From Tritonibacter multivorans (GTDB lineage Bacteria; Pseudomonadota; Alphaproteobacteria; Rhodobacterales; Rhodobacteraceae): a stretch of DNA of 64,000 bases. The notes beneath the pieces are model-generated. The model saw only the letters and a list, made by a program, of their open reading frames with translations. It searched no databases and was not told the origin of the DNA. Shown here piece by piece: positions 1 through 64,000 of the stretch. Location of the stretch: NCBI RefSeq assembly GCF_001458415.1, contig NZ_CYSD01000024.1:22-64021 (forward strand), given 5' to 3'. Position 1 is the stretch's first letter, and each line of letters begins with the position of its first letter. The position numbers and the translations under genes were made by a program.

Positions 1-50
1 CCCCCGCCTGTCCTTTTTTGCATTGAAATGCAAACCGGCCAGTTGGGTAT

Positions 51-113
51 GGCACGGCGCGCGCCCCAAAGGGGCGCGCGCCGTGCCGGTCGCTTTGGGC
101 GAAGCCCAAAGCG
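51..113. repeat. two-hairpin GC-rich intergenic repeat (REP-like), copy 1
   Basis: Two near-contiguous perfect hairpins are visible. The first has 17-bp arms around a 3-nt AAA loop (51-67 with 71-87). The second has 10-bp arms around GAA (91-100 with 104-113; arm CGCTTTGGGC). A related, inverted and diverged pair of hairpins follows rpiA at 7669-7737, so this is a dispersed intergenic element and not a one-off terminator. No T-run follows either hairpin. Its function is unknown; REP/BIME-like elements are the nearest known class. Confidence 0.7.
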
Positions 114-142
114 AAATCCCTCTCGATCGGTTCAGATGAAAG

Positions 143-171
143 AAAAAGGGCGCTCTCAGGAGCGCCCTTTT
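143..171 (-). terminator. rho-independent terminator of the 845-residue protein gene
   Basis: An 11-bp perfect stem (145-155 with 160-170, arm AAAGGGCGCTC) has a 4-nt loop. On the minus strand it is followed by a T-rich tract. It lies about 20 nt beyond the stop codon of the minus-strand gene ending at 194. Confidence 0.85.
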
Positions 172-193
172 GAATGTGGGGTCGAGCCTTGGT

Positions 194-2731
194 TTACCCA
201 GCGGCGCGGTCTCCGGGTTGGAAACCGGTCTGGCTGTTGGTGGTGAAGCGCCCGTTGGAAGCTTTGTCCAGCTTCCCGTCCCGCAGCAGCTGCCCAAAGG
301 CCCGCAGGCTGTCTTCGCGGGTCAGGCTGCTTTGATCATCAAGACCGCGCACTTTGCCAAGAAGCTGCGGGCGGGTGAACTGGTCACGGCCTTCGACCTT
401 GGTCAAATAGGCTGCCGCTGCTTCCAGCAATTCGCCCAGTTCAACCGCACCCTGCTGGCGCACGAAATCGGCAAACCCGGTATCGAGACCCTCAGCGCCG
501 CTGGTGCTCTTTCGGCTTAGCATGGCGCTGGAGACGCGGCGTGGGCGCACAGGTTGGCCCGCGCGCGCCGGGGCTGTTTGCAGGGTTGCGGCGACCTCTT
601 CGGGTTCGGAGACCTGACCGATCGGCTCAGGCGTCGGGTCCGGGTCGATCCGCTGTTCGGCGACCAGTTTCAAGGGTGCGCCGCGACCAGCAGCGCCTTT
701 GGCGTCGTCGCCCAGCGGGCGCCGCGGGCGGACGACACTGTCCAGGTCCTGACGATAGGCCTGCGCCTGTGCGTCTTTTTCGGCGCTGTCGTCCAGGGTG
801 CTACCTTCGGCTTGCGCTGCTGCTACGGCGGCGCGCAGCTGGTTGTATGTCTCGCGAGAGGACGCGGCATCCGCCTGTTCCAATTTGTCATCGGCTTCCG
901 CCATCAGACGCGACAGATCCCCTTCCAGCGCGCCGGGGCTGCGCTGCAGCAGGGACGCCGCTGTCGGAGACGCGGGCATGTTTTCTGCCGTGTCAAAATC
1001 TTCTTGTTCTTCAAGGCGAACAGTTTCCTGTGCAAAACCTTCGGTGTCCGCCGGGCCGTTGTCCTGAGCGTCCTCCTGCTGAGCGGCGGAGGGCGCCTCA
1101 GCCGGGCGGCCCGAGGCCATCAGGTCTGCTTCAACCGCTGCCAGCTCTGCCATCAGGTCCGCCTCGTCAGCGTCGCTCAGGCTGCTTTGGGCATCCGGTT
1201 TTTCGTCGCGAGCCGCGGATTGAGGCGCGGGCGCAATGTCCTGGGTCGGCTCTGGGCGCGGCGGCTCTGCCTCGGCGACAGGTTCCGCAGCAGGCTGAGC
1301 GGCCTCTGGCGTTACATCTTCGGCGGTGGCGTCTACCAAAGTGTTCGACACTGCGGCGCGGCGAACGCGGATCACACGCCCCCGGACGCGGCGCGGTTCG
1401 ACCTTGGCCTTGGCAGCTTCGGCAGCCGGTTCCGCTTTGGCGTTGAGCTGCGGTTCTGCGTCTGCAGTGTCTGCTGCGTCTTCTGTGGCCTCTGGGGTGG
1501 GGGCGTCTGCGGGGGCGACCTCTTCGGTCGGCGCTTCTTGCGCGACGCGGTCAATGGCGTCCTCAGCCAAGGGCGCAGCGGTCCGCTCGGCCTCGGCTTT
1601 TGTCGCTTCGGTCACCGCACGCAATGTGGCGTCCAGATCATCGTCCTGTGCTGCACTCGAAGTCTCTGGGGCATTGGAGGCAGCTTCTGCCTCGAGCTGA
1701 TCCAGAATGTCGCTGACATCGGCTTCGATCGTGTCTTCGATGAGGTCGGCTGCGTCAGACTCATCAGCGCTCTCGTCACCTACGGCTTCGAGCTCTTTTA
1801 CAGCATCCTCGAGATAGGCGTTGCCGACGTTGAACCCTTCGGCGTGCTGATCTTCGCTGAATTCTTCTTCGCGGGGCGGGGTCTTTGCGACCACGGCGCG
1901 GATGCGCTGCAGTTTGGCGGCAATGCTTTCAGATACGGGTGTTGGTTCGGTCTCTGCCTCGGGAAGGATAATGTGGTCTTCTTCGGAGGCCGTGCTGGCA
2001 TCAACCAGTGCGGCGTCCACACCCCAGGCTGCTGCCTCCGCATCGGAGCCTTCTGTCGGCGCGGTGTCCACACCCGGAGCCTCGTTGCTCACGTCGAAAA
2101 AGTCGACCTCTGCGGCAACTTGTTGATTTTCTTCAACGGCGGCCTCTTCCGCAGCAGCGGTTTCAAACAGCTCTACGTCGCCGAAGGTATCTTCGGTATC
2201 TGCGAGCTCCGGTGCAAGCGCGGTGTCAGCCGCAACAGGGGGGGCGATGTCCGGGACACTGGTTGTAGCATTGGATGGGACATCGGGCGCTGCGGGGGCA
2301 ATCGAGGCGGGAGCGTCGGTCTGCGCGACCGGTTCTGATACAGTTTCCGAGACGGGTTCCGAGATGGGCGCAGGCGCGTCGGCTTTGGCGGGAGCCGGTG
2401 CGTCCTGGGAGGCGGCTTCGGATGTCGTTGCGGGCCCTGCGGTCGGGGCTACAGCGGCTGCATCCGGCGCCAACGCCGTGGCAGCGCGCAGGTGGATCCC
2501 CTGATCACTGGTGTGTGCTTCGACCTGACGGGCGACTTCGCGCTGTGCAATCCGCGCCAGCATCTCGGCATCGGGTTGCGGCGGTTCGGCCCCAAAATAA
2601 CGATCATCTGCCGCGAGATCGCGGAAATACTCGGCAATGGCCTTCATTGTGTCGAACGAATCCTCAAACCCTTCGAGGGTGCAGGAGAAAGTCCCGTAGG
2701 AAACGGTCAAAACTTTGTTATTATGTACCAT
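194..2731 (-). CDS. large acidic, intrinsically disordered conserved protein
   Basis: This 845-residue protein is conserved in form across Rhodobacteraceae but has no assigned function. The first ~50 residues (MVHNNKVLTVSYGTFSCTLE...) look folded. Residues ~60-700 are dominated by Ala, Glu, Asp, Pro and Thr in low-complexity runs with no recognisable domain, broken by a basic patch near residues 455-475 (RRVRGRVIRVRR). A second ordered segment of ~110 residues at the C-terminus (from about SSAMLSRKSTSGAEGLDTGF) carries helical heptads. No signal peptide or membrane segment is seen, so it is probably cytoplasmic. Automated pipelines sometimes call such proteins CheA-like; I see no histidine kinase motif. 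It is transcribed divergently from the thiamine pyrophosphokinase gene and has its own terminator. Confidence 0.85.
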   Translation of the reverse strand: MVHNNKVLTVSYGTFSCTLEGFEDSFDTMKAIAEYFRDLAADDRYFGAEPPQPDAEMLARIAQREVARQVEAHTSDQGIHLRAATALAPDAAAVAPTAGPATTSEAASQDAPAPAKADAPAPISEPVSETVSEPVAQTDAPASIAPAAPDVPSNATTSVPDIAPPVAADTALAPELADTEDTFGDVELFETAAAEEAAVEENQQVAAEVDFFDVSNEAPGVDTAPTEGSDAEAAAWGVDAALVDASTASEEDHIILPEAETEPTPVSESIAAKLQRIRAVVAKTPPREEEFSEDQHAEGFNVGNAYLEDAVKELEAVGDESADESDAADLIEDTIEADVSDILDQLEAEAASNAPETSSAAQDDDLDATLRAVTEATKAEAERTAAPLAEDAIDRVAQEAPTEEVAPADAPTPEATEDAADTADAEPQLNAKAEPAAEAAKAKVEPRRVRGRVIRVRRAAVSNTLVDATAEDVTPEAAQPAAEPVAEAEPPRPEPTQDIAPAPQSAARDEKPDAQSSLSDADEADLMAELAAVEADLMASGRPAEAPSAAQQEDAQDNGPADTEGFAQETVRLEEQEDFDTAENMPASPTAASLLQRSPGALEGDLSRLMAEADDKLEQADAASSRETYNQLRAAVAAAQAEGSTLDDSAEKDAQAQAYRQDLDSVVRPRRPLGDDAKGAAGRGAPLKLVAEQRIDPDPTPEPIGQVSEPEEVAATLQTAPARAGQPVRPRRVSSAMLSRKSTSGAEGLDTGFADFVRQQGAVELGELLEAAAAYLTKVEGRDQFTRPQLLGKVRGLDDQSSLTREDSLRAFGQLLRDGKLDKASNGRFTTNSQTGFQPGDRAAG

Positions 2732-2869
2732 CTGTCAGCTCGTCCTCGCCAAGTTCGTGCTGTTAACCCTAATGATGTCATGGCCGAATTCGGCCCGAAT
2801 CCGTGCAATTGATCGTATTTTTTTGTGTTTAGATTGTGGCCGGTTTCTAAATCCGTAAAAAATCACATC

Positions 2870-3529
2870 ATGACCTCTAAAATTGTTCACACCTCGGATC
2901 CAGTTACCCTCGTCGGAGGCGGGATCCTGACCCAAAGCACCCTTGACGCAGCCCTCGCGCTGGCTCCGCGATTGGTGGCCGCAGATGGCGGGGCGGATCA
3001 GGCCTTGGCCTTTGGGCACGTGCCCGAAGCCGTCATTGGTGACCTGGATTCCTTAAGCCCGGCAGCGCAGCAGACATTGCCGGGGGGCAGCATTCACAAC
3101 ATCGCAGAACAGGATACCACAGATTTCGACAAGGCGCTGCGGATGATTTCCACGCCGGTTGTTCTGGCCGTGGGGTTCTTGGGCGGCCGGGTGGATCACC
3201 AGCTGGCGGCATTACATGTTCTGGCGCAGGGGCATGACAGCCCCTGTATTTTGCTTGGCGAAACAGAGGTGATCTTTCACCTGACCCACCCCGTATCTCT
3301 GTCAACCAAGGCGGGCGAGGTGGTGTCACTGTTCCCGCTGCAACCGGTGCGCGGTCAGTCCACGGGTTTGGAATGGCCCATCGATGATCTGGAGCTGTCA
3401 CCCATGGGGCAGATCGGCACGTCGAACCGGGCACTGGGGCCGATCACTTTGACACCCAACGGGGCGGGGCTTTTGGCGATCGTGCCGCGTCGGCTGCTGG
3501 GGGAACTGGTCGCCGCGCTCAAGCAGTGA
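2870..3529 (+). CDS. thiN: thiamine pyrophosphokinase (thiamine diphosphokinase)
   Basis: Transfers pyrophosphate from ATP to thiamine to make thiamine diphosphate in the cytoplasm. The 219-residue length and the motifs fit the ThiN/TPK family: an N-terminal ADGGAD segment, GDLDS with the Asp pair that binds Mg-ATP, and DTTDFDKAL, followed by GGRVDHQLAAL and a C-terminal beta domain with the SNRAL stretch expected near the thiamine site. The ATG at 2870 is preferred over the upstream GTG at 2825, because the extension adds 15 non-conserved residues. Its last 11 bases overlap the end of the convergent DMT transporter gene. No TPP riboswitch was seen in the 138-bp leader. Confidence 0.93.
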   Translation: MTSKIVHTSDPVTLVGGGILTQSTLDAALALAPRLVAADGGADQALAFGHVPEAVIGDLDSLSPAAQQTLPGGSIHNIAEQDTTDFDKALRMISTPVVLAVGFLGGRVDHQLAALHVLAQGHDSPCILLGETEVIFHLTHPVSLSTKAGEVVSLFPLQPVRGQSTGLEWPIDDLELSPMGQIGTSNRALGPITLTPNGAGLLAIVPRRLLGELVAALKQ

Positions 3530-4427
3530 CGCGGGTCGCCCCTGCAGCGGCGCGCCGTTCCCGCAAGACCGCGTAAAGCCCGGCGGAGATGGTCAGACCA
3601 ATTCCAAGGGCCGCAAGCGCATTGGGCAGGTCGCCAAAGATCATCCAGCCCAGCAGAACGGCCACCGGAATTTCCAGATATTGCATGGAGGCCAGCGTGG
3701 CCGTTGGCGCAAAGCGCAGGCTCCAGGTCATCAGCAAATGCGCAAAAGTGCCCAGCACGCCTGTCGCGGTCAGCAAAACCCATGTGTCAGCTGGGGGCGG
3801 GGTCAGGTTCAGACCGGGGCCCCCGGCGGCTTCCCCCAGCCACAGCAGGGGAACCATCAGCCCGCTTGCCAGCAGGCCGCTCACCGCCTGAAGCGAGATC
3901 GGCTCGGTCTCTTTGGCGATCTTGCGGGTGACCAGCATGAACAGCGCAAAGATCACGGCCACAAGAACCGGCCACAATGCATGCCAGCCTACCGCGGCAA
4001 AGCTCGGCTGGATCACCAGCAGCGTGCCGGTGAAACCAACACTACAGGCCCCAAGACGACGGATACCAACCTCTTCACCCAGCACATATTTCCCCAAGAC
4101 CAGCATGATGAAGGGCATCACAAAGGCAATCGCCACCGCATCGGCAAGCGGCAGATGTTTGAAGGCGGTGAACATGGCGCCCACACCGGCCATCTGCAGC
4201 AGCGTGCGCAGGACAACAAAGGGCAGAATGCGGCGGGGCATCCGCAAAGACCCCAAAGCAAAAGCAAGCGGCACGAGAAGCGCCGCCTGAAACGCGAAAC
4301 GGGCAAAGACGATCTGGCCCACAGGGAGCGTTGCGCCCAGCAGCTTGGCCATGGCGTCGCAGGCGGGAATGGTAACGCAGAACCCCAGCATCAGGGACAC
4401 GCCAAGGAAGGGGCGATCTTGTGTCAT
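3519..4427 (-). CDS. DMT superfamily (EamA) transporter
   Basis: A 302-residue inner-membrane protein with about ten predicted hydrophobic helices arranged as two EamA repeats. The first starts at SLMLGFCVTIPACDAMAKLL and the second near LLTATGVLGTFAHLLMTWSL. The family exports or imports small metabolites such as amino acids and nucleotides; the substrate cannot be read from sequence. It lies downstream of the GST-sdaA pair on the same strand but is separated from it by a terminator, so it is probably transcribed on its own. The C-terminal tail is short and basic (LRERRAAAGATRVTA). Confidence 0.88.
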   Translation of the reverse strand: MTQDRPFLGVSLMLGFCVTIPACDAMAKLLGATLPVGQIVFARFAFQAALLVPLAFALGSLRMPRRILPFVVLRTLLQMAGVGAMFTAFKHLPLADAVAIAFVMPFIMLVLGKYVLGEEVGIRRLGACSVGFTGTLLVIQPSFAAVGWHALWPVLVAVIFALFMLVTRKIAKETEPISLQAVSGLLASGLMVPLLWLGEAAGGPGLNLTPPPADTWVLLTATGVLGTFAHLLMTWSLRFAPTATLASMQYLEIPVAVLLGWMIFGDLPNALAALGIGLTISAGLYAVLRERRAAAGATRVTA

Positions 4428-4483
4428 GGCGTCACGCTAGGCGCGGTATCTGGATCTGACAAGCGCCCGGCGTGTCGCAATAC

Positions 4484-4512
4484 AAAAGGCTGCGGCACAG
4501 GATGCCACAGCC
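4484..4512 (-). terminator. terminator after sdaA
   Basis: A 10-bp stem with one mismatch (4488-4497 with 4503-4512; arm GGCTGTGGCA on the minus strand) and a 5-nt loop is followed on the minus strand by TTTTGTATT. It lies 28 nt past the sdaA stop codon. Confidence 0.8.
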
Positions 4513-4540
4513 CGCAATGTAGGGGGGGACGGCTGACTGT

Positions 4541-5914
4541 TCAGCAGTTCGGCACGTTTACCGCCAGACCACCCAAGGAGGTCTCTTTGTATTTTTCGTG
4601 CATGTCCGCGCCGGTCTGACGCATGGTTTCAATGCAGGCATCCAGCGGCACAAAGTGCTGGCCGTCGCCGCGCAGCGCCAGCGACGCCGCTGAGACCGCC
4701 TTGATCGCCGCCAAGCCATTGCGTTCGATACAGGGCACCTGAACCAGACCTTTGACCGGATCGCAGGTCATGCCAAGGTGATGTTCGAGCGCGATTTCCG
4801 CCGCATTTTCCACCTGTTCCGGTGTCCCGCCCATAACCGCGCACAGGCCAGCCGCAGACATGGCCGCGGCAGAGCCGACCTCGGCCTGACAGCCTGCCTC
4901 AGCGCCCGAGATCGAGGCGTTGAATTTCACCAGACCGGCAATTGCAGCGGCGGTCAGCAGGAAGTCTTCGACGTGGCTGGGGGAGGCACCCGGCACGTGA
5001 TCCAGATAATATCGGATCACCGCAGGCAGGGTGCCCGCCGCGCCATTGGTCGGCGCTGTGACCACCTGACCGCCCGCCGCGTTTTCCTCGTTGACGGCCA
5101 TGGCGTAAACGCTCATCCAGTCGTTGATGGTGTGCGGTGCGGTCAGGTTCATGCCACGTTCGGCCATCAGCGCGTCATAGATGCCTTTGGCGCGGCGTTT
5201 GACAAACAGGCCACCGGGCAGGATGCCGTCGCGTTCGAGCCCGCGGTTGATGCAGTCGTTCATCACCTGCCAGATGCGATCCACACCTTTGGACAGGCCG
5301 TCTTTGCTGCCGCGCGCGATCTCGTTCTCGCGCTTCATCTCGGCAATGGTCTTGCCGCTGGCCTTGGCCATCTCCAGCATTTCCGCCGCCGATTTGAAGG
5401 GGAAGGGGACCGGGTCGCCTTCTTCTGTGGCTTTGCCCTGGGCCAGTTCTTCCTCAGTGACCACAAAACCGCCACCGATAGAATAGAACACCTGCTGCAG
5501 GATCACATCGCCCTGCGGGTCCGTGGCCATCAGGATCATGCCATTGGCGTGACCGGGCAGCGCGTGATCGTAGTCAAAGATCATATCTGCTTTGGGGTCA
5601 AAGTGCAGCGCGCCCAGATCATCGAGTACAATGGTCTTGGTCTCGTTGATTGCGGACAGCGCGGCCTCGGCTTTGTCGTCGTCATAGGTGTCCGGCAGGA
5701 ACCCGGCGAGGCCAAGGATGGTGGCGCGGTCCGTGGCGTGGCCCACACCGGTAAAGGCGAGCGAGCCATGCAGCGACGCCCGCAGCCCGGCAAATTCAAA
5801 CGGCGAAGCGCGCATCATATCGAGGAATCGCGCAGCCGCGACCATCGGGCCCATAGTGTGCGAAGACGAAGGGCCAATGCCCACCTTGAACATATCGAAT
5901 ACGGAGAGGAACAT
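4541..5914 (-). CDS. sdaA: L-serine ammonia-lyase (iron-sulfur dependent)
   Basis: Deaminates L-serine to pyruvate and ammonia using a [4Fe-4S] cluster. The 457-residue single-chain form contains the N-terminal beta domain ([17 protein letters not shown] near residues 15-31) and the C-terminal catalytic domain. The latter has the [13 protein letters not shown] segment and the cluster cysteines in [13 protein letters not shown] and [14 protein letters not shown]. All expected cysteines are present. Its start codon shares a base with the GST stop codon (TGATG), indicating translational coupling with the upstream GST gene. Confidence 0.95.
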
Positions 5915-6621
5915 CAGGTAGCAGATCCTTCTGGCGGAGTGGCGAGGATGGGTGCGGTAAAGGGGTGGGGGCCCAACCCTTCGGCGATTTGGGCAGCCTG
6001 CGTGCTGGCGCGGGTCTCGGCGCGCTGCGCTATGGCATGGAGTATCGGGTAGCGGCTCAGCTCGAACCAGGGCTGGTTCGGCAGCTCTGCATAGAGTTTG
6101 GTCCAGCGCAGCAGGCAGGGGATGTATATGTCCAGCAGCGTTGGCGTACCCCCACCGGCGAGACCGGGTGTTGCGACCAAGCCGGCCTCAAGAATATCAA
6201 GATCCCCTTCAATCCGGGCACGGAACATCCCGCGCAGCTGGCGCTGCTGATCCGGATCGGGGCCTATGAATTTTTCGGGATAGAAGAAATGGCGCAGATC
6301 GACCTGAAAGGTGTTGGAACACCAGATCATCCATTTCAAGAAATGCGCGCGTTTGGGCGTGTCCACTGCGGGGGCCAGTTTGCCTGTGGTTTCCGACAGC
6401 CACATCAGAATGGCGGCGGTTTCAAACAGCACGCCATCCGGCGTCTCAAGCGCTGGGATCGTGCCATTGGGATTGAGCGCCAGATAGGCTGGCTGGCTTT
6501 GTGCGCCGGTTGCGCGGTCCACAAGGCAGGTCTCATACGCCAGGCCAAGCTCCTCCAGCGCCAGCCGAATGATCAGCGAGGCGTTGTCTGGGGCATAGTG
6601 CAGGCGCAGGGTTGTTTCCAT
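5914..6621 (-). CDS. glutathione S-transferase family protein
   Basis: A 235-residue cytosolic protein with an N-terminal thioredoxin-like GST domain (residues ~1-85: LRLHYAPDNASLIIRLALEE, then NPNGTIPALETPDGVLFETAAILMWL with the cis-Pro and the glutathione-binding E-T/A-A triad) and an all-helical C-terminal domain. The catalytic residue of the N-terminal loop appears to be Asn or Ser in place of Tyr (APDNAS), as in beta- and other bacterial GSTs. It is the first gene of a two-gene operon with sdaA. The substrate is unknown. Confidence 0.88.
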   Translation of the reverse strand: METTLRLHYAPDNASLIIRLALEELGLAYETCLVDRATGAQSQPAYLALNPNGTIPALETPDGVLFETAAILMWLSETTGKLAPAVDTPKRAHFLKWMIWCSNTFQVDLRHFFYPEKFIGPDPDQQRQLRGMFRARIEGDLDILEAGLVATPGLAGGGTPTLLDIYIPCLLRWTKLYAELPNQPWFELSRYPILHAIAQRAETRASTQAAQIAEGLGPHPFTAPILATPPEGSAT

Positions 6622-6668
6622 AAGCTCACCGTAGAAAGGGTGCGGGTCAAATACATGTTCGTTTTCGA

Positions 6669-6686
6669 CGTTTCCTATCGGAAACG
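6669..6686. promoter_or_regulatory. palindrome in the GST / rpiA divergent promoter region
   Basis: A perfect inverted repeat, CGTTTCC-N4-GGAAACG, lies in the 254-bp region between the divergent GST and rpiA starts, 48 nt upstream of the GST start. It could be an operator; no regulator is suggested by the neighbours. Confidence 0.35.
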
Positions 6687-6875
6687 CGCCCTGCGGGAAA
6701 TAGTGCAGTTTGCGGTGGCCGCCTGTCGGGGCGTGGGTGATTTTGCGCTTTGTTCCGCATCAAACGGCAAAGGTCACTCGCCACAGGAGGGCAAAATTCC
6801 TATAAGAGACAAAAGCCTGCCAGAACGGCCGGTGCACAGGAAACCCGCCAGAAGACCCGAATAAGGATCCATGTG

Positions 6876-7664
6876 ATGAGCAGAGAACTTGCCCCGATCG
6901 ACAAAGCCAAATTTGTAGCCGCCAAACGCGCAGCAGAGATGATCGAAGATGGCATGCGGGTGGGGCTTGGGACCGGGTCAACCGCTGCCTGGCTGGTGCG
7001 CTGTCTGGGCGACCGGGTGGCGATGGAGGGGTTGAACATTGTCACGGTGCCGACCTCGACCCGCACAGCCGATCTGGCGCGTGAGGTGGGGTTGAAGGTG
7101 GTGTCTCTGGAAGAGGCGGGCTGGCTGGATATGACCATTGATGGGGCCGATGAATTTGATGGGGAGCTGAACCTGATCAAAGGCGGCGGCGGCGCGCATC
7201 TGCGCGAAAAAGTGGTCGCTGCGGCCTCGGATCAGCTGGTGGTGATTGCCGACAAAAGCAAAGAGGTCGCGTCTCTGGGGGCGTTTCCGCTGCCGGTTGA
7301 GGTGCTGCCCTTTGGTCTGTCGACCACGCGGTCGCTGTTGGAGGAAACGCTGATCTCGCTGGATGTGCTGGGGCGCGATGTGACCCTGCGAATGAAGGGC
7401 GGGGTGCCCTTTGTCACCGATGAGGGCAACCACATTCTGGACCTGCACCTCACCCGCATTGGCAACCCGCGCCAGATGGCCATGGTGCTGAACCAGATCC
7501 CCGGCGTGGTCGAGAATGGCCTGTTTATCGACATCTGCGACCGGGTTGTGGTTGGCTATGGCGATGGCCGTGTCGAAGTGCGCGACATCAATGAAGGATC
7601 GGTTGAGGAAGGACGGGTTGATTTCTTGGAGAATGAGAACCTTTTTACCGATCTGGAAGAGTAA
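6876..7664 (+). CDS. rpiA: ribose-5-phosphate isomerase A
   Basis: Interconverts ribose 5-phosphate and ribulose 5-phosphate in the pentose phosphate pathway. The 262-residue protein carries the family signatures GLGTGSTAAWLV (phosphate loop), TIDGADEFD (catalytic Asp/Glu) and KGGGGAHLREKVV (catalytic Glu and Lys). The ATG at 6876 is chosen because it follows AAGGAT with proper spacing. The in-frame upstream extension to 6750 is basic, lacks family similarity and would run through the promoter region. It is followed by a GC-rich double-hairpin repeat and then gor. Confidence 0.95.
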   Translation: MSRELAPIDKAKFVAAKRAAEMIEDGMRVGLGTGSTAAWLVRCLGDRVAMEGLNIVTVPTSTRTADLAREVGLKVVSLEEAGWLDMTIDGADEFDGELNLIKGGGGAHLREKVVAAASDQLVVIADKSKEVASLGAFPLPVEVLPFGLSTTRSLLEETLISLDVLGRDVTLRMKGGVPFVTDEGNHILDLHLTRIGNPRQMAMVLNQIPGVVENGLFIDICDRVVVGYGDGRVEVRDINEGSVEEGRVDFLENENLFTDLEE

Positions 7665-7668
7665 GGGG

Positions 7669-7737
7669 TTTCGCTTCGGGCTGCGCCCGAAACGACCGGC
7701 GCCGCGCGCGCCCCTGCGGGCCACGCGCGGCGTTCCC
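7669..7737. repeat. two-hairpin GC-rich intergenic repeat, copy 2 (inverted relative to copy 1)
   Basis: Starting 5 nt past the rpiA stop are two hairpins: CGCTTCGGGC with GCCCGAAACG around TGC, and a GC-rich stem around 7698-7735. Read on the minus strand, this segment aligns with positions 51-113 (shared run GCCGGTCG followed by a TTYGGGC hairpin and AGCGAAA). The remaining bases up to 7964 hold no gene that I can support. A 65-codon frame at 7778 overlaps the gor start and looks accidental. Confidence 0.6.
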
Positions 7738-7964
7738 GTCCTGCCTCTGTTGAAACTCTTTTCACGATTGTGGGAGTATGGCTCGGAAAACCGCAAACAG
7801 ACGCCCCAGTCTTGGGGGGCAGCAGGTCTATGACTTGAAACCCGGAACAAAACGCCCAATTGCGCCTATGGCATTTGCATGCGCCCTATGGGATACCCCG
7901 GTAAAAGACAGGGGAGCGTTCATTGGGGCTCCACAGAAGAACAAGATAGGAAAAGGCGAGCGAT

Positions 7965-9320
7965 ATGAGCTTTGACTACGATCTTTTTGTCATCGGCGGC
8001 GGCTCCGGCGGTGTTCGGGCGGCACGGGTTGCCGCAGCGGGCGGCGCTAAGGTCGCGCTGGCCGAAGAAGACCGCTATGGCGGCACCTGCGTCATCCGCG
8101 GCTGTGTGCCCAAAAAGCTGATGGTCTTCGCCTCGGAATATTCCGGTATGATTGAGGACGGCCGCGCCTATGGCTGGGATATCACGGAAAACGGCTTTAG
8201 CTGGGACCACTTCAAAGGCAAGCTGCACGCGGAACTGGACCGTCTGGAAGGCATTTACCGGAACCTGCTGAAGAACTCAGGCGTTGAAACCTTTGATGCG
8301 CGCGGCAAGCTGGTTAACCCGCACACGGTTGAACTGTCCGATGGCACCACAAAAACCGCCAAGCACATTCTGATCGCAACCGGCGGCTGGCCGTCGATCC
8401 CGGATGTGCCGGGTGGAGAGCTGGCGATTACCTCGAACGAGATCTTCCTGCTGGACAAGCTGCCGGAAAACATCCTGATCGTTGGTGGCGGTTATATCGC
8501 ATCGGAATTTGCGGGCATTATGAACGGCCTTGGCGTGAAAACCACGCAGTTCTACCGCGGTGAACAGATCCTGCGCGGCTTTGATGAAGAGGCCCGCAAT
8601 ATGGTTGCCGACGGCATGCGTGAAGCTGGCGTGGACCTGCAGGTGAACACCAATGTGGCCTCCATGGTGCAGGAGGGCGACCAGATCCGCGTCACGGATA
8701 CCAATGGCACCGAGGCGCTGTATGACAAGGTGATGTACGCCACCGGTCGCGCGCCGAAAGCGGACAATCTGGGCCTTGAGGAGCTGGGGATCGAACGCGG
8801 CCGCAATGGGGCCATCGTGGTGGACCAGTATTCGCAAACCGGCGTGCCGTCGGTCTATGCCATTGGCGATGTGACCGACCGTGTGAACCTGACCCCTGTG
8901 GCGATCCGTGAAGGCATGGCATTCGTTGAAACCGTGTTCAACGGCAACCCGACCAGCCCGGATCACGACCTGATCCCGACCGCGATCTTCACGCAGCCGG
9001 AAATGGGCACCATTGGTCTGTCTGAAGAAGAAGCCGCGGCGCAAGAAGCGATCGAGGTCTATTCCGCATCCTTCAAGCCGATGCAGCAGTCCTTTGCTGG
9101 CCGCGCGCAGAAAGTGCTGATGAAGCTGGTTGTGTCCAAGGCCTCTCGCAAGGTTCTGGGCTGCCATATTGTGGCGCCGGGCGCGGGCGAGATGATCCAA
9201 CTTGCAGGCATCGCCGTAAAGATGGGCGCAACCAAAGAAGATTTCGATCGCACGGTTGCGGTTCACCCGACGATGTCGGAAGAATTGGTGACATTGAAAA
9301 CACCCGTCCGCTCGACCTGA
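7965..9320 (+). CDS. gor: glutathione-disulfide reductase
   Basis: Reduces oxidised glutathione with NADPH in the cytoplasm. The 451-residue flavoprotein has the N-terminal FAD-binding GGGSGG (residues 11-16) and the redox-active disulfide in GGTCVIRGCVPKK (Cys42 and Cys47). It also has an NADPH-binding VGGGYIASEFAGI segment, a second FAD motif YAIGDVTDRVNLTPVA, and the C-terminal dimer interface with the catalytic HPTMSEELVTL His-Glu pair. Length and motifs are complete. The CVIRGC spacing separates it from lipoamide and mercuric reductases. It sits downstream of rpiA, which supplies flux to the NADPH-generating pathway, but a 300-bp gap with repeats suggests independent transcription. Confidence 0.95.
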   Translation: MSFDYDLFVIGGGSGGVRAARVAAAGGAKVALAEEDRYGGTCVIRGCVPKKLMVFASEYSGMIEDGRAYGWDITENGFSWDHFKGKLHAELDRLEGIYRNLLKNSGVETFDARGKLVNPHTVELSDGTTKTAKHILIATGGWPSIPDVPGGELAITSNEIFLLDKLPENILIVGGGYIASEFAGIMNGLGVKTTQFYRGEQILRGFDEEARNMVADGMREAGVDLQVNTNVASMVQEGDQIRVTDTNGTEALYDKVMYATGRAPKADNLGLEELGIERGRNGAIVVDQYSQTGVPSVYAIGDVTDRVNLTPVAIREGMAFVETVFNGNPTSPDHDLIPTAIFTQPEMGTIGLSEEEAAAQEAIEVYSASFKPMQQSFAGRAQKVLMKLVVSKASRKVLGCHIVAPGAGEMIQLAGIAVKMGATKEDFDRTVAVHPTMSEELVTLKTPVRST

Positions 9321-9441
9321 GCAGACGCAAAAACAACGATCTAAAGGGCGCGCGCTGCTTGAATTTGCGGCGGGCGACCACAGGTTAGACAAGATACTTC
9401 AACGACCCCCAAGATCGGGGGAGAGGATGGATAGGAGTTAG

Positions 9442-10587
9442 ATGGCTGGCAATAACGGTGGCCCCTGGGGGGGCGGCGGCTCTTCGGGCGGCGGAGGAAA
9501 CCGGGGCAATAACGGTGGTGGAGGCGGCGGACGTCGTCCCGACGACCAGCAAATCCCAGAAATCGACGAGCTGGTGAAAAAAGGCCAGGAACAGCTGCGT
9601 GTCCTTATGGGCGGTCGCGGTGGCCAGGGCGGTGGTCGCGGCACAGGCGGTGGATCCCCCAGTGGCCCGCAGATCACCGGCGGTACGCTGGCGCTGGGCG
9701 CGCTTGTGGCGGCTGGCCTTTGGGCGTTTTCCAGCTTCTATACTGTGAAGCCGGAAGAAAAATCGGTCGAGCTGTTCCTTGGCGAATATTGGAAAACCGG
9801 TGAGCCGGGCCTGAACTTTGCGCCGTGGCCGTTGGTCAGCCGCGAGGTGATCCCGGTGCGGGTCGAGCAGACCGAAAACATCGGTACGGGCTCGTCCGGT
9901 GCAACAGCTGGTCTGATGCTGACCGGTGATGAAAACATCATTGATGTGGACTTCCAAGTGGTCTGGAACATCTCGGACCCGGCGAAGTATCTGTTTAACC
10001 TCGCAGATCCGCAATCCACCATCAACGCGGTGTCTGAATCCGCCATGCGCGAGATCATCGCGCAGTCGGAACTGGCGCCGATCCTCAACCGGGACCGTGG
10101 TATCATCCGCGACCGTCTGCAGGAACTCATTCAGGCAACGCTTGATAGCTACGACAGTGGTGTCAACGTGGTCCGTGTGAACTTTGATGGGGCCGATCCG
10201 CCCGATCCGGTGAAAGACGCCTTCCGCGAAGTGCAATCGGCTGGTCAGGAACGCGACCGTCTGGAAAAGCAGGCTGACGCTTACGCAAACCGCAAACTGG
10301 CGGCGGCGCGTGGTCAATCTGCGCAGACATTGGAAGAAGCCGAAGCCTATCGTGCGCAGGTTGTGAACGAGGCCTCGGGTGAGGCCGCGCGCTTCACTTC
10401 GGTTTTGCAAGAATACGAAAAAGCCCCGGAAGTGACCCGCAAGCGTCTCTATCTGGAAACCATGGAAGACGTGTTCTCTCGTGTCGACAAGATCATTCTT
10501 GATGATGCGGGCGGCAATGGTCAGGGCGTTGTGCCTTACCTGCCGCTGAACGAGCTGCGCAAGTCCAACACGGGGGACAATAACTGA
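9442..10587 (+). CDS. hflK: FtsH protease modulator HflK
   Basis: A membrane-anchored SPFH/prohibitin-family protein that with HflC forms the cage regulating the FtsH protease. The 381-residue chain has a Gly-rich N-terminal cytoplasmic tail (residues ~1-80), one transmembrane segment (ITGGTLALGALVAAGLWAFSSFYTV), the SPFH domain starting at EKSVELFLGEYWKTGEPGLNF, and a charged helical region rich in Ala, Glu and Arg. Its TGA overlaps the hflC ATG by one base (TGATG), so the pair is translationally coupled. Confidence 0.95.
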   Translation: MAGNNGGPWGGGGSSGGGGNRGNNGGGGGGRRPDDQQIPEIDELVKKGQEQLRVLMGGRGGQGGGRGTGGGSPSGPQITGGTLALGALVAAGLWAFSSFYTVKPEEKSVELFLGEYWKTGEPGLNFAPWPLVSREVIPVRVEQTENIGTGSSGATAGLMLTGDENIIDVDFQVVWNISDPAKYLFNLADPQSTINAVSESAMREIIAQSELAPILNRDRGIIRDRLQELIQATLDSYDSGVNVVRVNFDGADPPDPVKDAFREVQSAGQERDRLEKQADAYANRKLAAARGQSAQTLEEAEAYRAQVVNEASGEAARFTSVLQEYEKAPEVTRKRLYLETMEDVFSRVDKIILDDAGGNGQGVVPYLPLNELRKSNTGDNN

Positions 10588-11462
10588 TGAACCGTGCTGC
10601 ATTGGGACTGTTTGTCCTGTTTCTTTTGGCCGTTGCAGGCCTGTCGTCGATCTTCATTGTGGACGAGCGTGAAAAAGCGCTGGTGCTGCGTTTTGGTCGG
10701 GTTGTGAATGTGCAGGAAGAGCCGGGCTTGGCCTTCAAAGTGCCCTTCATTGATGAAGTTGTGCGCTATGATGACCGCATTCTGTCTCTGGAAGTTGGCC
10801 CGCTCGAGGTGACCCCTCGTGATGACCGCCGTCTGGTGGTCGATGCCTTCTCGCGCTACCGCATCGCAGATGTGGATACCTTCCGTCAGGCCGTTGGTGG
10901 CGAAGATGTCTTTGGCGCTGAACGTCGCCTCGACAAGATCCTGCGCGACCAAACCCGCGCGGTTCTGGGCTCGGTCAGCTCCAACGATATCCTGTCGTCG
11001 GATCGTGCCGCGCTGATGCTGCGTATCCGCAATGGTGCGATTGCACAGGCCCGTTCCTTGGGTCTGGAGGTCATCGACGTGCGCCTGAAACGCACCGACC
11101 TGCCGCAAGCCAACCTCAACGCGACCTTCGCCCGGATGCGGGCAGAGCGTGAACGTGAAGCCGCAGACGAGATCGCCCGTGGTAACGAAGCAGCCCAGCG
11201 TGTGCGCGCGCAGGCGGATCGTACCGAGGTCGAGCTGGTGTCAGAAGCTGAACGTGAAGCCGAAGTCATCCGCGGTGAGGCAGACGCAGAACGCAACCGT
11301 ATCTTCGCCGAAGCTTACGGTGCGGACCCGGAATTCTTTGAATTCTACCGGTCGCTGAATGCCTATTCCAATTCGCTGCTGGAGGGGAACTCCTCCATGG
11401 TGCTGTCGCCGGATAGCGAGTTCTTCAACTACCTGAAATTCTCTGGTGGGGCTGACCGCTAA
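10587..11462 (+). CDS. hflC: FtsH protease modulator HflC
   Basis: Partner of HflK. It is a 291-residue SPFH protein with a single N-terminal membrane anchor (MNRAALGLFVLFLLAVAGLS), the domain start FIVDEREKALVLRFGRVVN, and a long coiled-coil stretch of alternating Arg, Glu and Ala (about residues 170-245). It is the second gene of the operon and is followed by a strong bidirectional terminator. In many relatives hflKC continues with a DUF2065 gene and degP. Here a TRAP-transporter block stands between hflC and degP. Confidence 0.95.
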   Translation: MNRAALGLFVLFLLAVAGLSSIFIVDEREKALVLRFGRVVNVQEEPGLAFKVPFIDEVVRYDDRILSLEVGPLEVTPRDDRRLVVDAFSRYRIADVDTFRQAVGGEDVFGAERRLDKILRDQTRAVLGSVSSNDILSSDRAALMLRIRNGAIAQARSLGLEVIDVRLKRTDLPQANLNATFARMRAEREREAADEIARGNEAAQRVRAQADRTEVELVSEAEREAEVIRGEADAERNRIFAEAYGADPEFFEFYRSLNAYSNSLLEGNSSMVLSPDSEFFNYLKFSGGADR

Positions 11463-11483
11463 AGCGATCTGACAAGACAAAAT

Positions 11484-11515
11484 AAAAGGGGCGGCCTGTG
11501 CGGGCCGCCCCTTTT
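11484..11515. terminator. bidirectional terminator between hflC and dctM
   Basis: A perfect 9-bp GC stem, GGGGCGGCC (11488-11496 with 11503-11511), is flanked by A4 on the left and T4 on the right. It can therefore end both the hflKC transcript and the convergent TRAP operon. Confidence 0.88.
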
Positions 11516-11552
11516 GCGTTTCCGGGTTTCGGGGACCGGAGGTCGTGTCGAT

Positions 11553-12953
11553 TTAAACTTGTCCCGGCAGCCAAAGCACGATGGAGGGGAAGGCCACCAG
11601 CAGCGCGATCGTTGCAGCATCGGCCAGGAAGAACGGCGTCACACCTTTGAACACGTCCTGCACGCTCAGATCGTCGCGCACGCCGGCGACAACAAAACAG
11701 TTGAGACCAATCGGCGGAGTAATCAGGCAGAACTCGGCCATTTTCACCACCAGAATGCCGAACCAGATCGCGCACATCGGACCCGACATGCCAAAGGTTG
11801 CATCCGCCGCACTGACACCTTCGCCCCCATTCAGCGCCATAACGGCGGGGTAGACCACCGGCAGGGTCAGCAGCAGCATGCCAATCGCATCCATGAACAT
11901 GCCCAAGACCGCATAGGCCAGCAGAATACAGACCAGGATCAGCATCGGCGACATCTCGAGGCTGGTGATCCAATCAGAGAACGCGTTCGGCAACTGGGCA
12001 AAGCCCAAGAACCGCACATAGATCAAGACGCCCCAGATGATGGTGAAGATCATCACTGACAGTTTCGCAGTCTCCAGCAGCGCGTCTTTCAACTCGCTCC
12101 AGCGCATGCCTTGGTAAAGCGCCATCAGAAACACCACAAAGGCCCCGATCGCGCCGCCCTCGGTCGGCGTGCCCCATGCGTCGCCGCCAAAGGGGTTGTA
12201 AACAAAGAAGATGATGGTCATCACCACCACCAAAATGGGCAGCGCCGGGGGCAGGGCCTGAAACCGTTCCTTCCAGGTGAAACCGCTGACAGCGGGGCCA
12301 AAGTTCTTGATCGTCATCGCCATGCCGATAATCAGCAGCCCATAGATCAGGGCCGAGAACATGCCGGGAATGAACCCCGCCAGCAGCAGCTTGCCCACGT
12401 CCTGTTCCACGATAATGGCATAGATCACCAAAATCGCCGACGGCGGGATGAGGGAGGCCAAAGTGCCACCGGCCGCCACAACCCCCGCAGCAAAGCGTTT
12501 GTCATAGCCGATTTTCAGCATCTCTGGGATGGCGATACGGGCAAAGACGGCAGATGTGGCGACCGAGGCGCCGGACACTGCGGCAAAGCCTGCGGTGGCA
12601 AAAACGGTCGACACCGCCAGGCCACCCGGCACCCAGGCCAGCCAGCGTTTTGCGGCTTCAAACAGCGCTTTGGTGAGCCCTGCGTAGTAAGCCAGATAGC
12701 CGATGAGGATAAAGGTCGGGATCAGGCTCAGCGCTTGGCTGGAGATTTTCGAATGCGGCACTTGCCCTGCGGTCTTTACCGCAACGGTGACCGCCTTGCC
12801 AAAACGGTCCGGATCATAGCCGAATTTGGCCCAGAAGATCCAGATCAGGCCGATCATACCGGCGGTGGCGGCGGCAAAGGCCACGCGCATCCCCAGCACA
12901 ACCAGCACCAGCATGCCGCCTGAAACGATCAGGCCAATATCAATGGGTTCCAT
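11553..12953 (-). CDS. dctM: TRAP transporter large permease (DctM)
   Basis: The sodium-coupled permease subunit of a tripartite ATP-independent periplasmic transporter. The 466-residue protein is strongly hydrophobic, with roughly twelve helices from IDIGLIVSGGMLVLVVLGMRVAFAAA onwards. It carries typical DctM stretches such as IPPSAILVIYAIIVEQDVGKLLLAGFIPG and a C-terminal TPPIGLNCFVVAGV. It is the last gene of dctP-dctQ-dctM, 15 nt after dctQ, and ends opposite hflC. The architecture gives the transporter class but not the substrate; C4-dicarboxylates or 2-oxo acids are usual for the DctP subfamily. Confidence 0.93.
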   Translation of the reverse strand: MEPIDIGLIVSGGMLVLVVLGMRVAFAAATAGMIGLIWIFWAKFGYDPDRFGKAVTVAVKTAGQVPHSKISSQALSLIPTFILIGYLAYYAGLTKALFEAAKRWLAWVPGGLAVSTVFATAGFAAVSGASVATSAVFARIAIPEMLKIGYDKRFAAGVVAAGGTLASLIPPSAILVIYAIIVEQDVGKLLLAGFIPGMFSALIYGLLIIGMAMTIKNFGPAVSGFTWKERFQALPPALPILVVVMTIIFFVYNPFGGDAWGTPTEGGAIGAFVVFLMALYQGMRWSELKDALLETAKLSVMIFTIIWGVLIYVRFLGFAQLPNAFSDWITSLEMSPMLILVCILLAYAVLGMFMDAIGMLLLTLPVVYPAVMALNGGEGVSAADATFGMSGPMCAIWFGILVVKMAEFCLITPPIGLNCFVVAGVRDDLSVQDVFKGVTPFFLADAATIALLVAFPSIVLWLPGQV

Positions 12954-12968
12954 GTCTCTGTGCTTTCG

Positions 12969-13601
12969 TTATTCGTCGCGGCCCGAGACATGCTCGGCTT
13001 CCATTGCGGCTTGGGTTGCGGCATCGGCGATCAGCGGAATGGCCACAGGGGCGCGATCGGGGGTCACTATGGCGCGCGCATAGGCCCAGAGCTGCAAGGC
13101 AAGTCGCAGGCTGAGGACGGAGAACGCCACCGGCGCCAGCAGTTTCGCAGGCCAGATCGGCAGGCCAATATCGATGGAACTGTCGGTGCTCCACATCGGC
13201 ATGGCAAAATCAAAGCTGCGGTCAAAATGGGACCAGGTGCCCCAGACCAGCAGAACAACCACCAACAGGATTACGGCGGTGGTGATGAATTCTACCAGAT
13301 ACAACACGCGCCCTTTCAACGCGCCGACAACCATATCCATGCGAATGTGCCCGCCATCGCGCTGGGCGTAAGCAATGCCCATAAAGGCAATCAGCGGCAT
13401 CGCCTGTTCGATCCAGTCCACATAACCGGGCAGGGGTTGGTTGAAGAAATTGCGCCCGCCCACGGACACAACAGCCATCAGCATCAGGGAAAACACCGCC
13501 AGCCCGCTGACCAGGGCCAGCACCTGTTCCAGCCGGTACAGGCTGCGGTCGATCTGGCTCAGACGGCTGTCATCCGACAGCACCAGAGAGGATCCGGCCA
13601 T
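12969..13601 (-). CDS. dctQ: TRAP transporter small permease (DctQ)
   Basis: A 210-residue membrane protein with four hydrophobic helices, as expected for DctQ. Family features include LEQVLALVSGLAVFSLMLMAVVSVGGRNFFN and the WIEQAMPLIAFMGIAYAQRDGGHIRMD segment. A charged C-terminal tail (EAEHVSGRDE) follows. It lies between dctP and dctM in the same direction. It is longer than minimal DctQ proteins owing to an extra ~30-residue periplasmic loop (SHFDRSFDFAMPMWSTDSS). Confidence 0.9.
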   Translation of the reverse strand: MAGSSLVLSDDSRLSQIDRSLYRLEQVLALVSGLAVFSLMLMAVVSVGGRNFFNQPLPGYVDWIEQAMPLIAFMGIAYAQRDGGHIRMDMVVGALKGRVLYLVEFITTAVILLVVVLLVWGTWSHFDRSFDFAMPMWSTDSSIDIGLPIWPAKLLAPVAFSVLSLRLALQLWAYARAIVTPDRAPVAIPLIADAATQAAMEAEHVSGRDE

Positions 13602-13669
13602 CTTAAACCTCCAGTTTTTGAATAGAAAAACCCCGGTGCGGATCAGGTCAGCACCGGGGCGGGTCGGGG

Positions 13670-14680
13670 TTAGTTCGCGGCAGCGATTTTGCCGGTCACC
13701 ATGTCATAAAGCTCCTGCGCAGGCAGGCCGCGCTTGGTGTTTTCTTCGATCCAGGCCGCAGCGGCCGGGGCGGCAGCCGCTTCTTTGAAGCTCGCGATCT
13801 CTGTATCAGAGAAGGTCACCTGCTCAATGCCGCGCTCTTCCAGAGCCGGGCCCCAGGCTTCCATGGTCTGGCCGTTATAGTGGCTGACATAGTGATCCAG
13901 CGCCTCATCCACCGAGCTCAGCAGCGCGTCGCGGTGATCGTCCGACAGGCTTTCCAGCGCCAGCGTGTTGACCACAACCGGGCAGTTCACGGTGCCGGGG
14001 TTCAGGTTGGTGGTCCACCACTTGCCGTTTTCAATGGTGCCAAAGGACATATGGGCATGGGGCGCAAAGCTCACCGCTTTGACAATGCCGCTGTCCATCG
14101 CCTGACGGACCTCAGATGCGGACATAGAGGTCGGCACCGCGCCCACTGTCTCCATCGCTTTGCCAATACCGCCGGTGGCGCGCACGCTCAGGCCTTCGAA
14201 ATCAGCCAGCGTTTTGGGGGCATCCCCCACACCGACCAGATTGTACTGCGGCAGCGGCGAGGGCATCAGCAGGGTGGCGTCCCAACGGGCCAGGTCCTTG
14301 ACCACGGCGGGGTGTTCATAGACCGCCATCGACAGCTCGATCTCCTGCTCCAGCGAGGTCACGCCCAGGAACGGCAGCTCCAGCACGGTGATCGACGGGT
14401 TCTTGTCGCGGTGATAGCCGGCACAGAACTGCGCCATTTCAAACGCGCCAATCGAGATCCCGTCAAGGTTTTCTTTGTTCTTCGACAGACCGCCATAGCT
14501 GATGTTCAGGGTGAATTCGCCATTGGTTTTCTCAGACACCAGCTCGGCCAGTTTTTCAACGTGTTCGGTAAAGGCGCGGCGCTTGCCCCACAGGGACACG
14601 TTCCACTGATCCGCCATGGCCTCGGATGCAATTGTCAGCGACAGCGCAGCCAGAGCCGCGCGTTTAAGATGCTTCTGCAT
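13670..14680 (-). CDS. dctP: TRAP transporter substrate-binding protein (DctP)
   Basis: A periplasmic solute receptor of 336 residues with a cleavable signal peptide (LKRAALAALSLTIASEAMADQ). The conserved DctP core is present: the first lobe at NVSLWGKRRAFTEHVEKLAELVSEKTNGEFTLNI and the ligand-anchoring Arg in the LSVRATGG stretch. Adjacent dctD and dctB suggest that expression responds to an external carboxylate. No -24/-12 sigma-54 promoter of the TGGCAC-N5-TTGC type was found upstream of it, which fits the altered DctD described below. Confidence 0.92.
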   Translation of the reverse strand: MQKHLKRAALAALSLTIASEAMADQWNVSLWGKRRAFTEHVEKLAELVSEKTNGEFTLNISYGGLSKNKENLDGISIGAFEMAQFCAGYHRDKNPSITVLELPFLGVTSLEQEIELSMAVYEHPAVVKDLARWDATLLMPSPLPQYNLVGVGDAPKTLADFEGLSVRATGGIGKAMETVGAVPTSMSASEVRQAMDSGIVKAVSFAPHAHMSFGTIENGKWWTTNLNPGTVNCPVVVNTLALESLSDDHRDALLSSVDEALDHYVSHYNGQTMEAWGPALEERGIEQVTFSDTEIASFKEAAAAPAAAAWIEENTKRGLPAQELYDMVTGKIAAAN

Positions 14681-14775
14681 GAGATCTCCTCCCAGTTCAT
14701 GCTTGGTATGGGGGAGTATTCACCCGCGCGCTGCGTCTGACAATGTGGGAAATTGCGGGGCTGGGGGGCAGGCCC

Positions 14776-14795
14776 CTGCGGATTTCCGCAGGGTT
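14776..14795 (-). terminator. hairpin after dctD
   Basis: A perfect stem around TT (arm CCTGCGGA with TCCGCAGG) lies about 20 nt past the dctD stop. No T-run follows on the minus strand, so a terminator role for dctBD is only tentative. Confidence 0.45.
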
Positions 14796-14814
14796 CACGA
14801 TAGGCGCTCAGCAG

Positions 14815-16173
14815 CTAGAGCAGCGCGTCCTTATCGAGACCCAGTTTTACGATCTTTTCATTGAGTGTGCGCCGCCCGATCCCCAGTGCTTCTGCTGCCG
14901 CATCCATGCGCCCCTTATGCGCCTTGATCGCCTTGCCGATCAGCTCGCGTTCAAAAGCAGCCACGGCTTCGCGTAAGGTATCCGGCACATCATCCACCGG
15001 ATGGTCGCTTTGGATCGCACGGGCAAGGGAACCGCCGCCGCGCCGCGCGGCCAAGGTGCGGCGTTCGCAGACATGGCGCAATTCACGCACGTTTCCGGGC
15101 CAGTCATGGGCTAGCAGCGCTGCAAGGTCATCCGGGTCCAGCTCTGGCGCGTCGATTTCGTAAACTTCGGCAAATTCAGCCAGAAAATGTGTGGCCAGCA
15201 ACACCAGATCATCCCGGCGCTGGCGCAGGGGCGGCAGGGTCAGGACAATGGTGTTGAGCCTGAACAGAAGGTCTTGGCGCAGCCGCCCGTCGGCGGCAGC
15301 CTGTGTGACATCTTCGTTGGTGGCCGAGATCACGCGAAACTGCACTGGCACCGGCGCGCTGGCCCCCACAGGCAGAACCTGCTGGTCTTCGATCACGCGC
15401 AGAAGTTTTGCCTGAGCTGCAGGGGGGCAGGTGCAGATTTCGTCCAGAAACAGCGTCCCCCCAGAGGCCGCAAGCAATCGACCGTCGGACTGGCCTGCAA
15501 CGCCAAACATCTCGGCCTCAAAGGTGTCCGCAGACAGGGCTGCACAGTTCAGCGCCAGAAATGGCGCATCGGGGTTGGCGCCCAGATCATGCAACGCATG
15601 GGCCACCAGTTCCTTTCCGGTGCCTGTGTCGCCCTGCAACAGCACGGCGGCAGAGGTTTCAGCCAGATCCAGAATATCCTGCCGCAGCTCTGCTATGCCC
15701 GGCGTCTGGCCCAGCAGAATGCGGTCCAACCCTGACAGTTTGAACAGCCGTTCCTTAAGGCGCGCATTGCTGTGGCGCATGCGGTTCTGTTCGGCGGCAT
15801 GGGCCAGAACCGTCAGCAGGCGGCGTGGCTCGTAAGGTTTTTCAATGAACCCGTAAGCCCCGTCCTGAATGGCCTGCACCGCCATGGGAATGTCCCCATG
15901 GGCCGAGATCAGCACCATTGGTGGGGCCACCTGTTTATCCAGCCGCGCCAGCAGTTCCAGTCCCGTCATCCCCGGCATCTGCACATCCGACAGGATCACA
16001 TCCGGCGGGCTGCTGGCCAGCTGGTCGGCCACTTGGGCGGCGCGGGGCAGGGCGGTAACCCGCCAGCCCGCAGCTTCGAGCAGGTCTTCCAGCGACTGGC
16101 GCATGGCCTTGTCATCATCCACGACCAGAACGTGAAAAGGCTGCGCTGCGGCCTGAGTTGTGGAATTGGTCAT
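14815..16173 (-). CDS. dctD: DctD-type response regulator with AAA+ domain, GAFTGA loop missing
   Basis: A 452-residue NtrC-family regulator. The receiver domain (residues ~13-125) has the acidic pair DD at 19-20 and the phosphoacceptor Asp63. The AAA+ domain has Walker A GDTGTGKE (181-188) and Walker B GGTLFLDE (238-245). A Fis-type helix-turn-helix closes the protein (EALGIGRRTLNEKIVKLGL). Where NtrC proteins have a roughly 25-residue stretch containing GAFTGA, this protein reads AEMFGVAGQSDGRLLAAS, so the sigma-54 contact loop is absent. It may therefore act on sigma-70-type promoters, as known for Rhodobacter capsulatus NtrC. Its start overlaps the dctB stop (ATGA). Confidence 0.9.
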   Translation of the reverse strand: MTNSTTQAAAQPFHVLVVDDDKAMRQSLEDLLEAAGWRVTALPRAAQVADQLASSPPDVILSDVQMPGMTGLELLARLDKQVAPPMVLISAHGDIPMAVQAIQDGAYGFIEKPYEPRRLLTVLAHAAEQNRMRHSNARLKERLFKLSGLDRILLGQTPGIAELRQDILDLAETSAAVLLQGDTGTGKELVAHALHDLGANPDAPFLALNCAALSADTFEAEMFGVAGQSDGRLLAASGGTLFLDEICTCPPAAQAKLLRVIEDQQVLPVGASAPVPVQFRVISATNEDVTQAAADGRLRQDLLFRLNTIVLTLPPLRQRRDDLVLLATHFLAEFAEVYEIDAPELDPDDLAALLAHDWPGNVRELRHVCERRTLAARRGGGSLARAIQSDHPVDDVPDTLREAVAAFERELIGKAIKAHKGRMDAAAEALGIGRRTLNEKIVKLGLDKDALL

Positions 16174-17912
16174 GCGTCGAGATCGTCCTCTGAATGCGGG
16201 CGTGGGAAGGTCACGGTGAAAATGGTGCCCCCGGCCTTGCGATTGCGCGCTGTCATTGTGCCATTGTGATCTTTGACAATGCTGGCGGAAATGGCCAGAC
16301 CCAACCCCATGCCCTGACCCGGGCCGCGCCCGCTTTCGCGGGTGGTGACAAAGGGTTCCTGCAGATCCGCCAGCGTGGCATCACCCAGACCGTGACCATT
16401 GTCCTGAACTTCGACCAGTGCACTGTCTGCGGCCAGCCGGACCGAGACCGCAAGTTCGGGCGCGTCGACCTCGTCCGTGGCATCCAGCGCATTGCGCAGC
16501 AGATTGGTCAAAACCTGTTCCACGCGCAGGGAAATGCCCCGGATCAGCACCGGTTGATCCGGCAGATCTAGCGCGACCGCAGCGCGGGCCTTTTCCACAT
16601 TGGGGGCAACCAGCGACAGCGCCGCCTGCACCGCGACGTTCAGATCCACATCACCAAAGGGTTCTTGTTCAGAACGTGCAAAGAACCGAAGCTGGCGGGT
16701 GATCCCTTCCATCCGGTCTACAAGGCTGGCGATCTGGCCGGGCAGCCGCGCAGGCGGGGCAGGGGCAAATTCGGCCGCCACCAGATGGTTGCGCATGGCG
16801 GCGATGGGCTGGCCCAGCTCGTGCGTCACTGAGGCCGCGAGCTGGCCGAGGGCTGCCAGTTTACTGGCGCGCTCCAGCTCTCCTTGTGTGCGTTTCAGGC
16901 GACGTTCAGCGGTGCGCCGGACCTCAATCTCTTGCGCCAAACGTTCGTTGGCAAGGCGCAGCTGGGCTTCTTCCTGTTCCGACCGAGCCAGCGCTGCGCC
17001 GACGCGGCGGGTGCGGCCGATTTGCCAGACAATGAAACTGGCACCTGCCACCAGCAGGAACAGCGCGGTGACCAGCCAGGCCCGCGCGGTGGCGCGGTCA
17101 TCGCTGGCAAAGTAATGCAAAGACCAGCCATGAGGCAGGGCGCGCGCCTGCAGATACAGACTGGTCTGTCCGCCGATGCCCGCCACATTATCGGGCTGCG
17201 GCGTCCAGTCCAGCGGCTCCAGCCGTTCGCCGGGGAACTGTTTGGCGGCAATGATCCGATTCCGTTGGTCCGCCGACAGCGGCTGCAGGCTGCGGTATTG
17301 CCACGCGGGGTCCGAGGCGAGCAACACCACGCCATCCTCGTTGGCCAGCAAAACCTGCTCACCAGCTGCGCGCCAACTGTCCTGTAGGCTCGAAAAATCA
17401 AGCTTGATGGCGATCACGCCGGTCGGTGTTGGCGTGCCCTCCTGCACCGCATCAGCAATGAAATAACCGGGTTCGCCAGTGGTGGCGCCAATTGCATAAA
17501 ACCGTCCCTGACCCCCGGCAATTGCATCCTGAAAATAGGGGCGGAAGCCATAGGACTGGCCGACAAAGCTGCGGGGTTCATGGTGGTTTGAGGCGGCAAT
17601 GGTCAGCCCGTCTGCATCCATCAGGTAAATCGCATCCACCCCCGCTTGGCTGGCAAAGTCCTGAAGCCGCCGGTTCAGCGGCCCGGTGCCCGCGCCCGCA
17701 GCTGTTGCGATCACAAAGGGGTCGTTCGCCATTACATAGGCCAGATGCGAAAACCGCTCCAGCTCGGCCCGGACCGTGCTTTGATAGAGCGACAGCCGCC
17801 CCTCGGCCTGGGCCAGCTCCTGAGCGCGGAAACTGCGATAGGACAGCTGAAACAGGCTGGCGCCGGCGGCAACTGCAACAAGAAGAGCAAGAATAAATGA
17901 GGCGCGGCGCAT
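16170..17912 (-). CDS. dctB: DctB-type sensor histidine kinase
   Basis: A 580-residue membrane kinase that senses the external ligand and phosphorylates DctD. It has TM1 (FILALLVAVAAGASLFQ) and a periplasmic double-Cache-like sensor with YLMDADGLTIAASN and VGQSYGFRPYFQ motifs. TM2 (WLVTALFLLVAGASFIVW, about 279-296) is followed by a coiled coil, the H-box ASVTHELGQPIAAM with His364, and the N, G1 and G2 boxes of the ATPase domain (LLRNALDA, VQDNGHGLG, GMGLGLAIS). The ATG at 17912 is preferred: it has an AAGGA ribosome-binding site and puts TM1 at the terminus. An in-frame start at 17984 adds 24 residues. Confidence 0.92.
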   Translation of the reverse strand: MRRASFILALLVAVAAGASLFQLSYRSFRAQELAQAEGRLSLYQSTVRAELERFSHLAYVMANDPFVIATAAGAGTGPLNRRLQDFASQAGVDAIYLMDADGLTIAASNHHEPRSFVGQSYGFRPYFQDAIAGGQGRFYAIGATTGEPGYFIADAVQEGTPTPTGVIAIKLDFSSLQDSWRAAGEQVLLANEDGVVLLASDPAWQYRSLQPLSADQRNRIIAAKQFPGERLEPLDWTPQPDNVAGIGGQTSLYLQARALPHGWSLHYFASDDRATARAWLVTALFLLVAGASFIVWQIGRTRRVGAALARSEQEEAQLRLANERLAQEIEVRRTAERRLKRTQGELERASKLAALGQLAASVTHELGQPIAAMRNHLVAAEFAPAPPARLPGQIASLVDRMEGITRQLRFFARSEQEPFGDVDLNVAVQAALSLVAPNVEKARAAVALDLPDQPVLIRGISLRVEQVLTNLLRNALDATDEVDAPELAVSVRLAADSALVEVQDNGHGLGDATLADLQEPFVTTRESGRGPGQGMGLGLAISASIVKDHNGTMTARNRKAGGTIFTVTFPRPHSEDDLDA

Positions 17913-18249
17913 GAAGGGTCCTTGACGTGCGCCGGGATAGGACCACAGACCAAGGCCTCTCGTAAACCCCCGCATCACGGACACACTGCATCACGGACTC
18001 ACCGCTTGACCAACATCATGCGGCCTTTGTTCATTTCTCAGTTCGGCTGCCTTCAAAGCGGCGCATCCGGGCCACGCCCCCGATGCTGTCCTAAGTTGCG
18101 CGAAAAAGGTCAATCTGCGCCTCACAACGAATTGTTCCCCTGCAACATTCATTGCAGCCTGCGCTCAAGCCACTACATTGTAGATTAACACTCGCGTGCC
18201 ACGATCCTGCGGCACAGGCGACAACAGAATGAGACGGAGGAGTAGACCG

Positions 18250-19758
18250 GTGAAGGCACAGGCTGTGACACGGGCTGAAAGCGTGGATGTGACAGGGCAG
18301 ATGGCCCGATTGTTGTGGGGCGGCTTTGTTGTGCTGGCCCTGATCGTATTGCAGGCGGCGGCGGCTTTTGCCCGCCCGGAAAGCCTGGCACCGCTGGTTG
18401 ATAAGATCAGCCCGTCGGTTGTGAACATCACCACCTCGACCGTGGTCGAAGGCCGCGCGGGTGGCCCGCAGGGCATTGTGCCAGAGGGCTCTCCGTTTGA
18501 GGATTTCTTCCGCGAGTTTCAGGACCGCAATGGCCCCAATGGCGACACCCCGAACCGCCCGCGCCGCTCGTCCGCGCTGGGCTCGGGCTTTGTGATTTCG
18601 GAAGATGGGTTCATTGTTACCAACAACCACGTGATTGATGGCGCCGATGAGATCGAGATCGAGTTCTTCCCGGGCGATGGCCAGCCCGCCAAGCTGCTGC
18701 CCGCCAAGGTGATCGGCACCGACCCGAATACCGATATTGCGCTGCTGAAGGTCGACGCCGAACAGCCGCTGAAGTTTGTCAAATTCGGCGACAGCGACAC
18801 CGCCCGTGTGGGCGATTGGGTTGTGGCCATGGGCAATCCGCTGGGGCAGGGGTTTTCTGTGTCGGCAGGTATCGTGTCGGCCCGCAACCGCGCGCTGCAG
18901 GGCGCCTATGACGACTACATCCAGACCGATGCGGCGATCAACCGGGGCAACTCGGGCGGGCCGCTGTTTGATATGGACGGCAATGTGGTCGGCGTGAACA
19001 CCGCAATCCTGTCGCCCAATGGCGGCTCCATCGGGATTGGGTTCTCCATGGCATCGAACGTGGTGACCAAGGTTGTGGCCCAGTTGAAAGAATTCGGCGA
19101 AACCCGCCGCGGCTGGCTGGGCGTGCGCATTCAGAACGTCACAGAGGATCTGGCCGAAGCTATGGGCATGGAAGGCCCCAAAGGCGCGCTGGTCACGGAT
19201 GTGCCGGAAGGCCCCGCCAAAGAGGGCGGCCTGCTGTCACGTGACGTGATCCTGTCGTTTGACGGCCATGACGTCAAAGACACCGGCGATCTGGTCCGCC
19301 GCGTGGGCGACAGCGAGGTCGGCAAAACCGTCCGTGTTGTTGTCTTCCGTGATGGCAAAACCGAAACCCTGCGCGTGACCCTTGGCCGCCGCGAGGATGC
19401 GGTAAACGGCCCCTCCGAGGAAGAGGGCGAAACGCCCGAAGAAGGCACCGCTGAGCAGGAGAAAGAATTCCTGGGCCTGACCATTGGTGTTGTCACCGAC
19501 GATATGCGCAGCGAGCTGAACCTCGCCCCCGACGCACAAGGTCTGGTGATCCTCAGCGTGGATGAGACCTCGGCGGCCTGGGAAAAAGGCCTGCGCGCCG
19601 GTGACGTGATCACCGAGGCCGGTCAGAACAAGATCGCCACCATCGCCGATTTTGAAGCCCAGATCGAGGCGGCAAAAGAATCGGGCCGCAAGTCCCTGTT
19701 CCTCATGGTCCGCCGCGCCGGCGAACCCCGCTTTGTGGCGCTGAATTTGGGTGAGTGA
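18250..19758 (+). CDS. degP: Do-family (DegP/HtrA) periplasmic serine endoprotease
   Basis: A periplasmic quality-control protease and chaperone. The GTG at 18250 is chosen because it follows GGAGGAG at an 8-nt distance, giving 502 residues; an earlier in-frame GTG at 18196 lacks a ribosome-binding site. A signal sequence or anchor (ARLLWGGFVVLALIVLQAAA) precedes the trypsin-like domain with His127 (NNHVIDGAD), Asp162 (NTDIALLKV) and Ser235 (RGNSGGPLF). Two PDZ domains follow (from about GWLGVRIQNVTEDLAE and from EFLGLTIGVVTDD), separated by an acidic Glu-rich linker. It is probably under envelope-stress control; no motif for this was identified. A terminator follows. Confidence 0.93.
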   Translation: MKAQAVTRAESVDVTGQMARLLWGGFVVLALIVLQAAAAFARPESLAPLVDKISPSVVNITTSTVVEGRAGGPQGIVPEGSPFEDFFREFQDRNGPNGDTPNRPRRSSALGSGFVISEDGFIVTNNHVIDGADEIEIEFFPGDGQPAKLLPAKVIGTDPNTDIALLKVDAEQPLKFVKFGDSDTARVGDWVVAMGNPLGQGFSVSAGIVSARNRALQGAYDDYIQTDAAINRGNSGGPLFDMDGNVVGVNTAILSPNGGSIGIGFSMASNVVTKVVAQLKEFGETRRGWLGVRIQNVTEDLAEAMGMEGPKGALVTDVPEGPAKEGGLLSRDVILSFDGHDVKDTGDLVRRVGDSEVGKTVRVVVFRDGKTETLRVTLGRREDAVNGPSEEEGETPEEGTAEQEKEFLGLTIGVVTDDMRSELNLAPDAQGLVILSVDETSAAWEKGLRAGDVITEAGQNKIATIADFEAQIEAAKESGRKSLFLMVRRAGEPRFVALNLGE

Positions 19759-19779
19759 TCCCGCACTGAACAAAAGAAA

Positions 19780-19805
19780 AGCCGGGCCCAGTGCCCGGCT
19801 TTTTT
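19780..19805. terminator. bidirectional terminator between degP and the VOC gene
   Basis: A perfect 8-bp stem, AGCCGGGC with GCCCGGCT around CCAGT, is followed by T6 on the plus strand and preceded by A4. It serves the plus-strand degP gene and the convergent VOC gene. Confidence 0.88.
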
Positions 19806-19838
19806 GTTGAACTGGCTCTCGGCAGGCCTTTCTGGCCA

Positions 19839-20195
19839 TCAGTCAGAAAAACATAGTTTATTGTCGTCCAAGTCTCGCACATAGGCCGAAAACTTGGGTC
19901 CGCGCTGATGCGGCGCGCCTTCGCAGCGCCCCCCAAGCCGAAGTGCCAAACCATGCAGTTTCTTCACCTCTTCTTTTGAGCCAACACTAAATCCAACCAT
20001 GGTGCCATTGCCGTGGGTTGCAGGTTTCTTGTCAAAGGGTTCGGCTGTGGCAAAGGCAAAATCGTCACCGATCCAATAGGTCATGCGCTCGGATGGCAAA
20101 ACGGTTTGAAGGCCCGCCTGCGCAAACAGCGCATTATAGAAGCCTTGAGAGGCCGTCATGTTATTTGTTCCCACCACACAATAGTTCATTTTCAT
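19839..20195 (-). CDS. VOC (glyoxalase/bleomycin resistance) family protein
   Basis: A 118-residue single VOC unit: an N-terminal strand MNYCVVGTNNMTASQGFYNALF, a central FSVGSKEEVKKLHGLALRLGG helix, and a C-terminal YVRDLDDNKLCFSD strand. VOC proteins include metal-dependent isomerases, dioxygenases and drug-binding proteins. Here the metal positions are not all obvious (the usual first His is replaced by Tyr or Cys in NYCVVG), so the enzymatic role is open. It is divergent from a WYL-domain regulator, which probably controls it. Confidence 0.82.
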   Translation of the reverse strand: MKMNYCVVGTNNMTASQGFYNALFAQAGLQTVLPSERMTYWIGDDFAFATAEPFDKKPATHGNGTMVGFSVGSKEEVKKLHGLALRLGGRCEGAPHQRGPKFSAYVRDLDDNKLCFSD

Positions 20196-20269
20196 TGTCC
20201 TGCGCTCCGCTTGCCATGTTTAGGGTGAAGACCCGGAAAGGGCCCGTCTGAGTAGGGTAATATTGATAA

Positions 20270-20290
20270 ATAAGACAGTTTGTGTCCTAT
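20270..20290. promoter_or_regulatory. candidate operator between the VOC gene and WYL regulator
   Basis: An inverted repeat, ATAAGACA-N5-TGTCCTAT (7 of 8 positions symmetric), lies in the 102-bp divergent promoter region, just 7 nt before the regulator's ATG. It is well placed for autoregulation and control of the VOC gene. Confidence 0.45.
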
Positions 20291-20297
20291 TTGTTTT

Positions 20298-21032
20298 ATG
20301 TCTCGAAGCTCCGCAACCGAACGGATCAGGCGCATGGAATTGCTGGCAGTACAGCTCAAGCAAGATGTCCATTGCACCATCAAGGATCTGGCCCAGCAGC
20401 ATGGTGTCAGCACACGAACCATTGCGCGCGATCTGTCCGTAATGCGTGAACAGGGCATGCAGATTGCCGCAGACCGCGGGCGTGGCGGCGGAGTTCGCCT
20501 TGATCGCAGTTGGGGCGTGGGTCGTTTGAACCTGCCCTATGCCGAAGCCGTCGATCTGCTGATCAGCATTTCCGTGGCAGAGCAGATGAAATCCCCTATC
20601 TTTTTGGCCAGTCTTGCCTCTGTACGACGGCAGCTGGTTGCATCGTTTTCGCCAGAAAAGCGTAAACAGGTCGAGCGCCTGAAATCCCGAATTTTGATTG
20701 GTGGTACTGCGTCGACCTTTGTACAGGCTGGTGCAAGCACGCCGCCGAAACCGGTTGTTCAGACCTTACACCAGGCCTTTGTCAGCCAGTCGGAACTGGC
20801 CATCCAATACCAGCGCGAGGATGGTGAAATTTCGAACCGCCAGATCGCACCGCATTATCTGCTGCTTAAATATCCGATTTGGTATGTATTGGCCTTTGAT
20901 CGCCTCAGGGACCGACCGCGCAATTTTCGATGTGATCGAATCCTTTCAGCCCAAATGACCAATAAGTCTTTCACTTTGTTGCCAAAGGACCGGTTCGATC
21001 CCTCGGTCTTTGCAGAGGACTTTGGACTGTGA
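20298..21032 (+). CDS. YafY/WYL-domain transcriptional regulator
   Basis: A 244-residue DNA-binding protein. The N-terminal DeoR-like winged helix (residues ~5-60: SSATERIRRMELLAVQL, then CTIKDLAQQHGVSTRTIARDLSVM) leads to a WYL-type ligand domain with the IAPHYLLLKYPIWYVLAFDRLR segment. The WYL triplet is present in modified form (YPIWYVLAF). The ATG at 20298 is preferred over the TTG at 20280. It is divergent from the VOC gene, so local control of that gene is likely. A strong terminator follows. Confidence 0.85.
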   Translation: MSRSSATERIRRMELLAVQLKQDVHCTIKDLAQQHGVSTRTIARDLSVMREQGMQIAADRGRGGGVRLDRSWGVGRLNLPYAEAVDLLISISVAEQMKSPIFLASLASVRRQLVASFSPEKRKQVERLKSRILIGGTASTFVQAGASTPPKPVVQTLHQAFVSQSELAIQYQREDGEISNRQIAPHYLLLKYPIWYVLAFDRLRDRPRNFRCDRILSAQMTNKSFTLLPKDRFDPSVFAEDFGL

Positions 21033-21040
21033 TCCAGCAA

Positions 21041-21078
21041 AAAAGCCATGTGCCGGGCGGGGCACATGGCTTCGTTTT
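21041..21078 (+). terminator. terminator after the WYL regulator
   Basis: A 12-bp perfect stem, AAGCCATGTGCC (21043-21054) with its complement (21061-21072), is followed by TTCGTTTT. It lies just past the stop codon at 21032. Confidence 0.85.
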
Positions 21079-21209
21079 GGGACAGGCAGCCAATGGGATG
21101 GATTGGGAATTGGCTGCTGCATGGGTGTCTTAGGCCAGCTGCACCGCCACGCGATGTGAACCGGATCACACAAGCACAAGAAAAACAGAATTTTTTTGAA
21201 GTCTCTGCC

Positions 21210-21893
21210 CTAAATCCCGTCGGGGTCGGCCAGAACGGTCAGCCCGCCGCGGTCCAGAATGGTCAGGCCGCCACGGCTGATCTCGATCAGGCCTGCTTTG
21301 CGCCAGTTCGATAGGGTTTTGGACACCGCCTCGCGGGTGGCACCGACAAATTCCGCCAGCTCGGATTGCGACAGGCTCAGCTGTCCGCGGCCGTCGGCGC
21401 GGGTCAGATACAACAGCTTACGCGCCAGACGGGCGGGCATCGGCAGGAACACCTGTTCATTCAGCTGCGCCGTCATCCAACGCATCCGCTGCCCCGCCAG
21501 CCGTAGCATGTCACCGGCCAGCTCCGGGTGCTGGGCCAGCTGCGCCAGCACATCGCGGTTGCGAAGGCGGCGCAGATGCGAGGGCTCCACGGCGGTTGCG
21601 GTTGCCGTGCGTTCGCCGGGGTCAAACAGCGCGATCTCGCCAAACATGGCACCGGCCCGCATCAGGTCGAGCGACAGTTTCCGCCCCGACGCCGAGAGGG
21701 TCGAGATTTCCAGCGCGCCCGAGACAATCGCATAGAGCGCGTCGCCCTCATCGCCGAGCTCAAACAGCACGTCGCCAGCCGCCAGATGCACATCCGTGGC
21801 CTGGCTTTCCAGCATCAGGCGCAGCCGTTCTGAGGCGCCCGAGAGGAAGCTCAGATCTGGGGGCAGGGTGTTGTCCATCGGGGGGCTGTCCAT
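21210..21893 (-). CDS. Crp/Fnr family transcriptional regulator
   Basis: A 227-residue regulator with an N-terminal cyclic-nucleotide-binding fold (ATDVHLAAGDVLFELGDEGDALYAI, then LDLMRAGAMFGEIALF with the phosphate-binding GEIAL motif) and a C-terminal winged helix (LSQSELAEFVGATREAVSKTLSNWRKAGLI). The FGEIALFDPGERTATATA signature resembles the cAMP-binding cassette. No cysteine cluster of the FNR type is present, so oxygen sensing through iron-sulfur is unlikely. The ATG at 21893 has a GGAG site 6 nt upstream; an in-frame ATG at 21935 lacks one. Targets are not evident. Confidence 0.88.
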   Translation of the reverse strand: MDSPPMDNTLPPDLSFLSGASERLRLMLESQATDVHLAAGDVLFELGDEGDALYAIVSGALEISTLSASGRKLSLDLMRAGAMFGEIALFDPGERTATATAVEPSHLRRLRNRDVLAQLAQHPELAGDMLRLAGQRMRWMTAQLNEQVFLPMPARLARKLLYLTRADGRGQLSLSQSELAEFVGATREAVSKTLSNWRKAGLIEISRGGLTILDRGGLTVLADPDGI

Positions 21894-22035
21894 CGGGATC
21901 TCCGCACAAAGGATGAAGGTCCGGAGGGTGTGCACGCCACTCCAGCCCTGAAAGGTCTATGCGCTGGCGCGATTTGGAGCAAGAACCTCTTGCATGTCGT
22001 GCCGAGAACGCTGCGTGGCATCTGAGGGAACGCGC

Positions 22036-22542
22036 TCAGCGTCGCAGAACGCTCAGGCCCAGTTTGCGCGCCGCCTCCAGCGATAGATCCGCGCTGTCGA
22101 TGCCCAGGGGCAGCTGATAGGCGCGAATGGACCGGCCAGTGGCCGCATCCAATGTGCCGGTAATCGGGCCTGCGTAGAGGTCACGGACCTGTAGCGCCCG
22201 CTGCAGTGAGGCCACGTAGGTCGGGGTCAGCTCCATCGGGCAGGGGGTCTGGAAAAACCGCTCGCGCCGGGGGCTGACAATCTCTTGGCGGGTTTCCGTG
22301 GCATAGGTGGCTGGCTGTAGGATCTGCCCATTCGCATCGTGCACCGCTGGGGTGACCTCGACCTGTTCGCTGATGGTTTCAATCCGGGCGGGCGCAATGA
22401 CCGTGCTCCAGCAGGTGTCCGGATGGGCACCGGGCGGTGCTTTTTGGCCAACGGCAGAGGGCGCCACCGGGGCGCAGGCGCTTAGCACGGTACAGAACAG
22501 AACGCCGTAGCGCCATGCGGTCTTTTCTGCTGGTGATGCCAT
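22036..22542 (-). CDS. peptidoglycan-binding-like lipoprotein
   Basis: A 168-residue protein with a lipoprotein-type signal (YGVLFCTVLSACAPVAPS, lipobox LSAC near residue 23), so probably outer-membrane anchored. The C-terminal half has a PG_binding_1-like helical repeat (SLQRALQVRDLYAGPITGTLDAATGRSIRAYQ). The middle is rich in Thr and Glu. A role at the cell wall is inferred; no enzymatic domain is seen. Confidence 0.75.
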   Translation of the reverse strand: MASPAEKTAWRYGVLFCTVLSACAPVAPSAVGQKAPPGAHPDTCWSTVIAPARIETISEQVEVTPAVHDANGQILQPATYATETRQEIVSPRRERFFQTPCPMELTPTYVASLQRALQVRDLYAGPITGTLDAATGRSIRAYQLPLGIDSADLSLEAARKLGLSVLRR

Positions 22543-22599
22543 CTGTGCCTGTTGTTTCGTCTTTGGGTTGCGCGGTTGAGCGTCTGTCTCCCTGAGAGG

Positions 22600-23046
22600 C
22601 TAGCTTATTTCGGGGGGCGGCGCAAAGGCTGGATCTTCGCTACGGCCCTGTTGTTCCAGCAAAAGATCGAGCATGGGTGAAATATCCTCGATCGTTTCCG
22701 CAATCACATGCACCACGCCATCGGCGCGTTGGATGCGGCCAGTGACGCGCAAGAGACGTCCGGCAATCACAGCGCGCCGGAACTGTTCGTAAATCTTGCG
22801 CCAGACGATAATGTTCACGACGCCGGTTTCATCCTCGAGGGTCAGGAAAATCACCCCTTTGGCGGTCCCGGGGCGCTGGCGCAGGATCACCAGTCCTGCC
22901 ACCGTGATGCGGGCGTTTTCCGGCGGCTCCCACAGGCGCGCAGCGGTCAGGCAGGCGGGCGGGCGCGGCCAGTTGCGAATGGCGCTGGTCTGGCGTGTCT
23001 GGCGTGTCGGGCAGGGGGACTGTGACAGGGCGGTGGTGGTTTTCAT
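22600..23046 (-). CDS. C-terminal OB-fold fragment of error-prone DNA polymerase DnaE2 (gene remnant)
   Basis: This 148-residue frame matches only the last ~100 residues of the DnaE2 (ImuC) polymerase. The diagnostic stretch is ITVAGLVILRQRPGTAKGVI, then TLEDETGVVNIIVWRKIYEQFRR and GVVHVIAETIEDIS. DnaE2 proteins exceed 1,000 residues. No PHP, polymerase or finger domain is encoded upstream, where the next 170 nt lead into the ferredoxin promoter. The first ~39 residues are non-matching and Pro/Thr-rich. It is most likely a deletion remnant, and otherwise a freestanding OB-fold protein. imuA and imuB are absent here. Confidence 0.75.
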   Translation of the reverse strand: MKTTTALSQSPCPTRQTRQTSAIRNWPRPPACLTAARLWEPPENARITVAGLVILRQRPGTAKGVIFLTLEDETGVVNIIVWRKIYEQFRRAVIAGRLLRVTGRIQRADGVVHVIAETIEDISPMLDLLLEQQGRSEDPAFAPPPEIS

Positions 23047-23206
23047 GCGGCAGCTTTCGGATAGGCTTGGAACAAATATAGAACATTTGCCGCGTTATTC
23101 CAGTAACCATCGCTTTCAGCATTTGAGGGCTGGTCTGGGGCATGTGGCTTGGCTACAACCTCTGCCGAGAACAGACAGCCGAGTACCCAGATACGGGCCA
23201 GATTAG

Positions 23207-23542
<336 letters not shown>

Positions 23543-23544
23543 TC

Positions 23545-24378
23545 GTGAGGGCGCGGGGGCTGCAGATCGCGCGGCGTCTTCGGTTGCGCCAATCGCCCCG
23601 GCCCGCGCGCCGCGCAGCGCTGACGTTTGTGCTTGCGGCAACGTTTGCAGGCGCGGCGCTCCCCTTGGGGGCCGGGACAGAGGCCACCATTGTGACATCT
23701 GCGGAATTCGCCGAGCCAACCCTGCGCTATGCTCATGCAGTTCTCGGCGATGACGTGGAATACGGCGCGTTGATCCTGCACCGCAGCAACCTCAAGGCAG
23801 GTACGGCCTTGCGGTCCAACGCGGTTCTGCGTCGGGAGAAGATCACCATACGCTTGCCGCTGACCCGTGTCTTTGAGGATCTCGCCCCCCGTCTTGTCGA
23901 TCTTGACGATGACGGCGCGCCCGAGGTCATGGTGGTAGAAAGCGATGCCCAGAAAGGCGCGCAGCTTTCCATCTATGACGCCAGCGGCACCAAAATCGCG
24001 GCCACCCCTCATATTGGCACACGTTTCCGCTGGCTGGCCCCCATTGGTGCGGCAGACTTGGACGGCGACGGCCACATCGAGGTCGCCTATGTCGACCGTC
24101 CGCATCTGGCCAAAACCCTGCGCATTTGGCGCTTTCGCGAAGGGGCGCTGGAACAGGTCGCATCCACGCCCGGTCTCACCAATCACCGCATTGGCGAGGA
24201 TTTCATCACCTCTGGCATTCGCAATTGTGGTCAGGGCCCGGAGATCGTTACCGCCAATGTCAATTGGTCCCGCATTATGGTCTCGACCCTCGAAGACGAT
24301 CAGATCCGGACCCGCGACATTGGCGCCTTTGACCCGAAAACACGCCTGACCGCCGCGCTGGCGTGCGAGGTTAACTGA
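23545..24378 (+). CDS. FG-GAP/VCBS-repeat exported protein
   Basis: A 277-residue protein starting at GTG 2 nt after the ferredoxin stop, so probably co-transcribed. An N-terminal basic region and hydrophobic stretch (RAALTFVLAATFAGAALPLGAG) look like a signal peptide. Two Ca-binding-like repeats of the VCBS/FG-GAP type occur: LVDLDDDGAPEVMVVESD and AADLDGDGHIEVAYVDRP. The rest is predicted beta structure. It may be a periplasmic or surface beta-propeller fragment; the function is unknown. Its last 8 bases overlap the end of the bestrophin gene. Confidence 0.8.
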   Translation: MRARGLQIARRLRLRQSPRPARRAALTFVLAATFAGAALPLGAGTEATIVTSAEFAEPTLRYAHAVLGDDVEYGALILHRSNLKAGTALRSNAVLRREKITIRLPLTRVFEDLAPRLVDLDDDGAPEVMVVESDAQKGAQLSIYDASGTKIAATPHIGTRFRWLAPIGAADLDGDGHIEVAYVDRPHLAKTLRIWRFREGALEQVASTPGLTNHRIGEDFITSGIRNCGQGPEIVTANVNWSRIMVSTLEDDQIRTRDIGAFDPKTRLTAALACEVN

Positions 24379-25249
24379 GCAGATAGCCCTTGGGCTTGGC
24401 GGCGTCGGGCGGGGTCTCTCCCATTTGCACCATCAGCGAAATTTCCATTGTCCGGCACATGGCATCCAGCGGCAACCCGTTCAGGGTTTCGCCAAAGGGA
24501 TGGGCCAGCTCTTCGGTGACCTCGGCCAAACCAAAGAACACATAGGCCACAATTGCCACAAAAGCCGGGGTCATCCAGCCCGCACCTTCCAGCAGGGCAA
24601 AGGGGATCAGCAGGCAATAAAGGTAGGTCGTGCGAAACACCAACAGCGAATAGACAAAGGGCAGGGGCGTTGCGGCAATGCGTTCGCAGCCCGCTTGTGC
24701 GGCTGTCATGGACGCCAGCCGTTCGCTCAGCGCCTTTTGGGCAAACCCATCCGGGGCGGCCTTGCTCAGGCTCACGGTCAACATGTCCAGTGCCGCGCAG
24801 GGCGGGTGGGGCGCTGTCGAAAGGTCCGTTCCCGTCCAACGCGTGGCGGGGGCAAAATCGGTCAGGCGGCGCAGGTTGATCCGATGCAGATGGACAAAAC
24901 CCAAAGCCAGCTCCAGCGGGCGGCGACGGGCCTCGGGTGGCAGGAATATCTGCACTTCACGGCCCAGACTGCGCAGGTCGGCGATCAGCTGCCCCCACAG
25001 TTTGCGCCCCTCCCACCAGCGTTCATAGGCGGCATTGTTGCGAAAGCCCAGAAACAGCGAGAGCGCGACGCCAAACACCGCGAAGGGCGCGGCATTGGTA
25101 TGGGGCAGGGCAAGGACAAAACGATCCAGCCACACCAGAACCGCCGCCAGAAGCGCCAGTCCGATGATCCGCGGCAGAATGCGCGGCAACACCGATCCCT
25201 GCACTGCAAAGATCAGCTCCCAAAGACCCGGTTTTTCCCTGACAATCAT
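24371..25249 (-). CDS. bestrophin family (UPF0187) membrane protein
   Basis: A 292-residue inner-membrane protein related to bacterial bestrophins (YneE type), which form pentameric ion channels. It opens with MIVREKPGLWELIFAVQGSVLPRI, the family start, followed by TM segments (IGLALLAAVLVWLDRFVLALP, FGVALSLFLGFRNNAAYERWWEGR). The latter is the hallmark RNN-x-x-YERWWEGR motif. Later there is a TYLYCLLIPFALLEGAGWMTPAFVAIVAYVFFGL hairpin and LAHPFGETLNGLPLDAMC. An in-frame start at 25354 would add 35 residues that the family lacks, so 25249 is preferred, though its ribosome-binding site is weak. Confidence 0.87.
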   Translation of the reverse strand: MIVREKPGLWELIFAVQGSVLPRILPRIIGLALLAAVLVWLDRFVLALPHTNAAPFAVFGVALSLFLGFRNNAAYERWWEGRKLWGQLIADLRSLGREVQIFLPPEARRRPLELALGFVHLHRINLRRLTDFAPATRWTGTDLSTAPHPPCAALDMLTVSLSKAAPDGFAQKALSERLASMTAAQAGCERIAATPLPFVYSLLVFRTTYLYCLLIPFALLEGAGWMTPAFVAIVAYVFFGLAEVTEELAHPFGETLNGLPLDAMCRTMEISLMVQMGETPPDAAKPKGYLLS

Positions 25250-25379
25250 GCGACGTATCCGTTCTGCGTGGCTTCGTTCGGCCCAAAGCGATCCTGGCTC
25301 GAGATCTAAACCCTCTGTCAGAGAGGGGCCATGCGTCAAACGGACCTGCGCCATTCAACAGCCCGGTTCCGACAGATCA

Positions 25380-25600
25380 GACCTGCTCGCCCCCAAAGTC
25401 ACAAGCGGGGCCGCGCCGCGCAGCGGCGCGCGGCCCAAACGGGGGCGCTTGCATGTCCATGCAAGCAAAACCGGCGGGAGCGACCCGCCCGCCGCAGGCG
25501 ATTTTGGGCGCGCCGCAGGCGGTACGTGCGCAGGCTACACAGAAAAACCGTCGCAGCCCCAAAGGACCACGGCGGCGGATCTTTTAGCGCTCAGCGCAAT
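25380..25600. repeat. cluster of GC-rich palindromes between purD and the bestrophin gene
   Basis: This ~350-bp gene-free stretch holds several inverted repeats. One is GGGCCGCGCCGC with GCGGCGCGCGGCCC around 25409-25435. Another is a perfect 9-bp pair, GCTTGCATG-TC-CATGCAAGC (25447-25466). Recurring CGCCGCAGGCG units lie near 25491-25527. It resembles the REP-like elements at 51 and 7669 in style but not in sequence. I see no gene in it. Confidence 0.5.
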
Positions 25601-25601
25601 C

Positions 25602-26864
25602 TTACAGCGCGCGCCAGCCAATGTCGCGGCGCACAAAACCTTCGGGCCAGTCGATCGCATCGACCATTGCATAGGCGCGGTCGCGGGCCTCTTGCAGGCT
25701 GTCACCGCGGGCAGTCACGTTCAACACGCGTCCACCGGTGGCCAGGATCTTGCCTGCGTCCTCTTTGGTGCCCGCGTGGAACACCATATTCATGCTGTCC
25801 TCGGGCAGGGCGTCCAGGCCTTTGATCTCGGTGCCTTTCTCGTAAGCCCCCGGATAGCCTGCTGCCGCCATCACCACGGTGATCGCATGGTCATCGGCCC
25901 AATTCGCGCGCGCCTCTGACAGGCGGCCTTCGGCTGCAGCCTGCAAAAGGTCCAGCACCTGACCGCCCAGACGCATCATCAGCACCTGACATTCCGGGTC
26001 GCCAAAGCGCACATTGTATTCCACCAGACGCGGCTGGCCGTCCTTGATCATCAGACCGGCATAAAGCACCCCTTGATAGGGGGTGCCGCGCTCGGCCATG
26101 ACGCGCATCGTGGGTTTGACGATCTCTTCCATCGCCTTCTGTTCGATTTCGGCGGTCAGCACCGGCGCGGGGGAATAGGCGCCCATGCCGCCGGTGTTGG
26201 GGCCGGTGTCGCCTTCGCCGACGCGCTTGTGATCCTGCGCGGATCCCACCGACAGCACCTCTTCGCCGTCGACCAGCACAAACAGCGACGCCTCTTCGCC
26301 TTCCATGAATTCTTCGATCACGACCTCGGCGCCGGCACCACCAAAAGCGCCACCGAACATGTCGTCAATCGCGTCCAGCGCGGTCTGTTCGTCCATGGCG
26401 ATAATCACACCTTTGCCCGCCGCAAGCCCGTCGGCTTTGACGACGGTGGGCGCGCCATGTTCGCGCACATGTGCCTTCGCGGCCTCTGCATCGGTGAAAT
26501 GGCCATAGCCTGCGGTCGGTGCCTTCGCCGCGTCGCAGACCTCTTTGGTAAAGCTTTTGGATGCCTCCAGTTTCGCAGCCTCGCCCGAGGGGCCAAAGAC
26601 CAGAATGCCCGCTTCGCGCAAGCGGTCCGCCACACCTGCGGCCAGCGGCGCTTCGGGGCCGATGATGACAAAATCAATGGCGTTTTCTTCGGCAAAGCGC
26701 ACCACCGCGCCGCCGTTCTCTGCATCCAGGTCCGCGCATTCCGCGATCTGCGCGATGCCCGCATTGCCCGGCGCCACAATCAGCTTGTCGCATTTCGGGT
26801 TCTGCTTGACCGCCCATGCCAGCGCATGTTCGCGCCCGCCGCTGCCGAGGATGAGGATGTTCAT
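25602..26864 (-). CDS. purD: phosphoribosylamine-glycine ligase
   Basis: The second step of purine synthesis: joins phosphoribosylamine and glycine using ATP. The 420-residue ATP-grasp enzyme starts MNILILGSGGREHALAW, the family start. It has the GPEAPLAAGVAD and FGPSGEAAKLEASKSFTKE segments, the ATP-grasp KADGLAAGKGVIIA and EEFMEGEEASLFV loops, and metal-binding NVRFGDPECQVL. The ATG at 26864 is chosen; the extension to 26924 has no family match. It is divergent from xseA, sharing a 191-bp promoter region. Confidence 0.96.
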   Translation of the reverse strand: MNILILGSGGREHALAWAVKQNPKCDKLIVAPGNAGIAQIAECADLDAENGGAVVRFAEENAIDFVIIGPEAPLAAGVADRLREAGILVFGPSGEAAKLEASKSFTKEVCDAAKAPTAGYGHFTDAEAAKAHVREHGAPTVVKADGLAAGKGVIIAMDEQTALDAIDDMFGGAFGGAGAEVVIEEFMEGEEASLFVLVDGEEVLSVGSAQDHKRVGEGDTGPNTGGMGAYSPAPVLTAEIEQKAMEEIVKPTMRVMAERGTPYQGVLYAGLMIKDGQPRLVEYNVRFGDPECQVLMMRLGGQVLDLLQAAAEGRLSEARANWADDHAITVVMAAAGYPGAYEKGTEIKGLDALPEDSMNMVFHAGTKEDAGKILATGGRVLNVTARGDSLQEARDRAYAMVDAIDWPEGFVRRDIGWRAL

Positions 26865-27055
26865 GTGCCATGGCTCCGCTTGATGTTCTCGGGACCTCAT
26901 AGGGGCTTCGGCGAAAGAGGGCAAGATTACCCTTGGTTCACACGAAAGAGTTTCAGGTTTTCGCGATGGCTGCGCGGGGGTTTAGAACGGCTTGGCCTTG
27001 CCTCGGCACTCCCTTATGGTTGGGACAAATCAAGACCATTTCCCGAGGCACACCC

Positions 27056-28489
27056 ATGGCAGACCTGTTCGAAGACCCGCAACCAGCGGCAGGTGAGAAC
27101 GCACCGGAATTCACCGTTTCCGAGCTTTCGGGCGAGGTGAAGCGCACGCTTGAGGGATCTTTTGGCCGTATCCGGGTGCGCGGCGAAGTGGGGCGTGTGT
27201 TCAAAGCGCGTTCGGGCCATCTGTATTACGACATCAAGGACGACAAATCCGTGCTGGCCTGCACCACGTGGAAGGGGCAGATCTCGGGCTTGTCGGTGGT
27301 GCCGGAAGAGGGGCTCGAGGTCGTGGTCACCGGGCGTCTGACGGCGTTTGGGGCGCAGTCGAAATACAATATGAACGTTGATGAGGTCGCCGTTGCGGGG
27401 CAAGGCGCGCTGATGGCGTTGTTGGAAAAACGCAAGGCCCAGCTGGCCGCCGAAGGGCTGTTTGCGCCGGAACGCAAACAGCCGATCCCGTTTCTGCCGC
27501 AGTTTATTGGCGTTGTAACCTCCCCCTCGGGGGCGGTGATCCGCGATATTTTGCACCGCCTGCGCGACCGTTTCCCCCGCAAGGTGCTGGTCTGGCCCGT
27601 CGCTGTGCAGGGGCAGAACTGTGCGGCTGAGGTGGCGCATGCGATCAATGGCTTCAACCAGTTCACACCCGGCGGTGCGCTGCCACGCCCGGATCTGATT
27701 ATTGTCGCCCGGGGGGGCGGCTCGATCGAAGACCTCTGGGGGTTCAACGAAGAGATCGTGGCCCGCGCCGCCGCCGCAAGTCAGATCCCGCTGATCTCGG
27801 CCGTGGGGCATGAAACGGACACCACGCTAATTGACTATGTCTCGGACCTGCGCGCGCCGACGCCGACGGCGGCGGCGGAACATGCGGTGCCGGTGCGCCT
27901 TGAACTGATGGCTTGGGCCGACAGCATGGGCGCACGTCTGACGCGCGGCGCGGGCCAAGCGGTGCAGCTGCGCCGCCAGCGTCTGAACGATCTGTCCCGG
28001 GCGCTGCCGCGCCCTGAAACCCTTCTGGAGACCCCGCGCCAGCGGCTGGACCGGATTGTCGACCGGCTGCCCAATGCGCTGATCGCGGGCGTGCAGCGGC
28101 GCAAAATCGCACTGAGCGAGACCGCCGCGTCCCTGCGCCCCGCAACCCTGCGGGCCTTGGTGGACAAACGCGCCGACAATCTGCGCCACCTGTCCTCGCG
28201 GCTTACGGTGCGGCCAATTGAGCGGGATCTGACCCAGAAACAGGACCGCCTTGGCGCGCTGGCGCAACGGCTGGAGGCGGCGCAACTGGCGCGGATTGAC
28301 CGGCAGGGGCAGGTGCTCAAGGCTGCATCCCGCCAGCTTGACATCCTCAGCTACAAGGCGACGCTGGACCGGGGCTATGCGGTGGTGCGGGCGGGGGATC
28401 AGCTGGTCACCAATACCGCACAGGCCAAGGCGGCGGATGTGCTGTCGATCGAATTTGCCGATGGTAAAGTGGATGTGGCGAAAGGTTAG
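27056..28489 (+). CDS. xseA: exodeoxyribonuclease VII large subunit
   Basis: The catalytic subunit of the single-strand exonuclease Exo VII. The 477-residue protein has an N-terminal OB fold (SGEVKRTLEGSFGRIRVRGEVGRV, then GHLYYDIKD), the nuclease core (GVVTSPSGAVIRDILHRLRDRFP, IVARGGGSIEDLWGFNEEIVARA, SAVGHETDTTLIDYVSDLRAPTPTAAAE) and a long Leu/Arg-rich coiled coil before the C-terminal cap (LDRGYAVVR). All catalytic motifs are intact. The ATG at 27056 begins the family N-terminus; the upstream extension is not conserved. The small subunit xseB is not in this window. Confidence 0.95.
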   Translation: MADLFEDPQPAAGENAPEFTVSELSGEVKRTLEGSFGRIRVRGEVGRVFKARSGHLYYDIKDDKSVLACTTWKGQISGLSVVPEEGLEVVVTGRLTAFGAQSKYNMNVDEVAVAGQGALMALLEKRKAQLAAEGLFAPERKQPIPFLPQFIGVVTSPSGAVIRDILHRLRDRFPRKVLVWPVAVQGQNCAAEVAHAINGFNQFTPGGALPRPDLIIVARGGGSIEDLWGFNEEIVARAAAASQIPLISAVGHETDTTLIDYVSDLRAPTPTAAAEHAVPVRLELMAWADSMGARLTRGAGQAVQLRRQRLNDLSRALPRPETLLETPRQRLDRIVDRLPNALIAGVQRRKIALSETAASLRPATLRALVDKRADNLRHLSSRLTVRPIERDLTQKQDRLGALAQRLEAAQLARIDRQGQVLKAASRQLDILSYKATLDRGYAVVRAGDQLVTNTAQAKAADVLSIEFADGKVDVAKG

Positions 28490-28875
28490 ACCCCGACCTC
28501 GGGGCCGAGGCAGATCATGTCTTCCTGCGTTTCGCGTGCCTCATAAAGTTCCAGCGTGCTGTCTTCGCCTGCGAAACGCGCAATCAACCCAGTTGCGGTT
28601 TCGGTGAACTGCCAGCACTGCGGGGCGTCGCGGTCCTCGTAAAGAAAGCAGATATTGCCGTCCTGAGGATACCAGATCCCGTCGTTGCATTCGCCGTCAA
28701 GGAAAGACCAGGTCACCCGCCGACCAGGCAGGTAGCGTTCGGCCCCGTAAGCCTGGCCGCCTTGCCCATAGATCAGAGTGCGCCCGCTGGTGTAGCGTTC
28801 AAAGTCTTCGGCGCTCATCTGGGCGTGGGCCAGAACAGGCGCAAGGCAGAGGGTCAGGATCAGCGGCAATCTCAT
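28486..28875 (-). CDS. conserved secreted protein, function unknown
   Basis: A 129-residue protein with a clear signal peptide (MRLPLILTLCLAPVLAHAQ). The mature part has a compact pattern seen in Rhodobacteraceae homologues: FERYTSGRTLIYGQGG, YLPGRRVTWSFLDGECNDG, ICFLYEDRDAPQCWQF, and four cysteines likely to form disulfides. It ends GPEVGV. Some databases label such proteins after dihydrodipicolinate reductase, but I see no Rossmann fold. It converges on xseA with a 4-base overlap. Confidence 0.75.
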   Translation of the reverse strand: MRLPLILTLCLAPVLAHAQMSAEDFERYTSGRTLIYGQGGQAYGAERYLPGRRVTWSFLDGECNDGIWYPQDGNICFLYEDRDAPQCWQFTETATGLIARFAGEDSTLELYEARETQEDMICLGPEVGV

Positions 28876-29006
28876 GCGCCCAAACTGCCCGCTTGCGGGA
28901 TCTGCGCCAAGGGGTCTTTGTGCATTTCCTCGATTTGCGCGCCGCAGGTGGGGAAAATTACGGCCTCAAAGGTGCCATCTGCTTTGCAACCGGCGGCAAT
29001 CGGCAT
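28872..29006 (-). CDS. possible small ORF coupled to the secreted protein gene
   Basis: A 44-codon frame beginning MPIAAGCKADGTFEAVIFPT ends in a TGA that overlaps the ATG of the secreted-protein gene (ATGA). It lies in the region opposite the ftsY leader. The coupling is suggestive, but no family is recognised and the frame may be chance or the tail of a decayed gene. Confidence 0.25.
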   Translation of the reverse strand: MPIAAGCKADGTFEAVIFPTCGAQIEEMHKDPLAQIPQAGSLGA

Positions 29007-29053
29007 TAGGTGAGGGCGGTAAGAGACCAAACGAACCTGACCCGGAGACCCCG

Positions 29054-30220
29054 ATGGCGCTTTTTGCGAAGCTGAAAGAACGGCTGCTGAAATCTTCTTC
29101 CCGCCTGTCAAAGGAAGTGGACGCCATTGTTGAAGAGGGGGCGTCCGAGGCCCCCGCAGAGGTTTCTGGTGCAGGGGCGTCTGCTGCAGCGCCTGCTAGC
29201 CCTGAACCGCGCGCCCCTGCGCCGCAACCCGCGCCGCAAGTGGAAAGCGCGCCTGTGGCACCGGCAGAGGTGACACCCGCAGCAGCCCCGGCCCCAGCCC
29301 CAGCCCCCGCCGCAGAGCCGGAGGTGCCGAAAAAGCCGGGTCTTCTGGGTCGCCTGATGGGCCGCACCGCCCCAAGCGAGCCGCGCCGGGTGCTGGATGA
29401 TGATATGCTCGAGAGCCTCGAGGAGATGCTGATCGCCGCCGATATGGGGGTCGACACCGCACTGCGCGTCACCGCCAATCTGGCCGAGGGACGGATGGGC
29501 AAGCGGGTGTCGTCCCGCGAAATCCGCGAGCTGCTGGCGCAGGAAATTGCGCGGATCATGGAAAATGTCGCGAAGCCCTTGCCGATTTACCCCAAAAAAC
29601 CGCAGGTGGTTCTGGTGGTTGGTGTGAACGGATCGGGCAAGACCACGACCATTGGCAAGCTGGCCAGCCAGTTCCGCGCCGCCGGTAAGAAAGTGGTGAT
29701 TGCCGCGGGCGACACGTTCCGCGCCGCCGCTGTTGAACAGCTGCAGGTCTGGGGCGACCGCGCCGGTGTGCCGGTGCTGACTGCGCCCGAAGGGTCCGAT
29801 CCGGCAAGCCTGGCTTTTGATGCCATGACCAAGGCCGAAGCTGACGGTGCGGATCTTCTGATGATCGACACCGCCGGCCGTCTGCAGAACCGCGCCGATC
29901 TGATGGAGGAGCTGGCCAAGATCGTCCGCGTGATCCGCAAGAAGGACGACAGCGCGCCGCATAACACCCTGCTGGTGTTGGATGCGACCACCGGTCAGAA
30001 CGCGCTAAGCCAAGTTGAGACCTTCAAGAAACTGGCCGATGTGTCGGGGCTGGTGATGACCAAACTGGACGGCACCGCCAAGGGCGGCGTGCTGGTGGCG
30101 CTGGCCGATAAATTCGCCCTGCCGATCCATGCGATTGGCGTGGGCGAGCAGATCGACGACCTGTCCCCCTTTGACCCGGAAGAATTTGCCGCCGCTCTGA
30201 CCGGGCTTGATAAAGGATGA
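29054..30220 (+). CDS. ftsY: signal recognition particle receptor FtsY
   Basis: The SRP receptor GTPase that delivers ribosomes to the Sec translocon. The 388-residue protein has an acidic, Ala/Pro-rich A domain (residues ~20-95), the four-helix N domain, and the G domain. G-domain motifs are GVNGSGKTTTIGKLAS (P-loop), DTFRAAAVEQL, DTAGRLQN, TKLDGTAKGG and GVGEQIDDLSPF. The ATG at 29054 follows GGAGA; the longer frame to 28874 is not conserved. Its stop overlaps the next gene's start (ATGA). Confidence 0.96.
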   Translation: MALFAKLKERLLKSSSRLSKEVDAIVEEGASEAPAEVSGAGASAAAPASPEPRAPAPQPAPQVESAPVAPAEVTPAAAPAPAPAPAAEPEVPKKPGLLGRLMGRTAPSEPRRVLDDDMLESLEEMLIAADMGVDTALRVTANLAEGRMGKRVSSREIRELLAQEIARIMENVAKPLPIYPKKPQVVLVVGVNGSGKTTTIGKLASQFRAAGKKVVIAAGDTFRAAAVEQLQVWGDRAGVPVLTAPEGSDPASLAFDAMTKAEADGADLLMIDTAGRLQNRADLMEELAKIVRVIRKKDDSAPHNTLLVLDATTGQNALSQVETFKKLADVSGLVMTKLDGTAKGGVLVALADKFALPIHAIGVGEQIDDLSPFDPEEFAAALTGLDKG

Positions 30221-31119
30221 GCGACTGGCTGATCTCGCTGGAGGGCACCGAAGCAGGCCATCAGGTCGCGCTGGCGCTTGCCGTGATGGCGGCGTTTCTG
30301 CATGCGGTCTTTGGTGCGCTGCAAAAGGGGCGCCATGACCCGTGGCTGAGCCGGGGCGCTATTGATGCCTCTTACGGGTTGATGGCCGCGCCTTTTGCGC
30401 TGTTTGTGGTCCCCTGGCCCGAAGCGCATATGTGGCCCATCTTTGTCGGCGTCTTTGTGATCCATGTGGCCTATAAGGTCTTGCAGGCCATGGCCTACAC
30501 CAAGGGCGCGTTCACCGTGGTCTATCCGGTGGTGCGCGGCACCGGGCCCTTGTTTGCGGTGATCGGGGCCTATTGGCTGTTTGGCGAGAGCTTTACGCTG
30601 GTGCAATGGGCTGGTGTTGGGGTCCTGTTGATGGGGATCTTTGGTCTTGCGGTTTATAATTTCATCTTTCTTGAGACCGCGCGCGACACCTTGGGGATTG
30701 CGCTGGTTCTGGCGCTGATGACGGGTTTCTTTGTGGCGCTTTACACCACATATGACGCCTACGGCATTCGCGCGACGGCGGATCCGTTCACGTTTCTGGC
30801 GTGGTTTTTCATGATCGACGGGATCGCCATGCCGCCCTATGCGCTGTGGCGGTGGAGCCGGATGGAAGACCGCCCGGCGCTGGGCCCGCTGATGAAACGC
30901 GGTGTGATTGGTGGCTTTGTGGCTTTTGCGTCCTTCGGGTCGATCATGCTGGCCACGCGCCTCGACAAAGTGGGCGAGGCGGCTGTGCTGCGCGAGACCT
31001 CGACCGTGTTTGCCGCCCTGATTGGCTGGCTGGTGCTGAAAGAAACCGTGGGGCCGCGCCGGATTGCGCTGATGGCCCTGATCGCGCTGGGCGCGGTGAT
31101 TGTGGAAATGGGCGGGTAA
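30217..31119 (+). CDS. EamA/DMT family transporter
   Basis: A 300-residue inner-membrane protein with about ten helices in two EamA halves (AVMAAFLHAVFGALQKG start, PVVRGTGPLFAVIGAYWLFGE end of the first repeat, ETSTVFAALIGWLVLKETVGPRR end of the second). It overlaps the ftsY stop by 4 bases, so it is co-transcribed and translationally coupled with ftsY. It is then followed by the yciB-like gene, an arrangement common in this family of bacteria. The substrate is unknown. Confidence 0.88.
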   Translation: MSDWLISLEGTEAGHQVALALAVMAAFLHAVFGALQKGRHDPWLSRGAIDASYGLMAAPFALFVVPWPEAHMWPIFVGVFVIHVAYKVLQAMAYTKGAFTVVYPVVRGTGPLFAVIGAYWLFGESFTLVQWAGVGVLLMGIFGLAVYNFIFLETARDTLGIALVLALMTGFFVALYTTYDAYGIRATADPFTFLAWFFMIDGIAMPPYALWRWSRMEDRPALGPLMKRGVIGGFVAFASFGSIMLATRLDKVGEAAVLRETSTVFAALIGWLVLKETVGPRRIALMALIALGAVIVEMGG

Positions 31120-31167
31120 CCCCCGCGTGCAATTTAGGGCGGCTGTCGCCTGCAGGGAGACGTGACA

Positions 31168-31785
31168 ATGGCGGAGCAGAAGAAGATCAACCCAATGGTC
31201 AAAACGCTTTTGGAGCTGGGGCCGGTGGTGCTGTTCTTTGTGGCTTATCTGAAGCTGAAAGATGAAGTGTTCCAGATCGCGGGCACCGACTATGCGGGCT
31301 TTATCGTGGTGACTGCGGCCTTTGTGCCTTTGATGGTGGCCTCGACGCTGGTGCTGTGGCGGCTGACCGGCGTTTTGTCCAAGATGCAGGTGCTGACGCT
31401 GGTGATGATCGTGCTGTTTGGCGGCTTGTCGGTCTGGTTCAATGACGAACGCTTCTTCAAAATGAAGCCGACGATGATCTACCTGATGTTCGGCGGAATT
31501 ATCGGCTTTGGCCTGCTGCGCGGCGAAAGCTACCTGCGGGTGGTCATGGAAGAGATGATGCCGCTGCAGCCCGAGGGCTGGATGATCCTCACCCGCCGCA
31601 TGTGCGCGTTCTTCTTTGCGCTGGCGGTTGCAAACGAGGCAATCTGGCGGACGCAATCCACAGACACCTGGGTCTACTTCAAAACCTTTGGCCTGACGGC
31701 TGCGATGTTTGTGTTCTTTATGGCGCAGGGCAAGCTGTTCTCGGCCTATGGGATCGAAGAAGACGGGGCCTCAGAAGACGGCTGA
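31168..31785 (+). CDS. yciB: inner membrane-spanning septation protein (YciB/IspZ)
   Basis: A 205-residue membrane protein with five or six helices. Family features are the N-terminal NPMVKTLLELGPVVLFFVAYL, the TLVLWRLTGVLSKMQVLTLVMIVLFGGLSVWFNDERFFKMKPTMIYLMFG core, and WRTQSTDTWVYFKTFGLTAAMF. The family influences septation and envelope synthesis in enterics. The ATG at 31168 has GGGAG at 8 nt; a GTG two codons upstream is an alternative. Confidence 0.92.
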   Translation: MAEQKKINPMVKTLLELGPVVLFFVAYLKLKDEVFQIAGTDYAGFIVVTAAFVPLMVASTLVLWRLTGVLSKMQVLTLVMIVLFGGLSVWFNDERFFKMKPTMIYLMFGGIIGFGLLRGESYLRVVMEEMMPLQPEGWMILTRRMCAFFFALAVANEAIWRTQSTDTWVYFKTFGLTAAMFVFFMAQGKLFSAYGIEEDGASEDG

Positions 31786-31960
31786 GACCCGCCGGAGTGA
31801 CCTGTTGCCTGCTGCGGGCAACTGGGGCGAATTTGGGCTGCGAAATATTACATCCGATCACAATCACTCACGAAGGGGGCATGCGGCAGTATGGCCCCTT
31901 TGTTTTTGCGTGAACGCTGCGAATGTCTTCTCAGGACGCGTCGCTTTAGTGAGGATCACA

Positions 31961-32257
31961 ATGATTTTGGCCGCTGTCACCCTTGCCGCTGCTGTGCTGG
32001 GCAGCCTGATGCCGCTGCGCTGGGGCACGCCGGGGTTTGTCGTAAGTGCGATCTGCCTGTTTCTGGCGCAGGCCGCGCTGAACACGGCGACCGGGTTTGA
32101 AGGCACCTCGATCGAAGAAAGCCTGCTGTTGTTCGGCGGCTCCTACGTGTCCTACATCGGCTTCAATCTACAGATCACCTATCGCGCCTTTGCGATCCCT
32201 ATGATCGCGCTGTCACTGCCGCTGGTCTATCGGCTGACCCGCAAGCAGGCATCCTGA
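31961..32257 (+). CDS. small membrane protein, function unknown
   Basis: A 98-residue protein with three hydrophobic segments (MILAAVTLAAAVLGSLMPL, FVVSAICLFLAQAALNT, AIPMIALSLPLVY) and an ESLLLFGGSYVSYIGFNLQITY stretch. The ATG at 31961 follows GAGGATC. An in-frame longer version (from 31709) would overlap yciB and is unlikely. It ends 4 nt before the convergent hydrolase. No family is recognised. Confidence 0.65.
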   Translation: MILAAVTLAAAVLGSLMPLRWGTPGFVVSAICLFLAQAALNTATGFEGTSIEESLLLFGGSYVSYIGFNLQITYRAFAIPMIALSLPLVYRLTRKQAS

Positions 32258-32261
32258 GCGG

Positions 32262-33194
32262 TCAGATCCGCTGCCAGATCGGCATTGGTGCGGGCAGGGG
32301 ACCGGGGTTCAGCAGGCGCGACCAGCGCGGCGCGGGCCGGTCTGGCTGGATCTGCTGCAGCTGTGCCAGCGGATTGCGGTCGGTCTTGCGGATCAGGCGT
32401 TTGTAAAACCGCAGCGCGCCGGGACGCATATAGGACGACCAGTGGCAGATGCGGTGTTCGGGCAGGCCAATATCATGCCCCATCTGCCGCAGATGTTCGA
32501 GCGTTTGAAGGCAGTCGAGCTGCAGGGTTACCGCATTGGGGGCCTGCAACCCATGACCAATGGCCAGATCGCCCCGTGTGGGACGCGCCGCGAGCCGTTC
32601 GAACAGGAAATCGAAGGGGTCGTTTTCGCGGGTGGTCACATTGAAGAACTCAAGGCTGCGCCCGGCCGGTGTGTTCAGCGCCGCTTCGGCCTGACTGCGA
32701 TACATTGCGCCGGTCAGCGAAATGATCCGGTCCACTGCGCCTGCGGGCAGGTCCGACAGGGCATCCAATGCGACCTTGGTGCCAAGCGAATGGCCAATAA
32801 TGTGGACAGGGCGGTGCGGCGCAACCGTATGAATACGGTTCACAACAGAGGCCAGCGCGGACCCGGCCGCGCGCGTGCGCCCCAAGGCCGCCGAAAACCC
32901 GCCACGGGCGTTCCAGCCAAAGGCAATGGCCAGACCTTCGTCCGCATGCCCCAGACCAAACCCCAGATGCCGCGGCCAAGAGGGCGCGCGCCATGGCAGG
33001 TGGTCGGGGTCCAGCGACAGAATGTGGCGGTGCGGGCAGTGGTAGGGGTTGCCGGGTTCATATTTGAAGCCGTGTATCATCACCACCACAGGGCCTGTAT
33101 TCTGGGCCTCTGCTTCCAGAACCGCCTCCAGTTCCACGGGGCGCCCATGGGCCACAGCCTTGTCGCCTTGGGCATTCATACGGATCACTGCCAT
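32262..33194 (-). CDS. alpha/beta hydrolase (DUF900-like esterase)
   Basis: A 310-residue hydrolase-fold protein. The nucleophile elbow GHSLGTKVAL follows strand VHIIGHS. The oxyanion region VVMIHGFKYEPGN sits near residue 40, and the late His is plausibly in one of several C-terminal positions such as GHDIGLPEHRICHW. No signal peptide is seen. The ATG at 33194 has a GGGGA site; a GTG at 33206 is possible. The substrate is unknown. Confidence 0.8.
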   Translation of the reverse strand: MAVIRMNAQGDKAVAHGRPVELEAVLEAEAQNTGPVVVMIHGFKYEPGNPYHCPHRHILSLDPDHLPWRAPSWPRHLGFGLGHADEGLAIAFGWNARGGFSAALGRTRAAGSALASVVNRIHTVAPHRPVHIIGHSLGTKVALDALSDLPAGAVDRIISLTGAMYRSQAEAALNTPAGRSLEFFNVTTRENDPFDFLFERLAARPTRGDLAIGHGLQAPNAVTLQLDCLQTLEHLRQMGHDIGLPEHRICHWSSYMRPGALRFYKRLIRKTDRNPLAQLQQIQPDRPAPRWSRLLNPGPLPAPMPIWQRI

Positions 33195-33352
33195 TTTGGT
33201 CCCCACACCTGATTTGCCAGCCGCATTGTTTTGCGTTTCTCCCAGCCGGTACCGGCAAAGCGTAACGGGCGCATGACAGGCTGGTGAATTGACAGTGACG
33301 CGGACGGGCCTGCCTATTGACTGAGCGTCGCGACGGGCGTACCAAACGCGGG

Positions 33353-33412
33353 ACTACCCGTGGCGATTTGTTTACCGGATTGCGGGCCACGTAAAACAAA
33401 CCGCTAAAGAGG
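33353..33412 (+). promoter_or_regulatory. SAM-II riboswitch
   Basis: The segment matches the SAM-II (metA-type) aptamer. P1 is CGTGGC (33359-33364) paired with GCCACG (33386-33391), followed by the signature GATTTG. The pseudoknot is TTTGTTT (33367-33373) with AAACAAA (33394-33400), and a conserved GCTAAA (33403-33408) follows. It lies upstream of metZ, as known for alphaproteobacterial SAM-II elements, and binds S-adenosylmethionine to lower expression. Confidence 0.92.
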
Positions 33413-33425
33413 TCAGGACGTAAGG

Positions 33426-33459
33426 ACTCCCCTTCGCTTGGCCGATTGGGAGTTTTTTT
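33426..33459 (+). terminator. attenuator terminator downstream of the SAM-II aptamer
   Basis: A stem ACTCCC (33426-33431) with GGGAGT (33448-33453) is followed by T7 and lies between the aptamer and metZ. This placement suggests that the riboswitch controls transcription termination. The T-run ends just before an ATG at 33460 that is not the likely metZ start. Confidence 0.75.
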
Positions 33460-33495
33460 ATGCGCAATCAAAGGGATCGCGCGAGGAGAAGACAG

Positions 33496-34683
33496 ATGAG
33501 CGAGAGCTGGAACAAACGCACCAAGCTGGTCCATGGCGGCACCCGTCGCAGTCAATACAATGAGGTGAGCGAGTCGATCTTCCTCACCCAGGGATTTGTC
33601 TATGACACCGCCGAACAGGCAGAGCAGCGGTTTATCGAACTGGGCGAGGATGAGTTCATCTATGCCCGCTACGGCAACCCGACCGTGGCCATGTTCGAAG
33701 AACGGATTGCGATGCTGGAAGGGGCCGAAGACGCCTTTGCCACCGCATCCGGCATGGCGGCTGTGAACGGTGCGCTGACCTCGATGCTGAAAGCGGGCGA
33801 TCACGTTGTCTCTGCCAAGGCGCTGTTTGGCTCCTGTCTCTATATCCTCGAGAACATCCTGACGCGGTATGGCGTAGAGGTGACATTTGTCGACGGTACC
33901 AATCTGGACGAATGGCGCGCGGCTGTGCGCCCTGACACCAAAGCCGTGTTCTTTGAAAGCATGTCGAACCCGACGCTCGAGGTGATCGACATCAAATCCG
34001 TGGCCGAGATCGCCCATTCTGTCGGCGCCACCGTGGTCATTGACAATGTGTTCTCGACCCCGGTGTTCTCTGACGCAATTGCGCAGGGCGCCGATGTGGT
34101 GATCTATTCCGCGACCAAACACATTGACGGCCAGGGCCGGGTGCTGGGCGGTGTGATCCTTGGCTCCAAGGAGTATATCCGCGGCACGCTTGAGCCTTAC
34201 ATGAAGCACACCGGCGGCGCGCTCAGCCCGTTTTCAGCCTGGGTGCTGCTGAAAGGTCTGGAAACCATGGATCTGCGGGTGCAGGCGCAGGCGACCTCTG
34301 CGCTGGCGATTGCCGAGGCCCTTGAGGGGCACGCAGCGCTGCAGCGCACCATCTATCCGGGTCTGGCATCCCACGCGCAGAACGACCTGATCCAGACACA
34401 GCTGGGCGGCAAGGGCGGCACCGTGCTGTCCTTGGACCTGAAGGGCGGCAAGGACGCGGCGTTCAAATTCCTGGATGCGCTGACCATTCCGGTGATTTCC
34501 AACAACCTCGGCGACGCGAAATCCATCGCCACCCACCCGGCAACCACCACCCACCAGCGTCTGTCAGATGAACAGAAGGTGGATCTGGGCATTGCGCCGG
34601 GTCTGGTGCGGATCTCCATTGGTCTGGAGGACACCGATGATCTGATTGCCGATCTGAAGCAGGCGCTGGCGGCGGCCAGCTAA
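33496..34683 (+). CDS. metZ: O-succinylhomoserine sulfhydrylase
   Basis: Forms homocysteine from O-succinylhomoserine and sulfide with PLP, in methionine synthesis. The 395-residue enzyme has the Cys/Met-metabolism PLP fold: YARYGNPTVAMFEERIAMLEGAEDAFATASGMAAV, the YSATKHIDGQGRVLGG lysine loop (H-I-D-G-Q-G-R typical of MetZ), and the C-terminal RISIGLEDTDDLIADL. The ATG at 33496 has GAGGAG upstream; the in-frame ATG at 33460 falls in the attenuator T-run. It is regulated by the SAM-II riboswitch. Confidence 0.94.
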   Translation: MSESWNKRTKLVHGGTRRSQYNEVSESIFLTQGFVYDTAEQAEQRFIELGEDEFIYARYGNPTVAMFEERIAMLEGAEDAFATASGMAAVNGALTSMLKAGDHVVSAKALFGSCLYILENILTRYGVEVTFVDGTNLDEWRAAVRPDTKAVFFESMSNPTLEVIDIKSVAEIAHSVGATVVIDNVFSTPVFSDAIAQGADVVIYSATKHIDGQGRVLGGVILGSKEYIRGTLEPYMKHTGGALSPFSAWVLLKGLETMDLRVQAQATSALAIAEALEGHAALQRTIYPGLASHAQNDLIQTQLGGKGGTVLSLDLKGGKDAAFKFLDALTIPVISNNLGDAKSIATHPATTTHQRLSDEQKVDLGIAPGLVRISIGLEDTDDLIADLKQALAAAS

Positions 34684-34707
34684 GCCAGCGTGGTGTGAAC
34701 GTTAAAA

Positions 34708-34737
34708 AGGGCGGTTGCGTTCCGGCGCGACCGCCCT
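34708..34737 (+). terminator. hairpin after metZ
   Basis: A 12-bp stem with one mismatch (AGGGCGGTTGCG with CGCGACCGCCCT, loop TTCCGG) lies 24 nt past the stop. Only a short AT stretch follows, so termination strength is doubtful. Confidence 0.55.
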
Positions 34738-34904
34738 ATATGCGTCTCACCCAAAGAAACCCTAGGTGGGAGGGCGCTTTTGGTCCGAAACCGGCCTGAA
34801 AAGGCCGTTTTTGAATGAACCTTTTGCGCTGCACCCCCCTAATAGGGTAGGAAATCCCACATCTGGGCCCCGTGCCCGGTTTTTAGGCAGTCGGAGGATC
34901 GACG

Positions 34905-36008
34905 ATGAACATCTATTCGCGCAATCGGGAGAGCGCCCCGGACCGCGAAACGGCTGCCGAAGCCCTGGAGGTCCTGCGGGACTGGGCTGCCACCGCGACC
35001 GAGACCGAGATCGCGCAGATGGACCCGGCCATTGCCCGTCTGCTGCCCGGTCGCGAAGTGACCAATTACCCCGAACTGTCCCGTCACTATGACGAAGACT
35101 TCAAAGCGGATGAGAACTACCGTGCGACCCTGCCGGACCTGCAGAACGGGCCGACCAGCCTGATCCGTGGGGCGCAGGAACAGATCCAGCACGTGGGCAT
35201 TTCCAACTTCCGCCTGCCGATCCGCTTCCACACCCGCGATGCGGGTGATCTGCTGCTGGAAACATCTGTCACAGGGTCCGTCAGCCTGCAGGCTGAAAAG
35301 AAGGGCATCAATATGTCCCGGATCATGCGGTCGTTCTATAAGCACGCGGAAAAGACCTTTTCGTTCGAGGTCATGGAACATGCGCTCGAGGATTACCTGA
35401 CCGATCTCGACAGCGGCGATGCGCGTCTGCAGATGCGGTTCTCTTTCCCGGCGAAAATCGAAAGCCTGCGGTCTGGCCTGTCAGGGTATCAGTATTACGA
35501 CATTGCGCTGGAACTGGTGCAGACCGGCGGCGAGCGTCACGAGATCATCCATCTCGATTATGTCTATTCTTCCACGTGCCCCTGTTCGCTGGAGCTGTCC
35601 GAGCACGCGCGTCAGTCGCGCGGCCAGCTGGCGACCCCGCATTCGCAGCGCTCTGTCGCGCGCATCTCGGTGCAGGTGGAACGTGACCAGCCGATCCTGT
35701 GGTTCGAGGATCTGATCGACCACTGCCGCCGCGCGGTGCCGACCGAGACCCAAGTCATGGTCAAACGCGAAGACGAGCAGGCCTTTGCCGAACTGAATGC
35801 CGCCAACCCGATCTTCGTCGAAGATGCCGCGCGGCTGTTCTGCGAAGCGCTGCAAAGCGATGGCCGCATTGCCGATTTCCGCATTGTCGCCAGCCATCAG
35901 GAAAGCCTGCACAGCCATGACGCCGTGTCCGTGCTGACGCAGGGGCCGATGTTTGCCTCGGCGAGCCTGGATCCACAGCTGTTCTCGACCCTGATTCATC
36001 GCGGATAA
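34905..36008 (+). CDS. folE2: GTP cyclohydrolase FolE2 (type IB)
   Basis: Converts GTP to dihydroneopterin triphosphate, the first step of folate synthesis. The 367-residue protein belongs to the COG1469 FolE2 family, which replaces zinc-dependent FolE in many marine bacteria. Signatures are QHVGISNFRLPIRF, SVSLQAEKKGINMSRIMRSFYKHA, the catalytic cysteine in YSSTCPCSLELSEHARQS, and HPQRS-like PHSQRSVARI. The ribosome-binding site is CGGAGGA. The leader shows no Zur-like palindrome. Its terminator is at 36076-36113. Confidence 0.94.
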   Translation: MNIYSRNRESAPDRETAAEALEVLRDWAATATETEIAQMDPAIARLLPGREVTNYPELSRHYDEDFKADENYRATLPDLQNGPTSLIRGAQEQIQHVGISNFRLPIRFHTRDAGDLLLETSVTGSVSLQAEKKGINMSRIMRSFYKHAEKTFSFEVMEHALEDYLTDLDSGDARLQMRFSFPAKIESLRSGLSGYQYYDIALELVQTGGERHEIIHLDYVYSSTCPCSLELSEHARQSRGQLATPHSQRSVARISVQVERDQPILWFEDLIDHCRRAVPTETQVMVKREDEQAFAELNAANPIFVEDAARLFCEALQSDGRIADFRIVASHQESLHSHDAVSVLTQGPMFASASLDPQLFSTLIHRG

Positions 36009-36075
36009 ACCCGCGCCCTTACCGAAGGGTAGGGGTTTGGTGCAATAATCAGGCGCAAAATCTGAGCCAATATTT

Positions 36076-36113
36076 GCCGTGCCGCGGATTTTTGCCGCAG
36101 CGCGGCATTTTTT
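36076..36113 (+). terminator. terminator after folE2
   Basis: A 12-bp stem with one wobble and one mismatch (GCCGTGCCGCGG with CCGCAGCGCGGC, loop ATTTTTG) is followed by ATTTTTT. The rest of the 333-bp gap to 36341 holds no gene that I can support, only the leader of the next gene. Confidence 0.75.
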
Positions 36114-36341
36114 CTGCTGATGCCTCGTTTTCCTGTGTTAGGCTTTGGCCATAGCGCGGCGATTTTGCCCGTCACGGGCCCTGTTCCGCGCCTCTAGTTC
36201 AGGAGTGCGCATGTTAAGTTCAGCCTATTCCTTTTCGGGATGGCCCTGCACAACAGGGGCCAAACGGCGCCTGTGTCAGACCGGACTTTGGTGCGCATCT
36301 GTTGTCTGTCCCAAGATCGCTGCACGACCCGAGGAGGTCTC

Positions 36342-37067
36342 ATGATCCGCTTTGAAGGTTTTTCTGACTACCCCAAATCCCCGCAGGCCTGGGCCGGTTA
36401 TGCTGTGGGCACGCAAGTAAAAATGCTGCGCGCGGCTGCCTCCGTTGCAGCCAATGCCCCCGCCCAGCAGATGCAGATTGCCCAGGCGCTGCTGAAAGCA
36501 CAGCAGGATATGCTGGGCATTGCGACACCAGCACCGACCGTGACGCCGACCGCGCTCAAACCTGCGCCGAAACCCGCGGCCAAGGCCGCCCCGAAAAAAC
36601 CGGCGGCCAAGAAGGCGGCACCGGCGCGCAAAACAGCCCCGAAAACCAGCACCAAGGCAGAGGCCGCCCCGGCAGCGAAAACCGCACCAGCGGCAAAGCC
36701 TGCGCCTGCGGAACCCAAAGCCCCCGCTGCGGTCAAAGCCGAGGCCAAGCCACCCGCCAAACCCGCCGCCAAACCTGCCGCAAAAACCGCCGCGAAACCA
36801 GCCGCCAAGGCGCCTGCGCGGAAAACTGCGCCGAAAACCCCGGTAAAAGCCGCCCCCAAAGCCGCCGCTCCAAAGGTCGCGCCCGAGCCGGCTGAGGAAG
36901 CGCCCGCTGTCAGCAATGCCGCAGCCGAGACATTGGCTGCAAACCGTCGCCGCGGCACACGCGCCCCGTCCAAACCGCCAAGTCTGCCCTTGGGCGAGCC
37001 GATGCAGCCCGAGGCAAAGGCCACAATCGCCAAAACGCCTGCTAAAACCACCGAGGGCGGCGAATAA
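36342..37067 (+). CDS. histone H1-like Lys/Ala/Pro-rich protein
   Basis: A 241-residue protein with a short ordered N-terminus (residues 1-~65: MIRFEGFSDYPKSPQAWAGY, then an amphipathic helix AAASVAANAPAQQMQIAQALLKAQQDML) and a ~130-residue tail of PAKKA/PAPKPAAK-type repeats. Such tails occur in AlgP/H1-like DNA-binding proteins and also in some phasin-like proteins. The N-terminal helix resembles a phasin segment, so polyhydroxyalkanoate granule association is an alternative to nucleoid binding. A strong GAGGAGG ribosome-binding site precedes the ATG at 36342. The repeats may be prone to copy-number change. Confidence 0.75.
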   Translation: MIRFEGFSDYPKSPQAWAGYAVGTQVKMLRAAASVAANAPAQQMQIAQALLKAQQDMLGIATPAPTVTPTALKPAPKPAAKAAPKKPAAKKAAPARKTAPKTSTKAEAAPAAKTAPAAKPAPAEPKAPAAVKAEAKPPAKPAAKPAAKTAAKPAAKAPARKTAPKTPVKAAPKAAAPKVAPEPAEEAPAVSNAAAETLAANRRRGTRAPSKPPSLPLGEPMQPEAKATIAKTPAKTTEGGE

Positions 37068-37147
37068 GCCACCCTTGACCTGATGGCAGCGCCCCGGACT
37101 GCGCCAGATGCTTGACTCTGGCTGCGGGCGTTGCCAACGGTGCACCC

Positions 37148-38596
37148 ATGCTGGATCTGCGCCCTGTCCTTTATGTCATTGGCCTGCTCGTCACCATTCT
37201 TGGGGCGACCATGGTCTTTCCGCTTCTGATCGACCTTTATGATGGCAACGGCCAATGGCCGGTGTTTCTGGAAAGCGCGATCATCTCCATCCTTGTGGGG
37301 GGGCTTTTGGCGCTCAGCTGTGCCAATGCCGTTGGCCGCGGGCTGGATATCCGCCAAACCTTTCTTTTGACCACCTCTGTCTGGGTGGCGCTGCCCTTGT
37401 TTGGCGCGCTGCCGATGATGCTGGGCGCCACGCAGCTGTCGTTCACCGATGCGTTCTTTGAGGCCATGTCGGGCATGACCACGACCGGCTCCACGGTGAT
37501 TTCCGGCCTTGATGACCTGCCGCGCGGCATTCTGCTGTGGCGGGGCATTCTGCAATGGCTGGGCGGCATCGGGATCATTGTTGTCGCCATGGTGTTCCTG
37601 CCGGAACTCAAGGTTGGTGGCATGCAGATCTTTAAATCCGAGGCCTTTGATACCATGGGGAAAATCTTGCCCCGCGCACAGGCGATCGCGACGCAGATCT
37701 CGACCATCTATTTTGTTCTGACCGTCATTTGTGCGTTGGTCTATACCATCCTTGGCATGGGCCTGTTTGACGCGCTGGTGCATGCGCTGACAACGATGTC
37801 GACGGGCGGGTTTTCCAACTATGACGGATCGTTCGGGACGTTTTCGGGGCCTGCGGAATATGCGGCTGCGGTGTTTATGATCCTCGCGGCACTGCCGTTT
37901 GTCCGCTACGTGCAGCTGATCAATGGCCAGTCCAAACCGCTGTTTCGCGACAGTCAGATCCAGACCTTTCTGGCGACCATTGCTGTGCTGGTGATCGTGA
38001 CCGCGAGCGTGCTGGTCTATGTCTTCCCGCATCACCCAGAGCAGGCGGTGCGCGAGGCGCTGTTTAACATTGTGTCGATCATGTCGGGCACTGGCTATGC
38101 CTCGGTGGACTATATGGCCTGGGGGCCGTTCCTGATTATGATCTTCTTCTTTCTGGGGCTGATCGGCGGCTGCGCGGGGTCGACTGCCTGTTCGGTCAAG
38201 ATCTTCCGCTATCAGCTGCTGTTTGCGGCCATCCGGGTGCAGGTGCAACGGATCCGGTCGCCCAATGGAGTCTTTGTGACGCGCTATGCGGGCCGTCCGG
38301 TGACGCCTGATGTGCTCAGCTCTGTTATTTCGTTTTTCATGTTCTTTGTGGTCACGATTGGCATTGTGGCTTGGGCGCTTGCGCTGACGGGGCTGGATTT
38401 CATCACCTCGATTTCTGGCGCGGCGACGGCGGTGGCCAATATTGGTCCGGGCCTTGGCGATACCATTGGTCCTGCAGGGAATTTCAGCAGCCTGAATGAC
38501 ACCGCAAAATGGATCCTGTCGCTGGCAATGCTGATCGGGCGGCTGGAGCTTTTGGCGGTGTTTGCGATCTTCACCCTCCGGTTCTGGCGGAGTTGA
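37148..38596 (+). CDS. trkH: TrkH-type potassium uptake protein
   Basis: A 482-residue membrane ion channel subunit. It has the four pore-lining M1-P-M2 units of the Trk/Ktr family, with selectivity-filter-like loops SGMTTTGSTVI, TTMSTGGFSNYDGS, SGTGYASVDY and ANIGPGLGDTIGP. It works with the cytosolic nucleotide-binding TrkA, which is not in this window. The ATG at 37148 is chosen; the extra 12 residues from 37112 are not typical. Confidence 0.93.
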   Translation: MLDLRPVLYVIGLLVTILGATMVFPLLIDLYDGNGQWPVFLESAIISILVGGLLALSCANAVGRGLDIRQTFLLTTSVWVALPLFGALPMMLGATQLSFTDAFFEAMSGMTTTGSTVISGLDDLPRGILLWRGILQWLGGIGIIVVAMVFLPELKVGGMQIFKSEAFDTMGKILPRAQAIATQISTIYFVLTVICALVYTILGMGLFDALVHALTTMSTGGFSNYDGSFGTFSGPAEYAAAVFMILAALPFVRYVQLINGQSKPLFRDSQIQTFLATIAVLVIVTASVLVYVFPHHPEQAVREALFNIVSIMSGTGYASVDYMAWGPFLIMIFFFLGLIGGCAGSTACSVKIFRYQLLFAAIRVQVQRIRSPNGVFVTRYAGRPVTPDVLSSVISFFMFFVVTIGIVAWALALTGLDFITSISGAATAVANIGPGLGDTIGPAGNFSSLNDTAKWILSLAMLIGRLELLAVFAIFTLRFWRS

Positions 38597-38730
38597 CCTC
38601 CGTTATATAGGAATATTGCGGAAAACGGGCCTCTGGCGACATAAAGACCCGCTTGGGTCTTGCACGTGGCTTAACGCTCGCCTATTCAGCCGCGAACCGA
38701 AATTCCAGCTGCAGAAGGAGCGTGGCCCAG

Positions 38731-39966
38731 ATGCCCACACTCGTGATGAAATTCGGCGGCACATCTGTCGCCAACCTGGACCGCATCCGCCGCGCCGCAA
38801 AACGCGTCGGCGTTGAAGTGGCCAAGGGCTATGACGTGATCGTCATCGTGTCGGCGATGTCCGGTAAGACCAATGAGCTGGTCGGCTGGGTCAACGAGAC
38901 CTCGCCCCTGCATGATGCCCGCGAATACGATGCGGTTGTGTCCTCTGGTGAAAATGTCACCGCCGGTCTGATGGCGCTGACCCTGCAGGAAATGGGCGTG
39001 CCCGCACGCAGCTGGCAGGGCTGGCAGGTGCCGTTGAAGACCAACTCGGCGCATAGCCAGGCCCGGATCGAAGAGATCCCGCCAGAGAATATCAACGCGA
39101 AATTCGCCGAAGGCATGAAAGTCGCCGTGGTTGCAGGCTTCCAGGGGATTTCCCCCGAAGGCCGGATCACCACGCTGGGTCGGGGTGGGTCGGATACCAC
39201 GGCAGTGGCTTTCGCTGCGGCCTTTGAAGCCGAGCGTTGCGACATCTACACCGATGTTGACGGGGTCTATACCACTGACCCGCGCATCTGTGAAAAGGCG
39301 CGCAAGCTCGATAAGATCGCCTTTGAAGAAATGCTGGAGCTGGCGTCGCTGGGCGCCAAGGTTCTGCAGACCCGTTCCGTTGAACTGGCAATGCGTTACA
39401 AGGTAAAGCTGCGGGTGCTCTCCAGCTTTGAAGAACAATCCGACGAGGCCGGCACGCTGGTCTGCGACGAGGAGGAAATCATGGAATCCAATGTTGTGGC
39501 CGGTGTGGCCTATTCCCGCGACGAAGCCAAACTGACTGCCGTTTCCGTGGCCGACCGCCCCGGTATCGCAGCAACGATCTTTGGCTGCCTGTCTGACGCT
39601 GGCGTCAATGTCGATATGATCGTTCAGAACATCTCGGACGACGGCCGCACCGATATGACCTTCTCTTGCCCGACCGATCAGGTCGCCCGCGCCGAAGTCG
39701 CGCTGGGGGACTACAAAGAGAAGGGCGAGCTGAACTTTGCCGAGGTGATCGCGGATACCGAGGTTGCGAAAGTGTCCGTCGTGGGCATTGGCATGCGCTC
39801 GCAATCCGGTGTGGCGGCCAAGATGTTCAAGGTGCTGTCGGATGAGGGCATCAACATCAAGGTCATCACCACCTCCGAGATCAAGATCTCTGTGCTGATC
39901 GAACGCAAATACATGGAACTGGCCGTTCAAGCTCTGCACGACGCGTTCGAGCTGGAAAAAGCCTGA
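38731..39966 (+). CDS. lysC: aspartate kinase
   Basis: The first step of the aspartate family (lysine, threonine, methionine). The 411-residue monofunctional enzyme starts MPTLVMKFGGTSVANLDRI, has SSGENVTAGLMA and the GRGGSDTTAVAFAAAF and YTDVDGVYTTDPRI motifs, and ends in two ACT domains (from about VAGVAYSRDEAKLT and from SVVGIGMRSQSGVAA) expected to bind lysine and threonine. The ATG at 38731 follows GAAGGAG. It has a terminator 30 nt later. Confidence 0.95.
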   Translation: MPTLVMKFGGTSVANLDRIRRAAKRVGVEVAKGYDVIVIVSAMSGKTNELVGWVNETSPLHDAREYDAVVSSGENVTAGLMALTLQEMGVPARSWQGWQVPLKTNSAHSQARIEEIPPENINAKFAEGMKVAVVAGFQGISPEGRITTLGRGGSDTTAVAFAAAFEAERCDIYTDVDGVYTTDPRICEKARKLDKIAFEEMLELASLGAKVLQTRSVELAMRYKVKLRVLSSFEEQSDEAGTLVCDEEEIMESNVVAGVAYSRDEAKLTAVSVADRPGIAATIFGCLSDAGVNVDMIVQNISDDGRTDMTFSCPTDQVARAEVALGDYKEKGELNFAEVIADTEVAKVSVVGIGMRSQSGVAAKMFKVLSDEGINIKVITTSEIKISVLIERKYMELAVQALHDAFELEKA

Positions 39967-39993
39967 TCCAGACGGATTTGCCCCAATTCAAAG

Positions 39994-40022
39994 ACCCCCG
40001 CCCGAAACGGCGGGGGTTTTTT
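39994..40022 (+). terminator. terminator after lysC
   Basis: A perfect 9-bp stem, ACCCCCGCC with GGCGGGGGT around CGAAAC, is followed by T6. Confidence 0.9.
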
Positions 40023-40073
40023 GTTGGCCGCCCCGTGTCTATCTGAAACGGGCAACAGCGGCGGAGCGGGATC

Positions 40074-40460
40074 ATGCGTGATACAATCATCTGGCAACGG
40101 GTCGAAGGCGCTTTGATCTTTGCGGGCTGTGTCACCCTGTGGTGGCATGTCCCGGATGCAGCCCCTGTCTGGGGGATTGTTCTGCTGTTTTTTGCCCCGG
40201 ATCTGAGCTTTGCCGCCTATGGGGCCGGGCCACGGGTTGGGGCGTTTTTCTATAATTCGCTGCACAGCTATGGCACAGCGGCTGTTCTGCTGGTTCCGGG
40301 GATTGTTCTGGACGCCAGCTGGGCGCAGGTTGTCGGCGCGACCTGGCTAGGGCATGCGGGGTTTGACCGTATGCTGGGCTATGGGCTGAAGTCGGGAGGC
40401 GGGTTTCAGCTGACCCATCTGGGCAGAATCGGCGCCGCCAAAGAGGGGGCAGAGCCGTGA
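40074..40460 (+). CDS. DUF4260 family membrane protein
   Basis: A 128-residue protein with three or four hydrophobic segments (GALIFAGCVTLWWHV, WGIVLLFFAPDLSFAAYGAGPRVGAFFYNSLHSYG, AAVLLVPGIVLD) and the ATWLGHAGFDRMLGYGLK stretch typical of DUF4260. Its function is unknown. It lies between lysC and ptsP, which are often adjacent in related bacteria, so it may be an insertion. Confidence 0.85.
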   Translation: MRDTIIWQRVEGALIFAGCVTLWWHVPDAAPVWGIVLLFFAPDLSFAAYGAGPRVGAFFYNSLHSYGTAAVLLVPGIVLDASWAQVVGATWLGHAGFDRMLGYGLKSGGGFQLTHLGRIGAAKEGAEP

Positions 40461-40748
40461 GCAAGAACGTCTTGTTATCTCAGTAGAAAATGCCGCGTCG
40501 CAGCAATTCGGGCTGCGCCAATGGCTTTTGGCGTCGAGGAATTGGGCAAGGCCACCGACCTTGCGTCGCTTTTGACGCGCTGACCTTTTGGCAGGGCTTG
40601 TCATAGGCGGCTGCGAACGCCACATTGCAAGTAACTGGGGCCTGCATGCGTAGGCCACAAGGGGAGGAGCACCCCGCCGCAGACCGAGCAATTCCCGCAA
40701 GTCAGACGGGCAGGATGTGGTGGGCAAGAACGCCGAGAAAGGCCAGAC

Positions 40749-42989
40749 ATGGCAGAGAACACCGAATCCGAGAGCCGCAAGCTGCTTGGCCGTCTTCGCG
40801 AGGCCATGGCCGGCGATGATGCGGGGCAGGCACGCCTGGACAAGATCACCCAGTTGATCGCGGACAGCATGGGAACCGAAGTGTGCTCGATCTATCTGTT
40901 CCGTGACGAAGAAACGCTCGAACTCTGCGCCACCGAAGGTCTGAACCGCGAATCCGTGCACCAGACCCGGATGCGCGTCGGCGAAGGCCTTGTGGGCCGT
41001 GTGGCGCGATCGGGCAAGGTGGTGAACACCGCTGATGCGCCGAACGCCCGTGGCTTCCGCTATATGCCGGAAACCGGGGAAGAGGCGTTTTCTTCCTTCC
41101 TTGGCATCCCGATCCAGCGGCTGGGCGAGATGATGGGCGTCTTGGTCGTGCAGTCGCGCGACAGCCGCGAATATACCGAAGACGCGGTCTATGCGCTTGA
41201 AGTGGTGGCCATGGTGATCGCCGAGATGACCGAGCTGGGCGCTTTTGTCGGCGAAGGCGCGGCGATGTCGGCGCTGCACCAGCAGCCGGTGCAGCTGGAA
41301 GGGGGCGTGGCGCAGGAAGGCGCGGCAGAGGGCCATATCTGGTTGCATGAGCCGCGTGTGGTTGTGACCAACCCCATTGCCGATGATCCGCACCGCGAGC
41401 TTGAACGCCTGCAAGAGGCCGTGGACGAACTGCGGGTTGGCGTCGATAAGATGCTCGAAGGCGCGCGCAGCGCCGACAAAGAACAGTTGCAGGTCTTGGA
41501 AACCTACCGAATGTTTGCCAATTCCAAAGGCTGGATGCGGCGGATGGAAGAAGACATCGCCCGCGGTCTGTCGGCCGAAGCGGCGGTGGAGAAGGAACAA
41601 TCCTTGGCGCGCGGTCGCATGGCCAAGGCGCAGGATGCGTACCTGCGCGAACGGCTGAGCGATCTGGACGATCTGTCCAATCGCCTGCTGCGCATTCTGA
41701 CCGGGCAGGGCCGGGAAACCGGGGCAGAGATGCCCGATGACCCGATCCTTGTGGCGCGCAATATTGGCCCGGCAGAGCTCTTGGATTATGGCCGCAAGCT
41801 GAAAGGCATTATCCTTGAGGAGGGCTCGGTTGGGTCGCATGCCGCGATCGTCGCACGCGCCTTGGCGATCCCCTTGGTGGTGCATGTGGGCCGTATTACG
41901 ACCGAGGCGCTGAATGGCGACCATGTGCTGGTTGATGGCGATGTCGGCACGGTACATCTGCGCCCGGATGATCCTGTGACCAGCGCCTTCCGCGACAAGA
42001 TCGCGATGCAGGCGCAGGCCAAAGAACGCTATGCCTCGATCCGCGACAAAGAAGCGGTGACGGTGGATGGCAAACGCATCCATATGATGATGAACGCGGG
42101 CCTGATGGCAGATCTGCCGTCGCTTGGCACCTCGGGCGCAGAAGGGGTGGGCCTGTTCCGCACCGAGCTGCAATTCCTGATCCGTAACCAGATGCCCAAA
42201 CGGGCAGAGCTGGTGGAATCCTATGAACGCGTTCTGACCGCAGCCGGCGAAAAGCGCGTGGTCTTCCGAACGCTTGATATTGGGTCGGACAAGGTGCTGC
42301 CCTATATGAAACCCACGGATGAACCCAACCCGGCGCTCGGCTGGCGGGCGATCCGTGTGGGTCTGGACAAGCCCGGCGTCATGCGGATGCAGCTGCAGGC
42401 GCTGATGCGCGCGGCCAAAGGGCGTCCCCTGACCATCATGTTCCCCTTTGTCGCCCAGTTCGAAGAATACCGTCAGGCACGGCGTGAGGTCGACAAAACA
42501 CTCGAACGCGAACGCAAGCTGGGGCATGTGTTGCCCGAAAGCATTGAGGTGGGCGCGATGCTGGAAACCCCGTCGCTGGGGTTTGCACCGTTGAAGTTCT
42601 TTGAAGAGGTGGATTTTGTCTCTATCGGCGGCAATGACCTCAAGCAGTTCTTCTTTGCGGCGGATCGTGAAAACGAACGGGTGCGCAAACGCTATGACAC
42701 GCTGAATGCCAGCTTCCTGTCCTTTATCGAACGCGTGGTGGAGCGCTGCGATATGTGTGACACGCCGCTCAGCTTCTGTGGCGAAGACGCAGGCCGCCCG
42801 ATCGAAGCTGTGTGCCTGGCTGCCATGGGCATCCGTTACTTGTCGATGCGCCCGGCGTCGATTGGGCCAGTGAAATCCTTGATGATGCGGGTCGATCTGG
42901 GAGAGCTGCGCAAGGTGATCTCGGACGCGCGCCATCGCGGCGAACAGAGCGTGCGCCCCTCTGTCATTCGGTATCTGCGCGAACTGTGA
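40749..42989 (+). CDS. ptsP: phosphoenolpyruvate-protein phosphotransferase PtsP (Enzyme I-Ntr)
   Basis: Transfers phosphate from PEP to NPr in the nitrogen-related PTS. The 746-residue protein has an N-terminal GAF domain (residues ~20-160), the phosphohistidine domain with EEGSVGSHAAIVARALAIP (His in GSHAA), and a PEP-utilising C-terminal domain (EGVGLFRTELQFLIRN, RTLDIGSDKVLPY, SIGGNDLKQFFFAADRENE, CGEDAGRP with the catalytic Cys region). It starts 288 nt after DUF4260; that gap contains only a leader and no gene I can support. Confidence 0.94.
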   Translation: MAENTESESRKLLGRLREAMAGDDAGQARLDKITQLIADSMGTEVCSIYLFRDEETLELCATEGLNRESVHQTRMRVGEGLVGRVARSGKVVNTADAPNARGFRYMPETGEEAFSSFLGIPIQRLGEMMGVLVVQSRDSREYTEDAVYALEVVAMVIAEMTELGAFVGEGAAMSALHQQPVQLEGGVAQEGAAEGHIWLHEPRVVVTNPIADDPHRELERLQEAVDELRVGVDKMLEGARSADKEQLQVLETYRMFANSKGWMRRMEEDIARGLSAEAAVEKEQSLARGRMAKAQDAYLRERLSDLDDLSNRLLRILTGQGRETGAEMPDDPILVARNIGPAELLDYGRKLKGIILEEGSVGSHAAIVARALAIPLVVHVGRITTEALNGDHVLVDGDVGTVHLRPDDPVTSAFRDKIAMQAQAKERYASIRDKEAVTVDGKRIHMMMNAGLMADLPSLGTSGAEGVGLFRTELQFLIRNQMPKRAELVESYERVLTAAGEKRVVFRTLDIGSDKVLPYMKPTDEPNPALGWRAIRVGLDKPGVMRMQLQALMRAAKGRPLTIMFPFVAQFEEYRQARREVDKTLERERKLGHVLPESIEVGAMLETPSLGFAPLKFFEEVDFVSIGGNDLKQFFFAADRENERVRKRYDTLNASFLSFIERVVERCDMCDTPLSFCGEDAGRPIEAVCLAAMGIRYLSMRPASIGPVKSLMMRVDLGELRKVISDARHRGEQSVRPSVIRYLREL

Positions 42990-43017
42990 TCGTCAGCACG
43001 ACGCTGGAAAACAGACG

Positions 43018-43055
43018 AAAGCCGCTTCGCATTGCGTGAGGCGGCTTTTCTTTTT
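43018..43055 (+). terminator. terminator after ptsP
   Basis: The stem AAAGCCGC (43018-43025) with GCGGCTTT (43041-43048), followed by TCTTTTT, lies 28 nt past the ptsP stop. Confidence 0.85.
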
Positions 43056-43199
43056 CTAACCTACTGAGCCATTTTGGCCCCTTTCTTCGTTCTAGATTGT
43101 CTTTTCTCAACATTTTTTCGGGTTTTGGCTTTTTCCCGCTCAGCCGCGGAGTTTTCCCCTAGGATAGCCGCAGACAGAGGTCGCTTAAGGGGGCAGGCA

Positions 43200-43823
43200 A
43201 TGATTGATCTTTACACATGGACCACGCCAAACGGGCGGAAAGTGTCGATCCTGCTGGAAGAACTGGGCCTGCCTTACACAGCCATTCCAGTGGACACTGG
43301 CGCAGGCGATCAGTTTGCACCCGACTTCCTGAAGATCAGCCCCAACAATAAAATCCCGGCAATTGTGGACCATGACACCGGGGTCTCGATGATGGAAAGC
43401 GGAGCGATCATGGTCTATCTGGCTGAACGCTACGGTGGCTTTCTGGGCCCGGACCAGCGGCTCGAGGTGATGGAATGGCTGATGTGGCAGATGGGCGGTT
43501 TCGGCCCCATGCTGGGGCAGGCGCATCACTTTCTGCACTATAACCGCGGCAAGTCCGACTATGCCGAGGAACGCTACGCGACCGAGGCACGGCGGCTATA
43601 CGGCGTGCTCGACACTCGGCTGGGGCAGGGGGAGTTTGTGGCGGGGGCCTATTCGATTGCTGATATGGCGATCTGGCCCTGGGTGTCGCGCTATGAATGG
43701 CAGGGCATCGACCTGAGCGCCTTTCCCAATGTGCGCCGCTGGTATCAGGACATTCGCGCGCGGCCTGCGGTGCAGAAAGGCTATCACCAGCCAAAATGGG
43801 TCAACGAGATCCCCGAGGGTTAA
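43200..43823 (+). CDS. glutathione S-transferase (disulfide-bond oxidoreductase-like)
   Basis: A 207-residue GST with N-terminal MIDLYTWTTPNGRKVSILLEE, the start of the YfcG/YghU-like subfamily. The catalytic position is in the TTPNG loop (Thr/Asn), and the ISPNNKIPAIVDHD and MMESGAIMVYLAERYGG motifs follow. The C-terminal helical domain contains DYAEERYATEARRLYGVLD and SIADMAIWPWVSRYEW (N-capping box). YfcG-type proteins act on disulfides or peroxides. The ATG at 43200 is chosen on family grounds over the 43074 frame start, which adds 42 leader residues. Confidence 0.9.
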   Translation: MIDLYTWTTPNGRKVSILLEELGLPYTAIPVDTGAGDQFAPDFLKISPNNKIPAIVDHDTGVSMMESGAIMVYLAERYGGFLGPDQRLEVMEWLMWQMGGFGPMLGQAHHFLHYNRGKSDYAEERYATEARRLYGVLDTRLGQGEFVAGAYSIADMAIWPWVSRYEWQGIDLSAFPNVRRWYQDIRARPAVQKGYHQPKWVNEIPEG

Positions 43824-43849
43824 GCCCCCGGAGATCTGTATAGGTTGAT

Positions 43850-44830
43850 TTACAGCGCGTAGTCCCAGGGTGCCGCCTGGAAGCGATAGGCGTCGCCGTC
43901 GCGCAGAACCAGACCAAAGCCCGGGAAATCCAGATGCGACCCCGTCACGCGCAGCCCATCGGCCGCTGCCATATCAAGCATTTTGGCGCGGGTTGCTTTG
44001 GTCACCTCAGCATCGGTGTCAAAGGCCAGCGTCACATCCGGGTAGGCAAACTGAATGCCGGTCATATGGATGACATCGCCCCAGAACAGCAGGCTGTCAT
44101 CGCCAGAGTTCAGCAGAACCCCCTGATGGCCCGGCGTGTGCCCCGGCAGCGCCTGCGTCGACAGACCGCCGCCAAGATCCGCATCCCCTGTTACCAGCTT
44201 CAGACGGTCCTGATAGGGCGTGGTGGTCATGCGTGCCGCTTGGAAGAAGGCAGCCGCCCCTTCGCCTGCGGCAGTGCGCATCTCGTCGCTGTACCAGAAA
44301 TCCCATTCGGTCTGGGACACGATCAGCTCGGCGTTGGGGAACATCGCCGCACCGCCTGCGTCGATCAGGCCGCCGACGTGGTCCACATGCATGTGGGTCA
44401 GGATCACCTGATCAATCTCTTCCGGGCTCACCCCGGCAGCGGCGAGGTTTGCCCCCAATGTGCCAAGGGTCGGCGCAAAGAGGTTCGACGTGCCGGTGTC
44501 GATCAGGGTAGTATTGCCGCCTGCCTGAATCAGATAGCCATTGACCGGAATGCGCAGCCCGTCTGCCTGCATGGTCTGGCCATAGCGCGCCAGCGACTGG
44601 CCGGCCGCTTCGGCGTCATAGGTCGACATCAGGGCCGGGGCCACATCCAGATAGCCATCCAGCAGGGCGGTGACAGTGGCCTCACCGACCTTGCGGCGTT
44701 GGACGCCTGCTACCTGATGGGCCGCGGCCTGAGAATGGCCGGAGCCTGCGCGGGCCACAGCCGGAAGAAGGCCAGCAGCCAGCGGGGCTGCGGCGGCGGC
44801 AGCAAGAAATGTTCTGCGGGTGGAAGTCAT
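43850..44830 (-). CDS. Tat-exported MBL-fold metallo-hydrolase
   Basis: A 326-residue protein with a twin-arginine signal (STRRTFLAAAAAAPLAAGLL, cleavage near VARAGS), so folded in the cytoplasm and exported. The zinc-binding HMHVDHVGG motif is intact, and later metal ligands are plausible in LPGHTPGHQG, LFWGDVIHM and TGSHLDF. Relatives include quorum-quenching lactonases and alkylsulfatase-like enzymes; the specific substrate is unknown. The ribosome-binding site AAGGAGG precedes the ATG at 44830; a longer frame from 44914 lacks one. It is divergent from a LysR gene. Confidence 0.87.
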   Translation of the reverse strand: MTSTRRTFLAAAAAAPLAAGLLPAVARAGSGHSQAAAHQVAGVQRRKVGEATVTALLDGYLDVAPALMSTYDAEAAGQSLARYGQTMQADGLRIPVNGYLIQAGGNTTLIDTGTSNLFAPTLGTLGANLAAAGVSPEEIDQVILTHMHVDHVGGLIDAGGAAMFPNAELIVSQTEWDFWYSDEMRTAAGEGAAAFFQAARMTTTPYQDRLKLVTGDADLGGGLSTQALPGHTPGHQGVLLNSGDDSLLFWGDVIHMTGIQFAYPDVTLAFDTDAEVTKATRAKMLDMAAADGLRVTGSHLDFPGFGLVLRDGDAYRFQAAPWDYAL

Positions 44831-44930
44831 CAGAAACCCTCCTTGGGGCATGAAATCAAAGCAGCAGCGCCGATGCCCAACAGCAGTCAGCGCCACGCTT
44901 GCAATATGGGGCAAGATTTCCCGGCCCGGG

Positions 44931-44970
44931 AGAATTGTAATTCTGATAGGGGGTATTAGATGAGCTAATA
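44931..44970. promoter_or_regulatory. two palindromes in the MBL-fold / LysR intergenic region
   Basis: AGAATT-GT-AATTCT (44931-44944) and TATTAG-ATGAG-CTAATA (44954-44970) are perfect inverted repeats in the 173-bp divergent region. The pairing of a recognition site with an activation site is typical of LysR control of a divergent target. Confidence 0.5.
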
Positions 44971-45003
44971 ACCGCGGACCGTGCGATCAGGGAGCAGGCT
45001 CAT

Positions 45004-45930
45004 ATGGACAGGCTGACAGCATTTCAAACCTTTGTCGAGGCCGTCGACAGCGGCAGCGTGAACCGCGCCAGCAAGCGGGTGAAAATCAGCCAGTCGGCCG
45101 CCAGCCAGCAGATTCAGGCGCTGGAGCGGTTCTTTGATCAAGAGCTCCTGCAACGCAGCCCCAGCGGCGTGCGGGTGACCGAAGCTGGCCAAGTGGTCTA
45201 TGACCATGCGCAGGAAATTCTGGGGAATTACGGCGGGTTGCTCAATGCAATGAACAGCCGCAAAGGCCGCGTGCAGGGGGTGGTGCGGGTGTCGATGGGG
45301 TCCTATTTGGGCCAGCTGACCACCGGGCCTGCGCTGATTTCGCTCAAGCAGCGCCACCCTGAGCTGGAACCGATGATCCATCTCGAAGACCGGTTTGTGG
45401 ATATTCTGAACGAACCCTATGATCTGCTGCTGCGCACAGGAAAACTGGGCGACAGCGGTGGCGTTGCGCGCAAGATTGCGTCCATTCACACGGTGCTCTT
45501 TGCCACGCCCGAGTATCTGGAACGCCATGGCCACCCGCAGGTGCCCGAAGACCTGCAGCGGCTGCGCTTTATCCGGTTTTCCGATGACCCAAATGCCTCG
45601 CGCCTGCCGATCCTTCAGGATGGGGCGACGCAGCATGTCAATGTGCCGGTGGGGATGACGGTGGGCAGCCCCGACCTGATCCAGCGCGCGGTGCTGGATG
45701 GCATGGGCTTTTCGCGCGCGCCCCTGGCCGTGGTGTCCGAGGCCCTGGCGTCTGGGCGCATTGTTGAAATCCTGCCCGGGTATCAGGTGGCGCCCAAGGA
45801 TATGTTCCTGATCTACCGCAGCAAACAGGCGATGGACTTTACCCTGCGCACGGTTGCCCGCAGCCTGTGGGCCGCGCTTGCGGAAACCGAAGGTGTGGTG
45901 CCCGTCTCCAATTTCCTCAAAGAGGCCTAA
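45004..45930 (+). CDS. LysR family transcriptional regulator
   Basis: A 308-residue regulator. The N-terminal winged helix (MDRLTAFQTFVEAVDSGSVNRASKRVKISQSAASQQIQALERFFDQELLQRSPSGVRVTEAG) is standard, followed by the LysR substrate-binding domain from about residue 90 (VQGVVRVSMGSYLGQ). It belongs to the CrgA-like branch by the bulk of the C-terminal domain (ADNLVRRVVA-like motif replaced by GSPDLIQRAVLDGMGFSRAPL). It is divergent from the MBL-fold gene, its likely target. Confidence 0.9.
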   Translation: MDRLTAFQTFVEAVDSGSVNRASKRVKISQSAASQQIQALERFFDQELLQRSPSGVRVTEAGQVVYDHAQEILGNYGGLLNAMNSRKGRVQGVVRVSMGSYLGQLTTGPALISLKQRHPELEPMIHLEDRFVDILNEPYDLLLRTGKLGDSGGVARKIASIHTVLFATPEYLERHGHPQVPEDLQRLRFIRFSDDPNASRLPILQDGATQHVNVPVGMTVGSPDLIQRAVLDGMGFSRAPLAVVSEALASGRIVEILPGYQVAPKDMFLIYRSKQAMDFTLRTVARSLWAALAETEGVVPVSNFLKEA

Positions 45931-46181
45931 GCCAGCGCAACACCGCTGCGGCTCCAGCCGATTTCTGATCCACGCCGAGTGAGGCAGGGGGGCAAATTTG
46001 CGCGCGTCGCCTGTCCGAATGCGCGCCGCTGCCACCGTGACCGCAGGCTAATCTGACCTATCCGTCCGTGAGTATAGACATATTTTCTGATGGATTTGTG
46101 GTGGGTGGGGCAATGGGCCTGCGCGCGGCAAGAGGCCGTTAAACTCTGACGGCCACACTGACGACACAGACCGGAGGTGAC

Positions 46182-46544
46182 ATGACCAATATTCTGATCG
46201 TAGATGACGAGCCGCTCTTGCGCGAAGAACTTCAGGAATCTCTCGAACTGGAAGATTACGAGGTGGTGGCCGCCGCCTCCGTTCCCGAAGCTCTGGAAGA
46301 GCTCGCGGAAGAGAGCTTTGATGTTGTGGTAACGGATCTAAAGATGCCCAAAGTGGGCGGATTGGAGCTGTTGCGGAAACTATCGGAGCAGGGGTTCAAA
46401 GGCCGTGTTGTCGTGGTCAGCGGCCATGGCGCAGAGAGTTCTCGGGAGGATGCTTTGGCCTTGGGGGCTTCGGCGTGTTTCGCCAAACCCCTTGATGTTG
46501 AAGACTTAATTGACCTGATCGAAGGTCGGTCAGACGCTGCTTAA
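46182..46544 (+). CDS. single-domain response regulator
   Basis: A 120-residue CheY-like receiver without an output domain. Acidic pocket ILIVDDEPLL, phosphoacceptor Asp in VVVTDLKMPKVGG, Thr/Ser switch in VVVVSGHGAE and Lys in CFAKPLDVED are present. It is the first gene of a four-gene operon with a second receiver protein, a PhnD-like binding protein and a histidine kinase. It probably takes phosphate from that kinase, passing it to another partner. Confidence 0.9.
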   Translation: MTNILIVDDEPLLREELQESLELEDYEVVAAASVPEALEELAEESFDVVVTDLKMPKVGGLELLRKLSEQGFKGRVVVVSGHGAESSREDALALGASACFAKPLDVEDLIDLIEGRSDAA

Positions 46545-46567
46545 GGCCAAAAACAAACAATTTTACA

Positions 46568-46586
46568 CGCGTATAGGGTGTATACG
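46568..46586. promoter_or_regulatory. palindrome GCGTATA-N5-TATACGC between the two receiver genes
   Basis: A perfect 7-bp inverted repeat in the 157-bp gap between the two response-regulator genes, upstream of a second potential promoter. It could be an operator or a short hairpin. Confidence 0.35.
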
Positions 46587-46701
46587 CCTTTTGAACAGGG
46601 CGCCGCCGCTCAGGCGGATAGGGGGGCACTTTTAGAATTGTGTACAAAGGTACACTGACCGCATGCTGAAGCCGTAAAGTAACGTTATGAGGAGATTAGG
46701 C

Positions 46702-47223
46702 ATGAGTTCTAAAGCAGATGAGACCCCGAACCAGCAACTGACCGTTCTTCTGGTCGATGACGACCGGGACGCGCTTGAAGAGCTGAAGGACATTGTCGAT
46801 CTCGAAGGGTGGAACGCGATTATCGCGGACAGTGTCGACATGGCGCTTGAGGTGCTGGAATGGTACCCGTTCATTGGCGTTGTTGTCACAGATGTCCACT
46901 TTGTTGATCCCTCGGGCGACATGTCCAATGGCATCCAGCTGGTGTCCCGTGCGCAGGCCCGTTTCCCTGGACGCGACCTCAATTTTGTTGTTCTGAGCGG
47001 CGACCCAAGTGCGCTGAAGTCCTCGGTCCAGATCGGCGCTGTGGATTTCCTGTCCAAACCCCTGGATGCGGATGCGCTGATCGCAGCGATCACCGCAGGT
47101 GCAGGTGAAGGCATGGCTTATTTTGAGGATCCGGACCGGGCCGAGAATCTTTTGGAACGTGTTCAGAGCACCACCGAAGGTGTGCATGCCGCAAATGTCA
47201 AAGCCGCAGGAGATGCCGCATGA
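46702..47223 (+). CDS. response regulator with short C-terminal extension
   Basis: A 173-residue receiver protein: LLVDDDRDALEELKDIVD, phosphoacceptor in VVTDVHFVDPSGD, switch residue in FVVLSGDPSALK, Lys in DFLSKPLDADAL. The ~45-residue tail (AITAGAGEGMAYFEDPDRAENLLERVQST...) is helical and not a known output domain. The ATG at 46702 follows GGAGAT; the in-frame ATG at 46687 is inside that ribosome-binding site. Its stop overlaps the PhnD gene start (ATGA). Confidence 0.87.
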   Translation: MSSKADETPNQQLTVLLVDDDRDALEELKDIVDLEGWNAIIADSVDMALEVLEWYPFIGVVVTDVHFVDPSGDMSNGIQLVSRAQARFPGRDLNFVVLSGDPSALKSSVQIGAVDFLSKPLDADALIAAITAGAGEGMAYFEDPDRAENLLERVQSTTEGVHAANVKAAGDAA

Positions 47224-48104
47224 AACCTGTGTTCAAACAGCTGACGTCGGTTTTGGCCGCCATGGCCGTCTTCGGCGGTGCCCATTTTGCACAACCCGCC
47301 ATGGCCAGCAGTGGGGCCGGGGGGCAGGTTCTGACCTTTGGCATTGTGCCGCAGCAATCTGCCAGCCGATTGGCCAAGATGTGGGGCCCGTTTCTGGCAG
47401 AGCTGAGCGCGCAAACGGGCGTCACCTTCCGCTTTCGCACCACCAAGGACATTCCCACCTTTGAGGCCTGTCTTGCATCCGGCGCGTTTGACGTCGCCTA
47501 TATGAACCCGATGCACTACACGATCTTCTCGAGCGAGGCGTCGTACACCGCCATTGCGCATCAGTCCGACAAACGCCTCAAAGGTGTGCTGGTGGCGCGG
47601 GCGGATGCCAGTTTCGAAGATCTGGAGGGGCTGCAGGGCGGCACGGTTGCTTTCCCTTCTCCAGGAGCGTTTGGCGCCAGCATCCTGAACCGCGCGCTGC
47701 TGGCTGAAAACGGGGTGGAGTTCGACCCTGCCTATGTGAAATCCCACGACAGCGTTTACCGCGCAGTGGCGGCTGGTCTGATGGTGGCAGGCGGTGGGGT
47801 CACGCGGACCTTCAATGCGGTTGATCCCGAAATCCGGGCGCAGCTGCAGATCATTCAGGAAACCCCGGGCTATACCCCCCATGCGATCGCGGTGCACGGC
47901 GCGGTGGATGCGCAATTGCGCGATGGCATTCAGGGCGCTTTGATGACCATTGCCGAGGCACAGCCAACCCTTGTGACGGGGATCGGCATGAAAGGCTTTG
48001 TCGCCGCAGGTGATAGCGCCTGGGATGATGTGCGGTCACTGGAAATGTCGCGGGATGAAACCGGTATTTCTCGTAAGGGGGATGCTGTATGTCCTTCCGA
48101 TTAA
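47220..48104 (+). CDS. PhnD-type phosphate/phosphonate-binding-like sensor protein
   Basis: A 294-residue periplasmic binding protein with signal peptide (VLAAMAVFGGAHFAQPAMAS). The two-lobe PhnD/PBP2 fold has TFGIVPQQSASRLAKMWGPFLAELSAQTGVTFRFRTTKDIPTFEACLASGAFDVAYMNP and GGTVAFPSPGAFGASILNRA. It sits between a response regulator and a histidine kinase with no permease or ATPase genes nearby. It is therefore probably the ligand-sensing subunit of the kinase and not a transport receptor. Its last 16 bases overlap the kinase gene. Confidence 0.85.
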   Translation: MKPVFKQLTSVLAAMAVFGGAHFAQPAMASSGAGGQVLTFGIVPQQSASRLAKMWGPFLAELSAQTGVTFRFRTTKDIPTFEACLASGAFDVAYMNPMHYTIFSSEASYTAIAHQSDKRLKGVLVARADASFEDLEGLQGGTVAFPSPGAFGASILNRALLAENGVEFDPAYVKSHDSVYRAVAAGLMVAGGGVTRTFNAVDPEIRAQLQIIQETPGYTPHAIAVHGAVDAQLRDGIQGALMTIAEAQPTLVTGIGMKGFVAAGDSAWDDVRSLEMSRDETGISRKGDAVCPSD

Positions 48105-50110
48105 AGACAGTTCTGGGGATTGCACTGATTGAACTGACGGTTATGGCAATCCTCATTATGATCAACCAGTTTGCTCTGGGTGGCTCTGCCGCCACCCAGT
48201 TGTTTCAACGGGCAGAAACCACCGCGCGGGTGTTTTCAAACGCGGTCTCTGATGCGGTGATTGCCACGGATCTGGCGACGCTGGATGCCACAATTGCAAC
48301 CGCCTTATTCGGGGAAGAGCTGGAATATCTTCGCGTGCTCAGCCCGTCTGGCGTGGTTCTGTCAGCGGGCGGCGATGCCGAAGCTCTCGCGCGCCCGTTC
48401 GTGGCGGATGCGGATTTCGACAGCGCCCGCAGCGACCATATGATTGACCTCCAGCTGCCGATCATCGTTTCAGGCACGACCTTTGGGGTGATTGAACTGG
48501 GCATGTCCACCCGCGCAATCGAGGCGGAGCTTGCGTCTGCGTTGCGCTGGAACATTCTTATTGCCGTTATCGGCATGTCGCTCGTTGCGGTCTTTGGATA
48601 TCTTCTGGGGTCTGTTCTGACCCACCAGCTGCATTGGCTGCAAAAAGGGGCGGGGGCCATCTCCAGCGGCGATCTGAACCATCGGATCAAAGTGCGCGGG
48701 CGGGACGAACTGGCCGTGACGGCCAGTTGTTTCAACGATATGGCCCAATCGCTGTCTCAGGAACGTCACAGGCTTCAGGAACAGCATCGGTTCTTGCTGA
48801 ACCGCAAAGCACGGGTGGAGGTTCTGGTCAAATGTCTCACGGAGATCTCCAAGAATGAACAGTTCGGCGACAGCCGTGTCTTTATTCCCGATACGGACCG
48901 CGAGGATGAAATCGGGGATATGGCGCGGGCAACCGTGGTCTTTCGCGATGCCATGGAAGAAATCGAATCCGCAAGGCTTAAACAGCAACGTCTGATTTCG
49001 GCCTTTGATCAGGTCGAAGAACAGGTGGCAATCTTTGGTTTGGATGGCAGCGTCCTGTTCCTCAATGCGGCTTTCCGCCGTGCAAACGACACCATCCTGT
49101 CCACCATCGGCCACGAGCAGTTTACGCTCAAAGGGTATCTTGAGGTGGGCGTGCGTCTTGGGGTGTTTAAGGACGCGCTGGCCGAAGGCACCACCGCGCA
49201 GGACTGGATCACCGGGCGCTTGGCCTGCAGCTCTGGCACGCCACGCGAACTGAACTGTGCCCCCGACCGGGTGCTGTTGACGGTGCAAAGTCAGGTCGAT
49301 GGCATCGGCACCGTTCTGTCCGCAAAGGATATCACCGATCTGCGACAGTCTGAAAACCAGCTGATCCAGGCCTCAAAACTGGCCACTTTGGGCGAAATGG
49401 CGACCGGCATTGCCCACGAGCTGAACCAGCCTCTTGGCGTGATCCGCATGGCGGCCACCAACTGTGTGAAACGGATTGATCGCGGCAAAGGCGACTTTGA
49501 TTATCTGCGCAGCAAACTGGAACGGATGGGCGAACAGACCGAGCGCGCGTCGCAGATCATCAATCACATGCGGATCTTCGGTCGCGAGGCCAGCGGTGAA
49601 CAAACCCCATTCGATCTGCGCGACAGCCTGACCGAAGTGGCCAGCCTGGCGCGGGCGCAGCTGCAGACCCTCGACATTGGTTTGCGCGTTTCCGTACCGG
49701 AAGACGTCGATGCCACCGTGCTGGGGGAACGGGTCATTTTTGAACAGGTGCTGCTCAACCTGATCTCGAACGGGCGCGACGCCATTGAGGCGCGCAAACT
49801 GGCCGAGGGCAGTAATGAAGGACGCATCACCATTGATGCCGAATTCGGCACGCCGGATGGCCACGTCCTGACCGTGCGCGACACGGGCGGCGGCATTCCA
49901 GAGGCCGTGATGGACAAGCTGTTTGAGCCCTTCTTTACCACCAAGGAACCGGGCAAAGGCACAGGGCTGGGGCTGTCGATCAGCTTTGGCACCATACGGG
50001 ACATGGGCGGCGTGATCTCGGCCACCAACGAAGGCGAGGGCGCGTGTTTCCGGATTGTCCTGCCGGATCAGGGCGCAGCCAAAGAAGAGCCGCTTGCGGA
50101 AACGGCCTGA
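48089..50110 (+). CDS. sensor histidine kinase with periplasmic, HAMP and PAS domains
   Basis: A 673-residue membrane kinase: TM1 (TVLGIALIELTVMAILIMINQFAL), a ~125-residue periplasmic sensor, TM2 (LIAVIGMSLVAVFGYLLGSVLTHQ), then HAMP (LTHQLHWLQKGAGAISSGDLNHRIKVRGRDEL). A PAS domain (FDQVEEQVAIFGLDGSVLFLNAAFRRAN) and the H-box ATGIAHELNQPLGVIRM (His443) follow. The ATPase boxes are LISNGRDAIEARK, VRDTGGGIPEAVMDKL and GKGTGLGLSISFG. It has no receiver domain of its own; the two receiver proteins in the operon can serve. The PhnD-like protein probably contacts its periplasmic part. Confidence 0.9.
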   Translation: MSFRLKTVLGIALIELTVMAILIMINQFALGGSAATQLFQRAETTARVFSNAVSDAVIATDLATLDATIATALFGEELEYLRVLSPSGVVLSAGGDAEALARPFVADADFDSARSDHMIDLQLPIIVSGTTFGVIELGMSTRAIEAELASALRWNILIAVIGMSLVAVFGYLLGSVLTHQLHWLQKGAGAISSGDLNHRIKVRGRDELAVTASCFNDMAQSLSQERHRLQEQHRFLLNRKARVEVLVKCLTEISKNEQFGDSRVFIPDTDREDEIGDMARATVVFRDAMEEIESARLKQQRLISAFDQVEEQVAIFGLDGSVLFLNAAFRRANDTILSTIGHEQFTLKGYLEVGVRLGVFKDALAEGTTAQDWITGRLACSSGTPRELNCAPDRVLLTVQSQVDGIGTVLSAKDITDLRQSENQLIQASKLATLGEMATGIAHELNQPLGVIRMAATNCVKRIDRGKGDFDYLRSKLERMGEQTERASQIINHMRIFGREASGEQTPFDLRDSLTEVASLARAQLQTLDIGLRVSVPEDVDATVLGERVIFEQVLLNLISNGRDAIEARKLAEGSNEGRITIDAEFGTPDGHVLTVRDTGGGIPEAVMDKLFEPFFTTKEPGKGTGLGLSISFGTIRDMGGVISATNEGEGACFRIVLPDQGAAKEEPLAETA

Positions 50111-50167
50111 GCCATGCCATGACGGCGACAGCCTGCCTCCCCATATCGGAGGCAGGCTTTGCGGTTT

Positions 50168-52411
50168 TCAGACGAAGTCGATGTGCTTGTTAAATGGCAT
50201 TTCGCGGATGCGTTTGCCGGTGGCCGCAAAGATCGCATTGCCAAGCGCAGGCGCTGACGGCGGGATCGGCGGTTCGCCAAAACCACGGATTTTCTCACCG
50301 TTTTCCAGCGCGCGGAACTCGATCTCGGGGCATTGGTTCAGGCGCATGGCCTCGAAATCATAATAGTTCGCCTGTTCCGCCATGCCGTCGGAATAGGTGA
50401 TTTCGCAGTTCATTGCGTGGCCCAGACCAAAGACCGTGCCGCCTTTGGCGAGGTTGTCGAGGTTTACAGGGTCAATCACCTTGCCCACGTCACCTGCGAC
50501 CCAGACCTTTTCCAGCTTGATCGCATCGTCGGTGTTCACCACCTCAACAATGGTGGCCACCGGCACCCCAAAGGAGAACCCATAGGCCACGCCGCGCCCC
50601 CGGCCATTGCCAAGATCCGCACCGGCCCAGTTGCACATGTCACCTACGGCTTCCAGCACTTTGACCGATGGTTCATGGCCCATCAGTCGGATCCGCTCCA
50701 TCAGCGGGTCCGCGCCTGCGGCATGGATCGCCTCGTCCAAAAGCGTTTCATAGATGAACACATTGGGACCCGCGCCCACAGCGCGCCACGACGACACCGG
50801 CGCAAGGTTTTCCACCGCATAGGACCGCACCCGCAGGTTCAGCAGGTTGAAATAGGGCGCATCCCAAGCGCCTTCGTGCAGCTGCGCGTCGGGGCCGGGC
50901 AGGCTCATGCCAATGCGGCCCATCTGCGATTTCATCACTGACTGACCGGCGATCTGAACATCCAGCGCATTGACCTTGCCGTCCTTCACCTTGGCAACAC
51001 CGCGCCCCATGGTGATGTGGCGGGGGTAGTCATGGGCAAAGTCTTCTTCGCGGGAATAGGTCAGCTGGACGGGCGTCCCGCGTATCTGATTGGCGATCTC
51101 GGCGGCTTGATCGACAAAGCCGAACTCCAACCGGTGACCAAAGCTGCCGCCCATGAACATATTGTGCAGATGGACGTTTTCGACGTCATGGCCAGTGATG
51201 TCCGCGACGCGCTGTTCCAGCATGGTCTGGATCTGGTGACCGGTCCAAATGTCGACGCGGTCATCGGTGACCAGAACGGTGGCGTTCAACGGCTCCAGCG
51301 GCGCATGGGCCAGATAGGGCGAGCGGTATTCGCCAATCACAGACGTGCCCTCTGCCGCGCCGGCGTCGCCGACGGTGCGGGCATCGGCGTTCAGGAATTC
51401 TTCCGAGAACGCACCAGCCAAGGTGTGCCAATGGTCGTCCTGTTCCGCGGGGTAGGGGGCAGGACCCCAGTCAAAGGTGATCGTATTTGCCGCCTGAATG
51501 GCGCGCCATGTGTTGTCGGCGACAACCGCCACGCCGTTCTGCACCGGCAGGATCTTTTTCACACCGCGCATGTTTTCCGCCGCCGAGGCATCATAGCTGT
51601 TCAGCGCGCCGCCCTGACGGGGGTTCATCTTGACCGTGGCGTGCAGCATGCCTTCGGTGCGGAAATCGATCCCGTATTGCAGCGTGCCGGTGGATTTCGC
51701 CACCATATCTGCCCGCTTCATCGGCTTGCCGAGGATCTTCCATTCCTTGGGGTCGCGCAGGGTCACATCCGTTACCGGGTCGATGGTCGACGCCAGTTCT
51801 GCCAGTTCGGTGTATTTCACGGCACTGCCATCGGGGAATAGCACCGCGCCGCCTTCGGTTTTTAGCTGATCCACCGGCACGCCGGTGTTTTGCGAGGCCG
51901 CCAGTTTCAGCGTCTCGCGGGCAATCGCGCCCGCCTCGCGCAGCTTGTCATAAGAATCGGGAATCGCCGAAGAGCCGCCGGTCGCCATCATCGGCATCAC
52001 CAGCTTGATCACGCCGCCCAGTACACCGCGCATGCGTTCTGCCGCGGGGCTGTTGTCATACATCGGATAGCCGGCCATCGCATCCATTGCAGCCGTGTTG
52101 TAATAGGCGCGATCGGGCACGCCAAAGCTGATCTCGACATCGTCCAGCGCGACATCCAGCTCTTCCGCGATCATCGCCGCCTGCGCCGAGAAAATGCCCT
52201 GACCCTTGTCCGCATGGGGCGCGATCAGGGTGATCTTGTCGCTGTCAATAATGACCCAGGGGTTGAAGCTGGCGCTGCCGGGCGCAAGATCATCCAGATT
52301 GGGGTTCGGAAACGGGGTCTTGGCCTTGTAGACGCCAAAGGCCACGCCCCCGACAACCGCAGCAGAGCCAATCAGAAACGAACGGCGGGCAATTTTACCA
52401 AATCTACTCAT
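50168..52411 (-). CDS. iorB: molybdopterin-binding aldehyde/xanthine oxidase family large subunit (IorB type)
   Basis: A 747-residue Mo hydroxylase large subunit with a twin-arginine export signal (KIARRSFLIGSAAVVGGVAF), as in isoquinoline 1-oxidoreductase beta and aldehyde dehydrogenase-type enzymes that work in the periplasm. Cofactor motifs include GGSFGHRLEF and AVGAGPNVFIYETLLDEAIHAAG. It is followed by the iron-sulfur subunit on the same strand in reverse order of reading (iorA is transcribed first, 3 nt upstream). No maturation factor of the XdhC or CoxI type is in the window. The native substrate is unknown. Confidence 0.9.
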   Translation of the reverse strand: MSRFGKIARRSFLIGSAAVVGGVAFGVYKAKTPFPNPNLDDLAPGSASFNPWVIIDSDKITLIAPHADKGQGIFSAQAAMIAEELDVALDDVEISFGVPDRAYYNTAAMDAMAGYPMYDNSPAAERMRGVLGGVIKLVMPMMATGGSSAIPDSYDKLREAGAIARETLKLAASQNTGVPVDQLKTEGGAVLFPDGSAVKYTELAELASTIDPVTDVTLRDPKEWKILGKPMKRADMVAKSTGTLQYGIDFRTEGMLHATVKMNPRQGGALNSYDASAAENMRGVKKILPVQNGVAVVADNTWRAIQAANTITFDWGPAPYPAEQDDHWHTLAGAFSEEFLNADARTVGDAGAAEGTSVIGEYRSPYLAHAPLEPLNATVLVTDDRVDIWTGHQIQTMLEQRVADITGHDVENVHLHNMFMGGSFGHRLEFGFVDQAAEIANQIRGTPVQLTYSREEDFAHDYPRHITMGRGVAKVKDGKVNALDVQIAGQSVMKSQMGRIGMSLPGPDAQLHEGAWDAPYFNLLNLRVRSYAVENLAPVSSWRAVGAGPNVFIYETLLDEAIHAAGADPLMERIRLMGHEPSVKVLEAVGDMCNWAGADLGNGRGRGVAYGFSFGVPVATIVEVVNTDDAIKLEKVWVAGDVGKVIDPVNLDNLAKGGTVFGLGHAMNCEITYSDGMAEQANYYDFEAMRLNQCPEIEFRALENGEKIRGFGEPPIPPSAPALGNAIFAATGKRIREMPFNKHIDFV

Positions 52412-52414
52412 CGA

Positions 52415-52876
52415 TCAGGCCCCCTGCAGCATGCTGGCCGCGTCTTTGACGGCCTCGCGAATACGCGGATAGGTGCCACAGCGGCACAGATTTCCCGACA
52501 TTGCGTCGTCAATATCAGCGTCGGTTGGGTTTGGGTTCTGGCTCAGGAAGGCGGCGGCCTGCATGATCTGGCCGGACTGGCAATAGCCGCATTGCGCCAC
52601 CTGATGTTTCTCCCAGGCCTGCTGGACAATATGCAGATTATCGGGCGTGCCCAGACCTTCGATGGTTGTGACCTCGGCGCCCTCGAGGTCGGCGGCGGGC
52701 ACCTGACAAGAACGGACAGCCTCGCCGTTCAGGGTGACGGTGCAGGCGCCGCATTGGGCCACACCGCAACCGTATTTGACGCCGGTCACCCCCAGCTCGT
52801 CCCGCAGGACCCACAGAAGGGGCATATCCTCTTCGACGCTCACCTCATGGGGCGTGCCGTTTACAGTTAGCTTCAT
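52415..52876 (-). CDS. iorA: [2Fe-2S] subunit of a molybdenum hydroxylase (IorA type)
   Basis: A 153-residue small subunit with two cluster domains. The plant-ferredoxin-type cluster uses [26 protein letters not shown], and the helical cluster uses [14 protein letters not shown] and [12 protein letters not shown]. The ATG at 52876 follows AAGGAG; a TTG-initiated extension to 53011 is not supported. It is first in the operon, with iorB 3 nt downstream. Confidence 0.93.
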
Positions 52877-53172
52877 GACGTGGCTCCTTCTCCAGACGCA
52901 CGGCCTTTGCCGCATTCTACGCGGATTCAAGCACAGGAAAAAGAAATCCCCCTCGCATAGCGTGCCAAACGATTGGTAATCCATGCCAACTTGGCGAAGG
53001 ACCGCCGACAATCAACAGCAGAAGAAGCGCGCGCTCAGGCCATTTGGGTCAGCCGAAACAGGGCTATGCCAAGCCGTATCGGGGCGACAAGAGGGAGGAG
53101 GCTTTCGACATCAAACCACGATCACTGCTGCCCCGGGGGGGGACGCTTTTGATCTAAGTGGTTGATTTTATG
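52877..53172. other. iorA promoter region and chromosome side of the island boundary
   Basis: About 300 bp with no supportable gene. It contains the iorA leader and, near 53160-53172, the last chromosomal bases before the tRNA-Cys fragment. Short frames here have no family match. Confidence 0.6.
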
Positions 53173-53219
53173 TGGAGGCGAGTACCGGAATCGAACCGGT
53201 GTACACGGATTTGCAATCC
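53173..53219 (-). other. tRNA-Cys 3' fragment: attachment site (att) of an integrated island
   Basis: On the minus strand this 47-nt stretch reads from the anticodon loop (GGATTGCAAATCC; anticodon GCA) through the variable and T arms (GGTTCGATTCC) to the acceptor and encoded CCA of tRNA-Cys. The 5' half, with acceptor, D arm and left anticodon stem, is missing. At 53220 the sequence diverges to unrelated DNA. This is the usual scar of integration into the 3' end of a tRNA gene. The intact tRNA-Cys should lie at the far end of the island, beyond the right edge of the window. Confidence 0.85.
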
Positions 53220-53469
53220 AGAAAGAGCATAAGCGAAAACAACGGCTTAAGGGTGCAAAACACCCCCTGACAAAAAGTGAACAAAAAGCGAAAGTTTCAA
53301 AGCCAAATTCGCCGGTTCAAAACGAAAAAGGCCCCGTCACAGCGGCAACTGTGAACCGGGGCCAAATAGAAAAAGCCTGTCAGCTTTCGAAGTACATTAG
53401 CACAGGCCAGCGCCACACCGCAAACGCTCAGTCCGCTTTTTCGTGGCCTCTGACCGGTGAGGTGGTCCA
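53220..53469. other. left end of the island, no gene seen
   Basis: About 250 bp between the att fragment and the first island gene. It contains a strong hairpin (listed separately) and short frames without family match. Confidence 0.5.
53321..53363 (-). terminator. minus-strand terminator without an identified gene
   Basis: A long hairpin, GGCCCCGTCACAG (53330-53342) with CTGTGAACCGGGGCC (53349-53363) and a 2-nt bulge, has loop CGGCAA. On the minus strand it is followed by T5-CGTTTT, a good rho-independent signal. No minus-strand gene is recognised within the next ~3 kb to the right. Confidence 0.65.
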
Positions 53470-54333
53470 ATGAGCTGGCGCATCGCAAACGAATGCGCTG
53501 AGCGTCGCTTTGGTAGCGCCGCACGCAAACAGATCATCATGTTCCTGGCCGATAAGGCGAGCGATGATGGCTCGGGCATCTGGTGCTCCAAGGGGACGAT
53601 CCAGCGCCACACAGAGCTCAGCGAGAGCACAGTGAAGCGCACCATCATCGACTTCCTGCGCGAAGGCATTCTGATCGAGACAGGGCGGCGGCACTGCAAG
53701 AACGGCTACACCGTCATTTACCGGATTGTGTTGGAACGCGTGGCCGCGCTCGAACCCACGGCCGAGCCCGATATTGAGACGGGGGTCACTGTGAACCCCG
53801 TCCAGCCTGAACCCGGTACGGGGTCCACGGTGAACGGGGTACGGGGTTCACGGTGGACCCCAAACCATCCTAAAACCATCCATAAACCACCTACGCGCAG
53901 GCGCGAGGTGGCGGAAGAGGTTGAAGATCTTGAAGCTGAGAAGATCTTGGCAGTCTATCCCGAGGACAGGATCCGAGACCGGCAGACCAGTCTGCGCCTG
54001 ATCGCAGCAGCTGTGAAGGCCGGAGTGAAGCCCGATGATCTGAGGCAGGCGGTCAAAGCCTATGCCAAGGAAAGCGAGGGCTTCACGCGCAGCAAGGTCT
54101 GTTTCTCAGACAACTGGTTCAAGATGCGCCGGTGGGAGAAGGGACTGGCCCAGATCCAGGCCGACCGCGAGAAGGCGCGAGAGGCCGAAGCCAAAGGCCG
54201 AGCGAGCCTCGCCGAGTGGATCCACGAGCGCCATCCCCTTTGCCGCCACATCACCAACCGGCAGATCGAGGATTTGATTGCGTCAAAACTGGTGACGCCA
54301 GAACAGGTCCGCGCTGCGGGACTGCAGGTGTGA
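53470..54333 (+). CDS. phage/island helix-turn-helix protein (HTH_36, replication-initiation-like)
   Basis: A 287-residue protein of the type common in alphaproteobacterial prophages and integrative elements. The N-terminal winged helix (residues ~1-95: SWRIANECAERRFGSAARKQIIMFLADKASDDGSGIWCSKGTIQRHTELSESTVKRTIIDFLREGILIET) is HTH_36-like. A Pro/Thr-rich linker follows, then a helical C-terminal region (AVYPEDRIRDRQTSLRLIAAAVKAG). The ribosome-binding site GAGGTGG precedes it. A role in replication initiation or regulation of the element is inferred only from analogues. Confidence 0.75.
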   Translation: MSWRIANECAERRFGSAARKQIIMFLADKASDDGSGIWCSKGTIQRHTELSESTVKRTIIDFLREGILIETGRRHCKNGYTVIYRIVLERVAALEPTAEPDIETGVTVNPVQPEPGTGSTVNGVRGSRWTPNHPKTIHKPPTRRREVAEEVEDLEAEKILAVYPEDRIRDRQTSLRLIAAAVKAGVKPDDLRQAVKAYAKESEGFTRSKVCFSDNWFKMRRWEKGLAQIQADREKAREAEAKGRASLAEWIHERHPLCRHITNRQIEDLIASKLVTPEQVRAAGLQV

Positions 54334-54347
54334 GTGCAAATCGCATG

Positions 54348-54417
54348 TTACGCTGTGGCGCAAAATTTAGATTTTTACGTTGCAGCGTAATTTGTTTTTA
54401 TTTACGCTGTGCCGTAA
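54348..54417. promoter_or_regulatory. three hipBA operators at exact 27-bp spacing
   Basis: TTACGCTGTGGCGCAA (54348), TTACGTTGCAGCGTAA (54375) and TTACGCTGTGCCGTAA (54402) share TTACG-N6-CGTAA, are near-palindromic and begin exactly 27 bp apart. They lie directly upstream of hipB, the third just before its ribosome-binding site. HipB-type antitoxins bind such operators cooperatively. Confidence 0.8.
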
Positions 54418-54430
54418 AAGGAGCCGCGTC

Positions 54431-54676
54431 ATGGACCTCACAGCACGAACGGCCGAGCAGATCGGCGAGGCACTCCGCCGGACGCGCAAAGCGCGCGGCT
54501 GGACCCAAAGCGATATCAGCGCGCGCACGAATTTGCGCGTCGCGACGATTTCGTCGCTCGAGAATGGCGACGCGGGAACCAAGCTCGCCACTGTGCTCGC
54601 TGTCATGGCGGCTCTTGGGCTTGAGTTCCGAATGGTGGAGCGCGGTGGCTCGCTTGAGATCGAGGATATCTTCTGA
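54431..54676 (+). CDS. hipB: HipB-type antitoxin / transcriptional repressor
   Basis: An 81-residue Xre-family helix-turn-helix protein (EALRRTRKARGWTQSDISARTNLRVATISSLENGDAGTKLATVLAVMAALGLEFRMVERG). It pairs with the HipA kinase and represses its own operon via three upstream operators. The ATG at 54431 follows AAAAGGAG; a longer frame from 54380 runs through the operators. Its stop overlaps the hipA start (TGATG), so expression is coupled. Confidence 0.9.
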   Translation: MDLTARTAEQIGEALRRTRKARGWTQSDISARTNLRVATISSLENGDAGTKLATVLAVMAALGLEFRMVERGGSLEIEDIF

Positions 54677-55968
54677 TGGCGAAACGCGGGCGTAGCGGCA
54701 CTATGCAGGTGCTTCTAAATGGAAGGCTGGTGGGGGCTTTGCGTCTTGCAGGCTCAGGCGCAATCAACTTCACCTATGATCCGGACTGGCTGTCGTGGCA
54801 ACACGCCATGCCCATCTCGCTTTCGCTGCCTTTGCGCGAAGAGGCGCACCAAGGTGGTCCTGTCATTGCCTATCTTGAAAATCTGCTGCCGGACAATCAG
54901 GCGATACGTGAGCGCGTAGCCGCTCGGGTGCGTGCAGGCGGTACGGACGCCTGGCACATGCTGGAGAAAATCGGGCGCGATTGCGTAGGGGCCTTGCAGT
55001 TCGTCTCTGGTGAGGTCCCAGAGGATGGCACACTCGAGGGAGAGCCCGTGTCTGAGGCGCAGATTGCCGATATGCTGCGCAACCTCGCGAGCGCTCCGCT
55101 AGGCTTGGACGAGGAAGACGACTTCCGCATTTCCATCGCAGGGGCGCAGGAGAAAACGGCGCTTCTGCGCCATGAGGGCGCGTGGATCCGTCCATCGGGG
55201 CTCACCCCAACGACCCATATCCTCAAGACTCAGCTAGGTGTTTTACCCGCAGGGATTGATCTATCCGACAGCGTTGAAAACGAGTATTTCTGCATGAGCT
55301 TTTGCCGCGCCATGGGCATGGATGTGGCGGAGGTCGAGATTGCCGACTTCGAAGACGTGCGAAGCCTTGTCGTGACGCGGTTCGATAGGCGCTGGACCAA
55401 GGATGGCCGATTGATCCGCCTCCCGCAGGAAGACTTTTGTCAGGCGCTATCGGTCCCACCCAGTCAAAAATACCAAATGGATGGCGGGCCAGGGATCACC
55501 GAAGGGGTCGAGTTGCTGAAGGGCAGTGATGATCCCGAGCTGGATCAGCGCGCCTTCTTCCGCGCGCAGGTGCTGTTTTGGCTCCTGGGAGCGACGGATG
55601 GGCACGCCAAGAATTTCAGCATCGCTTTGCGCCCTGGTGGTTTCCGTATGACCCCGCTTTACGATGTGCTGAGTGCCCAAAAAGCAGTGGATGACAGTCA
55701 AATTCGCCAAAACCGGATGCGCCTCGCAATGGCGGTCGACGGGCACTATCGGATCAATGAGGTGGTGCCTCGCCATTTCCTGCAGGCAGCGAAGGCGGCA
55801 GGTTTTGGTGTCGCGCTGGCCGAAGAGATCTTGTCGGACATTGCGACAGAGCTTGAACCTGCCATGGACAAGACACTCGCAGGCTTGCCGGATGGGTTCC
55901 CACAGTCATTGGCCGAAGCCATTGTTGCTGGCGCAAGACGTCGCGCAGCTGCCTTTTGCGCCGTATGA
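54676..55968 (+). CDS. hipA: HipA toxin, serine/threonine-protein kinase
   Basis: A 430-residue HipA-family kinase. The N-terminal Couple_hipA region (QVLLNGRLVGALRLAGSGAINFTYDPDWL) leads to the HipA_C kinase core: the DFRISIAGAQEKTALL phosphate loop, THILKTQ with the ATP-binding Lys, and the ATDGHAKNFSIAL catalytic loop (Asp308). The metal-binding PLYDVLSAQ follows. In E. coli, HipA phosphorylates glutamyl-tRNA synthetase; the target here is unknown. All key residues are present, so it is likely active unless bound by HipB. The stop codon lies inside the first of two 27-bp-spaced palindromes. Confidence 0.92.
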   Translation: MAKRGRSGTMQVLLNGRLVGALRLAGSGAINFTYDPDWLSWQHAMPISLSLPLREEAHQGGPVIAYLENLLPDNQAIRERVAARVRAGGTDAWHMLEKIGRDCVGALQFVSGEVPEDGTLEGEPVSEAQIADMLRNLASAPLGLDEEDDFRISIAGAQEKTALLRHEGAWIRPSGLTPTTHILKTQLGVLPAGIDLSDSVENEYFCMSFCRAMGMDVAEVEIADFEDVRSLVVTRFDRRWTKDGRLIRLPQEDFCQALSVPPSQKYQMDGGPGITEGVELLKGSDDPELDQRAFFRAQVLFWLLGATDGHAKNFSIALRPGGFRMTPLYDVLSAQKAVDDSQIRQNRMRLAMAVDGHYRINEVVPRHFLQAAKAAGFGVALAEEILSDIATELEPAMDKTLAGLPDGFPQSLAEAIVAGARRRAAAFCAV

Positions 55969-56008
55969 TCCGCAGATCATATTTCCGCTTTATGATCGTT
56001 AGATCATA
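55964..56008. promoter_or_regulatory. pair of perfect TATGATC palindromes, 27-bp spacing
   Basis: TATGATC-N4-GATCATA occurs perfectly at 55964-55981 and 55991-56008. The starts are 27 bp apart, the same period as the hipB operators but with a different recognition sequence. The first overlaps the hipA stop codon. They may control a downstream gene or be left from another regulator; no cognate regulator gene is adjacent. Confidence 0.6.
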
Positions 56009-56289
56009 TTGACTGAGAGCAATCTGCAGGACCAGTGCAGTAGTTGCAGCATTCCGGGCCAACTTTGACGGACCAGCCCAGAGATTGATGGCCGAACTCA
56101 GATCCTCAATGCCGTGTTTCTGATTGCTGAACATAAGCGGGCAGCCGTAGCAGACGCGGGGCAAGCCCCGCTTCAACAAGAAAATTCCCCTGCGCCAGCG
56201 CATTCCTCGCGAGGCAAGTTTCTCGCTGACAGCCCCTTGGTGCCAGCTTTGGTCATGTTCATCGAAACACTCAAAGTGAGGATCAAAAA
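56009..56289. other. gene-free stretch with a possible coding remnant
   Basis: About 280 bp. A plus-strand frame at 56021-56120 reads ICRTSAVVAAFRANFDGPAQ then RLMAELRSSMPCF and a stop, which looks like a C-terminal fragment of an unknown protein. A 7-bp hairpin GCGGGGC-AA-GCCCCGC lies at 56156-56171. The end holds the leader of the small protein gene. Confidence 0.35.
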
Positions 56290-56487
56290 ATGGCTACTCA
56301 AACTCTGAAACTGAACGTCAAATCCGGCGAAAAAGACGGCAAGAACTTCTGGGACCGCTGCGGCGTCGTCTTCGTCAACACCGACGACAGCGGCAAGATC
56401 ACTTCGATCAACGTCAAGCACAGCATGTTCCCCGACGTCGACATGGTCGCCTTCCCTCGTCGCGATGAAGACCCGGTCATCGAGTGA
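56290..56487 (+). CDS. small conserved island protein, function unknown
   Basis: A 65-residue soluble, acidic protein (MATQTLKLNVKSGEKDGKNF, then WDRCGVVFVNTDDSGKITSI and a PDVDMVAFPRRDEDP tail). It resembles small proteins found in integrative elements of Rhizobiales and Rhodobacterales, but I do not know a role. The strand pattern suggests a compact beta fold. Ribosome-binding site GAGGATC. It is convergent with the BREX-linked gene and ends in a GC hairpin. Confidence 0.75.
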   Translation: MATQTLKLNVKSGEKDGKNFWDRCGVVFVNTDDSGKITSINVKHSMFPDVDMVAFPRRDEDPVIE

Positions 56488-56492
56488 TCTTA

Positions 56493-56521
56493 GCGCCAGG
56501 GCGGGACTCCCGCTCTGGTGC
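56493..56521. terminator. GC hairpin between convergent genes
   Basis: The stem CCAGGGCGGGA with TCCCGCTCTGG (one mismatch) lies between the small protein gene and the minus-strand DUF262 gene. No T-run flanks it, so it is a tentative bidirectional terminator. Confidence 0.5.
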
Positions 56522-56548
56522 CCCGTTGCTCAAGGCTCTGGACTTTTC

Positions 56549-58678
56549 TCAGAAGCGTCCCTTGTTCCATTCATGCTCTTCCGCACGCGAAAGGGGCTGC
56601 GATGATCCTTCTTTGCGTACGAAGAACTCCTCCTTACCTTCGGAAATCACGTAAACGGGTTTGTTCGCCCTTGTGACCTCAACATGACAAATCTGTTTGT
56701 CGTCATAGGTGGGCCAGTTGAGTTTCCAGAGCTTCATAACGTCCTTGCCGAGGAACTTGTCGAAGATATTAGCAATGTGGAGTTGAAAGCCGTCCCGATC
56801 TTTCTTTGAAAGTGTGCCGCAGTCGAGTTCGAGGCCAATGGCATTCCCATGGTCATCTACACCAATGAAGAGGCTTCCACCGTCAGAATTCATGAACGCC
56901 GCAACTGTCTTGGCGACCACGTGCTCGAGCTTCTTGTTCACTTCGCCAGTACGCATGTCGTATCGCAGAGTGGATTTAAACTCTACCAGCTGGCCTTCCC
57001 CCTCGAGGATCATTTCGTGGATGGGATCGATCTGAGCAGGTGCCTCGGATGGTTCGATGCGCTTCAATATTTCGGCATAGAGAACTTCTGAGCGACGCTT
57101 CAGGAATGCAGTGAAATCGTCTTGAACAACTGAGGCATCATCCAACTCGATGAGATGGCTGCTCAGCGCGTGTTTCAATTCTGAGTTCTCATCTGCAAAA
57201 TCCGCTAGATAGACCGATGGGGCCTTTGCGCCGATCCGCTTCTTGTTCAGTTCGGCACTGACCAAAGTGATGTTGACAATCGAGTTGGCATAGGGGGTTT
57301 CTGCATCGCTGCCATGTTTGCGGACAAATGCCCTCGGAAAGAAATGGTGGTAGTTCTTACTGCTGGCGATCTTGAGATAGGAGTTATCCAGAAGCACTTT
57401 ACCGTTTGTGTCGAAATCTTTTGGTTCATGATATGCGAGAATGCACAGGATCGACTTGCAGATGGCGTTCCCGGTCGAGAAGTCTGTTTCACGAAGATCT
57501 TGAGCTGAATTGATGAAAAGTTTGAACTCGGGGTAAGCTGGCCGCTGGCCTGCTATGATTAGATCAACTTTCTTGATATCAGCCGCCAGCTTGGATTCAG
57601 TTGCCGATGAATACCGCAGCGACAAGGAAGAACGCCAGAAGAGCTCTTCCAGATATTTCCGTTGCTGCCCGCTGGGTGACTTGCCCGTTTTCAAGAAGAA
57701 GTAGGCAAAAGGCACGATAAGAGTGTCGTAGGGCAGAATTTGGGAAACAGGTATCCGCAATACTGTTCGGAAGTGATCGATGGTCTTCTCGATCGCAGAG
57801 ATGACATCATCCCACCTTGCAATGATGTCCGCCTTGTCCAGGCCAAGGATCGTCTTTCGCTTGCACTCCTTCGACTCGCTTATGACGAGGCTCAGGATTT
57901 GCAGAAGAACAGAGGGAGAAATGTTCTCATACTTGCTGTCATTAAGTTTTTTCTGGAACTTCTCCCAACGGGCCTGCATGTCGAAATCAGCGGCTTCGTC
58001 GTAGGTCTTGGCCGACATAATTTCGAAAAGCGTGAGAACCTTTCCCCCTGTATTTATTCGAGTAAACACCTCAATGGCGGACTCGATATCGTTCTGCCGA
58101 AGGGTGACGGTTGAGAACGCATAGGTCTTAAAGGCGCTGGAATAAGAACTGATCTGATTGATTTGTGGTTTCTCAAAACCACGCTGTTCTAGTTCATTGC
58201 CCATCTGGTAATCAAAGTTCAGAACGTCATGCAGAGGTATGAAAACCTCCGTCTCGTCTTTCACGGTGACGATGTCCTTTTCCTTCTCCTCGAGGTTCTC
58301 TTCCAGGTTCACGACGATGTCTTTGTAGTCGGTCACCTTTTTCTCGGTGGGTTTTCTGATCTGCGCACCAAGATAAGCCGCGAAGAGGGAAGTGATGCGT
58401 TGCTGCCCATCAAGGACATACTGAACATTGCGCCCTATGGGCGTCTCGGGTAGGTCAAAGCCACCAATGTTTTTTATATCATTGATGCGTTGATCCGTTT
58501 CCCAAAGGATGAAGGTCCCGATGGGATAGCCTTTAAGGATCGAGTCCAGAAGCTTCGCAGTTGCCTTCAAGTCCCAGACGAAATCCCGTTGGAACTTGGG
58601 TACTTTGATGATGCCTTTTTTGACGTCCGAGATCAGGTCGTCGTATGTCTTCGAATCTGGCTTTGGCTGGTTATTCAT
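56549..58678 (-). CDS. BREX-associated DUF262-DUF1524-AlbA_2 fusion, putative type IV restriction/defence protein
   Basis: A 709-residue fusion at the downstream end of the BREX operon. Residues ~10-230 are DUF262 with the DGQQRIT motif (90-96), as in the GmrS part of type IV restriction enzymes. Residues ~400-540 resemble DUF1524 (GmrD) with the His-Me nuclease motif NYHHFFPRAF (442-451) and the following Asn in NSIVNITLVSAELNKKRIG (Asn469). Residues ~555-700 are an AlbA_2 (Schlafen-type) domain: EFKST at 566-570, FMNSDGGSLFIGVDD at 595-609, and FFVRKEGSS near the end. GmrSD-like BrxU occurs in some BREX loci. The added AlbA_2 domain is unusual. Probable role: recognition and cleavage of modified or foreign DNA. 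The gap of 189 nt after brxL suggests its own promoter. Confidence 0.85.
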   Translation of the reverse strand: MNNQPKPDSKTYDDLISDVKKGIIKVPKFQRDFVWDLKATAKLLDSILKGYPIGTFILWETDQRINDIKNIGGFDLPETPIGRNVQYVLDGQQRITSLFAAYLGAQIRKPTEKKVTDYKDIVVNLEENLEEKEKDIVTVKDETEVFIPLHDVLNFDYQMGNELEQRGFEKPQINQISSYSSAFKTYAFSTVTLRQNDIESAIEVFTRINTGGKVLTLFEIMSAKTYDEAADFDMQARWEKFQKKLNDSKYENISPSVLLQILSLVISESKECKRKTILGLDKADIIARWDDVISAIEKTIDHFRTVLRIPVSQILPYDTLIVPFAYFFLKTGKSPSGQQRKYLEELFWRSSLSLRYSSATESKLAADIKKVDLIIAGQRPAYPEFKLFINSAQDLRETDFSTGNAICKSILCILAYHEPKDFDTNGKVLLDNSYLKIASSKNYHHFFPRAFVRKHGSDAETPYANSIVNITLVSAELNKKRIGAKAPSVYLADFADENSELKHALSSHLIELDDASVVQDDFTAFLKRRSEVLYAEILKRIEPSEAPAQIDPIHEMILEGEGQLVEFKSTLRYDMRTGEVNKKLEHVVAKTVAAFMNSDGGSLFIGVDDHGNAIGLELDCGTLSKKDRDGFQLHIANIFDKFLGKDVMKLWKLNWPTYDDKQICHVEVTRANKPVYVISEGKEEFFVRKEGSSQPLSRAEEHEWNKGRF

Positions 58679-58867
58679 TCGTTCGTCCGTCTAATTTCTG
58701 CGCATCTGCAATTTTGGTTCGTTCGCAAGCCGTTCCTGCAAATCTCCGTGCTTGCGCAGGTTCAAGTCAGAAAAACGCTTCTGGGACAGGCGGGACAAGC
58801 GGTTTTGGTTCAAATCAACGCGGAACATGGCTTTGCTCTTTTCTGAAATATCTACTCAGTTTCACCG
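58679..58867. other. intergenic region between brxL and the DUF262 fusion
   Basis: This 189-bp gap, longer than the others in this operon (9 nt or overlaps), may carry a separate promoter for the fusion gene on the minus strand. No gene is seen. Confidence 0.45.
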
Positions 58868-60943
58868 TTAGTCTTGCCGCACATAGGTCACATAGAAGTT
58901 CTTCAGCATGCGATGCTCTTGCAGGCGGTCGCCTAGGCTGAACCCGTCACGTCGCATAGGCGCTTGGAAAATATCTAAACCGCGATCAAGTACGATTTTC
59001 CAGCCGGTATCGGTGACGATGTCTCTCGAGTGCGCGGTCCCTGAACCATCAAATGCCCAGGTGAAATCAACGCCCGAACCAATGCATGCCTCGGTAATGC
59101 TCTCCAGCAATTCGCGTTGCTTTTGCACGTTGCCGTCATCAGGCCCGGTGACAAGATGGATAGCCACTTGATCTTCCAACGCCTTGCGCTGAATCACCAT
59201 CTCGACGAATTCCATCATGTTCTTGATCTGGTAAAAATAGCGAATGTAGGGGTCTGTCACTACGATCCGCGATGCACCGTCCAGATAGGGCCCGAACAGT
59301 TTATCGTAGCTGATGCCTTTTCGGTTTTCGGCGAATACGTGGTGACCCTCTTCGGCGCGCGGCTTGGCGGGCGCTGAGGTCTCCGATGTGTCGCGCGGCT
59401 CATATTCGACTTCGATGATATCATCATCGACAGCATCAGTGGGTTGGTCCTGCTGCTTTGGGTCTAAGGCAGGCTTCAGATAGTAGAATTGGGGGAACTC
59501 TTGCTCTTCGACGGTCTGGACGCGCCGCTTTTCCCCATCAGAGCCAGTGTAGAAGAAGTCGACATCTGGATAAGTCGCATCGATCCGAAACAATTGGTCC
59601 TTAACGCGCTTTCGACTTTCAAGTGCGAGCTGCAAGAGCTCTTCAACGTCATCGGCTGTTTCATCTCCGGCAGGGAAAATCACCTTCAGGAAGCCCGAGA
59701 TGGTCTTGTAGACGGCGTCCCGATCACGGGTTGAAATCTTCTCGCTGACTTTGAAATGCAGGTCCGGCCGGTTGGAGAAGTCTTCTTGGCGCAAATGGCG
59801 AAGGATCTCGGCGAGGTAGTCGACAATGAACCCGTAGCCAGTGGTGAACATCTCGCCTCGGATCACGTCGATCTCCCAGCCAGGCAGATAAGCGTGGAGG
59901 CGGTCAATGAATGCAGAGTCATGGAACTGGGGTGGCAGGGCTTCGAACAAGTCGCTGTTCTTGAGCATGAATGGCACATTGTGGTCTGTGTTGCCGACAA
60001 ACGCGAAGCTCGCTTCTGCCCCCATGGGGTTAACCCCGCGCGAGAAGGTCTTGTTTGCCATGTAGTTTTTCATGATGTCGACCAGGGCCTTGTTCGCAGT
60101 TTTCTCGCGCCCTGCAAATTCATCAAAGGCCACCACATCCCAATATCCGACCAGTCCGATCCTCCCATTCGAGTTGTTTACAAACAGCTTCGGGATGGTC
60201 ACTTCGCCGCCGGAGATCAGCTGCCCGTGTGGCGAAAACTCAGAGTAGATATGCGATTTACCCGTTCCCTTTGGGCCAAGTTCGATGATGTTATAGTTTC
60301 GCTCCACGAAGGGGATCAGCCGCATCAGCTGCAAAAGCTTGCTGCGACGTCCGAAGGCTTCAGGATTGAAGCCAATTGACTGCATTAAGAGATCAATCCA
60401 CTCGTCTTTGGTAAATTGCGCGCGCGCCTCCTTGTACCCATCGTAATCGACCTTGGCGATCTGGATGGGTTTGATGGTCTCGAGCACCCACGGAGACGTT
60501 CGCGCGTCTTCGGAAAACTCGTATTGAACATCAGCAATACACCATACACCGGTCACAAGCAGCTTTGGATGCGCTTTGACCGTACCGCTGTCCACCGCAA
60601 CCTTTTTGATGCCCAAGTTGTCGAACGTGGCCTCGTAGCTGTCTGTTTTTTCGTTCAGCGAGACGCTGATTTGGTCGATGACTTTGTAGCGTCCCTTTTC
60701 CTTGATCGTGGATTGGATCAGTCCCGCTTCGCTTCTGTGAACGTAGTGCTTTCTGAGGATTTCTTTGACGGTTTCGATGCCGCTCTCGATTGATGCTTCG
60801 TCGTCAGTCGCACAGTACTGCCCAAGCAGGTATTCGAGGACATAGGTTGGAACGATTGCGTTGCCTTTGACCGCTTTCACAAGATCTTTGCGGACCACGT
60901 AGCCCGCGAAATGCTCGTTAATCTTTTCGTCGAGTGCGCTCAT
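58868..60943 (-). CDS. brxL: BREX system AAA+ protein BrxL with MITD1-like C-terminal domain
   Basis: A 691-residue BrxL-family protein, an essential part of type 1 BREX. The N-terminal region (1-180) is BrxL-specific (SALDEKINEHFAGYVVRKDL). The AAA+ core has Walker A LGPKGTGKS (222-230), Walker B VVAFDEFAG (270-278) and sensor-type FVGNTD (315-320). An acidic linker (~495-535) leads to a C-terminal domain (541-691) with KLFGPYLDGASRIVVTDPYI, AHSRDI and LDRGLDIFQ. This is the pattern of the MITD1 C-terminal (phospholipase D-like) domain. I see no GPSAG motif of a Lon S16 protease. It begins 9 nt after pglZ. Confidence 0.92.
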   Translation of the reverse strand: MSALDEKINEHFAGYVVRKDLVKAVKGNAIVPTYVLEYLLGQYCATDDEASIESGIETVKEILRKHYVHRSEAGLIQSTIKEKGRYKVIDQISVSLNEKTDSYEATFDNLGIKKVAVDSGTVKAHPKLLVTGVWCIADVQYEFSEDARTSPWVLETIKPIQIAKVDYDGYKEARAQFTKDEWIDLLMQSIGFNPEAFGRRSKLLQLMRLIPFVERNYNIIELGPKGTGKSHIYSEFSPHGQLISGGEVTIPKLFVNNSNGRIGLVGYWDVVAFDEFAGREKTANKALVDIMKNYMANKTFSRGVNPMGAEASFAFVGNTDHNVPFMLKNSDLFEALPPQFHDSAFIDRLHAYLPGWEIDVIRGEMFTTGYGFIVDYLAEILRHLRQEDFSNRPDLHFKVSEKISTRDRDAVYKTISGFLKVIFPAGDETADDVEELLQLALESRKRVKDQLFRIDATYPDVDFFYTGSDGEKRRVQTVEEQEFPQFYYLKPALDPKQQDQPTDAVDDDIIEVEYEPRDTSETSAPAKPRAEEGHHVFAENRKGISYDKLFGPYLDGASRIVVTDPYIRYFYQIKNMMEFVEMVIQRKALEDQVAIHLVTGPDDGNVQKQRELLESITEACIGSGVDFTWAFDGSGTAHSRDIVTDTGWKIVLDRGLDIFQAPMRRDGFSLGDRLQEHRMLKNFYVTYVRQD

Positions 60944-60952
60944 GATAGGTCC

Positions 60953-63448
60953 TTAAAAGTCGAAATCTGTCGATATGCCACGACGCAGTTGGAAACGGTG
61001 GCTTGTGTAATCTTCGAAGTGGCTCGTTTTGCCGATCCGTTCGCGAAGCTTGAGGAAGACGTCCTGGTTGTTGAACCGATCAGCATCGCGAGAAAGCAGG
61101 AACTTGATGGGCAGCTCCCGTTCGCGCGCATTTTGCGAGGTGTAGTCAAAGGTCAGCGGGTGCTCATCTGAAATGAGCGTGCCGTCCGAAGCGTAAATCC
61201 CAGCAAGAACATCACGTTGTTGCTGTTTCTCTGAAACCGGCTGCGTTTGATAGAGAGTGACCGCCGTTTGGCCGGAAGATATCAGGCTTTTTCCAGTTAC
61301 GATGATCTGCACTTCAACTTTTTCGACATCGGCTTCGCGTCGTTTACCAACGCGGAGTACGGGAACAATGACCTCTTGAAGCGTGGCCCCGCCATGCACA
61401 AACCGGCTTCCCGCCCCCTTGACGCGCATACGATTGATCGAATTGGGCAGTAGAACATCCAAGTTACCTGATAGACCCAGATTTGCGGGTGAGAACTTCT
61501 TCATTCCAGATGTCGCATCAAGGTCTCGCCCAATGATAAATCGACGATTTTTTACAAGGATTTCCGCACCAGCAGGAACCGCTACCGAAAAATCTGTCTC
61601 GTCCAACGCGCGGTGCTGATAGATGAAGCCGTGATCGGCCGTCACAAGAATGTTGGAAAAGTTGGCGGTTGTGAGCTTGCGGACTAGTTTGGTCAGATCT
61701 TCGACAGCGACTTCTGCAGCCTCTGTCACGCGTTCCTCGGTGGCGAGCTTGTCGCCAACGATGTCGATCCTGTTGTGATAGAGGTAGAGAATGTCATGAT
61801 CGCGGAAAACCTCTTTTCCGTCGTCCGCCTTCAAGCTCATGAAATCATCGGCCTTCATGGCTTTGACACGGTCTCCGGCACGCCCCATGCCCAGCACCTT
61901 TTCGCGGTTTGCGGTTCCCTGAGTAGGCAAGCCAAACGAAGATACGTTTCCGTCCTCCGACAGCTCCAGATCCTTGTTCGGTAAGAGCGCAGCCATGCCG
62001 AGTTGCGTGTAGCTGGGCAAAGCAGAAATCATCGGCTTTAGATCGGCGTCGAACCGGTTCAGTTTACGGATCTGGCGCAGGGCTTCTTCCGCAACCTCAT
62101 AGCGCAATGCGTCTGAGATGATCACCACCACCTTCTGATCGCGGCGGCGGAATTCGGCGGCTTGGTCCATATAGAAATCGGTCTGATGCGCAAATCCCGA
62201 TATCTTCCAATCGCTCAGTCCAGCGATCTGATCTTGCCAGGCGTCATTGACGGCAGACAGGAAGTTGGTCGTGTAGCGGTTCTCTACGCTTTCGAACAGC
62301 GCGCTAAGCAGCGAGGCCTGACCACTCTTTTGCATATGATAGATGAATTTGCGGTAGAGCTGGTCGATCTTGTACCAGTGCGAAACATAGCGCTTCACCC
62401 CCTCTGCGGGGGAGGTCATGGTCAGGTTCGCTTCAGCCAACGCCTGCTGGAATTCTGTGGCATAGCCGATGGCTTGATAAATATCCTCATAGGTAGGGTA
62501 CCAATGGCTTTGCCGCCGCTCTCGCACGGTCTTCAGCACCTCGGCTGATGAGACCGTTTGGCTTGCCATCTCACGCACCAGAGAGCGGATGATCTGCCGG
62601 TCGATCTCTTCGAAGTGATCAATGGCACGCAGGGCCTTGATGTCGCGCTCTTGCACGTCTTCAGGGATCCGTAGGATGTCCTGGTACTTCCCACTCAGCG
62701 TTTCAAACGCCTTCGCCCCCAGCCGGTTGTTCTTCCAGCGGCGGAAGACAAGAAGCGCTTCGCCGTTCAGCTTGCCATCTTCGCCCAAGGCGCGGGCATA
62801 GCAGGACTGGAACAGGGTGATCGCGAAGTCCTCGAAATCTGGCGCATCGCTGACATAGCCATAGGCATTCTCAACCTGCTTCCAGAAGAACTCTGTCAGA
62901 CCGGACCGCTCCATCAGGCGCATGGCGTCGTCGCGCTCGTCCGCGAGCTCGGCCAGCAGCTCCTCGATCACCGTGTCCAAGGCTCCCTCGGCCCCGGCGC
63001 AGACGGCCAACATGCGGCGCAGCACATCGGTCTTCGTGTCCGACGGCGTGAGCATCTGCTTCAGCGCCTCGATGCGGCCCTTGGCGCGGTAGAACTCCAT
63101 ATGGTCGCGCACCACGTCCTCGAACTGCAGCGGCAGGCCCAGTTCAGACAGCCAGATCGCCGCTTGGTCGGCCTTGAAGACACCGCAGGCGAAATAGAGA
63201 TCCAGTAGCCAGTTGTCGGCCATCTCGGGCGCGGGGCCGTCGTGGAACACCAGAAACTTCTGTTTCGGTTCTTGCCGCAGCATCCGGTACTTCAGGCCGA
63301 ACTCGTTATTCGCGATCTCGACCTTTTCCACATCCGGTAGATCCACAGCGTCATATTCGGCCCGCATGTCGCGCGCGGCGTCGTACCAGAAGACGATCCG
63401 GTGATCGATGAACAGCCGCTCAAGGCCTGCCTTGATCCGGTCCGTCAT
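60953..63448 (-). CDS. pglZ: BREX-1 system phosphatase PglZ, type A
   Basis: An 831-residue protein of the alkaline-phosphatase superfamily and the signature protein of BREX. The N-terminal ~400 residues are the BREX-1 helical region (MTDRIKAGLERLFIDHRIVFWYD). The metallo-phosphatase core has VVVIISDALRYEVAEEA with Asp446, SALPSYTQLGMAAL (476-489), HNRIDIVGD (558-566) and VTADHGFIY (602-610). All metal-site motifs are intact. Its start overlaps the pglX stop (ATGA), and brxL follows after 9 nt, so the three genes form an operon. BREX-1 PglZ is needed for host methylation and phage exclusion in known systems. Confidence 0.95.
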   Translation of the reverse strand: MTDRIKAGLERLFIDHRIVFWYDAARDMRAEYDAVDLPDVEKVEIANNEFGLKYRMLRQEPKQKFLVFHDGPAPEMADNWLLDLYFACGVFKADQAAIWLSELGLPLQFEDVVRDHMEFYRAKGRIEALKQMLTPSDTKTDVLRRMLAVCAGAEGALDTVIEELLAELADERDDAMRLMERSGLTEFFWKQVENAYGYVSDAPDFEDFAITLFQSCYARALGEDGKLNGEALLVFRRWKNNRLGAKAFETLSGKYQDILRIPEDVQERDIKALRAIDHFEEIDRQIIRSLVREMASQTVSSAEVLKTVRERRQSHWYPTYEDIYQAIGYATEFQQALAEANLTMTSPAEGVKRYVSHWYKIDQLYRKFIYHMQKSGQASLLSALFESVENRYTTNFLSAVNDAWQDQIAGLSDWKISGFAHQTDFYMDQAAEFRRRDQKVVVIISDALRYEVAEEALRQIRKLNRFDADLKPMISALPSYTQLGMAALLPNKDLELSEDGNVSSFGLPTQGTANREKVLGMGRAGDRVKAMKADDFMSLKADDGKEVFRDHDILYLYHNRIDIVGDKLATEERVTEAAEVAVEDLTKLVRKLTTANFSNILVTADHGFIYQHRALDETDFSVAVPAGAEILVKNRRFIIGRDLDATSGMKKFSPANLGLSGNLDVLLPNSINRMRVKGAGSRFVHGGATLQEVIVPVLRVGKRREADVEKVEVQIIVTGKSLISSGQTAVTLYQTQPVSEKQQQRDVLAGIYASDGTLISDEHPLTFDYTSQNARERELPIKFLLSRDADRFNNQDVFLKLRERIGKTSHFEDYTSHRFQLRRGISTDFDF

Positions 63449-63999
63449 GACAGCCCCGCGATCTTCTTCAGGGCAGACCCGAACAGCGGATAGTTCGCCT
63501 TCACCCCGTCATCCAGATCGATCTCAATTTTCCGCTGCGCGAGTGGGAAGATCACCTCGCGTTCCCATTCATTCAGTTCGTTGATCTGCTTGGACAATAC
63601 GCTGACTTTTTTCAGTGCCTTTGTTTGGTTAGCTTTGGTCTCAGTCGGATCATCAGACCTTTTTTGTTCATTCACGCGTTCACCCTCCAGCTTGGTGATG
63701 AACTCGCGCAGGTAGTCATTCAGCAGCACCGAGACCGTGTCGCTTTGATACCGGTGCATGTAGATCAGGGCGTTGAACGTGCCCTTGGGGCTGGAGAACA
63801 TCCAGTAGATCGGGCGCTTTTTGTAGCGCTTCACGTGATCGGCGTAGAAATCCTTGGTGAAATACTTGCGGATTTCTTTGCCGAGCGCGTCCTCGATATA
63901 GCGCAGGTTCTCGCGAAAATGCGCTTCGCCGAAGGTCACGCGCAGGAACAGGCGGAAGCGTTCGGTGATGTCGTCGGGGAACCAGTTCTCGTCCAGCAC
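63445..63999 (-). CDS. pglX: BREX-1 adenine-specific DNA methyltransferase PglX, C-terminal part (gene continues past the right edge)
   Basis: Only the last 184 codons are in the window. The visible part matches the PglX C-terminal specificity and tail region: WFPDDITERFRLFLRVTFGE, FTKDFYADHVKRYKKRPIYWMFSSPKGTFNALIYMHRYQ, and the VLSKQINELNEWEREVIFPLAQRKIEIDLDDGVKANYPLFGSALKKI end. Full PglX is ~1,200 residues and methylates the non-palindromic BREX motif at adenine. The methyltransferase motifs are outside the window. The truncation is by the window edge, not by mutation. Confidence 0.92.
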   Translation of the reverse strand: MLDENWFPDDITERFRLFLRVTFGEAHFRENLRYIEDALGKEIRKYFTKDFYADHVKRYKKRPIYWMFSSPKGTFNALIYMHRYQSDTVSVLLNDYLREFITKLEGERVNEQKRSDDPTETKANQTKALKKVSVLSKQINELNEWEREVIFPLAQRKIEIDLDDGVKANYPLFGSALKKIAGLS

Positions 64000-64000
64000 G

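Follow-up and report, generated by a model that had tools for sequence, protein, structure and literature searches.

The window, that is, the whole 64,000-nt stretch of Tritonibacter multivorans DNA under analysis, carries the last part of a BREX-1 operon at its right-hand end. The operon comprises genes for a WYL protein, BrxA, BrxB, BrxC, an AAA_21 ATPase, an HEC-02B protein, PglX, PglZ and BrxL. Most of PglX and the genes preceding it are found outside the window on the same contig. Consequently, the operon of the window represents a full BREX-1 system. The gene considered here is the final gene on the same strand and follows BrxL after a gap of 189 bp, so the position given to it in the first-pass annotation, at the end of the BREX-1 genes, holds. 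The genes and domains of this region are the following:

63445..63999, minus strand: PglX, the C-terminal part that falls within the window
60953..63448, minus strand: PglZ (BREX-1 type A; Pfam/PADLOC)
58868..60943, minus strand: BrxL with a C-terminal PLD-like (MIT_C) domain (Pfam/PADLOC)
58691..58828, minus strand: 45-codon remnant, kin to the start of a 117–121 aa ORF directly upstream of the gene copies at loci L026, L029 and L030
56549..58678, minus strand: GmrSD–AlbA_2 fusion gene, 709 aa (exact ORF with ATG start; seven intact copies compared)
58007..58639, minus strand: GmrSD_N/DUF262 NTPase-like domain, residues 14–224, with DGQQR at 90–94 and FxxxN at F205/N209
57140..57502, minus strand: GmrSD_C/DUF1524 His-Me nuclease domain, residues 393–513 (sub-threshold in Pfam), with H445, N469 and N478
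56591..56998, minus strand: SLFN_AlbA_2 domain, residues 561–696, with E561, E566 and D609

The N-terminus of the encoded protein, MNNQPKPDSKTY, is identical across the seven intact copies compared, the window among them. A search for sigma-70-like promoters between 56300 and 59100 returned none, with 2.1 expected by chance; the promoter model is uninformative for this bacterial group.

A Pfam scan of the 709-aa protein identifies GmrSD_N over residues 14–224 (E 4.9e-31), SLFN_AlbA_2 over residues 561–696 (E 1e-16) and, more weakly, GmrSD_C over residues 393–513 (E 0.0012, 19.2 bits, the Pfam cut-off being 23). The chain of DUF262, DUF1524 and AlbA_2 domains proposed from the bare sequence is thereby confirmed, although GmrSD_C remains below the cut-off. 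The motif positions given at that stage were right as well (DGQQRIT at 90–96, HHFFP at 444–448, N469). The presence of AlbA_2 was also recognized correctly, while its extent, then put at 566–609, has to be lengthened to 561–696. The top PADLOC matches, PDC-M55C (E 4.6e-62 over 4–537) and HEC-05 (E 2.1e-36 over 10–542), both stop short of the AlbA_2 domain.

The GmrSD part was compared with known structures using a profile of 20 rows, made up of the window protein, five close copies and 14 viral-contig relatives. The profile matches BrxU (7p9k) with an E of 3.2e-41 over residues 12–537, followed by weaker matches to 9jfl, two further DUF262 entries and SspE (6jiv). The full-length AlphaFold2 model is confident for most of residues 1–540, and the top three Foldseek matches are BrxU chains, the best of them 7p9k (E 3.8e-14, probability 1.00, TM 0.34/0.41 over the whole model); fourth is 9jfl, an entry titled DndBCDE-DndI. 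The sub-threshold GmrSD_C assignment is supported by these two matches to BrxU. The first-pass annotation had made its reading depend on residues 400–540 folding as a His-Me nuclease, and BrxU matches by both profile and fold. Eleven of 11 aligned rows keep Q30 and R31, DGQQR at 90–94, F205 and N209, H445, P448, N469 and N478, while H444 is only nearly invariant. The expected nuclease residues (H445, N469 and N478) are therefore present, as had been claimed. Their region aligns with the DHIYP region of BrxU in the profile alignment. Because this BrxU motif contains D474 and H475 (PMC8565348), H445 is the expected catalytic histidine and H444 occupies the place of the acid. The DUF262 motifs, the His-Asn-Asn nuclease residues and the BrxU-like fold place the protein in the GmrSD family.

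BrxU is thus the closest described relative, being a single DUF262 + DUF1524 chain beside BREX-1, and it protects on its own there (PMC8565348). It differs from the window protein in several respects. The available part of its description mentions no AlbA_2 domain, its gene is situated between brxC and pglX rather than after brxL (PMC8565348), its motif reads DHIYP instead of HHFFP, and identity in the fold alignment is 16%. 9jfl and SspE are DUF262 proteins of phosphorothioate systems; they have other partner systems, and their likeness is confined to the GmrSD part. SspE, itself a DUF262/DUF1524 protein, senses phosphorothioate (PMC10952713). Since proteins of this kind can use other cues, naming modified cytosine as the target of the window protein would be a guess.

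The AlbA_2 part leads to the Schlafen proteins. A nine-row AlbA_2 profile matches SLFN12 best (E 5.5e-11) and then SLFN14, SLFN8, SLFN11 and SLFN5; three entries, one of them named CbCash, match more weakly. In the alignment to SLFN11, E561, E566 and D609 fall at the Schlafen E-E-D site, and all three are invariant in the nine rows of alignment A2, which consists of seven GmrSD and two Type ISP proteins. In rSLFN13, changing any of the corresponding residues E205, E210 and D248 lowers tRNA cleavage, in the case of the first two fully (PMC5862951), and in SAMD9L a joint change of two of the three corresponding residues relieves translation shut-off and HIV restriction (PMC11221667). A wider AlbA_2 set of 22 rows was picked by a pattern requiring both glutamates. 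Consequently, their presence in 22/22 rows provides no evidence, and the nine-row alignment was used for them instead. At the third position, 20 of the 22 rows have D and the other two have N; all 13 rows fused to GmrSD have D. With its homology to the SLFN core and its complete triad, the module resembles a Schlafen/AlbA_2 RNase and may act as one. The triad is no proof of such activity, because AlbA_2 forms with hydrophobic N-termini also keep E-E-D. The structure model of AlbA_2 by itself has a pLDDT of 44, too low for use, and the confident portion of the full-length model is confined to residues 1–540, so neither model informs on the geometry of the triad.

It had been suggested that the AlbA_2 domain adds nucleic-acid sensing or regulation. 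This role is possible, but with the E-E-D residues retained, an RNase role has about the same likelihood. In its strict form, the suggestion treats AlbA_2 as a non-catalytic module which binds nucleic acid or dimerizes, and thereby merely tethers or regulates the GmrSD nuclease. AlbA_2 on pAgos is regarded as a DNA-binding domain (PMC6299218), the AlbA2 region of SAMD9 binds DNA (PMC11221667), the module is also fused to DNA-recognizing proteins (Type ISP and, below threshold, Methylase_S), and asparagine replaces the third triad residue in the two rows mentioned above. However, a full triad should exceed the needs of mere binding, and neither its invariance in A2 nor the aspartate common to all GmrSD-fused rows fits such a module well. 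A purely non-catalytic role is a serious alternative, though it falls short of being the probable one.

Scanning of genome contigs yielded eight loci with close relatives of the fusion gene which, together with the window, give nine copies, all from Rhodobacteraceae. Seven of the eight span residues 1–709 at 88–100% amino acid identity, and the eighth (L030) ends after 69 residues at a contig end; in the L024 copy, codon 17 is a stop. BrxL and PglZ are found upstream of five copies (window, L023, L024, L026 and L030) and are absent from the fetched flanks of the other four (L025, L027, L028 and L029). This flank search covered BrxL and PglZ only, the contig of L025 is short, and BREX may be encoded elsewhere in those genomes. 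Other genes, named here by their best PADLOC matches, take the upstream position in these four loci. L027 has a DrmMI-like methyltransferase, an HNH protein and an 1818-aa helicase (PDC-S37/Hhe); L028 has DruE-like and DpdE/DrmD-like helicases, a DrmMI-like methyltransferase and an HNH protein; L029 has a IIG C-terminal piece, a 2133-aa DruE-like protein and a NERD/UvrD protein; and L025 has a 415-aa HsdR-like fragment. The proposed link to BREX is thus borne out for five of the nine close copies and is unsupported for the rest, three of which follow other systems and one the HsdR-like fragment. With near-identical copies behind several defence systems, the gene resembles an exchangeable add-on more than a component of any one of them. 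The small ORF directly upstream overlaps the fusion gene by 4 bp in L026 and L029. It was set aside as a partner gene, as the window retains only 45 of its codons and the L024 version is broken; a full-length source for it was sought in L118 and was not found there.

Beyond these copies the fusion is uncommon. In the family sample, 13 of 394 genomes match at E 1e-20: four match over the full length (the window genome and three others), two carry AlbA_2 remnants (G426 and G440), and in another two (G280 and G217) AlbA_2 is attached to Type ISP proteins. The match in the remaining five is partial or does not include AlbA_2. At E 1e-15, the AlbA_2 profile finds 3/385 genomes of the class and 11/398 of the phylum, the window being included in each; these shares are biased, because GmrSD and Type ISP rows went into the profile. 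Five of the 12 non-window loci obtained in this way are GmrSD fusions (L054, L056, L057, L061 and L062). In L061 and L062, GmrSD_N is below the cut-off in the cut locus, and tblastn spans residues 11–709 in the longer stretches L069 and L070. Among the other loci, L063 has Methylase_S just below the cut-off beside AlbA_2. L055, in which AlbA_2 is the sole Pfam family, clusters beside L063 when the AlbA_2 domains are placed on a tree, and L058 has AlbA_2 without any other Pfam family. L059, L060 and L064 have hydrophobic N-termini, as judged by eye (the Pfam scan excluded L064). In L065, a separate AlbA_2 ORF comes right after an ORF in which DGKQR-like and HHIYP motifs were recognized by eye and the scanned part of which gave no Pfam match.

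Plasmid records also contain GmrSD_N together with AlbA_2, in haloarchaea (L048 and L049) and Sinorhizobium (L050). On viral contigs, a GmrSD relative is found in 32 loci and AlbA_2 in one short match; no AlbA_2 was seen in the ORFs read out from 16 of these viral-contig loci. The neighbours of the distant relatives vary: the L057 gene (longer stretch L067) is flanked by HsdS and HsdR in a Type I R-M operon, and two three-domain relatives, L066 and L069, have metabolic genes beside them. The remark that a C-terminal AlbA_2 on such a protein is not a standard form is accurate as far as rarity goes; the fusion is nevertheless no one-off, as it recurs in two other branches of the GmrSD tree, which include haloarchaea and Sinorhizobium. 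The contrary outcome named in the first-pass annotation, a fusion that is common and unlinked to defence genes, is not what the loci present, though L066 and L069 adjoin metabolic genes.

In the tree built on the GmrSD part, the AlbA_2-fused label has to change three times, and the starred branches force three changes. The AlbA_2 module would thus have been gained or lost at least three times, which may amount to one gain and two losses. On this basis it can be argued that AlbA_2 and GmrSD came together in a single ancient event, followed by repeated loss of AlbA_2, so that the fusion has no special meaning; the long branches flagged in the trees and the forks that stay open leave room for such a history. 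The AlbA_2 part tells against it. In the tree of that part the GmrSD label needs four changes, three of them forced, and GmrSD-linked rows are split by at least three changes, with non-GmrSD proteins (L058; L055 and L063) as neighbours. A single ancient joining is possible but rather unlikely. The GmrSD tree also places as sisters two pairs of copies that stand behind different systems, namely window and L028 (98/91, starred) and L026 and L029 (94/88, unstarred).

The borders of the gene in these pairs indicate how partner systems change. The stretches of the window which it has in common with other loci are the following:

56525..58706, minus strand: shuffled unit, 95.2% DNA identity to L028, which has another defence system upstream
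56091..56518: downstream flank common to L028 (95.3%); it also falls within longer matches to L025 and, for nearly its whole length, to L023
53470..54334: second downstream flank block common to L028 (92.0%); L023 contains it within a 1184-bp match (95.4%)

The likeness of window and L028 begins 28 bp before the ORF and ends about 25 bp after it, and the DNA upstream is unrelated. The downstream flank of the window picks up again in L028 past about 3.1 kb holding a 925-aa UvrD-like gene. Similarly, L026 and L029 have about 2.7 kb in common at 94.9% identity, beyond which their upstream DNA is unrelated. The downstream blocks are common to window, L023, L025 and L028, and the shared flank was not seen in the compared stretches of L024, L026, L027 and L029. 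Part of the pattern therefore reflects the exchange of systems within one mobile-element slot.

From this arrangement it could be concluded that the gene is a passenger, a conserved right-hand anchor of one slot in which upstream systems recombine without functional coupling to it. Four copies with common downstream flanks and different upstream genes (window, L023, L025 and L028) speak for this reading. However, L026, L027 and L029, which do not have that flank, are also directly behind defence operons, and in L026 and L029 the gene overlaps the small upstream ORF, as noted above. Selection is a further point against the passenger reading. Whole-gene dN/dS, computable in four of eight pairs (synonymous sites are saturated in the other four), is 0.019 for window/L028 and 0.041 each for window/L025, L026/L029 and L026/L027; for AlbA_2 only it ranges from 0.013 to 0.086 in the four computable pairs. 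Purifying selection acts on all three domains. Values far below 1 argue for function and not for coupling. Overall, an uncoupled passenger of one slot is unlikely. A decaying passenger gene was likewise set aside as unlikely on the same dN/dS values.

A dedicated BREX-1 accessory, acting with PglZ and BrxL or relying on BREX methylation, is quite improbable: the five copies directly after BREX-1 genes (one of them cut after 69 aa), the BrxU precedent (PMC8565348) and a relic in L028 speak for it, and the four copies without BrxL/PglZ matches in their fetched flanks, the BREX loci without the gene and the divergence of PglX speak against it. The relic is a stretch of 98 bp directly after the L028 gene, 75.5% identical to the end of the window brxL. 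It may derive from a BREX-like gene, or from another protein with such a tail. A BREX-like gene may thus have been present earlier at L028, the locus on which the argument for a change of partner mainly rests. The survey of BREX loci for the three-domain architecture, which had been proposed as a check, went against a general association. This PglZ type occurs in 13/388 family genomes, of which only three (G000, G250 and G317) are among the full-length fusion hits (the samples of 388 and 394 genomes may differ by a few genomes). The gene is also unmatched in the fetched stretches of seven further BREX-1 loci that were opened (L115–L121). One of these, L115, has 90.6% DNA identity to the window BREX, and the match stops 8 bp past the BrxL stop. 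The fusion gene is thus neither generally present in BREX-1 loci nor, by the fetched flanks, always beside BREX genes, and a BREX-specific accessory was rejected as the general case. As for PglX, identity between window and L023 is only 67%, compared with 97.5% for PglZ, 98.4% for BrxL and 99.6% for the fusion protein. Consequently, the fusion protein need not match one methylation motif.

Taken together, the gene product is probably a type IV restriction effector, that is, a modification-dependent one, which belongs to the GmrSD/BrxU type, stands alone and has a C-terminal Schlafen-like module; the gene would be traded between modification-based systems. In such an effector, the DUF262 domain would bind NTP and sense modified foreign DNA, and the His-Me domain would cut this DNA; restriction of DNA is the likely main action. 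The AlbA_2 domain would add a second nucleic-acid activity, most likely cleavage of RNA (tRNA) as a plausible backup, or alternatively nucleic-acid binding or dimerization. The gene would move as a single-gene unit into the ends of BREX-1 operons, methyltransferase/helicase/HNH systems and a IIG/DruE-like system, and a distant relative is placed inside a Type I R-M operon. It would protect against phages whose modified DNA evades the main system. A more elaborate version of this effector is proposed only tentatively. In it, a single chain would act in two steps, and a shared NTP switch would link modification-sensing DNA cleavage by DUF262 and DUF1524 to a Schlafen tRNase which halts translation if restriction fails; the protein would serve as a plug-in for many modification-based operons and would have been assembled more than once from separate pools of GmrSD and AlbA_2.

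Both halves of the protein have precedents. HEC-05 corresponds to BrxU (PMC11411939). TgvAB is a GmrSD enzyme with the same motif set inside a modification-based (Type I R-M) operon; it differs in consisting of two proteins, and the available text on it does not mention a Schlafen domain (PMC11411939). The same report cites GmrSD-like genes embedded in Hma clusters, so GmrSD enzymes inside other systems are already known. Additional GmrSD domains on record are DUF4268, DUF4357 and DNA_binding_1 (PMC4619093). Schlafen RNases encoded in BREX loci (PMC12839542) have the same Schlafen/AlbA_2 domain with E-E-D, as do mammalian SLFN13 and SAMD9L. In a survey of BREX, the RNases from BREX loci are listed as backup effectors; their fusion partners are a minimal histidine kinase and a wHTH, in place of the GmrSD of the window protein (PMC12839542). 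It treats ParB-HNH GmrSD proteins as a BREX-linked class apart, and its available part describes no chain with both (PMC12839542). Neither a GmrSD chain with a Schlafen tail nor near-identical GmrSD copies behind several systems were found in the literature searched, a search to which bioRxiv preprints and most subscription papers were external.

The GmrSD-family protein of the window, with its additional Schlafen-like module, is therefore presented as a variant that is new. It unites in one chain two effector classes that the BREX survey keeps apart, the ParB-HNH 'auxiliary' DNases and the Schlafen 'backup' RNases (PMC12839542). The near-identical protein behind several defence systems also constitutes a natural experiment, which makes it possible to test whether type IV enzymes need contact with the adjoining system and whether a DNA sensor can drive a Schlafen domain.

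PglX (L002 1467-4967), most of which lies past the window on the same contig, shares an identity of only 67% with its counterpart in L023, a locus in which a close copy of the GmrSD-AlbA_2 fusion gene also lies behind BREX-1, whereas the adjoining PglZ and BrxL reach 97-98% in the same comparison. The contrast gives the impression of an exchange confined to the specificity gene. Beyond the window, the same BREX operon has two more genes lodged between BrxC and PglX (L002 4967-6702), encoding a HEC-02B protein of 183 aa and an AAA_21 ATPase of 395 aa. BrxL is split into two ORFs in one BREX locus (L118 3011-5118), where the stretch analysed gave no match to the fusion gene.

Upstream of the fusion gene lies a remnant ORF of 45 codons (window 58691-58828). 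Its sequence is related to the N-terminal ~38 aa of a longer ORF (117-121 aa) that lies just upstream of the close gene copies in L026 and L029. There the longer ORF runs 4 bp into the start of the gene, and it shows a match to positions 1-60 of PADLOC PDC-S11. Downstream, a HipA-family gene is located on the opposite strand (window 54676-55968). In L028, where a close copy follows a different defence system, the gene is immediately followed by 98 bp (12164-12261) that resemble the tail end of the window's brxL at 75.5% identity; neither BrxL nor PglZ was found in the L028 locus.

AlbA_2 domains of the same kind also occur at the C-termini of Type ISP restriction-modification proteins (L043 1109-5119; L046 8785-10353) and in short proteins of L059, L060, and L074, whose N-termini appear hydrophobic by eye and which are possibly a membrane-bound form. 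L109 2824-5526 holds two ORFs in the same frame, separated by a single stop codon: the first carries DGKQR-like and HHIYP motifs, the second AlbA_2. The pair may be either a broken fusion or a two-gene form. An 803-aa GmrSD protein from a viral contig (L077 3224-5635) carries a different C-terminal extension past residue ~540. In two Rhodobacteraceae genomes, AlbA_2 remnants of the fusion gene persist at different locations (L034 1498-2061, 90% aa identity; L036 1501-1767, 82%).
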